From an uncultured Dehalococcoidia bacterium (GTDB lineage Bacteria > Chloroflexota > Dehalococcoidia > Lucifugimonadales > Australimonadaceae): a stretch of 42,739 bases of DNA. Shown piece by piece: positions 1 to 42,739 of this stretch (position 1 is the stretch's first letter; each line of letters starts with the position of its first letter). The stretch covers positions 1 to 42,739 of the forward strand of contig CALGTL010000053.1 of assembly GCA_937901475.1 (NCBI GenBank), given 5' to 3'. The position numbers were made by a program, and so were the translations under genes. The notes below the pieces were generated by a model. The model saw nothing but the letters and a program-made list of their open reading frames with translations. It had not been told where the DNA came from and made no database searches.

Positions 1-186
1 CACTAATTTAGTATTCTGTTTATTCTTAATTTGCCAATCAGGTGAAACCATCGCACCCGGAATATGCCCTTCCGCAAAAAGAGTCGAATCCTGCGCCATC
101 TCGATTATACGAACACTCGGATCGGTCAAGTGTTCAGCCAACCAGGCGGTATCTACGAGAAGCTCAGGTGCAGTGTATTCAGCCAT
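1..186 (-). CDS. Rhodanese/sulfurtransferase-like protein, N-terminal part (runs off window edge)
   Basis: Reverse translation reads MAEYTAPELLVDTAWLAEHLTDPSVRIIEMAQDSTLFAEGHIPGAMVSPDWQIKNKQNTKLV; the 'LVDTAWLAEHL..VRIIE....F.EGHIPGA' pattern is rhodanese-like. Open to the left edge. Confidence 0.75.
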   Translation of the reverse strand, partial: MAEYTAPELLVDTAWLAEHLTDPSVRIIEMAQDSTLFAEGHIPGAMVSPDWQIKNKQNTKLV

Positions 187-208
187 CTAATCCTCCGTAC
201 AGCAATGC

Positions 209-1507
209 CTAAAGTGCGGCAACGCCATCATGATTGATAAGGGTATCAACAGGCACGCGTGGCGGTTTCGCAAACCAAGCCAGAGCCGCCCCTGCTAAGG
301 TCACTCCGCCAAATATCTGAAAAGCTAAAGAATAATCCCCGCGAATATCGAAGATGAGCCCCGCAATGAGCGGCCCCGCAGCGTTAGCAATCATCACAAC
401 CGGGTGCGTGATGCCACGTATAGTTCCGATAGATCGCCGACCGAAGTAATCAGCGTATATCACCGGAAGCATCGCGAACGCACCGCCGCTGAAAACTCCC
501 TCGCTAAGCCCATAAAGCACAACCATTCCATTGGGGGGCACATGCAAGATCAAAAACATCATCGCCGCCGTGCCTAGCATAAACGTACCAATCACCCGTT
601 GCTGCGGGACACGGCGCATCAGCGCAGCGCCCGCGAACCCTCCAGCCATCATGCCGATGGCCTGCACAAACAGCATCGGCCCCACCAGGGAACCGTCCAT
701 CCCCTGCCCCACGAAGAAGGGCACGCGGTGCACTCCGCTACCTGCGCCCACCAACATCATCCCCGTATGTGCAGCCATAAGAAGCCAGAAAGCAGGGGTT
801 CGCACTGCCGCCTTCGCCGTCCATGAGTAATCGCTTAGTCGCGAAGCTGCTCCCGGTACCTTCGGTTCAGGAGGTCGTCCATCTGGGTAGAGTCCTATCT
901 CATCAGGGCGACGCGCCACTACTAATATGAACGAAGCCAAAGAAAGCACAGCCACGCACAGGCCCAGCACCCAGAACGCCGATCGCCAGCCTGAGGCCAG
1001 CACCACCGCACCCGCAATCATTGGCCAGAACGCCAACCCCAGCCGATTACCATTAATAACTACTGCTGTTGCGAATGCACGGCGTTGGATAAACCAGTTG
1101 GCAACGACCGTATGGGAAGCCAGATTCTGTATATTCATCATCGCCATCCGGCCCACTGAGAACGCCGCATAAAGGAAGACGAGATTAGACGCGAAGCTCA
1201 CTGAGATGAGTGATGCCGAAATCAACAGCGCGCTCACCCCCAAGATGATCCGCCCTCCGTAGCGATCGAGCCCACGCCCAACCAGCGGGCCAACGAGCGC
1301 TGCCATCACAGTCGCGAAGCTGAACACGCCGGATATTGCCGTGCGCGACCAGCCGAATTCCTTGGTCCAAGGGTCAATGAAGATGCTGAACACTGGTGCC
1401 GCGGTCGCCGAAGACGCTGTCATCGAGATAGCGACCGCACCCACAACCACCCACCCGTAGTAGAAGGGGAAAAGGCCTACCAATTTGGGCGTCTGCCGCA
1501 TGCACAT
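209..1507 (-). CDS. MFS transporter
   Basis: 432-aa ORF with about 12 hydrophobic segments and MFS motifs (GPLVGRGLDRYGGRI; DEIGLYPDG linker). Confidence 0.9.
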   Translation of the reverse strand: MCMRQTPKLVGLFPFYYGWVVVGAVAISMTASSATAAPVFSIFIDPWTKEFGWSRTAISGVFSFATVMAALVGPLVGRGLDRYGGRIILGVSALLISASLISVSFASNLVFLYAAFSVGRMAMMNIQNLASHTVVANWFIQRRAFATAVVINGNRLGLAFWPMIAGAVVLASGWRSAFWVLGLCVAVLSLASFILVVARRPDEIGLYPDGRPPEPKVPGAASRLSDYSWTAKAAVRTPAFWLLMAAHTGMMLVGAGSGVHRVPFFVGQGMDGSLVGPMLFVQAIGMMAGGFAGAALMRRVPQQRVIGTFMLGTAAMMFLILHVPPNGMVVLYGLSEGVFSGGAFAMLPVIYADYFGRRSIGTIRGITHPVVMIANAAGPLIAGLIFDIRGDYSLAFQIFGGVTLAGAALAWFAKPPRVPVDTLINHDGVAAL

Positions 1508-1667
1508 CCGCTGAGATCAGGATCCAATTAGCGTATCACGGAGGGAAGTGCACTTGGCCTCATCGCAGACCAGGCGGCATAATCAAAGTCCTCACGCAGC
1601 AGCCGGCTGCGCGCAACCAGCACATCGGAGCGATGCCTTGACTAACAGGAACCTCACAGAATTAGAC

Positions 1668-3023
1668 ATGGCGAAGATCGTTTCGCTCGCCAAGCGACGG
1701 GGTTTCGTCTTCCCGAGCAGCGAGATATACGGAGGCATCGGCTCCACCTGGGACTACGGACCACTCGGGGTAGCGCTCAAGCGCAACGTCAAGGAAGCCT
1801 GGTGGCAATCAATGGTCTACGACCGCGACGATATCGTTGGATTAGATTCTGCAATCATCCAGTCGCCCGAAGTCTGGATTGCCAGTGGACACGCCGATGG
1901 CTTCGCCGACCCACTCGTCGAGTGCCCTACATGCCACAAACGCTACCGGGAAGACCATCTCTTCGAAGCCATGGGGGCCGAGTCAAACGCCTCCGGTATT
2001 GAACTCAAATGCCCTGACGACGGCGCGAAACTATCTGAGCCTCGCATGTTCAATCTCATGTTTGAGACCTACTCTGGTCCTGTTCAGGACACGGCCAGCA
2101 AGGTCTGGCTCCGTCCGGAAACCGCCCAAGGCATCTTCATTAATTTTGACAATGTTGTCGTGTCCACACGCAAAAAAGTACCCTTCGGCATTGCGCAGAT
2201 TGGCAAGTCATTCCGAAATGAAATAACGCCAGGAAACTTCATCTTCCGCACTCGTGAGTTCGAGCAAATGGAGATGGAATTCTTCGTCAAACCGGGCGAC
2301 GATGATTCATGGTATGAGTACTGGATCAAAACACGCTTCCAGTGGTTCCTCGATCTTGGCGTCCGCGCAGAGAACCTCCGCACCCGCCCCCACGAAGCAA
2401 GTGAGCTGGCGCACTACGCGAAGGGTGCAACCGACGTCGAGTACAATTTCCCTTGGGGTTGGTCAGAGCTTGAGGGCATCGCGAGTCGCACTGACTTCGA
2501 TCTCAGTAGGCATGAACAGCACAGCGGCAAGAAGCTCCAATACTTTGACCAAGAGCTCAACGACCACTACTGGCCCTACGTGATTGAACCCGCGCTTGGG
2601 GCCGACCGCGCGGCACTCGCCATCCTGGTAGACGCTTACGAAGAAGAGCCCCTTGGCACAGGAGGCAAAGAAGACCTCCGTGTCGTATTGAAATTCCACC
2701 CGGACATCGCTCCCGTCCAGGTCGCCGTGCTTCCCCTTTCCCGCAATGACAAGCTCGTACCTAAAGCCCGTGAAGTGCATAGCGCCCTACGAAAGCACTT
2801 CCGTACTGAGTACGACGATGCCCAATCAATCGGACGACGTTACCGTCGCCAAGACGAAATAGGCACTCCTTTCTGTGTAACGGTTGATTTCGAAACGGTA
2901 GAAACCGACAACGCAGTCACTATCCGAAACCGCGATACCATGGAGCAGGTTCGCGTCCCCATCGACGACCTGGCCAATCAGGTCCGCGCCCAACTCCGCA
3001 GCATGGGTTCAACTAGGGCATAG
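1668..3023 (+). CDS. glyS: Glycyl-tRNA synthetase (class II, dimeric type)
   Basis: MAKIVSLAKRRGFVFPSSEIYGGIGSTWDYGPLGVALKRN..., FRNEITPGNFIFRTREFEQMEMEFF. ATG at 1668 is the likely start; the ORF-track start at 1548 is an upstream GTG. Confidence 0.96.
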   Translation: MAKIVSLAKRRGFVFPSSEIYGGIGSTWDYGPLGVALKRNVKEAWWQSMVYDRDDIVGLDSAIIQSPEVWIASGHADGFADPLVECPTCHKRYREDHLFEAMGAESNASGIELKCPDDGAKLSEPRMFNLMFETYSGPVQDTASKVWLRPETAQGIFINFDNVVVSTRKKVPFGIAQIGKSFRNEITPGNFIFRTREFEQMEMEFFVKPGDDDSWYEYWIKTRFQWFLDLGVRAENLRTRPHEASELAHYAKGATDVEYNFPWGWSELEGIASRTDFDLSRHEQHSGKKLQYFDQELNDHYWPYVIEPALGADRAALAILVDAYEEEPLGTGGKEDLRVVLKFHPDIAPVQVAVLPLSRNDKLVPKAREVHSALRKHFRTEYDDAQSIGRRYRRQDEIGTPFCVTVDFETVETDNAVTIRNRDTMEQVRVPIDDLANQVRAQLRSMGSTRA

Positions 3024-3050
3024 GTAGGTAGGTAGGTAGGTAGGTAGGTA
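3021..3050. repeat. Tetranucleotide microsatellite (TAGG)7.5
   Basis: taggtaggtaggtaggtaggtaggtaggta; the glyS stop codon TAG is the first unit. Confidence 0.98.
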
Positions 3051-3439
3051 AGCACAGCACTTCCGAATCGTACAAACGAGCAAAATGGCCGGTGAGTTCC
3101 TTATCGTGATCGTCGGTTTTGTAAATACTGAGAGATCTCTGTCGTGCTTGGGATTGACTCTGTGATTCCAATAGGTTTGGTAGTCACGGTCATTCTCAAT
3201 ACGGCACGAGTTACCAAGAGGTTGAGTGGAAATATCCCCATGAAACGGTCTTGTTAGGCAATCGCATGGTTGGTAGTTCATATTCCGGCATCGCGTCAGA
3301 GTAGCCATAGGATGATTACGCTGACGCGAATCGTGACTACGTAACCACCTCCAGTTCTTTCCTCGTCAAGAGCAAAGACTGGTCAATCATTTGGCTTTTC
3401 CCTGATGACATAAGAGGAATTGACCACTACCCTGCAAAC

Positions 3440-4744
3440 ATGCGGGTTTTGCATATATCCGATATTCACATCGGTGTCGAAAACTACGGCCATGCCGCGA
3501 GCCAGGCTGAAGTTGAAGCGCTGCCTGATTACTTCGCCCCCGGAGTTGACCGCGCGCAGTACGTTGGAGTCTCCACTCGCCTGCTCGATTTCCTCACAAC
3601 TTTCGATTGGTCGATTGAGCACGCGATCACCCAACAAGTCGACCTAGTTCTCTTTTCTGGTGATGCCTATAAAAGCCGTGACCCCTCGCAAACACACCAG
3701 CGTGAATTCGCCCGCCGCGTCGCTCGCCTTTCTAGCGTAGGCATCCCTGTATTCCTAATCGTTGGTAACCACGACCTCCCTCACGTCGCCAATCGCGCTA
3801 CTGCTCTTGAGATATTCCCAACGCTTAACGTCGCCAACGTAACCGTCGGGTCATCCCTTGAAACCTTCGTAGTCGAGACCAATTCAGGACCGCTACAAAT
3901 CATCGCCCTCCCTTGGATACGTATCGGCCAATTCATGGCAAAGGAAGAAACTAGGGACATGTCTTTGGAGCAAATCAAAAACTCCGTCGAGACTCGCCTA
4001 ACTGCCCTTCTCGAGCAAGAAATTGAGAAGCTTGACCCATCAGTGCCCGCGTTCCTCTGTGCCCATGTCACCGTATCCGGCGCGAAATTGGGATCAGAGC
4101 GCAGCATGATGCTAGGTAACGACCACGCTCTCGGCCTTGGAACCGTAGCAAACCCTGCTTTCGACTATGTCGCCCTCGGTCATATTCACAAGCACCAAGT
4201 GCTAACGCAGAATCCACCGGTCGTCTACCCGGGAAGTATTCAACGGATCGATTTCTCTGAAGAGGGCGACGAGAAGGGGTTCATGATGATTGAGCTTGAT
4301 CACGCCAATCCGCGAGGTCAGCGCAATGTCACTATCGAGTTCGTACCTGTAGCAGCTCGCAAGATGCTCACCATCAATGTCACTACCACCCCAGGTGAAG
4401 ACCCAACAGATGCAGCCCTCGAAGTGCTAGGGAAATTCGCGGGCGCAGGGCTTGAAGAATCCATCGTCCGCGTACGTATCTCTATGGAAGCAGAGCAAGA
4501 GGTCGCATTCAACGAGGCTCGCGTCCGGCAGGCCTTGACATCCGCGTTCCACCTAGGCGGAATCGAGCGCAACGTACACCGTGAGAATCGCACTCGGCTG
4601 GGCACCGAAGACGCCGAAAAAATCGCACCGCTCACTGCGCTGCGTCGCTACCTAGAATCGCGCAGCATGGCCGCCGACCGTGAAAAAGTACTCATCGGAT
4701 ACGCTGAGAGTCTCTTGGCCGAAGAGTCCGAAGGCGCCATCTAG
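3440..4744 (+). CDS. SbcD/Mre11-like metallophosphoesterase exonuclease
   Basis: MRVLHISDIHIGVENYG..., VDLVLFSGDAYKSRDPSQTHQREFARRV, VGNHDLP, ALGHIHKHQVL...YPGSIQRIDFSEE; SbcD-type motifs. Confidence 0.88.
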   Translation: MRVLHISDIHIGVENYGHAASQAEVEALPDYFAPGVDRAQYVGVSTRLLDFLTTFDWSIEHAITQQVDLVLFSGDAYKSRDPSQTHQREFARRVARLSSVGIPVFLIVGNHDLPHVANRATALEIFPTLNVANVTVGSSLETFVVETNSGPLQIIALPWIRIGQFMAKEETRDMSLEQIKNSVETRLTALLEQEIEKLDPSVPAFLCAHVTVSGAKLGSERSMMLGNDHALGLGTVANPAFDYVALGHIHKHQVLTQNPPVVYPGSIQRIDFSEEGDEKGFMMIELDHANPRGQRNVTIEFVPVAARKMLTINVTTTPGEDPTDAALEVLGKFAGAGLEESIVRVRISMEAEQEVAFNEARVRQALTSAFHLGGIERNVHRENRTRLGTEDAEKIAPLTALRRYLESRSMAADREKVLIGYAESLLAEESEGAI

Positions 4745-4791
4745 CTGCATCAATCCGTTACTTTAATCGACCTCAGTGTTCACGAAGTCAA

Positions 4792-6003
4792 CTAGCGGGC
4801 GTGGCGTATTTCAGGCCGCCACAATTGCACTCCCCAAAGAACGAGCAATGTAAGCCCTCCCAATGCTGCGAACACCGCCGGCGCACCCGCCACTTGAGCA
4901 AGTGCCCCTGCTCCAAGATGAGACACTGGAACCAGCGCTCGCGTCTGGTTCCGCACACCAACCATACGGCCGCGCATTTGGGCTGGAGTATGCGAAAACA
5001 TCGCCCCATTGTTAGAAGAGTTGAAAGCTACTTGAGCAATTCCGATAAACACCAAAAGTACCCAAAGGCCCCAGAACGTAGTCATGAAGTAACCCAGCAT
5101 CAGCAAGAACCCCAGGGCCGTACCCGCGGCCAACGCGATCATACCTGGGCGTTGGATATTCCGGCGCGAGGCTAGAGTGAGGCCACCGATGATTGCCCCC
5201 AACCCTTCCGCGGACAGCAACAAACCATACGCCCCTGCTCCCATTCCTAGCACTTGTACTGCGAACACAGGTATGACGACTTGAAATCCAGTTGCGATAG
5301 TCACAGGGCCGAATCGACTCATAAGTAACCCTGACAGAATACGGTGCCCGAATACGAAGCGCGCCGCATTAGCCAAATCCCCTGCCATAGATCCTTGGAC
5401 TGCGTTCTTATCCGGCGCATCCGCGTTGTGGATCATGAGCGTCAGTATCTCAAGTACGATATAGAACACTACCCCCATCAGGTAGGAGTAGCCAGGATTG
5501 ATTGCTGATATCAGTAACCCAGTGACTGCGGGCCAGAAAACACGTGAGCCATTCATCGCAGTCGCGTTCAGCGAAAGCGCGCCGATGAGGTGCTCCTTCG
5601 GAACCAACGCGGGCGCGTATGCAGCCCGTACAGGCTCTCGAATCGACATTCCCAGTGAGAGTGCCATAGTGCTCGCGTAAAGGTGCCACAGCACCAAATG
5701 ACCGCTTAGCACTACCAATGCCATAAGCATGAAGACTGCCAATGACCAGCTCTGCGCGACCAGGATCAGCTTCTTCTTGCTGATGCGATCTGCCAAAACA
5801 CCGGCTAGCAGCCCTGCGAAGACCGACGGCACCACCCGGACGAAATTGACTGCTCCTAGTTGCAAGGCCGACCCGGTCATTTCCCAAGTGAGCCAGTTGC
5901 GCGCCACTTGCTCCATCCACATAGCCGACGCTCCGAAGACCTGCCCCGTCCATAGGTAGCGATAATCGCGATTCCCTAGCACAGGGAACACACGAGCCGG
6001 CAT
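4792..6003 (-). CDS. MFS transporter (MFS_3/EntS-like)
   Basis: 403-aa hydrophobic ORF: RYLWTGQVFGASAMWMEQVARNWLTWEMTGSALQLG...GVLADRISKKKLI. Confidence 0.9.
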   Translation of the reverse strand: MPARVFPVLGNRDYRYLWTGQVFGASAMWMEQVARNWLTWEMTGSALQLGAVNFVRVVPSVFAGLLAGVLADRISKKKLILVAQSWSLAVFMLMALVVLSGHLVLWHLYASTMALSLGMSIREPVRAAYAPALVPKEHLIGALSLNATAMNGSRVFWPAVTGLLISAINPGYSYLMGVVFYIVLEILTLMIHNADAPDKNAVQGSMAGDLANAARFVFGHRILSGLLMSRFGPVTIATGFQVVIPVFAVQVLGMGAGAYGLLLSAEGLGAIIGGLTLASRRNIQRPGMIALAAGTALGFLLMLGYFMTTFWGLWVLLVFIGIAQVAFNSSNNGAMFSHTPAQMRGRMVGVRNQTRALVPVSHLGAGALAQVAGAPAVFAALGGLTLLVLWGVQLWRPEIRHAR

Positions 6004-6111
6004 AGCGGCCAGTCGACGCAGCGGCTTACGCAGGGTGGTTGCCTGTCCCTCGGGTGACGATGGAAGGAGAGATGTCAGATTGAAACCTTCGTGATGCGGT
6101 TTAGAAGCTAG

Positions 6112-6139
6112 ATTATAGAACTTACTCTACTTGCTTCAA
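6112..6139 (-). promoter_or_regulatory. Candidate sigma70-type promoter for the 4792-6003 gene
   Basis: On the minus strand TTGAAG - 16 nt - TATAAT (plus strand cttcaa 6134-6139 and attata 6112-6117). Confidence 0.5.
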
Positions 6140-6251
6140 ATTGACAGGTCCACGCTGCCGATGATAGACATTTCCTTTTACTCACACTCACGCGCCCACG
6201 GCGGCGAGTGCGTCCCTTTACAAGCCCCCGCGTAATCCCTAAGGAGTCAAT

Positions 6252-7547
6252 ATGACAACAGAACGAAAACTAGGAATAGCCATGCTTGGCATCGGCGTAG
6301 GTGGCACCGAGATGCTACACGCTTTCGAACAGATGGAGACTCTCGAATTAATAGCGGGTGCGGACATGAACCCGTTGACTCGTGAGCGATTCACCGCTCG
6401 CTACGAGGCCAAAGCCTACGAATCAGTTGAGACTTTGTGCGAGGACCAAGAAGTTGAGGCCATTTGGATTTCCACCCCCAATCGCTTCCACGCAGAGCAT
6501 GCCATCTACGCCATGGAGCATGGCAAGCACGTCATCGTTGAGAAGCCCATGGCCCTAAACCTTCAACAGGCCCAAGCGATGATTGACACAGCCAAGCGCA
6601 CCGGCCAGATTCTCATAGCAGGCCACACTCGCAGCTTCATTCCACCCTTCCGAAAAATGTATAACATCATTCAGTCAGGCGATCTCGGCGCAGTGAGGTC
6701 TATCAACTTCTGGGCCTACACTGACTGGCTTCTGCGACCCCGTGTCGCAGAAGAATTAGACATGGCACAGGGCGGTGGCTTGGTCATGCGTCAGGGCCCT
6801 CACCAGATTGACACCGTTCGCCTCCTCGGTGGCGGCATGATTAAGAACGTCCGTGGTTTTGTCGGCGATTGGATGCCCGAGCGCCCAATTCCTGGTTACT
6901 ACTCCGCTATGTTTGAGTTCGAGAATGGCGCTGTTTCCAATATTGTCCACGATGCCCATGGCTATTTCATGGGAGGCCTACTCGTGCCGTGGGGCGCCAA
7001 CGAGCAGCGCTACGATGAAGCCGAGCGGATGAAGGTTCGCAACGGCATGATTGCAGGTACTCGCGACGAAGAATCTGACAAGCAGGACATTCGCATTGGT
7101 GGAGCCCGTGAAGTTGAGATATTCCAGCGTGAAGGAGTCAACAGAGACATTGGTGGTGATCCTTGGATTCCGGCAGAACCTGGTTTCATTGTCGTCTCAT
7201 GTGAGCGCGGTAACATCACACGTACGGCCTACGGCATCATGGTGTGGGACAACAACGGTCACCATGAAATTGAGCTCAAGCCACCAGCGGGTTGGGCGAT
7301 GAATCGCCGCGCCGAACTCCAAGAACTATACGACGCCGTGGTCAACGGCCACCCGGTATATCACACAGGCGAATGGGGCATGGCTACGCTCGAGGCAACT
7401 CTAGCCATCACCGAATCCTCCAAGACCGGCAAACTCATTGAGCTCAAGCACCAAGTACCGCCAGTACCCGACTACAGCGACGCCCGCATTTTCGGTATCC
7501 CGCCGTCAGATGCCGGAGATATTCTCGACACTCCCACTTACGGTTAA
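6252..7547 (+). CDS. Gfo/Idh/MocA family oxidoreductase (phthalate dihydrodiol dehydrogenase-like subgroup)
   Basis: MLGIGVGGTEMLHAF.., ISTPNRFHAEHAIYAMEHGKHVIVEKPMALN, GPHQIDTVRLLGGG; preceded by 'aaggag'. Confidence 0.88.
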   Translation: MTTERKLGIAMLGIGVGGTEMLHAFEQMETLELIAGADMNPLTRERFTARYEAKAYESVETLCEDQEVEAIWISTPNRFHAEHAIYAMEHGKHVIVEKPMALNLQQAQAMIDTAKRTGQILIAGHTRSFIPPFRKMYNIIQSGDLGAVRSINFWAYTDWLLRPRVAEELDMAQGGGLVMRQGPHQIDTVRLLGGGMIKNVRGFVGDWMPERPIPGYYSAMFEFENGAVSNIVHDAHGYFMGGLLVPWGANEQRYDEAERMKVRNGMIAGTRDEESDKQDIRIGGAREVEIFQREGVNRDIGGDPWIPAEPGFIVVSCERGNITRTAYGIMVWDNNGHHEIELKPPAGWAMNRRAELQELYDAVVNGHPVYHTGEWGMATLEATLAITESSKTGKLIELKHQVPPVPDYSDARIFGIPPSDAGDILDTPTYG

Positions 7548-7623
7548 ACGGTCTATGTCGCCTCTGGACCAAGGTTGACTTGCTTGCTATTTCAACACAA
7601 AGGCCAATCAGTCCAGTCGTTTA

Positions 7624-7701
7624 GAGCTCAGTAATCAGGGATAACAAAGAAGCTTGGAGCATGTGCTCCAAGCTTCTTTGTTATCCCTGATTACTGAGCT
7701 C
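7624..7701. repeat. Perfect long palindrome (38-bp arms, 2-nt centre); core resembles a bidirectional intrinsic terminator
   Basis: gagctcagtaatcagggataacaaagaagcttggagca-tg-tgctccaagcttctttgttatccctgattactgagctc; all 38 arm positions checked as complementary. Lies between convergent genes. Confidence 0.97.
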
Positions 7702-7816
7702 GATTGAAGGCGGCAATCCCAGATTCGTTTAAGCTGAATCTGTCAGAGTTACGCTACCACCGCCGGATTGCATTATCGTCGCCCAGCTAACTGCAATCTA
7801 CTCAGTCCTACCGCGA

Positions 7817-9028
7817 TTACTGTTGTGCAATTCTGTGATTCTTAGTGAGGTAGGGGAACAAGATCGGGATAGCTGCTGCGAAGGCGATGAACATCACGCC
7901 AGCAAACCAAAAGGAATTTTCCAGTCCAAAGCTCGCAGCAAGAAAGCCGAAGCTTGCGGGTACGACAATCTGCGCAATTCCCCAGTACAAGCCGACGTAG
8001 GCCATAGCCACTCCACGCTGCTCCTGTGAACTATAGGTCGCAGCCGTCAGCGGGTACAGTGAACCCAGTAAGCCGTAGAAGATTCCGTACAAGAACATTA
8101 CCGCGCCCATCGGAGCCAGCGAAGTACTTAGCAGCGGTACTGCGAGCATGATGCCTCCCATCCCAGCCAGCGACAATGTGTAAAGATTTTGCTGCCCTGT
8201 CCGCAAGACAATTTTGCCGAAGACAACTCCGATTGCGACCATGCTAACCAGCCCGCCCGTCCTCACGAGCCCAACTGTGGTTTCTCCGTTTCCTATTTCG
8301 CGGAGGTAAGGCACTAAGAGAATCACAGCAATCGTCATCGCAGTTGATGCAACAAAAGAAGTGATTCCCGCCATTGCCATGCTAGGACTACGTGCCATTG
8401 AAGGAATCGGCGCCAGCGCTTGTTTGAAGCCTCTAAGTGCGTCCTTCCGAGGGAGGATGGGTAGAGCCAGGGACCCAACCAGGCCGATCGCACCTAGGGC
8501 CACGATGAGGGTCCACGCTGAACCGTAGCCCAAAGTTTCAGCGACGAACCCCGCGCTAGCAGCACCCACCATATCCCCGGAGGTTCTAGAGCTAGTCATG
8601 CGTCCCAGCAGCGTCCCCGCTTTCGCAGGGTTGATCCTACTGCAGTAAGACTGTGTCGCCGTCCAGTAGGTTGCTCTTGAGATGCCTAAAAACGTCTGGC
8701 CTAAGACCAGCGTCCAAAACGTATCTGACACACCGATGATTGCGGCGCCTACGACCATTGTCGCAAAGCTAATTAACAATACCCAACGTTCACCGAATCT
8801 GTCGGATATGGCCCCCGCGAATAAACGTAGGAGCAAGCCAAAAATGGCTTGAGAGGCAACAATTACTCCTAATTCAGCGAAATCGAATCCCAAGTGCAGT
8901 GCGTATAGCGGCACCAAGATCAACGTAGCGCCCAGTCCAATGTGGTAGGTGAATCCTGCAAGGTAAATCAATGCAGTCGCGCGGAATTCAGCACGCGGAC
9001 TGAGCGGTGTATGTATTGATGCTTGCAT
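7817..9028 (-). CDS. MFS transporter
   Basis: 403-aa ORF with MFS pattern: YHIGLGATLILVPLYALHLGFDFAELGVIVASQAIFGLLLRLFAGAISDRFGER. Confidence 0.9.
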   Translation of the reverse strand: MQASIHTPLSPRAEFRATALIYLAGFTYHIGLGATLILVPLYALHLGFDFAELGVIVASQAIFGLLLRLFAGAISDRFGERWVLLISFATMVVGAAIIGVSDTFWTLVLGQTFLGISRATYWTATQSYCSRINPAKAGTLLGRMTSSRTSGDMVGAASAGFVAETLGYGSAWTLIVALGAIGLVGSLALPILPRKDALRGFKQALAPIPSMARSPSMAMAGITSFVASTAMTIAVILLVPYLREIGNGETTVGLVRTGGLVSMVAIGVVFGKIVLRTGQQNLYTLSLAGMGGIMLAVPLLSTSLAPMGAVMFLYGIFYGLLGSLYPLTAATYSSQEQRGVAMAYVGLYWGIAQIVVPASFGFLAASFGLENSFWFAGVMFIAFAAAIPILFPYLTKNHRIAQQ

Positions 9029-9076
9029 TTTGTCAGCCTAACCCTCTCAAGATTACCTCGCGCTAGTCAATTTTCC

Positions 9077-11695
9077 CTAATCGCCGACCTGCTGTTGCAA
9101 CTCATACAACTTGTTCAACGCTTCAATCGGGGTGAGTTCATTAATGTTCAGCAATCGCAGCGCCTCAAGCACTGGTGATGGCTCTGGCAACGTAGTCGAA
9201 GCACCGAAGAAATCAAGTTGTTGTTCGGCGGGTTCTCCTGGCAATTTCTTACCGAACTTCTGATTGGCCAGACTATGCTCACTATCCGCACTCCCCATCT
9301 CAAAAGTCGCAAGAAGCTCCCGCGCTCGAGTAACCACTGGGCGTGGCAAGCCAGCCAGCTGCGCCACATGTACACCGTAGCTGCGGTCGGCACCACCAGC
9401 CACGATGCGATGCAGGAACACCACATTCCCATCATCGTCGGAAACAGACACAGAGTAATTGGCCACGCCTGGCAAGCGGTCAGCCAATTCAGTAAGTTCG
9501 TGGTAGTGGGTTGCAAACAGCGTTCGGCAACCCAGTCGAGGGTCGTTGTGGATATGTTCCGCAACAGCTTGCGCAATCGACAGCCCATCGTAAGTCGACG
9601 TGCCACGGCCAATCTCGTCGAGCACTACCAAGGAACGTGAGGTCGCGTGGTGAAGAATAGCGGCGGTCTCCACCATTTCCACCATGAACGTCGACTGGCC
9701 GGCAGCCAAATCATCCTGGAGACCCACGCGAGTAAAGATGCGATCCACCAAACCAACATGACACTCGGAGGCGGGCACGAAGCTACCAATTTGAGCCATC
9801 AGCACAATCAGTGCTGTCTGGCGCAAGTAGGTTGATTTGCCAGCCATGTTCGGCCCGGTGAGTATGATAAGTTGATCGCCATCCGTCGCCATATCGCTAT
9901 CATTAGCGATGAACGATCCTGAAGGCAACATCCGCTCGACCACGGGGTGTCTGCCGTTCTTGATGTGCAATTCCATGCCCTCGTCTAGCGTAGGGCGCAC
10001 GTAAGCGTTCACAGAAGCCGCCTCACCCAGCGAGGCGAACACGTCCACGGAAGCAATGGCCGTCGCGGTCTGCTTGATTCGCGGGGCATCGTCCGAGACT
10101 TGGCGGCACACTTGCCGGTATAGCGCAGCCTCAAGTTCCTCCATGCGCTCACCCGCATTGAGCACCAAGCTCTCGTACTCTTTCAACTCCGGAGTGAAGA
10201 ACCGCTCAGCGTTCACCAATGTCTGCCGGCGAACATAATCACCCGGTACTTTGTCGAGGTTGGATTTGGTGATTTCAAGGTAGTACCCAAAAACTCGGTT
10301 ATAACCCACCTTGAGGTTGGAGATACCAGAGTTTTCGCGCTCACGCCGCTCTAATCCCGCGATATACGTCCTAGCGTCCTTCGAAGCAGACCTAAGTTCA
10401 TCGAGTTCTTTAGAGAAACCTTCGCGGATGATTTTCCCGCTGCCAAGGTCTCCCTGAGGATCATCGGCGATGGCCTCAGTCAGCAGAGCTACGACCTCTT
10501 CACATGGATCGAGCCCAGCGGACAACCAAGCGATCGACGAGCCTTCAATATCCTCGGCCAACAGGTCTTGCAGCGTCGGCACTTGCTCTAAAGAATGCCG
10601 CAGCCCCACTAGCTCACGTGGTATTGCTGCGCCAGCAGCGATACGGTACAGCGCGCGCTCGACGTCCGAGACGTGCTTCATGCAGTCTTGCACCTGCTGG
10701 CGGCGCATTCCGCTTTCTTCCATCCATTCGACCGCATCCTGTCGAAGAGTCAGTTCATCTAAATCAAGGAGTGGTTGACCGACCCAGCGCCGCAACAGCC
10801 GTGCCCCCATCGGAGTCTCCGTTTCATCTAGCACACGCAGCAAGGAGTTATCTAAGGTTCCCTGCCTTCCACCCTCAAACAATTCCAAGTTCCGGCGCGT
10901 CTGGGGATCCAATGCCATGAACGAATTGGTCGAATAGGTGCGCAGTCCCATCAGCAGCGGCAGCGCACTCCTATACGTGTCCCCCAGATAATCCAAGATC
11001 GCAGCTGCTGCCGTGATAGCCAACGGCAGCTTGTCGCAACCAAATGCCTCCAGGCTCGTCACTTGGAAGTGTTCAAGCAATTTACGCCGAGCTAAGGCCG
11101 GGGCGTACCAAGCATCGGGAACAGGCGTAATGATGTATGAGTCGCGGTAATCAGTAACGTATTGCCTGGTGTCTCCAGACACTGGAACCAGCACCTCAGA
11201 TGGTGCCAGTCGAGCAATCTCCTGAGGTAGGGCAGCCAGGCCAACCTGCGTCACGCCAAATTCCCCAGTCGTCACGTCAACGTACGCAATCCCAGCCTCA
11301 ATCTCATTGGTAGCGACCGCGGTTAGGTAGTTGTTGGCACCCTGTTTCAGTAGATTCGGCTCAATGATGGTGCCAGGCGTAACGACCCGCACCACGTCGC
11401 GATCAACCAGCCGCTTACCGTCTGGCACCGAAATCTGCTCACAAATAGCTACTCGATGGCCTTTGCGGATTAGCTTCGCCAAATAACCGTCGAGGGAGTG
11501 ATACGGGATGCCAGCCAGAGGGACAATCTCACCCTGCCCCATGTCGCGTTGAGTGAGCACTATCTCCATGTCGCGGGCCACGATACGAGCGTCTTCATCG
11601 AATGTCTCGTAGAAGTCGCCCATGCGGAACAGAAGCAGCGCATCAGGGTGACGCGCCTTCATTTCGAGATACTGTGTGCGAACCGGGGTAGCCAC
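9077..11695 (-). CDS. mutS: DNA mismatch repair protein MutS
   Basis: TPVRTQYLEMKARHPDALLLFRMGDFYETF, LTGPNMAGKSTYLRQTALIVLMAQIGSFVPA, DEIGRGTSTYDGLSIAQAVAEHI, LFATHYHELTELA. Confidence 0.98.
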   Translation of the reverse strand: MATPVRTQYLEMKARHPDALLLFRMGDFYETFDEDARIVARDMEIVLTQRDMGQGEIVPLAGIPYHSLDGYLAKLIRKGHRVAICEQISVPDGKRLVDRDVVRVVTPGTIIEPNLLKQGANNYLTAVATNEIEAGIAYVDVTTGEFGVTQVGLAALPQEIARLAPSEVLVPVSGDTRQYVTDYRDSYIITPVPDAWYAPALARRKLLEHFQVTSLEAFGCDKLPLAITAAAAILDYLGDTYRSALPLLMGLRTYSTNSFMALDPQTRRNLELFEGGRQGTLDNSLLRVLDETETPMGARLLRRWVGQPLLDLDELTLRQDAVEWMEESGMRRQQVQDCMKHVSDVERALYRIAAGAAIPRELVGLRHSLEQVPTLQDLLAEDIEGSSIAWLSAGLDPCEEVVALLTEAIADDPQGDLGSGKIIREGFSKELDELRSASKDARTYIAGLERRERENSGISNLKVGYNRVFGYYLEITKSNLDKVPGDYVRRQTLVNAERFFTPELKEYESLVLNAGERMEELEAALYRQVCRQVSDDAPRIKQTATAIASVDVFASLGEAASVNAYVRPTLDEGMELHIKNGRHPVVERMLPSGSFIANDSDMATDGDQLIILTGPNMAGKSTYLRQTALIVLMAQIGSFVPASECHVGLVDRIFTRVGLQDDLAAGQSTFMVEMVETAAILHHATSRSLVVLDEIGRGTSTYDGLSIAQAVAEHIHNDPRLGCRTLFATHYHELTELADRLPGVANYSVSVSDDDGNVVFLHRIVAGGADRSYGVHVAQLAGLPRPVVTRARELLATFEMGSADSEHSLANQKFGKKLPGEPAEQQLDFFGASTTLPEPSPVLEALRLLNINELTPIEALNKLYELQQQVGD

Positions 11696-11784
11696 AACCG
11701 AATTCTACGGTCTAGCGGTAGGCTAGACCAGCTACCCCATCCCGCTCTAGCCCCACGTGGGTAGAGAATCCAGGGTAATTGTAC

Positions 11785-12537
11785 CTACTCGTCTTCTTTC
11801 CAGAAGCGCTCGGACTCCACGTGCCATGCTTTGGCTTCAAGGCGTTCAGTCACATCCTCAATCATGCCGGGGTTGCCGCATAGATACACCAAAGTATCTT
11901 CTTTGGGCAGGCTCCACTTAGCCAAGTAATCCTCAACCAGTGTGTTGACTCGACCAGTGGCACCGTTCCATCCCATGTTCCGGTCGGCCTGTGGACGGCT
12001 GACCGTCGGGATGAACGTGATCATCTCCGGGTAGTCTTCGGACAAGCGTTCCAATTCACCGTCATAAACGAATTCATCTTGGTGACTGGCCCCCTCCATC
12101 ACGAAGAAGTGGTGTCCGCGCATTTTCTCATGTATCGCATTGCGAACCATGCTCACGAACGGGGCAACACCAGTAACAGTGCCGACCAGAACATGATTAT
12201 GGTACTTAGGTTGAAACACGAAAATACCTTTTGCCTTCGGTCGCATCGACACGGACTCGCCAACGTGTTGTCCCCAGAGAAGTGGAGTCAGTTTACCGCC
12301 GTGTTCCGGCAGCACGTGCTCAATGAACAGCTCAATCATGCTCTCGTGTGGTGCTGAAGCAATTGAATATGGACGTTCGAGGCCTCCAGTGCCAATTGTG
12401 ATGTACTGCCCAGGTTTGAAGTTGAACGGTACTTCCGGCCTCAGCCAGATCAGAAACAGATCTTCGGCAACTTCCTGCTTCTTTGCAATCCAAGCCTTCG
12501 GCAACTTGGCTAGGCGGTCCATCTGTTGCTCAGTCAT
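11785..12537 (-). CDS. Ferredoxin/flavodoxin-NADP reductase-like FAD/NAD(P)-binding oxidoreductase
   Basis: FKPGQYITIGTGGLERPYSIASAPHE (FAD motif RPYS), VGTVTGVAPFVSMVRNAI, VYLCGNPGMIEDV; overlaps the upstream nuoG-like ORF. Confidence 0.88.
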   Translation of the reverse strand: MTEQQMDRLAKLPKAWIAKKQEVAEDLFLIWLRPEVPFNFKPGQYITIGTGGLERPYSIASAPHESMIELFIEHVLPEHGGKLTPLLWGQHVGESVSMRPKAKGIFVFQPKYHNHVLVGTVTGVAPFVSMVRNAIHEKMRGHHFFVMEGASHQDEFVYDGELERLSEDYPEMITFIPTVSRPQADRNMGWNGATGRVNTLVEDYLAKWSLPKEDTLVYLCGNPGMIEDVTERLEAKAWHVESERFWKEDE

Positions 12538-15379
12538 TCGTTCCTCGCTTCTCCACGCGGACAGGCAACGTACGCATCCGCGGCAGATGATTCATTGGGT
12601 CAGGCCCATCGCTCGCCTGTACATCTGCTGCAAGCTCCCCAAACAGTGTAGTCAGAGAAATCATTCCCCGCTGCATAGCCTCCGAAATCTTTGCTATGCC
12701 ATCGTAGGTCGCTCCAGATTCGGTCACCAATGAGATGAGCTCGTCTTCTTCAATATCCAATTCCTTCAAGTCAAGCGGGCTCATCTCAAAGTGCTCGATA
12801 CGAGTCACTCTGTTCAGTCCCTTTTCGGCCGAAATGTGTGCGTCGCGCACTTCTTGTGAAAGAACGCGCCCGCGTGCCAGCGTCAGCGCGAAACCGTCAG
12901 GGTTCTGAGGGCGCTCATCCCATGTCAGCGTAGCCAGTGATGCCTTACCCCTGCGGAAGCCGTCACTGTACAGCAGTGGTGTTCCTGGTTCAGTCGATGA
13001 CAAGCACGGCCATTGAAGTCCGTGGTAAACGACATCAGAGTAGAGCACCTGGGTGGGCAACGGATTATCGTTGCTCGGTTTCTCGGTAACGTGGCCTTCA
13101 TTGAGGAGGCGCTCATAAGAGACTCCGCGGTATTCTTTCACTGTCTCAACCACTTCGGCGAGCGCTGCGTCGGGGTCAACGTTAGTGAATCCTTGTGCCC
13201 CCATAGCTGTAGCGATGGTGGAGACCGTGAATAGATCAGAACGCGCATCGCCCTTCTTAGGAGTGAGCACCGGGCGCAGCGGCTGAACACGGCGCTCCAG
13301 ATTAGTAATGGTCCCTTGCTTTTCTAGCGACTGGAGTGCAGGAAAAACAACGTCTGCTCTTGATGCGATTTCAGACATGAAACCATCACTCACCGCAAGG
13401 AACTCAAGCTTATCCAGCGAAGCGCTTACGTCACCAAAAGTACCGTCCTCGTAGTGAGTGTGGTCACCCAGCAGCAACATTGCCTTAATTCGCCCATCCC
13501 GTGCGCCAGCGAACATCTCAGCAGCACCAAACCCAGGAGTGGTCGGCACTGGAGCGTGCCACAGGTCTTGGAAACGCCCTCTGCTGTCTACATGGCCCAC
13601 CAGCAAATGGCCAGGCAGTGCATTCGGCACCGCGCCCATGTCATAGGCTCCCTGCTCGTTAGCACCTTGGTACAACGGCATCACTCCTGCGTTCGGCACT
13701 CCCACGTTACCGGTAACCAGCGCGAGGTTCGCGATAGCTTTCGTCGCGCTCAAGAGATTGCCAGATACTGCCCCTTCAAGGCCGAACAGCACAGCCGCAG
13801 GTCCGCTCGTAGCGTATATGTAGGCTGCTCGCTCGATTTGCTCTACAGTCACGCCAGTCTGGGCAGCGACGGCTTCCCGCGTGAAAGGCTCAAGTGAAAC
13901 ACGCATTTCACCCCAGCCATCGCAGCGTGAGATCACATGGTCCTCATCGGCGACATGAGACTCGATTACAGCGCGAAGCAGGCCACCGAGCAGCGCATTG
14001 ACCGTGCCCGGGAACGGACGCAGCCATAGATCTGCATACCGGGTCAATTCCACCTCGCGGTCGTCAATCACAATCAATTTCTGCGTGCCAGCACGCACTG
14101 CCTGCTTGATGGCAACAGCAGCTACATTCTGTTCTTCGGTGATGTTGGCCCCTATGACCATAGAAACAGATGCCCCGCGAAGGTCATCAAAGCTCATCGT
14201 ACCTGCGGCGTAGCCAAACGACTCCAACAACGCCGAGCTCATCTCCGGATGGTCGTTGGAAGCCACATCAACGTTGTTTGAGCGCATGACCACACGAGCG
14301 AACTTCTGCGAGACATACATCTCCTCATTGGTATCACGAGGTGAAACCACGAGGCCGAAATGTTCTCCCTTGTGCTGTTCTAGGCCTTCCGCCGCAAATC
14401 GCACGGCCTCATCCCAGGTAGCCTCTACCAAGACGCCCGAGCGGCGGATCATTGGTTGAGTGAGACGTCGCTTGTCATTCACGTAGTCGAATCCGAATTT
14501 CCCCTGAAAGCATGCCTGCCCCAGATTCACAGGAGCGTTCAACTCCGGAATTGCTCGAATCGCTTTCTCCCAACGATTGACCTCGTAGGTCATCGTGCAG
14601 CCCACAGGGCACTCCGTGCAAATAGTCTGTTCCGTGCGCGCTGCTCTTTCCCACTTGTACTGAGTCTCAGTTAGCGCACCCACAGGGCAAACATCAATGC
14701 ATGCCCCGCAAAATTCGCATCCGGACTCCAGAAGTGAATCCCCGAAAAGCGTGCCTACCAAAACCTGGCCTGCCCGCTCGGTCAGCGCCAGCGCAACGTC
14801 ACCGCGAAGCTCGTCACAAGCCCGCACGCACCGAGCACATACGATACACAGGTTGTAGTCACGGTCGTAGAATGGGTCTTTCGTTTCCACCTGTAGATTG
14901 CGACCTACAAAGTTCAGCGGAGACGTCAATCCCTGCGTGTGGTGACGTGTAGTGTCCTTGAGTTCGCAGCGCTCATTCTTAGGGCATGTCACGCACCGGT
15001 CAGTCACGTCAACGTTGCGTAGACAAATATCCTGAGGGCCACACAACTCAACGCGGTGGCAGGTCAAGCACCCGTGAGGATGCTCCGAAAGCAACAAGTC
15101 CAGTGTTGTATCACGCACCGCCTCTGCCGCTGCAGGCTTGGTGTTGATTACCATGCCGTCGTTGGCAGGTAGCGTGCATGCTGCCGGCGTACCCCGCCCT
15201 CCCTCGACCTCGACGACACACATTCGACATGCGCCGTAAGGTTTCATACCAGGGTGGTAGCACAGAAACGGGATATAAATTCCCGCATCATTTGCCGCTT
15301 GGATAACCATTTTCCCAGGAGTGGTTTGCACCTCTTGCCCGTCGATAGTGATCGTGATTGTCGTTAGGGCTTCTACCAT
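12530..15379 (-). CDS. NuoG/formate-dehydrogenase-alpha-like iron-sulfur molybdopterin oxidoreductase subunit
   Basis: N-terminal 2Fe-2S (CYHPGMKPYGACRMCVVEVEG...C), HPHGCLTCHRVELCGPQDIC, two 4Fe-4S motifs (CIVCARCVRAC; CEFCGACIDVCPVGAL), CTECPVGCTMTYEV, then a molybdopterin-oxidoreductase-like domain. ATG at 15379 overlaps the stop of the nuoF-like gene. Confidence 0.88.
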   Translation of the reverse strand: MVEALTTITITIDGQEVQTTPGKMVIQAANDAGIYIPFLCYHPGMKPYGACRMCVVEVEGGRGTPAACTLPANDGMVINTKPAAAEAVRDTTLDLLLSEHPHGCLTCHRVELCGPQDICLRNVDVTDRCVTCPKNERCELKDTTRHHTQGLTSPLNFVGRNLQVETKDPFYDRDYNLCIVCARCVRACDELRGDVALALTERAGQVLVGTLFGDSLLESGCEFCGACIDVCPVGALTETQYKWERAARTEQTICTECPVGCTMTYEVNRWEKAIRAIPELNAPVNLGQACFQGKFGFDYVNDKRRLTQPMIRRSGVLVEATWDEAVRFAAEGLEQHKGEHFGLVVSPRDTNEEMYVSQKFARVVMRSNNVDVASNDHPEMSSALLESFGYAAGTMSFDDLRGASVSMVIGANITEEQNVAAVAIKQAVRAGTQKLIVIDDREVELTRYADLWLRPFPGTVNALLGGLLRAVIESHVADEDHVISRCDGWGEMRVSLEPFTREAVAAQTGVTVEQIERAAYIYATSGPAAVLFGLEGAVSGNLLSATKAIANLALVTGNVGVPNAGVMPLYQGANEQGAYDMGAVPNALPGHLLVGHVDSRGRFQDLWHAPVPTTPGFGAAEMFAGARDGRIKAMLLLGDHTHYEDGTFGDVSASLDKLEFLAVSDGFMSEIASRADVVFPALQSLEKQGTITNLERRVQPLRPVLTPKKGDARSDLFTVSTIATAMGAQGFTNVDPDAALAEVVETVKEYRGVSYERLLNEGHVTEKPSNDNPLPTQVLYSDVVYHGLQWPCLSSTEPGTPLLYSDGFRRGKASLATLTWDERPQNPDGFALTLARGRVLSQEVRDAHISAEKGLNRVTRIEHFEMSPLDLKELDIEEDELISLVTESGATYDGIAKISEAMQRGMISLTTLFGELAADVQASDGPDPMNHLPRMRTLPVRVEKRGTND

Positions 15380-17175
15380 CAATCAGCCTCCGGTGCGGCA
15401 CTCTTAAGCGCCACCGGTTCAATATTCACCACAAAATCAAGCTTCACCGCAGCAGTCGGGGTTTCGCTTTCAGTATGAGCCCCTCTTCGCGTCGTCAGTG
15501 GTCCGACGAAAGGAGCTATAGGGAGAGTGCTGTACCCTCCCATCTGAGCGAGGAACTCATCACCGAAATGTTTCAACGCGGAGTCCACAGGGTTATAACC
15601 AAGCTGTCCGTGACCACACAGCGATCCTGCACGAAGATTCGCCCCGATACGTGCCATGAGGCTCATATCTCCATCACGGGAGTCCCCCGCACATATTCGA
15701 TCAAACACGTCCAGCAAATGAGAGGTCCCGAGCCTGCAAGGGAAACACTTACCGCACGACTCCATTTGGTCGAACGCTAGCAGGTTACGAACCAAATCAA
15801 CCACTGAACGAGTCTCGTTACAGACAATAAGGCCACCTGAGCCAAACATCGCTCCAGAAGCAGCCATCACGTCATAGTCTAGAACCATGTCCAGCTGGTC
15901 AGCCGGCAACACGCCCCCGAGTGGCCCCCCGGTCTGGAGGAATTTGATCGGCTTACCATCAGGATCTCCACCGCCAAGGTCCTCGACGACTTGCCGCATG
16001 GTCAGGCCGAACGGAATCTCGACAAGTCCTGGGTAACGGATATCACCAGACAGGCAAGCGATAGCTGTACCGGCGGACTTTTCTGTTCCGATGCTGTTGA
16101 ACCAAGTGGCTCCGCGTCGAACGATTTCAGGTACGTAGCTAATCGTTTTAATGTTGTTTATATTGGATGGTTTACCCCATACGCCGTACGCAGCGGGGAA
16201 CGGCGGTCGAAAGCGAGGCATTGACCGCTTCCCTTCGACTGCCTCCATTAACGCTGTTTCTTCTCCTGCTACGTAGGACTCACCAACTAGTGAGACCTCA
16301 ATATCAAATGAGAAGTCGGTGCCCATGACACGTTGGCCAAGAATTCCATTGGCGTAGCACGCGCTTATCGCTGCCCGTGTTCGGTCAATAGGAGAGTCGT
16401 TGCCATGGCGGATGAAAACAATGCCGTTAGATGACCCGGTCGCGTAGCCAGCGATGATGCATCCTTCGATGAGCGTCAGGGGGTCGGTGTCCAAAATTGT
16501 CTTATCATTGAAAGCACCAGGATCACCCTCTTCGCAGTTGCAGAGAATGTACTTGATAGGCGACGGGTTCCCGGAAAGGAATCCCCATTTCGTGCCGGTA
16601 GAAAATGCAGCCCCACCGCGACCTCGTAGGCCGGAGTCCCGTATTACTTGCACGACCTCGTCGGGCTGCATTTCGCTGAGCGCCTTGTCGAGCCCTGCGA
16701 AGCCGCCTCGCGCGATGTAGTGATGGAGGTTCGCAGGCTCTATCTCACCCGCATTCCGCAAAGCAATGCGCACTTGATGTTGCATCATCGGCAAATCTTC
16801 GCGACGAGGCATGCCAGGAACATCCCCGTCCACTGAGGCCAGCGCCAACTCCACAACTGGTGCTCCGCCCTTGATATGCCGATCTAGGATTTCCGGCACA
16901 CGCTCAGGCCCCAGGTTTCCATAAAGGACCCGCGCTCCTCCTGGCATGGAGACGTCAACGAGCGGCTCAGCGTAGCAAAGGCCCGTAGTACCAACCTCCG
17001 ATATTGTTACTTGAATACCTGACAAACCCACGTGATCTCGTAACGCCTGGAGCGTATCGCGGGCTCCCGCAGCTGTGCCCATCATGCCAGTGCTTACACG
17101 AATCCAGGGGCGAGTTTTTAGATCAGCCCAGCTATCCGTGGCGACATCGAGCAGGCGTTCAAAGACCTCAGTCAT
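15379..17175 (-). CDS. NuoF-like NADH-binding subunit
   Basis: RGRGGAAFSTGTKWGFLSG, CNCEEGDPGAFNDKTILDTDP, GAGxxY-type region EVSLVGESYVAGEETALMEAVEGKR, ESCGKCFPCRLGT. Likely start MTEVFERL (17175) rather than 17190. Confidence 0.93.
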   Translation of the reverse strand: MTEVFERLLDVATDSWADLKTRPWIRVSTGMMGTAAGARDTLQALRDHVGLSGIQVTISEVGTTGLCYAEPLVDVSMPGGARVLYGNLGPERVPEILDRHIKGGAPVVELALASVDGDVPGMPRREDLPMMQHQVRIALRNAGEIEPANLHHYIARGGFAGLDKALSEMQPDEVVQVIRDSGLRGRGGAAFSTGTKWGFLSGNPSPIKYILCNCEEGDPGAFNDKTILDTDPLTLIEGCIIAGYATGSSNGIVFIRHGNDSPIDRTRAAISACYANGILGQRVMGTDFSFDIEVSLVGESYVAGEETALMEAVEGKRSMPRFRPPFPAAYGVWGKPSNINNIKTISYVPEIVRRGATWFNSIGTEKSAGTAIACLSGDIRYPGLVEIPFGLTMRQVVEDLGGGDPDGKPIKFLQTGGPLGGVLPADQLDMVLDYDVMAASGAMFGSGGLIVCNETRSVVDLVRNLLAFDQMESCGKCFPCRLGTSHLLDVFDRICAGDSRDGDMSLMARIGANLRAGSLCGHGQLGYNPVDSALKHFGDEFLAQMGGYSTLPIAPFVGPLTTRRGAHTESETPTAAVKLDFVVNIEPVALKSAAPEAD

Positions 17176-17782
17176 TCTTAGCCTCCGCACTCCGCTGCCG
17201 ACCGGCTAAAGGCACCTGGTCAGCTGGAGCAGGCTCGTTTTCACTTTCAGCGGTAATGGCTGCATCGGTGGCCTTGATGCACTCAACCAAATGGATTGCT
17301 TTGTCCAGCGACATGTGCCCAGCGAGTTCTTCGTCGAAGCTCATAGCTGGTCCGTGTGCGCAAACACCCAAGCACGTATTGAGCTTGAGTGAAATCAACC
17401 CATCTTCGGTCTCGCCTTCGTTGTTGAGCCCTAAGTGAGGGAGCAAGCCTTGGAGCATATGCTGTGCACCAAGAATATGACACGTGGGGCCCCAGCAAAG
17501 CTCGACTTTATGACGATTTGGAGGCGTGAACCGGAAGTTGGGGTAGAAAGAGGCTATGCCCCATACGGCATTGGCACTCGCGGTCATCCGGTGCGCGACT
17601 TCGTCGATAGCCTCAGCAGGCAGATAGCCAAGTTCATCTTGGACAGCTAGCAGAGAGGACAAAATGGTCACAGTGGTTGCTGGCTGCTTCGAAATTGCAT
17701 CGCGTGCTCGCCCTCGAAGCGAATTGCTCGCTCCGTCCGTGTCGATCCCGCTCGAAGCAGGGGTATCTGGCTTGGACATCAT
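17168..17782 (-). CDS. NuoE-like thioredoxin-fold 2Fe-2S subunit
   Basis: LLAVQDELGYLPAEAIDEVAHRM, VELCWGPTCHILGAQHML, LNTCLGVCAHGPAMSFDEEL (CxxxxC...CxxxC pattern). Confidence 0.92.
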   Translation of the reverse strand: MMSKPDTPASSGIDTDGASNSLRGRARDAISKQPATTVTILSSLLAVQDELGYLPAEAIDEVAHRMTASANAVWGIASFYPNFRFTPPNRHKVELCWGPTCHILGAQHMLQGLLPHLGLNNEGETEDGLISLKLNTCLGVCAHGPAMSFDEELAGHMSLDKAIHLVECIKATDAAITAESENEPAPADQVPLAGRQRSAEAKND

Positions 17783-17891
17783 TGTCCCTCAGCACGCCTA
17801 GACAAAGTTCGTGAATTTCTGCACTAATGACACACTCGAATAGTAGCACGCACATCTGAACACTCACAAGGTAAGTGCGCTCGAGGCGTGG

Positions 17892-19514
17892 CTATGCCCC
17901 GCGAAAACGGAGCTGCGTGGCCACCATTAACTCTTGATGGACCAGCTTCACGCTAGTCATACCCGGGATTGCTTTGATATCAGCGAGCATAGCGTCCGTG
18001 AGGGGGTCATCGAACCCAACGACCATGGTTGCATTGCCTCGCGGAGAGTCTCGGCCGACCTCCATGAAGCTAATGTTGGCGTCATGGGAACCTGCGATGG
18101 TGCCGACCCTACCAATCATTCCCGGTTGATCAACCTGTGAAGTGAATAACATGTAAGGAGCGTTGGGCTCCATGTCCAAATAGAAGTCATTAATCCTCAG
18201 GAGGTGCACTCGCCCATTTGCGGACGTACCACCAAGGTACATCGTGCCTGTACTCGTACGAACTTCTACACCCACGTAGTTAGAGTACACAGCGAGAGCT
18301 TCAGATTCGCGCTCTTGCACTAAGTTGATGCCTCTCTCCTTGGCAATTAAAGGAGCATTGACGAGATTAACCCGAACGTCAGAACTGTCAGCGAGCACTC
18401 CTACAAGGGCCGCAGCGCCAATAATTGATGTGTCATGCTCTGCGATATCGCCCACGACATTGATAGAGACCGTGTCTAGTTGGCCTTCTGAAAGTTGGAT
18501 TGCGAGACGTCCCATAAGCATTGCCACGGGAATATAAGGACTCAGAGCCTCACGCACCGCTGCAGGGACGAACGGTACGTTAATAGTGTACGGAGCAGCT
18601 TCTCCCTTGAGCACAGCCATGACCTGGTCGACAACCTCAATGGCTACCTCAACTTGGGCTTCCTCAGTAGAAGCGCCAAGGTGAGGAGTCATAATCAAGT
18701 TATCGTTGCTGAGCAGCGGCATTTCTTTGGGGGGTTCGCTAGTAAAGACATCCAGCGCTGCGCCCGCGACATCGCCATTCTTCAGTGCAGTGTTCAGCAA
18801 TTCCTCATCAACCAAGCCGCCTCGGGCAGCGTTGATAATCCGTACGCCTTTCTTTAGCTTCTTGAACTCAGGCGCACCGAGGAGGCTTTTAGCACCTGCA
18901 GTGAGCGGAGTGTGAATGGAGATGTAATCCGGCTCAGAAACCAATCGGTTCATATCAACTAGCTCTACCCCCATAGAGCGTGCACGCTCCTCGGCGACAT
19001 AGGGGTCGAATGCCAACACGTTCATACCAAAGGCAACTGCCCTCTTGGCAACCTCGGAGCCAACTTTCCCAAGCCCGATGACACCGAGAGTCTTGCCGCG
19101 AAGCTCAACTCCCATGAACTTACTGCGGGTCCACTCACCACGGCGCATCGAAGCGTCTGCTTGCACGACGTTACGCGACAGCGACATCATCAGTGCGAAT
19201 GCATGTTCAGCAGCAGCGATGGTATTGCCAGTGGGGGCATTAACTACAGCGATGCCGTGACCAGTTGCCGCGTCAAGGTCGATATTGTCGACTCCAACCC
19301 CCGCACGACCAACGACCTGAAGGCGCGTAGCCTTCTCGATGATGGACGCAGTGACTTTAGTTTCGCTGCGGACAATCAGCGCGTCGTATTCGCCGATGAT
19401 TGGTTCGAGATCTTCGGGTTTGAGGCCAGTTTTAACGTCGACCTCGTGGCCAGCGGCTCTGAGCCGCTCCACGCCCGCGTTGTCAATTGGATCTGAGACT
19501 AGAACGCGCGCCAT
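17892..19514 (-). CDS. serA: D-3-phosphoglycerate dehydrogenase
   Basis: MARVLVSDPIDNAGVERLRAAGHEVDVKTGL..., VGRAGVGVDNIDLDAAT, GKTLGVIGLGKVGSEVAKRA, NAARGGLVDEELL, C-terminal ASB and ACT-type domains. Confidence 0.96.
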   Translation of the reverse strand: MARVLVSDPIDNAGVERLRAAGHEVDVKTGLKPEDLEPIIGEYDALIVRSETKVTASIIEKATRLQVVGRAGVGVDNIDLDAATGHGIAVVNAPTGNTIAAAEHAFALMMSLSRNVVQADASMRRGEWTRSKFMGVELRGKTLGVIGLGKVGSEVAKRAVAFGMNVLAFDPYVAEERARSMGVELVDMNRLVSEPDYISIHTPLTAGAKSLLGAPEFKKLKKGVRIINAARGGLVDEELLNTALKNGDVAGAALDVFTSEPPKEMPLLSNDNLIMTPHLGASTEEAQVEVAIEVVDQVMAVLKGEAAPYTINVPFVPAAVREALSPYIPVAMLMGRLAIQLSEGQLDTVSINVVGDIAEHDTSIIGAAALVGVLADSSDVRVNLVNAPLIAKERGINLVQERESEALAVYSNYVGVEVRTSTGTMYLGGTSANGRVHLLRINDFYLDMEPNAPYMLFTSQVDQPGMIGRVGTIAGSHDANISFMEVGRDSPRGNATMVVGFDDPLTDAMLADIKAIPGMTSVKLVHQELMVATQLRFRGA

Positions 19515-19559
19515 GTCTATCTCCAGGGGAGAGGATTTTGGGGAGGAGGAGGGGGCTCT

Positions 19560-20666
19560 CTAGACCTTCGCTGGCTCGTAACCCAGCTTAGGCAATGCGT
19601 CCTTAAGGGCATCAAAAACGTTGTCGATGTCCGCTTTAGACACGTAACCCATATGGCCGATGCGGAACACGCGGCCGGCGAGCAAGCCCCGTCCCTCAGC
19701 AGCGATGATGTCGTAGTCGTCGCGCAGCGAAGTGAGCAGCGCTTCATCAGTGATTCCTTCGGGCACGAAGCAAGCCGTCACCGTATTGGATGCATGCTTG
19801 TCGTCCTTGGCCACCAGTTCAAGGCCCATGGCAGACAGTCCTTTGCGTGTGTAGCTAGCGATCTCCTCGTGGAACGCATACACCTCTTCCATGTCTCCTC
19901 GTGCGAGCATTTTCTGAACCGCGAAGTCAAGGCCGAAAAGCAAAGAGACTGCCGGGGTCCAAGGTGTTTGTCCTTTACCATGGGCATTCTTTGCTTCAGT
20001 GATGTCGAAATAGAACTTTGGCATCGTCGAAGTCTTCGACGCTTCCCACGCACGGGCGCTGAATGAAATCATAGAAAGCCCTGGCGGGCACATCCAGCCC
20101 TTCTGTGAGCCAGCGACTACTACATCCAAATCCCACTCATCAACGAGCAAGCGTATGGAACCGAGAGAGGAGATTGCATCGACCAGCAAAAGCTTGTCGA
20201 ACTCACCTTTTACGATACCTGCAATGGTTTGAATATCGTTCGTGATACCAGTCGAGGTTTCGTTGTGCGTAATCAAGACTGCAGTGATTGCCGGGTCGTC
20301 CTTCAGCGCGGTGCGGATTGCCTCAGGGTCGGCTGCCTCACCGTCAGGGAATTTGAGTTCATTGACGGAAGCACCGTATGCCCTCGCAATTTTGGAGAAT
20401 CGGTCACCAAAATTCCCCACGGTAACAGCAAGCACTCGCTGCCCAGGAGAAAGGGTGTTGACCACCGCCGCCTCCATCGCGCCGGTGCCAGAGGATGTAA
20501 GAACGAACACGTCATTCTTGGTCTCGAACGCCCTCTTCAGATTCTCACCGACTCGTGTGATGAGCTCAGCGAACTCAACACCACGGTGATCGATCATCTG
20601 TTTACTCATTGCCTCGTAAACATCATCAGGCACGGGCGTCGGGCCGGGAAGGCGCAGGTTCGCCAT
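19560..20666 (-). CDS. Class V aminotransferase (alanine/serine-glyoxylate aminotransferase-like)
   Basis: MANLRLPGPTPVPDDVYEAMSKQMIDHRG, VLTSSGTGAMEAAVVN, LLVDAISSLG, VVAGSQKGWMCPPGLSMISFS (PLP Lys region). Confidence 0.93.
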   Translation of the reverse strand: MANLRLPGPTPVPDDVYEAMSKQMIDHRGVEFAELITRVGENLKRAFETKNDVFVLTSSGTGAMEAAVVNTLSPGQRVLAVTVGNFGDRFSKIARAYGASVNELKFPDGEAADPEAIRTALKDDPAITAVLITHNETSTGITNDIQTIAGIVKGEFDKLLLVDAISSLGSIRLLVDEWDLDVVVAGSQKGWMCPPGLSMISFSARAWEASKTSTMPKFYFDITEAKNAHGKGQTPWTPAVSLLFGLDFAVQKMLARGDMEEVYAFHEEIASYTRKGLSAMGLELVAKDDKHASNTVTACFVPEGITDEALLTSLRDDYDIIAAEGRGLLAGRVFRIGHMGYVSKADIDNVFDALKDALPKLGYEPAKV

Positions 20667-20736
20667 CAGTTCCTCCTACTAAGTCGTCGAAAAGGCCGAA
20701 AGGCTGGACAGGGCAGATGTCAGATTGACCAAGTCA

Positions 20737-20766
20737 ATTATAGGGTCTGACAGGGGCCTGGTTCAA
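20737..20766 (-). promoter_or_regulatory. Candidate sigma70-type promoter for the aminotransferase/serA genes
   Basis: On the minus strand TTGAAC - 18 nt - TATAAT (plus strand gttcaa 20761-20766, attata 20737-20742). Confidence 0.55.
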
Positions 20767-20840
20767 CCGGCAACATCGAGTCTGTGAGTCAATTCACAAG
20801 CCTTACGTCAGGCTCCGTTGAAGCTCACATGGCTTTTGAC

Positions 20841-21353
20841 TCACTCTAAATTGCCCTCAGCTTTGTAGTTGAGCGCCAATTTGATGTACTCATCGGCATT
20901 GATAGTAACTAGCTCGTAATGCTTTTTCAGCATAGGCCCGATGACCTTCCCGGGAACACCGGCGAAGATGCTGTTATCTGGAACCTCACGCCCCTCTATT
21001 AGCACGGATCCAGCAGCGACGATGCACCACTCACCCACACGCGATTGGTCATTCATCGTGCTGTTATTACCAAGCAAGCAATGATCACCCACTGAGCGAG
21101 CGTGGCAGACTACCGAATGCCCAATCGTCACGAAACCACCGATATCCATGTTCCCATCAGCGTGACAGACGGTCCCATCCTGAATGTTCGTGCCCTTCCC
21201 GATGGTCATCTTCCCGCGATCTGAGCGCAGCACAACGCCAGGCCAAATAGACGCGTTGGGCCCAATCTCAATATCGCCTATCAAGTAAGCCGCTTCGCTC
21301 ACAAATGCTGTCGGGTCGATCTTAGGGGCCTTGCCATTGAGGCTGCGAATCAT
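20841..21353 (-). CDS. Gamma-class carbonic anhydrase-like / PaaY-like hexapeptide-repeat protein
   Basis: IGPNASIWPGVVLRSDRGKMTIGKGTNIQDGTVCHAD...IGHSVVCHA...GNNSTMND; three His metal-ligand positions retained. ATG at 21353 (MIRSLNGKAP) preferred over the long upstream extension, which overlaps the divergent mutase gene. Confidence 0.9.
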   Translation of the reverse strand: MIRSLNGKAPKIDPTAFVSEAAYLIGDIEIGPNASIWPGVVLRSDRGKMTIGKGTNIQDGTVCHADGNMDIGGFVTIGHSVVCHARSVGDHCLLGNNSTMNDQSRVGEWCIVAAGSVLIEGREVPDNSIFAGVPGKVIGPMLKKHYELVTINADEYIKLALNYKAEGNLE

Positions 21354-21517
21354 GTTAGTCCTTGCCGAGGCAGAGCCAAGCCCTCGCATGCATTGATTAG
21401 GTTCCTCGCCGCACCGAATCCTTGAATGTCTGGCGGGCGTTTCTCTATGATACCTTCGTTCCTGGCCCACTTTCCCCGTAACCCCGTCAACCGTGCGGCA
21501 ACAGCATGGCCAGTTGA

Positions 21518-23233
21518 ATGGAGACACAGATGCCCCTTTACGATAAAGATGCCCTCGATTCCGCACGGGCGAACCACGCGAGTGGGGGGCACGATGAGTT
21601 GAGCACCGTCGCCAATAAGATGACAGAACCACTCGACCAATTCCAAACCATCTCAGGCATACCTGTTGAGGGCGTTTACACTCCACAGGACAATTCTGCG
21701 CTCAACTACGACAAAGACTTGGGCAATCCTGGGCAATTTCCATTCACCCGTGGCGTCTACCCCACCATGTACCGTGGGAGGCAGTGGAGCCGAAGACAGA
21801 TAGCAGGGTTTGGAACAGCTACTTCGACGAACGAACGTTTCAAATTCCTTATGGCCAACGGCCAGACAGGTTTAAGCACCGACTTCGACCACCCTACCCT
21901 CACCGGCTATGACTCGCTACACCCGTTATCTGAAGGGGAAGTCGGTCGCCTAGGTGTTGCCATCGACACGCTCCCTGATATGGCAGAGCTATTCAATGGC
22001 ATTCCCTTAGATGGGGTAAGCATCTCGCTCACCATTAACCACCCTGCGATTGTTCTACTTTCATTCTTGCTTGAGCATGCGAAAGATCAAGGAGTCTCCT
22101 GGGATCGGCTGCGAGGGACGGTTCAGAACGATTCATTGAAAGAGTTCCACGGTCAGAAAACCTTCGCCGTGCCTCCGCGCGGTGGATTCCGGATGACGAT
22201 GGATCTGGTGGAGTACTGCACCAAGCACGTTCCTGCCTGGAACACCATCTCCATCTCGGGGTACCACACTCGTGAAGCGGGGTCAGATGCCGTCCAAGAA
22301 CTGGCTTTCACTCTAGCCCAAGGCATGGCATATATTGAAGGTGGCCAAAGACGAGGTATGAGCGTAGATACCTTTGCCCCGCGCCTTTCATTCTTCTTCG
22401 GCGTCCATATGGATTTTTTCGAAGAGATTGCCAAACTGAGGGCAGCCCGACGGCTATGGGCGCGGATTGTCAAAGAGCGCTACGGCGCGACCAACCCTCG
22501 AGCGATGCTCTGTAGATTCCATAGCCAAACCCTAGGCTCAACGCTGGTTCGCAATGGAATGCTCAACAACATCGTCCGCGGGACATCTCAGGCCCTCGCA
22601 GCCGTACTCGGCGGCACCCAGTCACTCCACGTTAGTGGCTATGATGAAGCCCACGACATCCCATCAGAAGAAGCAATGCGAATGTCCCTCACCACGCAGA
22701 GGATTCTCGGTTCTGAAACTGGAGTTCCTGACACTGCTGATCCATTGGGTGGGTCTTTCTTCATCGAGAACCTCACCAACGAGATTGAAGAGCGAGCAAT
22801 GGCTCACATCAAGAAAATCGACAACATGGGCAATGGCAGCATGCTTGACGGAATGTTCGCCGCCATCGAATCCGGTTACATCGAAAAGGAAATATCCGAC
22901 GCTTCCTACAATTACCAGAAGCGTATCGAGAACAAGGACTATGTTGTCCTTGGACTCAACGAGCCCATCCCGGACGCAACACTTCCGCCAAAGCTCTACG
23001 AGCACGACGACCTTGAAGAGGAGCGCCAGAAAGAGCGCCTCGCCAATGTCGTTCGGAGACGCGACCCACAAATCACAGCTGGCGCACTCGACGCGCTCCG
23101 GGAAGGAACGGCGGGAGACGCTAACCTGATGCCGCTGGTGCTTGATGCCGCGAGGTCACACGCAACTGAAGGAGAAATTATGGGAGTGTTTCGTGAGATC
23201 TTCGGTGAGCATCAGGACCCAGGTATATTCTAG
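21518..23233 (+). CDS. B12-dependent acyl-CoA mutase large subunit; probable 2-hydroxyisobutyryl-CoA mutase type (HcmA-like)
   Basis: TRGVYPTMYRGRQWSRRQIAGFGTATSTNERF...GQTGLSTDFDHPTLTGYDS...TISISGYHTREAG...APRLSFFF...LGGTQSLHVSGYDEA; Ile replaces the MCM active-site Tyr, and Asp sits in GLSTDFD. Confidence 0.9.
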   Translation: METQMPLYDKDALDSARANHASGGHDELSTVANKMTEPLDQFQTISGIPVEGVYTPQDNSALNYDKDLGNPGQFPFTRGVYPTMYRGRQWSRRQIAGFGTATSTNERFKFLMANGQTGLSTDFDHPTLTGYDSLHPLSEGEVGRLGVAIDTLPDMAELFNGIPLDGVSISLTINHPAIVLLSFLLEHAKDQGVSWDRLRGTVQNDSLKEFHGQKTFAVPPRGGFRMTMDLVEYCTKHVPAWNTISISGYHTREAGSDAVQELAFTLAQGMAYIEGGQRRGMSVDTFAPRLSFFFGVHMDFFEEIAKLRAARRLWARIVKERYGATNPRAMLCRFHSQTLGSTLVRNGMLNNIVRGTSQALAAVLGGTQSLHVSGYDEAHDIPSEEAMRMSLTTQRILGSETGVPDTADPLGGSFFIENLTNEIEERAMAHIKKIDNMGNGSMLDGMFAAIESGYIEKEISDASYNYQKRIENKDYVVLGLNEPIPDATLPPKLYEHDDLEEERQKERLANVVRRRDPQITAGALDALREGTAGDANLMPLVLDAARSHATEGEIMGVFREIFGEHQDPGIF

Positions 23234-23292
23234 GCCGTCGAGTTTTTACGGAAAGTCCAAAAGCCGTAAACCAAGAGAGTTAGGAGTCAACA

Positions 23293-23703
23293 GTGGACGA
23301 CCCACGCCCCATAAAAGTACTGTTAGCTAAGCTAGGCCTAGACGGCCACGATCGCGGTGTCAAGGTTGTCGCCAGAGCCCTCCAGGATGCGGGCATGGAA
23401 GTCGTCTACATGGGCATGCGGGTAACGCCAGAGACCGTGGCCAGCCGTGCTGAGGAAGAAGCAGCCGATGTCATCGGAATCAGCCTCCTCTCTGGTGCTC
23501 ACAAGAAGCTCATGCAAGCCATGATTAAATCAGTAGAAGAGCGTGAGATACGAGATGAAGTACTCATCCTCGTTGGTGGCACCATCCCCGAAGGCGATGA
23601 AGAAGAGCTCGCCGCCATAGGAGTAGATGGAGTGTTTCCCGTAGGGTCCAGCCTTTCAGACATAGAGCATTTCATCCGCGAACACCGCAAGCCGAGGGCC
23701 TAG
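23293..23703 (+). CDS. B12-binding small subunit of acyl-CoA mutase (HcmB-like)
   Basis: 136 aa: KVLLAKLGLDGHDRGVKVVARALQDAGMEVVYMGMRVTPE (DxHxxG cobalamin motif), ISLLSGAHKKL, VGGTIPEGD. Confidence 0.93.
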   Translation: MDDPRPIKVLLAKLGLDGHDRGVKVVARALQDAGMEVVYMGMRVTPETVASRAEEEAADVIGISLLSGAHKKLMQAMIKSVEEREIRDEVLILVGGTIPEGDEEELAAIGVDGVFPVGSSLSDIEHFIREHRKPRA

Positions 23704-23705
23704 CC

Positions 23706-25085
23706 ATGGCCACTTGGCCACCGAAGTACGACGACACTTACTTACCCTCTAATGACGAAGAGTATTGGTTCCCCGAGCTAGAAACCGAATCGCCCGAAAA
23801 GCGCATTGCCCGGGTTCTCGAAAAGCTCCAGGGCCAGCTGTCCTGGGCATACAAGCGCTCCCCGTTCTACAAGCGCATTTGGGATGAAGCAGGTATTTCC
23901 CCTAGAAATATCAAAACTCTTGATGATTTCCATCTCATCCCGATCATCACTAAAGAAGACCTTCGCGAGGACCTAGTCGCAAACCCGCCATTCGGGAGCA
24001 ACATCTGCGACGACTGGTCGGACATTGAGCGTATCCATGGGTCTAGCGGAACCACAGGCATACCCACAGTGTTGACCATTAGTCGAGATGATTGGCAACG
24101 CATTGGCAACGCCCATGCTCGAGTGATGTGGGCTGCAGGCATCAGGCCTACCGATATGATATTCATGGCATCACCCTTCTCGCTCTACATGGGAAGTTGG
24201 GGAGCGCTCGTCGGATCAGAGCGCATCCGTGCCCGCTGCTTCCCCTTCGGTGCAGGAAGTCCAGGCCAAACCAAGATGGCTGTCCGCTGGATACAAGCCA
24301 CAAGCCCAACCGTCTTCTATGGCACTCCTTCCTTCGCTCTGTACCTCGCGGAGACCGCCCAAGAGCAAGGTATTGACCCTAAGACCTTCGGGTTCCGCAC
24401 TCTCTTCTTCTCGGGTGAGCCCGGTGCCTCCATTCCATCGACGCGCGACACGCTACAAGCCACCTTCGGCGCATCTATCGTCGACATGGGCTCGACCGGC
24501 GAGATGTCCCCATGGATGACCAACGGAGGATGCGCTCACAGTCCAGGAATGCACCTCTGGCAGGACATAGTCTTCACCGAGCTTGTCGATCCTCTGACGA
24601 AAGCAGTTGTTCCCTACGGATCGGAGGGCGTTCCTGTCTACACGCACTTGGAGCGCACCTCGCAGCCACTCATACGATTCTGGTCAGGCGATATTTCACG
24701 CTGGACGGACGAGCCATGTAAGTGCGGTCGCACGTACCCCCGGTTGCCCATGGGTATCTACGGCCGCGTGGACGATATGGTCACCGTCCGTGGTGAGAAT
24801 GTTTACCCCAGCGCAGTGGAGAACGTCGTTCGTGGAATGCCAGAACTCACGGGCGAGTTCCGAATGATCATCACTCGTCAGCGGGTCATGGATGAATTGA
24901 CCGTCCTTGCCGAGTATGCAGGCGGACAGGGCGCATCGCTAGATGACATCAAATCACGCCTCGAAGCGACCCTTGCTGCCACGTTAGGTATCCGTGCCAT
25001 CGTAGATCTAAAACACCCTGGTGAGCTTGAGCGAACCCAGTTCAAGGCAAAGCGAGTGATAGACGAACGCGACATACTGGCCTAG
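23706..25085 (+). CDS. PaaK-like acyl-CoA ligase (AMP-forming)
   Basis: IHGSSGTTGIPTVLTISRDDWQRIG, SGEPGASIPSTRDTLQ, GRVDDMVTVRGENVYPSAVE; starts 2 nt after the hcmB-like stop. Confidence 0.92.
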   Translation: MATWPPKYDDTYLPSNDEEYWFPELETESPEKRIARVLEKLQGQLSWAYKRSPFYKRIWDEAGISPRNIKTLDDFHLIPIITKEDLREDLVANPPFGSNICDDWSDIERIHGSSGTTGIPTVLTISRDDWQRIGNAHARVMWAAGIRPTDMIFMASPFSLYMGSWGALVGSERIRARCFPFGAGSPGQTKMAVRWIQATSPTVFYGTPSFALYLAETAQEQGIDPKTFGFRTLFFSGEPGASIPSTRDTLQATFGASIVDMGSTGEMSPWMTNGGCAHSPGMHLWQDIVFTELVDPLTKAVVPYGSEGVPVYTHLERTSQPLIRFWSGDISRWTDEPCKCGRTYPRLPMGIYGRVDDMVTVRGENVYPSAVENVVRGMPELTGEFRMIITRQRVMDELTVLAEYAGGQGASLDDIKSRLEATLAATLGIRAIVDLKHPGELERTQFKAKRVIDERDILA

Positions 25086-25336
25086 TCGAGCTTAGCGGTA
25101 ACTCCCAGCTTAATTAGAGATAAAGGAAGGTCGCCGTATATCACCTCGTAGAAATCAAAATGCCGCTGAGGGTCAGCAGTATTGCGACAGCTAGAATCAA
25201 CAATCGCACAATCGAATGACTCGTTCTTGACGGGGAAGCCCAGTGCATCACCAGCAAATATCGCTACGCTCAACGCACCCGAAGCGTGGCGATGCTGCCG
25301 CTTTCGCGGCTCGCTTCTGCCAAGGCTAATCGTCAT
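25082..25336 (-). pseudogene. Possible remnant of a SAM-dependent methyltransferase
   Basis: 84-aa ORF contains GALSVAIFAGDALGFPVKNESFDCAIVDSS, resembling methyltransferase motifs but with the intervening segment and N-terminus missing. Confidence 0.35.
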
Positions 25337-25384
25337 CCAGGGTGAATGATCATTTTTTAGCAGTCATAGCGAGGAGCGATTGCA

Positions 25385-25493
25385 GCGAAGATTACAATCG
25401 CCTGAGGAGCCTTCGGGGAGCAGGATTGCTCCTTGGCGCAGAATACCCATTGCTTCGCAGGGTCGAGAGGTCCCTGTGGTAAACTTTTCCCTG
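25385..25493 (+). promoter_or_regulatory. Candidate structured leader RNA upstream of trpS
   Basis: GCGAAG(25385-25390)/CTTCGC(25453-25458) encloses GGAGCA-GGAT-TGCTCC (25417-25432); CAGGG (25458-25462) can pair with either CCCTG 25472-25476 or 25489-25493. Confidence 0.3.
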
Positions 25494-25570
25494 CTGTGGC
25501 CTGTGTTCAAACGAGGTCACGCAGCTCATAACGACCATGCGCAACGCTTGAATCGCGAGGTTCGATATCC

Positions 25571-26569
25571 ATGACTGAAGGCCGCATTTTCTCTGGCATG
25601 CGCCCGTCGGGGCGGCTGCATCTAGGCAACTACTTCGGAGCGCTTTCCAACTGGGTAGCGCTCCAGAGTCAATTCGCTCAATGCTTCTTCGCAGTCGCGG
25701 ACGTCCACGCCCTGACAACTCTGCAAGGCACGGACCAAGTCGCAGAGATCAAGCCCAACACCCATGAGATGGTCCTCGACTGGCTGGCGGCGGGCATGGA
25801 CCCTGAGCACAGTGTTCTCTTCGTGCAGTCTCAGGTACCTGAAGTCCTAGTTCTAAATTCCTTGCTGAGTATGAGCACCCCGCTAGGCTGGCTCATGCGC
25901 GTTCCCACGTTCAAAGAAAAAGTGCGCCAGATGGGTGCTGATGAGGAACACATTCCCTATGGCCTCGTTGGCTACCCCGTACTGCAGACGGCAGATGTCA
26001 TCCTCTACAAGGCTGACAGGGTCCCGGTTGGGAAGGATCAAGTCCCTCACATCGAAATCATGCGCGAGATAGCGAGGCGCTTCAATCACCTCTACGGTGA
26101 AACTTTCCCTGAGCCACAAGCGATGCTCACCGAAACGCCCTTGATTGCAGGCACTGACGGTGCAGCCAAGATGAGCAAGAGCCTGGACAATCAGATTGAG
26201 CTCGCAGCAGGCCCTGAGGAAACCAACAAGCGCATCAAGCGTATGGTGACCGACCCGCAACGCCAACGTAAGACTGACCCAGGCAGGCCTGAGGTCTGCA
26301 ACGTGTATGCGCTGCACAAGATATTCAATCCAGACAAGCTTGACGATATTTACCACGGCTGTGTCACAGCAGGAATCGGCTGCGTAGACGACAAGCAAAC
26401 ACTCGCAGATGGCATCAACACTTATCTCTCGGAATTCCGAGAGAGACGCCTGGAGTTCGCTGCGAAGCCTAGTTACGTCGACGAAGTCCTCGCCGACGGT
26501 GCGGCGCGAGCGGGTGCAGTCGCCCGCGAAACCATCCGCGAGGTTTACGACAAGATGGGGTTGTCCTAG
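25571..26569 (+). CDS. trpS: Tryptophanyl-tRNA synthetase
   Basis: FSGMRPSGRLHLGNYFGALSNWV, GYPVLQTADVILYKADRVPVGKDQVPHIE, KMSKSLDN. Confidence 0.97.
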   Translation: MTEGRIFSGMRPSGRLHLGNYFGALSNWVALQSQFAQCFFAVADVHALTTLQGTDQVAEIKPNTHEMVLDWLAAGMDPEHSVLFVQSQVPEVLVLNSLLSMSTPLGWLMRVPTFKEKVRQMGADEEHIPYGLVGYPVLQTADVILYKADRVPVGKDQVPHIEIMREIARRFNHLYGETFPEPQAMLTETPLIAGTDGAAKMSKSLDNQIELAAGPEETNKRIKRMVTDPQRQRKTDPGRPEVCNVYALHKIFNPDKLDDIYHGCVTAGIGCVDDKQTLADGINTYLSEFRERRLEFAAKPSYVDEVLADGAARAGAVARETIREVYDKMGLS

Positions 26570-26571
26570 CA

Positions 26572-27423
26572 ATGGTCCCGACGACGCTACCTATCTCAGC
26601 CAATGGCCAAGGTGCGTTCGAGGTAGCCGAGCAGGCCGTACGAGCATCGGGCGTAGAAATCATGGCCCATCTCTCTCATATGTCGCTGCCCGTAGCGCAA
26701 CGCACTGTTCGCGTCTCCAACAAAGGCGGTTGGAACAACATCGTCACCGACGTTGATCAAGCCGCAGAAGAAGCAATTCTTTCCATCCTTGGGGGCGCTT
26801 TCCCCGACGACGCCATCCTCGCCGAGGAATCCGGATCCCGGGGTGGCACAAGTGGGTATTCCTGGTGCATAGACCCATTGGATGGCACACGTAATTTCGC
26901 GTCTGGTATCCCTCATGTCTGCGTCAATCTTGCACTCTCTTACGGCGACCGCATTGTGCTGGGCATCACCTATGACCCTGTGCGCGACGAAATGTTCCAC
27001 GCAATCGAAGGCGGTGGCGCCTTCCTTAACGGTCAGTCCATCTGCGTCTCCGAAGAAACGGAGATGCGAGAGTGCATAGTGGGCACCGACATGGGCTACA
27101 AAGGCGATGAGGGCAAGATGCTCCTAAGTATGCTTGCGGACCTCTGGCCTGGGGTACAGTCCGTCCGAATGATGGGGTCCGCAGCATTAGGGGTGGCCTA
27201 CGCCGCGGCTGGTCGGTTCGAGATGTACGTCCATCATTACGTCCAACCGTGGGACATTGCAGCTGGCCTGCTCCTCGTTCGCGAAGCTGGTGGAATCGCC
27301 ACCAACCTTCAAGGAGGGTTCGGGGACCCACACAGCGGGTGCATCGTAGCTGCGTCATCAGCAGTACACGAGCGGTTCATGCGGGCGACCGAAGGCAGCG
27401 AGTGGCGATCGGCCCAGCCCTAA
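26572..27423 (+). CDS. Inositol monophosphatase family protein
   Basis: DAILAEESGSRGG, WCIDPLDGTRNFASGIPHVCVNLAL, WDIAAGLLLVREAGG. Confidence 0.93.
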   Translation: MVPTTLPISANGQGAFEVAEQAVRASGVEIMAHLSHMSLPVAQRTVRVSNKGGWNNIVTDVDQAAEEAILSILGGAFPDDAILAEESGSRGGTSGYSWCIDPLDGTRNFASGIPHVCVNLALSYGDRIVLGITYDPVRDEMFHAIEGGGAFLNGQSICVSEETEMRECIVGTDMGYKGDEGKMLLSMLADLWPGVQSVRMMGSAALGVAYAAAGRFEMYVHHYVQPWDIAAGLLLVREAGGIATNLQGGFGDPHSGCIVAASSAVHERFMRATEGSEWRSAQP

Positions 27424-27508
27424 CAGCACCGGTCGTAATCCGCAATCTAATCCACTCCGATTAGCAGCATCTCTCTCCTTAGAATGCGGGAAGTAAGGAG
27501 CAATTCCT

Positions 27509-28597
27509 ATGCGAAAAGACGCAGTACGGGTGCATGATCGTTTCAAGGAGTGGGTCTACTCTCTCTCAGCGCCACCTATAATCCGTAGTCTAGTAGAGTT
27601 GATTTTCCGGGTGTTTAGGAACTTCTCACGCGACGACGGCTCTCACATGGCTGCTGGAGTCGCCTATTACGCCATATTTTCCCTGTTCCCATTAGCGCTT
27701 GGTACGATTTCCATTGCTGGCCTATTCTTCAGCGCCGATGACGTACGCGAAAACGTCGTCACTTTCCTTGCCAATCAGATAGGGGTTGGTAGCGAAGCAC
27801 TCGTAACATCCAACATCGAAGCCCTAGTAGATGCACGCGGAGCAGTCGGCATCGTAGCGTTGATTACCTTATTTTGGGCGTCACGTGCTGTATTCGGAGC
27901 TGTCCACCGGGTCATGAATCGCGCGTGGAAGGTCAGCGAACCGCCCCATTTCCTCAGCTATCAGCTCGCCCAGATCAGTGCTGCATTTGGAGTAGCAGTT
28001 TTATTCATGGCATCCGCTACGGTAGGCCCAACTGGTAGGGCTCTTGCCTCACGCACCGAGTACCTATTCGGGCTCCAAATCCCTTGGGGTATGTTGTTCA
28101 CTGTTTTGCCCTTGCTTCTTAGTGCCTTCTTATTCCTACTAATCTTTCGAGTAGTCCCGGATGCGAAAGTGCGCTGGCGCGACGCTATTCCAGCCGCCGT
28201 AGTCTCCACTGTACTGTTTGAATTGGCGAAAGCAGGTTTTGCATACTACCTCTCAAATCTCTCCAGCCTCGATTTGGTCTACGGCAGCGTGACAACCATT
28301 GTGGTGTTGATGTTGTTTTTGTACTTGGTCGCTATGGTGCTCGTTTTCGGTGCAGAGCTTTCCAGCGAATACAACAAATCATCAAAATCCGGAATCTTCA
28401 TTATCCGAGGGCACTTGAAGCCTGTACGTAGTGGCTTCGCTCCGTTGGAGCACCGCCAATCCCGTACTTCTCAGTCGAATCTAAACAAGCCACGCACAAT
28501 GCCTCCTATGCCATCGAGACGTGAGATTGAAGAGCACGTTGCGAAGATGGATTTGCCCGCCACTCCTGGCAGGGGCGATAGGCGATCGGGGGGCTAA
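27509..28597 (+). CDS. YihY/BrkB family membrane protein
   Basis: DDGSHMAAGVAYYAIFSLFPLALGTISIAGLFF..., LDLVYGSVTTIVVLMLFLYLVAMVLVFGAELSSEY. Confidence 0.92.
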   Translation: MRKDAVRVHDRFKEWVYSLSAPPIIRSLVELIFRVFRNFSRDDGSHMAAGVAYYAIFSLFPLALGTISIAGLFFSADDVRENVVTFLANQIGVGSEALVTSNIEALVDARGAVGIVALITLFWASRAVFGAVHRVMNRAWKVSEPPHFLSYQLAQISAAFGVAVLFMASATVGPTGRALASRTEYLFGLQIPWGMLFTVLPLLLSAFLFLLIFRVVPDAKVRWRDAIPAAVVSTVLFELAKAGFAYYLSNLSSLDLVYGSVTTIVVLMLFLYLVAMVLVFGAELSSEYNKSSKSGIFIIRGHLKPVRSGFAPLEHRQSRTSQSNLNKPRTMPPMPSRREIEEHVAKMDLPATPGRGDRRSGG

Positions 28598-29847
28598 TCC
28601 AGTGGGTTTATCACGAGGCCGCTAGGAAGTTTAGGATGGAAATAGGTGCTCTTACGCGGGAGCCTGATACCAGCCCCTACCACCACTTCAAAGACATCCG
28701 CAGGCACTCCCTTAATGAAAAATGCAATCTGCCCTTCACCCGACTCGACCATCCGCGCAGCCTCCACGGGGTCGTGGACATAGGCCACGTTCTCGGGGAA
28801 CATGTCCCCCATTACTGGGCGAAATAGGAGTTCCTGCAGAACGTTGGCTTCAACAGCCTTCGCTTGCTCAAGCGGAGTGAGCATAGGGTCAGGTGCAGGA
28901 ACCGTATCGTCGGCCGGCGTTAGCAATAAGGGCACCTTCCCATACTCAATGACCCCGAAAGCCACTTGATCCTGGGCGAGATTCGCAACCGCCGCATCCA
29001 GTTCAGCTGGAGTCGAATCAAGCGCCGGGATTGATGTGAACAACGTCGCCAGTCGGTTCTGTATCTGCGCGAGTTTTTCATCGTCCAAGCCATGCACCAC
29101 GCGGTAATACGGTAGGATCAACAAGCCAGGGTCATCAAAGGAGATGAGGCAGGTCAGGACGGTCTCAGCACCTCCTCCTGTCTCCTTGCCGTATCCCACA
29201 GCAGTCTCATATCGGTGGTGCCCATCGGCGATATAGGTTGGCTGGGATTTCAGTGCATCACGCACGGTCTCCACGTCGACAACCTCAGAAATCACCCAGA
29301 GGGTATATCCCTGTCCATCCACCATAAAGTCAGCTTCCGGGTTGGTGCTGATTACTCTCTTCGTAACCTCAGCGATGCGAGCGTCGGCGTCCCTGAACAA
29401 CATCATAATCGGGCTGAAATTAGCGGATGTCGCCTTCATCAGCGCTAATCGGTCCTCCTTGGGGCCTGCGGCGGTGTCTTCGTGGGGCAAAACCGCACCA
29501 CCAAGTTCCTCAAGTTTAAGCGCACCGAGCAATCCCAATCGATCCTGTTGCACCCCAGCAACAGCGAAACGCTGCCGGAGCAAGTAGTAGGAATCTAAGT
29601 TGTCCTGCTTGAGTGCCTTTTCTTGCTTCATCCGCGCGAATTCGCTAGCAGCCCGCTCATAGCGATCCGCCGGTGGAGGACCTGAAAGCTCACTAAGTTC
29701 AAGGCGAACCATATTGTGAGGATTACGTGCCAATAGCTGTTGTTCATCATCAAGTGAAATGACATCGTAAGGAGGGCAGATTAGGTCTGCCAAGCTACCA
29801 GCTGAACGGTCGTAGCGCACGCCACGAAAAGGACGAAAATCGACCAT
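28594..29847 (-). CDS. DUF1015 family protein
   Basis: MVDFRPFRGVRYDRSAGSLADLICPPYDVIS, NPHNMVRLEL, YIADGHHRYETAVGYG. Start at 29847 preferred over 29907. Confidence 0.9.
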   Translation of the reverse strand: MVDFRPFRGVRYDRSAGSLADLICPPYDVISLDDEQQLLARNPHNMVRLELSELSGPPPADRYERAASEFARMKQEKALKQDNLDSYYLLRQRFAVAGVQQDRLGLLGALKLEELGGAVLPHEDTAAGPKEDRLALMKATSANFSPIMMLFRDADARIAEVTKRVISTNPEADFMVDGQGYTLWVISEVVDVETVRDALKSQPTYIADGHHRYETAVGYGKETGGGAETVLTCLISFDDPGLLILPYYRVVHGLDDEKLAQIQNRLATLFTSIPALDSTPAELDAAVANLAQDQVAFGVIEYGKVPLLLTPADDTVPAPDPMLTPLEQAKAVEANVLQELLFRPVMGDMFPENVAYVHDPVEAARMVESGEGQIAFFIKGVPADVFEVVVGAGIRLPRKSTYFHPKLPSGLVINPLD

Positions 29848-29962
29848 AAATTCACCTGCTCCGGGAATGTGAATAGTATAGAGGTGTACGCTCCCGAGAG
29901 CGACCAAGCCTGCCCGGCCATCGTTGACAACTAATCTCTACAGAGGACAATACATATATTGA

Positions 29963-31147
29963 TTGGATAAGCGCTACGGCGTGGAGGCGAGCATGGCAAC
30001 AGCACCAGTAAAGACGCTCAAAATCGACGGTGATTCCCATTTCTTCCCTCCGATTGATTTCACCGATGTCGCAGAGAACGCTGGGTTACCAGAATCAGCA
30101 GTCGACATGTTATTACGCGATACAGCAGTCTTCGCTGACCGCGAAGCGCGCCGCGGAGGATTCCGCGCAACCACCGCCGGCAAGCGCGTAGCGGCAGTGA
30201 ATCCCACTGCCGCCTCAACGCAGCAAGGAAACGGCCCCATGGGCCACGGGGCGGCGGAACAACGTGTCCAATTGCTACCCGACACAGGCTTCGATATGCA
30301 GGTGTTGATACCTGACGGTATCTTCGCCAACGCTTTCGGCTCACCCATGGGACGAGAATGGGGAGAGGGGTTACACCTCGCGCTCAGCATGTCCTACAAC
30401 AATGCCGCCGCCGCCGCGCAGAACGCCTACCCCGATCAGCTGATTGCATGCGGTGTCGTGCCTTTCGGGACCGAGTCATTAGAGGTAAATATCGCCGAAG
30501 CGAAACGCGCCGTGAACAAGCTCGGTGTGAAATCCTTGATGGTCAACTCCAACTGGCGTGGCGCGAACTGGGATTCGGTTGACCTTTACCCGTTCTGGGA
30601 TGAGATGAACAAGCTCGGAGTCCCTATCTACGTGCATGGCAATCCTTTTTCCTGTCAAGTACAAGACCATGTCCCGACAAATTGGACCATCGGCTGGGAG
30701 CGCATGCGAAGGCTCCATATCTCCAACTACCTCGGTTTCGGTTTTGAATACATGATCAACATGGCCAGCATGACACTTGGAGGATTACTCACTGATTTCC
30801 CCAATTTGAAATTCGCTTTCTTCGAAGCAGGTGCCTCATGGTTGCCTTGGGTGATGTACAGCCTTGATCGCGTTTACGCAATCGAGCCCCAGTGCGCGCG
30901 CTGCGAAGTCAAACCGAGCGAGTTGATTCTGAATTCAAGCTATGTAGCCGCAGAGCCCGATGAGGACGCAATCGTAGGCGCAATCAAGACTATCGGTAAC
31001 CAGAATTTCATCGTAGGCAGCGACTATCCTCACCCGCCAAGCACTTTTCCCGACACCGCAGCCGGTATCCTGAATATGCCCGGGCTGAATGACGAGGACA
31101 AAGAAGCCCTGCTCGGCGGCAACCTTAGGCGCCTATTCAACATTTAA
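29963..31147 (+). CDS. Amidohydrolase family (Amidohydro_2-type) metal-dependent hydrolase
   Basis: KIDGDSHFFPP, IYVHGNPF, LKFAFFEAGASWLPWVMYSLDRV, FIVGSDYPHPPSTFPDT. Confidence 0.85.
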   Translation: MDKRYGVEASMATAPVKTLKIDGDSHFFPPIDFTDVAENAGLPESAVDMLLRDTAVFADREARRGGFRATTAGKRVAAVNPTAASTQQGNGPMGHGAAEQRVQLLPDTGFDMQVLIPDGIFANAFGSPMGREWGEGLHLALSMSYNNAAAAAQNAYPDQLIACGVVPFGTESLEVNIAEAKRAVNKLGVKSLMVNSNWRGANWDSVDLYPFWDEMNKLGVPIYVHGNPFSCQVQDHVPTNWTIGWERMRRLHISNYLGFGFEYMINMASMTLGGLLTDFPNLKFAFFEAGASWLPWVMYSLDRVYAIEPQCARCEVKPSELILNSSYVAAEPDEDAIVGAIKTIGNQNFIVGSDYPHPPSTFPDTAAGILNMPGLNDEDKEALLGGNLRRLFNI

Positions 31148-31210
31148 TAGTTGACGTCCAGTCGTAGAATCAGACCGCGAACGAACATCAGACTCTAGCG
31201 GAGTTTTCTT

Positions 31211-31852
31211 TTGGCAACGATCAAAGCAGATGTGTATTTCGATTTCAGGTGACCCTTCGTCTTTAATGCAGCCGTCTGGCTGGATCAGGTCAAAGAAGCA
31301 AGAGAAGCAAGAGAAGCTCCCATAGAGATCACATGGAAGCCATTCTCGTTGCAGCAGGTCAACCAGAAGATTGGTCCCGACTATAAGGCTTGGGAGGAAC
31401 CGGACGAAGACTTGGATGGCAGCCTATGGGGACTCCGCGCAGGTGTTGCCGCGAAGCGCCAAGGCGAGGACGCCATGCGCCGCTACATGCCCTTGCTACT
31501 GAACGCACGACATGAAGAGCGTAAAGACCTCGGCGACAAGGAGGTGCTCAAGGAGTTAGCGGTACGGGCAAATCTAGATCTTGAACGATTCGCCAAAGAC
31601 CTTGATGACCGTACAGCCCTTGACGAAATAGCGGCAAGCCATAAAGAAGCCGTTGCGGAGCATGGAGTATTCGGTACCCCCACTTTCATATTTGAGAACG
31701 GTGCGTCGGCCTTCCTCAAAATCATCCGGCCAAAAACTCTCGCCGAAGCGGAGAAAGCCTTCGATTCACTGGTTGATGTCATGACGAACAATCTCTTTAT
31801 CGGTGAAATCAAGCGACCACAACCTCCTTGGCCTAGGGGCGTTTTCGACTAA
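31211..31852 (+). CDS. DsbA-family thioredoxin-like oxidoreductase with in-frame TGA at the active-site Cys position (candidate selenoprotein, or TGA-interrupted gene)
   Basis: TTG start after ggag; reads MATIKADVYFDFR-[TGA]-PFVFNAAVWLDQVKEAREAREAPIEITWKPFSLQQVNQKIGPDYKAWEEPD... continuous in frame with ORF 31349-31852 (GVFGTPTFIFENGASAFLKI). Confidence 0.8.
31250..31292 (+). promoter_or_regulatory. Candidate bacterial SECIS element
   Basis: UGA(31250) ... CAGCC(31269-31273)-GUCU(31274-31277)-GGCUG(31278-31282); outer UGACC(31250-31254)/GGUCA(31288-31292). 21 nt from UGA to apical loop, with G first in the loop. Confidence 0.5.
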
Positions 31853-31859
31853 AAATATC

Positions 31860-31890
31860 GAGGCCCAGGCGTATGCCTGGGCCTCTTTCT
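31860..31890 (+). terminator. Intrinsic terminator
   Basis: GAGGCCCAGGC-gtat-GCCTGGGCCTC (11-bp perfect stem) followed by tttct, directly after the DsbA-family stop. Confidence 0.88.
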
Positions 31891-31930
31891 AGGTACTTAT
31901 CTCTTGCTCAACAAAAACACTCCATCTCTC

Positions 31931-32617
31931 ATGAAGCTCCAACGCGCCATCGGCGTGAAATTCGAAAACACGGGCCTGCTCAAGCAAGCCTTAACTCATC
32001 GCTCATATCTCAATGAGCACCCCGGAGAAGGCTTCGAAGACTACGAACGCCTGGAATATCTAGGCGATGCGTTTCTTGGCTGGGTGATTGCCGACGAAAT
32101 CTATCGGCGCCATCCCGCTTTCACGGAAGGCGATCTCACTAGGGGGCGTGCAGCCCTTGTGCGAGGAGCAACTCTCGCGCAAGTAGCACGAAGTTTCCAC
32201 GCCGGCACCTACATCACCATGGGCTCCGGGGAGGAAGGTACAGGCGGCCGAGAGCGCCGCGGCACGCTGGCAGCCATCGTCGAATCGCTCATCGGCGCAG
32301 TTCTCTTGGATAAAGGAGATAAGGTCGCCCGCGAGCTCGTACTCCGGTGGCTTGGTCCAAAGATTGAAGCCATGGATCCCGCAGGTGCTCCTCGAGACGC
32401 CAAGAGTGCATTGCAGGAAACGTGTCAAAGGAAGGGGCTGCCCTCTCCTACCTACGAGCTTGTCGATGAAGAAGGTCCCTCGCACAACATGACCTTCGAG
32501 GTACGGGTACTCATCGATGGCGAAATACATGGGCACGGCAAAGGGCGGCGCAAGGTTGACGCCGAGCAAGCTGCAGCGGCGGAAGCCTTGGGCGAAGGAG
32601 CTTCCTCACTCGGCTAA
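31931..32617 (+). CDS. rnc: Ribonuclease III
   Basis: ALTHRSYLNEHPGEGFEDYERLEYLGDAFLGWVIADEIYRRHP, SLIGAVLLDKGD, C-terminal dsRBD. ATG at 31931; the upstream TTG 31904 is an alternative. Confidence 0.95.
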   Translation: MKLQRAIGVKFENTGLLKQALTHRSYLNEHPGEGFEDYERLEYLGDAFLGWVIADEIYRRHPAFTEGDLTRGRAALVRGATLAQVARSFHAGTYITMGSGEEGTGGRERRGTLAAIVESLIGAVLLDKGDKVARELVLRWLGPKIEAMDPAGAPRDAKSALQETCQRKGLPSPTYELVDEEGPSHNMTFEVRVLIDGEIHGHGKGRRKVDAEQAAAAEALGEGASSLG

Positions 32618-32715
32618 CGTTGCTCTGTTCTGCTTGTAGGCATCCTCCTACGCAAGTATCCTGCGGGTAGATGATTTCCACGTTCGCGCCTCTGGCATAG
32701 GACTTCTCTCTACCC

Positions 32716-33669
32716 ATGGTCTTCAGACTCTTCCGGCACAAAGAAAAAACCACAGAAGCCCTCGCTAAAACTCGCAAAGGTTGGGGCGGGGGGCTCAGCG
32801 CTTTGTTCCAGGGAGCAACTCTCTCCGATGAAGCTTTATGGGAGCAGGTCGAAGGCGCCCTCATCTCCGCCGATGTAGGCGTCAACACTTCCCTTGCATT
32901 GGTGAATCGAGTCCGCCAGCGCGTGCGCGACGAAAGCGCATTCGACGTAATCGAAATGTTCAAAGAAGAAATGGCGGTCCTTCTCGACTCCAAAGACAAA
33001 GCTGTATGGGATTGGTACGACCAAGAAAATCTTCCAGCCAAGCCCTTTGTTCTCATGGTCGTTGGTGTTAACGGTGTCGGAAAAACCACTAGCATTGCGA
33101 AACTTACCAAGCACTACCAAGAGCTTGGTAAGACGGTGATGGTCGGGGCTGGTGACACCTTTAGAGCAGCTGCGATAGAGCAAGTACAGGTTTGGGGAGA
33201 GCGGCTGAAAATCGATATCATTGCGCACCAACAAGGATCGGATCCCGGTGCTGTGGCCTACGACGCTTACCAGGCTGCGGTAGCTCGCGGAGCCGATGTT
33301 CTCATCTTCGATACGGCTGGGCGCTTACACAATAAGGGCCCGCTCATCGAGGAACTGCGTAAGGTTCGCCGGATATTCGAGCGCTTCGACGAATCGGTAC
33401 CCCACCAGACATTGCTAGTCCTAGATGCAACCACTGGCCACAACGGGCTCGAGCAGGCCAAGGTCTTCCAACAAGCGGTGGGCGTAAATGGAGTATTCCT
33501 GACCAAGCTCGACGGCACCGCAAAAGGAGGAATCGCTGTTGCAATTGCTCAAGAGCTTGACCTGCCTGTCATCTTCATCGGCACGGGGGAAGGGATAGCC
33601 GATATTTCTATGTTTGATACCGACGACTTCGTCGATGCGTTGTTCGGCGATGAACCCGCAGCGAAATAA
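32716..33669 (+). CDS. ftsY: Signal recognition particle receptor FtsY
   Basis: VVGVNGVGKTTSIAKLTKHYQELGKTVMVGAGDTFRAAAIEQVQVW, IFDTAGRLHNKGPLIEELRKV, LTKLDGTAKGG, GTGEGIADISMF. Confidence 0.97.
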   Translation: MVFRLFRHKEKTTEALAKTRKGWGGGLSALFQGATLSDEALWEQVEGALISADVGVNTSLALVNRVRQRVRDESAFDVIEMFKEEMAVLLDSKDKAVWDWYDQENLPAKPFVLMVVGVNGVGKTTSIAKLTKHYQELGKTVMVGAGDTFRAAAIEQVQVWGERLKIDIIAHQQGSDPGAVAYDAYQAAVARGADVLIFDTAGRLHNKGPLIEELRKVRRIFERFDESVPHQTLLVLDATTGHNGLEQAKVFQQAVGVNGVFLTKLDGTAKGGIAVAIAQELDLPVIFIGTGEGIADISMFDTDDFVDALFGDEPAAK

Positions 33670-33672
33670 GCC

Positions 33673-36600
33673 ATGTCGATAATCGGCGACTCCTTGTTGT
33701 GGCTCTTGGTTCTCGAAATATTCGGGATTGCGGCCTTCCCTATCGCCTATCAAGCATTCTCCAAGATGCCAGACCGCGGCTGGGCGTTCAGCAAGCCTTT
33801 AGGTCTGCTCTTTGTTGGCTTCAGCACGTGGGTTCTAGGTCTCACGCACACTCTTCCTAATTCTCGATGGACAGTGCTGATAGCCCTTCTCATTACGGTT
33901 TTAATCAGTTGGGCGTCATCCCGCTCATCCCGCGATGCAATATTCGCCTTTCTGCGTCGCAATCTCAGTACAGTTATCACGACTGAGTTGCTATTCATCG
34001 CCGTATTCTTCGGTATGACTCTCTTGCGAGCGGCCGTCACATCAATTAGTGCCACTGAGCAGCCGATGGACTTCATGTTGCTAAACGCGGTAACCACGAG
34101 CCGATTCTACCCTCCGATGGACCCCTGGCTGGCTGGCGAACTCACTTCCTATTACTACCTCGGCTACATCATGATTGGCGCTGTGACCATGCTCTCAGGC
34201 ATCGCAACTCCAATTGCTTACAACCTTGGTCTGGCGACTGCCGCCGCCATGGGTGCCATCGCCGCCTTCGGAGTAACATTCAACCTCGTCCGACTCGGCC
34301 GTGGCTCGAACGACGGTGCGGTGTTCGCTGGAATCGTTGCTGCATTTCTCCTTCTGGTAGCCAGCAATTTGGTGGGGGCTCTTGAAATACTGCGGGCTGC
34401 GGGTATACAGAGCGAGGGTTTCTGGGCCGTAATCGGAATCAATGGCTTCACGGCTCCTGTTGGCGCAGCCATTTCATGGCGGCCGGATGAAACCCACCTC
34501 TGGTGGTGGCGAGCCAGCCGCGTAGTACCTCCTGCACACATCAACGAGTTCCCGTTATTCAGCTTCCTCAACGGTGATCTCCATCCTCATGTGATGTCCA
34601 TCGGCTTCGTTTTGTTGACTACTGGCGTTTCCATACAGCTCTACTTGCAGCGAGGCCTTATTCGGTTCCGCCGGAGGTTGGGTGGAATGGGTTTAATCAT
34701 CGCGTTCCTAGCACTTATAACCATCCTCTTGTCAGTCGTGCTAGGTGTGAATTCCCTTTGGCTGCTGCCGCTGTTAGCAATCGCTTCAACATCACTCCTT
34801 GGACCTATGTGGCCCTTGGGAGTGACCGTGCTCATCTCAACCGGCGCATTGGGAGCTATGAATTTATGGGATTTACCTTTGGGTATAGCGCTAGTCATTG
34901 GCGCCATTCTGCTGGGGGCCGCTCGTAATGAACGCTCCTTCGGGTACGGCTCTGCAGTAGGAATCTCAGGATCTCGCGTAATCGCAGGCGTCCCGAACGA
35001 ATCGACACTCCAACCGGGGTGCGGGGCTGCCATCCTGTACGTGAACAACGACGGCAAATGGGAAAAAGAAGCCACGCTACGCCACATCTCTAACGCGCCG
35101 TACGCCAGATTCGGGTCGTCCGTGGGCATCCATCGAGATATCGCGGTCGTTGGTGCACCTGGTACCGAATCAGCGCTCGTCTACCGTCAAGTGAATGAGC
35201 ACTGGGTTCATTGCAGTACTCTTCGGTTGCCAGACGGGCAACACGCCCAAGGCTTCGGGAAAAGTGTTGCAGTCCACGGTGAAGTGGTGGCTGTTGGCGC
35301 AGACGGATTGGTATTCGTATTTAGCTGTGTCGCCAAGACCTGTGGGCTTATCGCAAAGCTAGCTTCACCTATTTACCAGTCTGGTTTCGGTCATGCCATC
35401 AGCTTGTGGGAGGATTCATTGATTGTAGGGGCTCCGGGAGCGAGTGCTGCGTTCACCTATCGTCAGAGTTCCCAGGGCTGGAATCTAGAGCAGCGCCTAG
35501 ATGGCCCCAGCCATTTCGGGAGGTCCATTTCCGCAGGCGAAGGACGGATCGCAATCGGTGCCTACGAAAGTGCCACCATCTATCGATTTTTGCTCAGTGG
35601 TTGGCAGATTGAAGAGAGATTAACTCCGGAGCTAGGAGATGCCGGATTCGGATCATCCGTTGCCATCCAACGATGGTTCTTAGCTGTGGGTGCTCAGGGC
35701 AGAGAAGATGCCCGTCGAACCGGATCCGTTTCAATTTATAAAACGAACGGAGAAAAATGGGAGATTCAGAACCGCCTGAGCCCTCAAGGCCTGGCCGCCG
35801 ATTCATCCTTCGGTAGCGCGTTGGCCCTATCAGAAAATTCCGTGATAGTAGGCGCAGCGGGCCGGGGTCATGGCGCGAGTTATCTATTCAACCGCGCTCT
35901 AGATCAGTGGAGTCTCAGCAAGCGATTCGCTTCGCAGTGGCGACTCGGCCCCAGCATCGCAAGCTCCGGCCTGCTTGTTATAGCCGCAATTCTTGCATTC
36001 ATTCCATTTTTCACCAATTTCGACAGCAATACCGGCGGGGTAGCGCCTCTTTTGAGTCTACAAACTCGCCCGCTCCATCTCGTACTGTTATGGGGCGTAC
36101 CGGGTCTCTTACTTCTACCTTTGCTAGCCATTGCACTTAAACAAGTCTTCATCGCTGGGAATTGGAGCACAAAGCGCATCGGAATTGCCTTCTTCGGAGG
36201 GTTCTCTCCAATCGCGTTATGGCTCCAGCCCCTCTGGGGGGTGCCGGTATTAGCCATTTTCGTGCTCATGTTCGCGTTGCATCAAGCCGGTTACCGCATG
36301 GCCCGCGCTGACGAAACAACCTTCGCATATAACCCTAAAGCCACTCTCGTTGTTGGTGGCACCATCATCGTCGTAGGTCTACTGTGGGATGCAATCAGGA
36401 ATGTCGAGCGAGGGATTAGCGGAGAGCTTTTAGCCGTAGATCGGCTGCTGGTGACCGTGCCCATGGCACTGGTAGTTTCGCTCGCAATATACGGCGCATG
36501 GACGATTGCCCATCGGGACTCCGAAGCACTACGAACTGCACATGACCCAGCCACTGCCAAAACCACCGGTGATGCTATGGCACCTGCGCTGGGGCTACTC

Positions 36601-37380
36601 GCTGTCGCGGCGGCTCTCGTTATGGGGGTGGAGCTATTCCATGTGGTCGATATTTTCAGTGGAGACTATCGGCGCATTAATACCATGTTCAAGCTGCATT
36701 ACCAAGCGTGGCAGCTATTCGCTGTTCTTGGAGGATTCGCGGTCTGGTTCGTCACAACCCGCTGGAACAAGAACGTTCTAAGCGGCCGCATCGGTGTAAC
36801 CGTGTGGGCAGCGCTCCTAGTGCTTGCGCTTAGTGCCGTTAGTTACTACCCTCTGGCAGCTATCACCAGTCGATCGGAAGGCACTAGTGCTCTCAATCTC
36901 GACGGCCAAAGCCATGTCAAGCGAAGCGCACCTGCTGAGTATGCCGCTATTCAGTGGATTCGTGAAAACCTCCCGCGCAATGCGGTAGTCGTGGAAGCCG
37001 CAGTGGTGCCCTGCGCCAACGAAGTGAATGGCTGCCACTCCTACACAGACGCTGCTCGAATATCGAGCAGCACAGGCAGACCCACCATCATCGGCTGGTT
37101 AGGCCATGAACGTCAGTGGCGGCGAAACTCGATGCATGCAGAACTAGACCAGCGACTCAGCGACGTTCGCCTTATTTTTCAGACGATTGACGCTCACGAA
37201 GCTGCCGGGCTATTAGCGCGCTACGGGGCCGACTACGTCATCGTGGGTGCCCGCGAGCGAAATGCCTATGGCACCCAAGGAGTGGCTAAATTCTCCGAGT
37301 TCGCGACCCCCGTCTTCTCCGACCTGAGCACAGGACAAGGCGTCGTTATCTATAAAATAACCAAGGGCGCACTCCTATGA
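33673..37380 (+). CDS. DUF2298/YYY-type polytopic membrane protein with inserted seven-repeat FG-GAP-like beta-propeller
   Basis: N-terminal TM region (MDFMLLNAVTTSRFYPPMDPWLAGELTSYYYLGYIMIG, FPLFSFLNGDLHPHVMS, MNLWDLP), C-terminal TM region (RRINTMFKLHYQAWQLFAVLGGF, GRPTIIGWLGHERQWR); aa around 417-756 are FG-GAP-like repeats. Confidence 0.87.
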   Translation: MSIIGDSLLWLLVLEIFGIAAFPIAYQAFSKMPDRGWAFSKPLGLLFVGFSTWVLGLTHTLPNSRWTVLIALLITVLISWASSRSSRDAIFAFLRRNLSTVITTELLFIAVFFGMTLLRAAVTSISATEQPMDFMLLNAVTTSRFYPPMDPWLAGELTSYYYLGYIMIGAVTMLSGIATPIAYNLGLATAAAMGAIAAFGVTFNLVRLGRGSNDGAVFAGIVAAFLLLVASNLVGALEILRAAGIQSEGFWAVIGINGFTAPVGAAISWRPDETHLWWWRASRVVPPAHINEFPLFSFLNGDLHPHVMSIGFVLLTTGVSIQLYLQRGLIRFRRRLGGMGLIIAFLALITILLSVVLGVNSLWLLPLLAIASTSLLGPMWPLGVTVLISTGALGAMNLWDLPLGIALVIGAILLGAARNERSFGYGSAVGISGSRVIAGVPNESTLQPGCGAAILYVNNDGKWEKEATLRHISNAPYARFGSSVGIHRDIAVVGAPGTESALVYRQVNEHWVHCSTLRLPDGQHAQGFGKSVAVHGEVVAVGADGLVFVFSCVAKTCGLIAKLASPIYQSGFGHAISLWEDSLIVGAPGASAAFTYRQSSQGWNLEQRLDGPSHFGRSISAGEGRIAIGAYESATIYRFLLSGWQIEERLTPELGDAGFGSSVAIQRWFLAVGAQGREDARRTGSVSIYKTNGEKWEIQNRLSPQGLAADSSFGSALALSENSVIVGAAGRGHGASYLFNRALDQWSLSKRFASQWRLGPSIASSGLLVIAAILAFIPFFTNFDSNTGGVAPLLSLQTRPLHLVLLWGVPGLLLLPLLAIALKQVFIAGNWSTKRIGIAFFGGFSPIALWLQPLWGVPVLAIFVLMFALHQAGYRMARADETTFAYNPKATLVVGGTIIVVGLLWDAIRNVERGISGELLAVDRLLVTVPMALVVSLAIYGAWTIAHRDSEALRTAHDPATAKTTGDAMAPALGLLAVAAALVMGVELFHVVDIFSGDYRRINTMFKLHYQAWQLFAVLGGFAVWFVTTRWNKNVLSGRIGVTVWAALLVLALSAVSYYPLAAITSRSEGTSALNLDGQSHVKRSAPAEYAAIQWIRENLPRNAVVVEAAVVPCANEVNGCHSYTDAARISSSTGRPTIIGWLGHERQWRRNSMHAELDQRLSDVRLIFQTIDAHEAAGLLARYGADYVIVGARERNAYGTQGVAKFSEFATPVFSDLSTGQGVVIYKITKGALL
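34921..35940 (+). other. Inserted FG-GAP-like beta-propeller domain (7 repeats)
   Basis: Repeats with cores FGYGSAVGISGSRVIAGVP / FGSSVGIHRDIAVVGAP / FGKSVAVHGEVVAVGAD / FGHAISLWEDSLIVGAP / FGRSISAGEGRIAIGAY / FGSSVAIQRWFLAVGAQ / FGSALALSENSVIVGAA. Confidence 0.9.
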
Positions 37381-39605
37381 CCATTGACTGGGTACGAGTC
37401 AAAACCCACCACTACTTTGATGAAGCAAAACGAACGTTGCCCCGACCAACCACCCCGGGGGCCATAGGTTGGCTTTGGTTAGCTATCATCCTGATTGCGC
37501 TGGTCACACGCACGTGGGACCTAGGCGGGCGCGCGCTGCACTATGACGAAATACTCCACGCGTGGTATTCCTGGCGATTTGCTGAAGGCATGGGCTACGA
37601 CCACACGCCACTAACTCACGGCCCATTCCTATTCCATGGAGCAGCGGCCATGATGGCCATCTTCGGCTCCAGCGACGTAACCGTCCGCTTATTGCCTGCT
37701 CTATTCGGTACTGCCCTCGTCGCCATGCCGTACTTACTACGTCGGCAAATGGGGGTGCCAGGGGCTCTCGCCACGTCCGTATTCCTAACCGTATCTCCCT
37801 CGCTGCTGTACTTCAGTCGGTTTATCCGAAACGACATCTTCATGGCTGTTTGGGCACTCGGGCTCTTCATAATTCTCTGGCATTACCTTGAGCGCCCAAG
37901 AAGCAGCCTCCTAGTGGCGTGGGCTGCCATCTGGGCGCTCGCGTACACCACAAAGGAATCCGCATTCCTCCTAGCAGGTTCGTTCGGTTTATTCCTCATC
38001 ATGCTCACGCTTCCCGATCTTTGGAGATGGGCGAAAGGCTCGATGCGTCTCGATGCTATAAGGCCGGCGGGGGACCTGCTCATAGTACTTGGCACGCTCT
38101 CGCTACCTATGTGGGCACCGTTTGTGGGGTTCTTTCAGCGATTTGTCGGCATCACTTTGGTGAATGCCGACCCAAACGACCCTCGCATTGCTAGCGGGGA
38201 AGTTATCCGTGCTGCCGTAGAAACAGGCGCACCCGCAGGTGGCGCGCTGTACATTGCGCTCTTCCTCGTATTTGTACTCGTTGGTATATCCATAACCCTA
38301 GGCTTGATATGGGACAAACGTCGTTGGCCGTGGCTCGCAGCGTTATTCATAGGCGTCACGCTGCCCCTTTTCACCAGTATGTTTACCAATGGTACTGGCT
38401 TCTTCACTGGGTACTGGGGGTCGTTAGGCTACTGGATTGCCCAACATGCCGTGGAGCGCGCCGGCCAACCCTTGTACTACTACGCCATCGGGTTATCAAT
38501 ATATGAATTCCTTGTAGTTGGCCCCTCGCTAATCGGCGGGTTATTCCTGTTTTTCAAAGGTACTCTATTCGACCGAGCCACCGTGAGCTGGGCCGCTATC
38601 ACGTTCGGCTTGTTCAGCCTCGCTGGCGAGCGCATGCCATGGCTACTAGTGGGCATAACACTACCGATGACCCTAATCGCAGGCCGCACCGTGGGCCTGA
38701 TGATTGGGCATATAAAAGGTAGCCGGTACGCACCGGCAGGAATATTTGGCGGTCTCGGGCTGATGCTGGCCGTACCATTCATGCTTCTCCAGACCCTTCG
38801 CGCTGATGACGTCACATCCAACGTCTCCTTTTGGATGACTATTGCCCTCGCCGTGATTGTCGTCGCAGGCACTCTCGTCTTAGTACTCCAGCTCCGGGTG
38901 AATCCTGCGGTCAAAGCGGCTGCTAACGCCCTTAGCACATTAAGCCCTGAACGACACTCCACCATCCTGGCAGCAGTCATGCTTGGTGGGATGGTCACCT
39001 TACTAGGATTCACGATTTTCATCGGCTGGCGAGCCACTTACCCATACTCGGGATTGGAGCGCCCAACAGAGCTCCTTGTATACTCACAAACCGGGCAAGA
39101 GACCAAGTACGCCTCTGAATGCATCAACCACATTGCGGATAAGACTGGCCTCGGCAAGGACGGCCTTCGCCTTCTCATAGGCGAGTCCGACAACTTCGCA
39201 TGGCAGTGGCGATGGTATGCCCGCGACTACAAGAACACCGAGTATCTTTTTATTAAAGACAACCCCCCCGAGGAACCCCTTAATGCTGACGTTGTACTGG
39301 TCAGCAAGTCTGTCCAGGGCAGCCTAGCCACCGCCCTAGAGGGTTACACGGAGGCTGGTGATATCAGTCATCTCTGGTGGTTTCCCAACACCGCATACAG
39401 CAATATATCTTTCACTTCTTTGTTAACGGATTTACAGCGACCCGAAAGCTGGAGGATAGCGACCGATTATTTCCTTGACCGTAATTACGAAGGGAATATG
39501 TATCAATCCCATGGGGTAATTTTCCTCGCTGACCGCCATTCCGCTTTTGCTGAAGGCTGCACTAGCCTAAGGGCCACTCCTTCTGAGGGTAGTGGGGCCG
39601 GCTGA
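37377..39605 (+). CDS. TIGR03663/Agl23-like flippase-associated, GT-C-type membrane protein
   Basis: LALITRTWDLGGRALHYDEILHAWYSWRFAEGMGYDHTPLTHGPFLFHGAAAMMAIFG-like region, many TM segments; overlaps the upstream stop (ATGA). Confidence 0.85.
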   Translation: MTIDWVRVKTHHYFDEAKRTLPRPTTPGAIGWLWLAIILIALVTRTWDLGGRALHYDEILHAWYSWRFAEGMGYDHTPLTHGPFLFHGAAAMMAIFGSSDVTVRLLPALFGTALVAMPYLLRRQMGVPGALATSVFLTVSPSLLYFSRFIRNDIFMAVWALGLFIILWHYLERPRSSLLVAWAAIWALAYTTKESAFLLAGSFGLFLIMLTLPDLWRWAKGSMRLDAIRPAGDLLIVLGTLSLPMWAPFVGFFQRFVGITLVNADPNDPRIASGEVIRAAVETGAPAGGALYIALFLVFVLVGISITLGLIWDKRRWPWLAALFIGVTLPLFTSMFTNGTGFFTGYWGSLGYWIAQHAVERAGQPLYYYAIGLSIYEFLVVGPSLIGGLFLFFKGTLFDRATVSWAAITFGLFSLAGERMPWLLVGITLPMTLIAGRTVGLMIGHIKGSRYAPAGIFGGLGLMLAVPFMLLQTLRADDVTSNVSFWMTIALAVIVVAGTLVLVLQLRVNPAVKAAANALSTLSPERHSTILAAVMLGGMVTLLGFTIFIGWRATYPYSGLERPTELLVYSQTGQETKYASECINHIADKTGLGKDGLRLLIGESDNFAWQWRWYARDYKNTEYLFIKDNPPEEPLNADVVLVSKSVQGSLATALEGYTEAGDISHLWWFPNTAYSNISFTSLLTDLQRPESWRIATDYFLDRNYEGNMYQSHGVIFLADRHSAFAEGCTSLRATPSEGSGAG

Positions 39606-40719
39606 TACACTTGATGGGTTTACCAGCGGAGCCGAGTCAGCGGAGGTCACGTTGTTCACCAACGTTAGGTTCTGGATAGGGGCCGCCATCACGGCGGTCT
39701 TTCTTGGGCTGCTGGTCCTTCGGTTCGACTTCGATGAGATGCGCGAATCCTTGGCGAGTGCCAATTACGTCTACCTCATCCCCGCCGTCGGTGTTTACTA
39801 TGTCTCGCTTTACTTGCGGTCGTTCCGCTGGAGTTACGTACTACGCCCCTTTGCCTCAACCCGGACGAATCGACTCTTCCCTGTCGTCATGGTTGGCTAT
39901 ACGGCTAATAACGTACTACCTATGCGCATCGGAGAGTTAGTTCGAAGCTACTACCTGTCGACCCGCGAGCCCGTGCGAGGCTCCACCGCCTTGGCCACCA
40001 TCCTTATCGAGCGAGTGTTCGACGGCCTGACGCTCCTCTTCTTCCTAGCGATTAGTACATTGTTTCTTCCGGTAAGCGGCCTCACTGAACGGATCAGTGA
40101 GAACGTCGACTTACCGTTCGGCATTGAACCCTCAGGCGCTCTCGTAGGAGCGGTCGTAATTACCCCGTTTATCGGCGTACTAACGATGATGGTGATGGCT
40201 GCCTTATACCCTGCAGCTTTCATCCGATGGGCAGGCCGCTTCACCACTCTCGCACCTGAGAAATATCGGGCCTCCGCGCTCGGCCTAGTCGTGCGCTTCA
40301 TAGGAGGGTTCGAAGGATTGCAGCGTCCGAGTCGAGTGGTCTCTGTTTTCCTTCTCTCGGCACCAATTTGGTTAGCTGAAGCCACCATGTACTACATCGT
40401 AGCGCTCGGTTTCAACCTGCAGGCTGAGTTCGATACCGTCGCGCTGATGGTAATAGCAATGCTCGTGGTCACCTCGGTTTCTAATCTCGCCACATCAATC
40501 CCGTCATCCCAAGGCTCCGTCGGACCATTCGAATTCTTCGCTGCGCTGTCACTGGCGTTTCTTGGGGTCTCGACCGGCCTCGCCTTCGCCTACGCCGTCA
40601 TCCTTCACTTAGCTTTGCTATTGCCGGTCATCGCCACGGGGTTCCTCCATCTTGCGTTACGCAATGTCAGACTTTCAGATCTCACGCGCCGCCGCCTCGC
40701 GGACGCCCCGGAGGAATAA
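39592..40719 (+). CDS. Flippase-like (lysylphosphatidylglycerol synthase TM region / AglD-type) membrane protein
   Basis: YVSLYLRSFRWSYVLRPF, YTANNVLPMRIGELVRSYYLSTREPVRGSTALATILIERVFDGLTLL, SIPSSQGSVGPFEFF. Confidence 0.88.
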   Translation: MGPADTLDGFTSGAESAEVTLFTNVRFWIGAAITAVFLGLLVLRFDFDEMRESLASANYVYLIPAVGVYYVSLYLRSFRWSYVLRPFASTRTNRLFPVVMVGYTANNVLPMRIGELVRSYYLSTREPVRGSTALATILIERVFDGLTLLFFLAISTLFLPVSGLTERISENVDLPFGIEPSGALVGAVVITPFIGVLTMMVMAALYPAAFIRWAGRFTTLAPEKYRASALGLVVRFIGGFEGLQRPSRVVSVFLLSAPIWLAEATMYYIVALGFNLQAEFDTVALMVIAMLVVTSVSNLATSIPSSQGSVGPFEFFAALSLAFLGVSTGLAFAYAVILHLALLLPVIATGFLHLALRNVRLSDLTRRRLADAPEE

Positions 40720-40721
40720 TC

Positions 40722-42050
40722 ATGAAGATTGGCATTATCGGCGGCGGGGCTGCAGGGCTAGCAGCCGCTTATGAATTAGGGCTCCGCGGGCACACAGCGG
40801 AAGTCTTCGAAGGCGCGCCTTTCCTTGGAGGCCAGGCCTCGACCTTCGATGTCGGCGGCACCCCGATTGAGAAGGGCTACCACCATCTCTTTCGCAGCGA
40901 CACTGCGATGATTAACTTAACAGAAGAGCTAGGCATAGGTCACCAGATCAGATGGATCGATTCCAACGTGGGGTACTTTGTCGCCAACCGGTTGTGGAAG
41001 TTCACTTCGCCACTGGACCTCCTACGCTTCAGTCCCCTCCCGCTGGTTGACCGGATCAAATTAGGCCTAATGACTCTTCTACTTCAGCGGCGCAAAGAAT
41101 GGCACTCGCTCGAACAGGTCACGGCAACTACATGGCTGAAGAAGCACGCAGGGCGAAAAGGCTACGAGGTGATTTTCGAGCCCATGTTGCGAGGAAAATT
41201 CGGCGATTACCACGACCGCATCGCGATGTCTTGGCTTTGGAACAAATTCGCACTCAGAACAGCCTCACGCGGCAAAGGCCTGCTCGGGCGATTTAAAGAG
41301 CAGCTCGGCTACCCCATAGGATCATTCGCTGAGATATTCGATGCCTTGGCAGAGCGCATCCGGGTCCAAGGTGGTCAGGTACACATCGGTGCCAAAGTCC
41401 AGGCAACCATTGTCGAAGATGGCAGATGCGTCGGGCTGACCGTCGCGGTCGACGGTGGTCCTCTGGAAGCGCGAAACTATGATGCTGTGCTTTCCACCGT
41501 GCCGTCGTACATCATGCCGCACATCGCGACCGACTTGCCGAAGTCCTACGTCGACCACCTCACAGACAAAACCTATCTCGCAGCAGTGCTTGTCATTCTC
41601 GTACTAGATAGGCCTTTGAGTCGCCATTACTGGACCTACGTCGGTGATCGCTCGATTCCATTCCTCGGTATCATCGAACACACGAATTTCATCGCCGCTG
41701 AAAACTATGGTGGGGGGCACATCGTTTACCTAACGAACTATCTGGCGCGCGATTCGCAGATGTACCAGATGAGCGCCGAAGAGTTGTACCACGAATACCT
41801 TCCTCATCTAGCACGGATCAACCCGGCATTCAACGAATCCTGGGTGAGGGAGTACCATCACCACAAAGTAGACGCTGCCCAACCGATCGTAACCCCCGGC
41901 TACGCGGAAACCATACCCGACCACCGCACGCCCATAGCAGGGCTATACCTCGCCAACACTACGCAGATATACCCCGAAGACCGCGGCACTAACTACTCGG
42001 TCCGCATGGGTCGCCAAGTCGCCGCACTGATAGACGAGGACGTCACCTAG
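40722..42050 (+). CDS. FAD-dependent NAD(P)-binding amine-oxidase-like oxidoreductase (protoporphyrinogen oxidase/UDP-galactopyranose mutase-like)
   Basis: MKIGIIGGGAAGLAAAYELGLRGHTAEVFEGAPFLGGQASTFDVGG (GxGxxG); C-terminal GLYLANTTQIYPEDRGTNYSVRMGRQVA. Confidence 0.88.
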   Translation: MKIGIIGGGAAGLAAAYELGLRGHTAEVFEGAPFLGGQASTFDVGGTPIEKGYHHLFRSDTAMINLTEELGIGHQIRWIDSNVGYFVANRLWKFTSPLDLLRFSPLPLVDRIKLGLMTLLLQRRKEWHSLEQVTATTWLKKHAGRKGYEVIFEPMLRGKFGDYHDRIAMSWLWNKFALRTASRGKGLLGRFKEQLGYPIGSFAEIFDALAERIRVQGGQVHIGAKVQATIVEDGRCVGLTVAVDGGPLEARNYDAVLSTVPSYIMPHIATDLPKSYVDHLTDKTYLAAVLVILVLDRPLSRHYWTYVGDRSIPFLGIIEHTNFIAAENYGGGHIVYLTNYLARDSQMYQMSAEELYHEYLPHLARINPAFNESWVREYHHHKVDAAQPIVTPGYAETIPDHRTPIAGLYLANTTQIYPEDRGTNYSVRMGRQVAALIDEDVT

Positions 42051-42739
42051 TCTTCGACAGCCGCTTTAGCTTCAACCGCCTCTGGCTTCACCGGCGGCGT
42101 AGCGAACGACATCGCCAGCAGCATCACGAAGAAAATTCCGCCGAATATACCGTAGGCGATACGATAGCTGCCGGTTGTGTCGAAGATGTACCCCGCAACG
42201 GTCGGGCCAACTGGAGAAAGCAGCCGGAACGGTGCGGTGAATCCTCGGATCTCGCCCATATGGCGGCGCCCGAAGAAGTCCGACCACAACAGCGTCTCTA
42301 CTAGCGACGATCCTCCCACTGCGAACCCGAATACCAGGCCGAACAAAATGGCCATTGGATACGTATCGGCAATCAGCAGAACACCCATCGACAACAGCAG
42401 CAGCCCGCTGATAAGCATCGCGCCAAAGCGGATATGTAATTTCTCGAATACGAACCCCCAGGGCACACCAGTAAGCGCAGATGTAGCTGCGAAAAGAGAC
42501 AGGATACTGACGGCTTGAGCTGCACTGAGGCCTTTGTCTTGAAAGCTAATGACTAAGTGTAGATTGATTGCCCCCAGTGCAAAGCGATCCACCGAAACAA
42601 ATGTAACAATCATCCAAAAAGCTCGTGTACGTCGAGCCTCCTTGAGCGTCCATGAGATATCGCGCACGTCACGCCCGAACCCGCGTGGTGCAGCACTCGC
42701 CGTATTGGCAGGTTTTTCTCCATCGGGGTAAAGCCCCAG
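42047..42739 (-). CDS. MFS transporter, C-terminal portion (runs off window edge)
   Basis: Frame is open to the right edge: LGLYPDGEKPANTASAAPRGFGRDVRDISWTLKEARRTRAFWMIVTF...; the 42667 ATG is probably internal. Confidence 0.85.
   Translation of the reverse strand: MGLYPDGEKPANTASAAPRGFGRDVRDISWTLKEARRTRAFWMIVTFVSVDRFALGAINLHLVISFQDKGLSAAQAVSILSLFAATSALTGVPWGFVFEKLHIRFGAMLISGLLLLSMGVLLIADTYPMAILFGLVFGFAVGGSSLVETLLWSDFFGRRHMGEIRGFTAPFRLLSPVGPTVAGYIFDTTGSYRIAYGIFGGIFFVMLLAMSFATPPVKPEAVEAKAAVED

Follow-up and report, generated by a model that had tools for sequence, protein, structure and literature searches.

The 42,739-nucleotide stretch of Dehalococcoidia DNA that we analyzed (the window) carries a gene for a DsbA-like protein with an in-frame UGA codon, and the hairpin that follows this codon is real and very probably a bacterial SECIS (bSECIS) element. 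Judging from comparative sequence analysis, we regard it as almost certain that the hairpin at positions 31266 to 31285 is a minimal element of this kind, at which SelB would be held and the UGA at 31250 to 31252 would be decoded as selenocysteine 14. Elements of this type are well known, and the present one adds a well-supported case to them but no new phenomenon, both the signal type and the protein family having been predicted already. The features concerned are as follows.

31200 to 31203, forward strand: GGAG, a likely Shine-Dalgarno sequence 7 nt 5′ of the TTG start, read directly from the sequence.
31211 to 31852, forward strand: predicted Sec-containing DsbA/Rv2466c-like gene of 213 codons, with a TTG start, a TAA stop, and UGA as residue 14.
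31250 to 31252, forward strand: in-frame UGA, predicted to encode selenocysteine 14 within D-F-R-U-P-F-V (UGA in 85 and Cys in 7 of 92 distinct orthologues).
31266 to 31285, forward strand: putative functional core of the SECIS, the hairpin AU-G-CAGCC-GUCU-GGCUG-G-AU (position-specific synonymous-codon test).
31269 to 31273, forward strand: 5′ arm of the core stem, CAGCC, starting 16 nt after the UGA (covariation in 62 orthologues).
31274 to 31277, forward strand: apical loop GUCU, with G first and U second, starting 21 nt after the UGA.
31278 to 31282, forward strand: 3′ arm of the core stem, GGCUG (covariation in 62 orthologues).
31288 to 31292, forward strand: GGUCA, outer arm pairing with 31250 to 31254 but not conserved within the element (no covariation, no constraint on the flanks).
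31904 to 32617, forward strand: rnc (RNase III), a conserved downstream neighbor (TIGR02191, 224.9 bits).

The UGA lies in frame with the TTG at 31211 and the TAA at 31850, and most orthologues start with ATG at the equivalent place, preceded by a purine-rich site. The read-through product matches the Pfam DSBA family (PF01323; 1.1e-17, 64.9 bits against a cutoff of 25.6) and the Rv2466c-like family PF22234 (6.8e-07, 30.1 bits against a cutoff of 27); an NCBIfam profile search with the same protein returned no family. In DsbA-fold proteins, the active-site Cys sits where the TGA-encoded residue 14 falls, and the 213-residue product itself contains no Cys. Downstream of the Sec-DsbA gene, rnc was found in 110 of the 114 loci fetched, a synteny that supports the orthology of the DsbA-like genes. 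ftsY is often also near the two genes (31904 to 33669; loci L016 to L160), and the neighborhood is conserved across many SAR202 families. The amidohydrolase gene upstream, at 29963 to 31147, was found in the window's genus only.

The preliminary description had quoted the sequence from 31250 to 31292 correctly, and the 5-bp CAGCC/GGCUG stem with a GUCU loop that it saw there is present and pairs in the RNAfold prediction, with an AU/AU extension across a G·G mismatch; only about half of the orthologues have preserved these two AU pairs. It had, however, placed the start of the stem 21 nt after the UGA, which is where the loop begins; the stem begins at 16 nt. Taken singly, the window hairpin folds unremarkably (RNAfold z = 0.14 against shuffles), and in a loose search, 37 of 100 synonymous recodings had a SECIS-type hairpin just as good in the vicinity. 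Because neither of these statistics is discriminating, a comparative and position-specific test was needed. At its exact position, the window sequence reaches −9.5 kcal/mol, whereas synonymous recodings give −4.0 kcal/mol (P = 0.002). An Rfam search of the window at the gathering level gave no match, which neither supports nor contradicts a SECIS. Directly 3′ of the hairpin, at 31294 to 31317, lies a short repeat of the GAAGCAAGA type, which encodes REAREAREA and is an insertion relative to most orthologues.

Our comparisons used 92 distinct orthologues, 85 with UGA (65 in group A and 20 in group B) and 7 with Cys. The bSECIS model, as quoted in PMC13188914, calls for a loop of 3 to 9 nt, an upper stem of 4 to 16 bp, 16 to 37 nt from the UGA to the loop, a G as the first or second loop nucleotide, usually with G or U next, and a minimum free energy of −7.5 kcal/mol or lower. 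The window hairpin has a 4-nt loop on 5 bp, with 2 more across the mismatch, and loop and stem fall within the size limits in all 85 UGA orthologues. Its loop starts 21 nt after the UGA, the spacing being 20 to 23 nt in all 85, and its energy is −8.8 kcal/mol for the 20-nt hairpin and −9.5 kcal/mol for the 24-nt segment, with 76 of the 85 reaching the threshold. The early G is present in the GUCU loop of the window and in 57 of 65 group A genes; by minimum energy, it is present in 1 of 20 group B genes, but nearly all have it in an alternative fold considered below. Like the E. coli fdhF type of bacterial SECIS, the window thus combines an in-frame UGA with a small apical hairpin, a G-then-U loop, and a selected upper stem, whereas the CAGCC-GUNU-GGCUG stem-loop sequences are the family's own and there is no constrained lower stem.

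The preliminary description had in fact proposed a 43-nt element, closed by an outer UGACC/GGUCA stem that includes the UGA. These arms exist and form in the predicted fold of the window, but they are neither conserved nor selected. Among 62 orthologues, they show no covariation, and two of the pairs are broken in more than half (G2-C42 in 35 and C5-G39 in 40). Furthermore, when the core was held fixed, the flanking codons showed no folding constraint (mean z, 0.08; +0.77 for the window), which argues that the predicted SECIS is a minimal apical hairpin of about 20 nt, without a selected outer stem. Such a hairpin is in keeping with the finding that an upper stem-loop of 17 nt suffices in E. 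coli (PMC11431864). We consider it very improbable that the larger structure is the functional element.

Some of the core pairing falls on codon positions that are fixed by the amino acids, and this, like the ordinary single-sequence statistics, is what would be seen if the hairpin had no role as RNA and simply followed, as a by-product, from codon usage and the conserved peptide N-A-A-V-W-L. We addressed this explanation by moving a 24-nt frame along each gene and comparing it with synonymous recodings that followed each genome's own codon usage. At codons 5 to 12 after the UGA, the 85 UGA genes folded better than their recodings (mean z, −2.77; P < 0.1 in 96%). This peak is unique in the gene, the 46 other positions tested giving z values of about −0.4 to +0.3, and it is missing from the Cys orthologues (mean z, −0.11 at the same codons; n = 7). 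The full 5-pair core stem was seen in 46 of the 65 UGA genes of group A, against 6.6 expected from protein sequence and codon usage, and in none of 6 Cys orthologues. Similarly, all 85 UGA genes, versus 1 of 7 Cys genes, form a local hairpin with an energy of −5 kcal/mol or lower. Selection on the hairpin is therefore evident in the UGA genes and not in their Cys homologues.

The core helix also covaries. Across 62 orthologues, 93.2% of its cells are paired, and three of its five pairs have changed on both sides, so that the compensatory changes for which the preliminary description had suggested looking are indeed present among TGA orthologues. There were 10 such double-sided changes, and none of 500 shuffles scored as high in either covariation or count, figures that are not probabilities, since the sequences share kinship. 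Compensated variants include CGACC/GGUUG in L040, UAGCU/GGCUA in L118, and UGCCAAC/GUUGGCA in L140. Even where the encoded amino acids have changed (to A-N-M, A-T-V, or V-T-V), as in L140 and L146, compensating bases have kept the stem. An origin as a by-product is contradicted by these results and highly unlikely. RNAalifold did not choose the core helix unaided from the 62-sequence alignment, probably because subgroups shift register (GCC GCC...CTG GCA). An independent-pair test of Sec/Cys contrasts, of which there are too few, gave three of four in agreement and none opposed (P = 0.25). The two observations that the preliminary description had named as counting against a SECIS were not encountered: the hairpin is stable in the predicted fold, and the TGA orthologues have conserved structure.

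The constancy of rnc downstream raises the alternative that the hairpin is conserved as an RNA signal of another kind, such as one that serves RNase III cleavage or couples the gene to the neighboring rnc. Some Cys orthologues, L046 and L047 among them, keep rnc but have lost the hairpin, which argues against a role tied to rnc, and the position and loop rules of the hairpin are those of a SECIS; we hold another role to be very improbable. Least credible of all, to the point of being negligible, is that the UGA is a real stop, that it reflects decay or misassembly of the gene, or that UGA means Trp or some other residue throughout the genome: the plain table-11 reading does give a shorter ORF, starting at 31349, but 85 distinct orthologues share the UGA at this codon and have an intact frame downstream, Cys replaces it in 7, TGA ends 6 of the 29 main ORFs of the window, and the genome has a full Sec system.

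That system comprises SelA (505.8 bits), SelB (354.4 bits), SelD (306.3 bits, with an in-frame UGA), and tRNA-Sec (71.2 bits, anticodon UCA), all in one genome. The SelD gene (L162; G000:C143:1-696, reverse strand) itself encodes a selenoprotein, with UGA in frame in LATCAGUAGK, and is cut by the end of the contig; the best hairpin downstream in this gene has GGA as its loop, where the DsbA-like gene has GUCU. We searched 59 genomes, the window's own and relatives, and found the gene with TGA in 32, all of which have SelB and/or tRNA-Sec (both in 28). Of the Cys-bearing genomes, G042 has neither, and G023 (the genome of L046) has retained both SelB and tRNA-Sec, presumably for other selenoproteins; machinery and UGA are thus not perfectly linked. 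The DsbA-like gene, SelB, and a UGA-containing SelD are all present in the cultured “Ca. Lucifugimonas marina.” In G211 (the genome of L099), there are two near-identical SelD copies, at 15765 to 16688 and 3386799 to 3387722, near the two ends of a 3.4-Mb contig, possibly the overlapping ends of an unclosed circle. Thus, the bacterial SECIS reading put forward in the preliminary description is upheld by its agreement with the published bSECIS constraints, by the retention of the hairpin with UGA and its loss with Cys, and by the presence of the Sec machinery.

Group B, a sister subgroup, consists of L111 and 19 further loci, including that of “Ca. Lucifugimonas marina,” and its 20 genes encode U-P-W-V-R-Q-A. 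The folding constraint is present here too (P < 0.1 in 19 of 20), but most of the lowest-energy loops are AUUUG and have no G near their start. An alternative fold, CAG(G)CC/GGCUG with the loop GGCAUUU, is higher in energy but better kept (97.9% of cells paired versus 90.2% for the AUUUG fold) and would obey the G rule. This SAR202 subgroup may differ from the bSECIS consensus in that its stem is bulged and its loop is GGCAUUU. In “Ca. Lucifugimonas,” the SECIS of SelD carries a loop of the AGGUC type, which makes an ordinary loop preference of its SelB likely.

In bacterial Sec decoding, the SelB-GTP-Sec-tRNA-Sec complex binds the loop, and Sec is delivered as the UGA enters the A site (PMC13188914). 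By analogy, the apical GU loop of the window hairpin would be bound by SelB carrying Sec-tRNA-Sec(UCA) and GTP, the hairpin would hold SelB about 16 to 21 nt behind the UGA, and the codon at 31250 to 31252 would be read as selenocysteine 14 rather than ending translation. The predicted product would be a cytosolic thioredoxin-fold protein of 213 residues, in which Sec, at the N terminus of helix 1, is the only chalcogen nucleophile. Since it lacks Cys, it most likely acts as a mono-selenol oxidoreductase and would need an outside thiol or thioredoxin for its resolution.

AlphaFold2 modeled the read-through product confidently (pLDDT, 91.9), and the nearest solved fold was that of DR2335 from Deinococcus radiodurans (7dk9/7dka; TM score, 0.82), also the closest solved structure by sequence (3e-25). 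DR2335 likewise has a single active-site residue and is cytoplasmic, but in its CPYA motif it has Cys where the window protein has Sec; its function is unreported (PMC8945050). The mycothiol-dependent nitroreductase Rv2466c (4nxi, 4zil, 5xur) shares the fold and the PF22234 match. It has, however, a second active-site Cys, C22 (entry 5xur), where the window protein has Val, and we rejected assignment to the Rv2466c-type nitroreductases on this ground. A periplasmic thiol oxidase of the DsbA type was also rejected, the protein having no leader (strand 1 starts at residue 4) and U-P-F-V instead of CxxC.

The motif U-P-[FWY]-V occurs in 84 of the 85 UGA orthologues, the window's D11-F-R-U14-P-F-V fitting both D-x-x-U-P and U-x-x-V, and 77 of the 85 have no Cys downstream of U. 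Two published predictions resemble this family: “DsbA 3” from the GOS survey of 2008 (pfam01323, UxxV, five sequences; PMC2398784) and “DsbA-like protein form 2” in a 2026 review (PF01323, DxxUP, listed in a table with one accession, MDP6049977.1; PMC13188914). They share with it the PF01323 match, D-x-x-U-P-[FWY]-V, and a marine origin, a correspondence made by motif and description, and the texts that we searched name neither Chloroflexota nor SAR202 for these entries.

The window's own genome is a Chloroflexota genome of the SAR202 type, and the homologues that carry names come from SAR202/Dehalococcoidia (Chloroflexota) genomes. In a tree of the 92 proteins with the Sec/Cys site masked, about five Sec/Cys changes are needed; the Cys genes L121, L138, and L156, which have lost the hairpin, lie near the Sec genes L039, L116, L127, and L149. 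L163, which shares the window's class but not its order, has TGA with a hairpin, and the relatives checked elsewhere in the phylum (L164 to L167) have Cys. A more far-reaching proposal, which we offer tentatively and regard as rather unlikely, is that this is an order-wide, vertically kept mono-selenol DsbA-fold enzyme of SAR202, without a resolving Cys and with its own role on a low-molecular-weight thiol or a small organic substrate, and that the divergent SECIS of one subgroup (bulged, with a GGCAUUU or AUUUG loop) is still read by SelB despite departing from the usual rule.

Our literature searches turned up no account of SAR202 selenoproteins. As far as we found, the SAR202-wide assignment, the evidence at the RNA level, and the approximately five Sec/Cys switches are new. 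These switches amount to a natural experiment in which the hairpin has been kept or lost accordingly. For annotation, the consequence is that reading by the standard genetic code truncates the DsbA-like gene, and the prediction could be tested in a cultured host, “Ca. Lucifugimonas marina.” For the biology of the group, the results indicate that selenocysteine use is widespread and has been retained in SAR202, a lineage abundant in the dark ocean.
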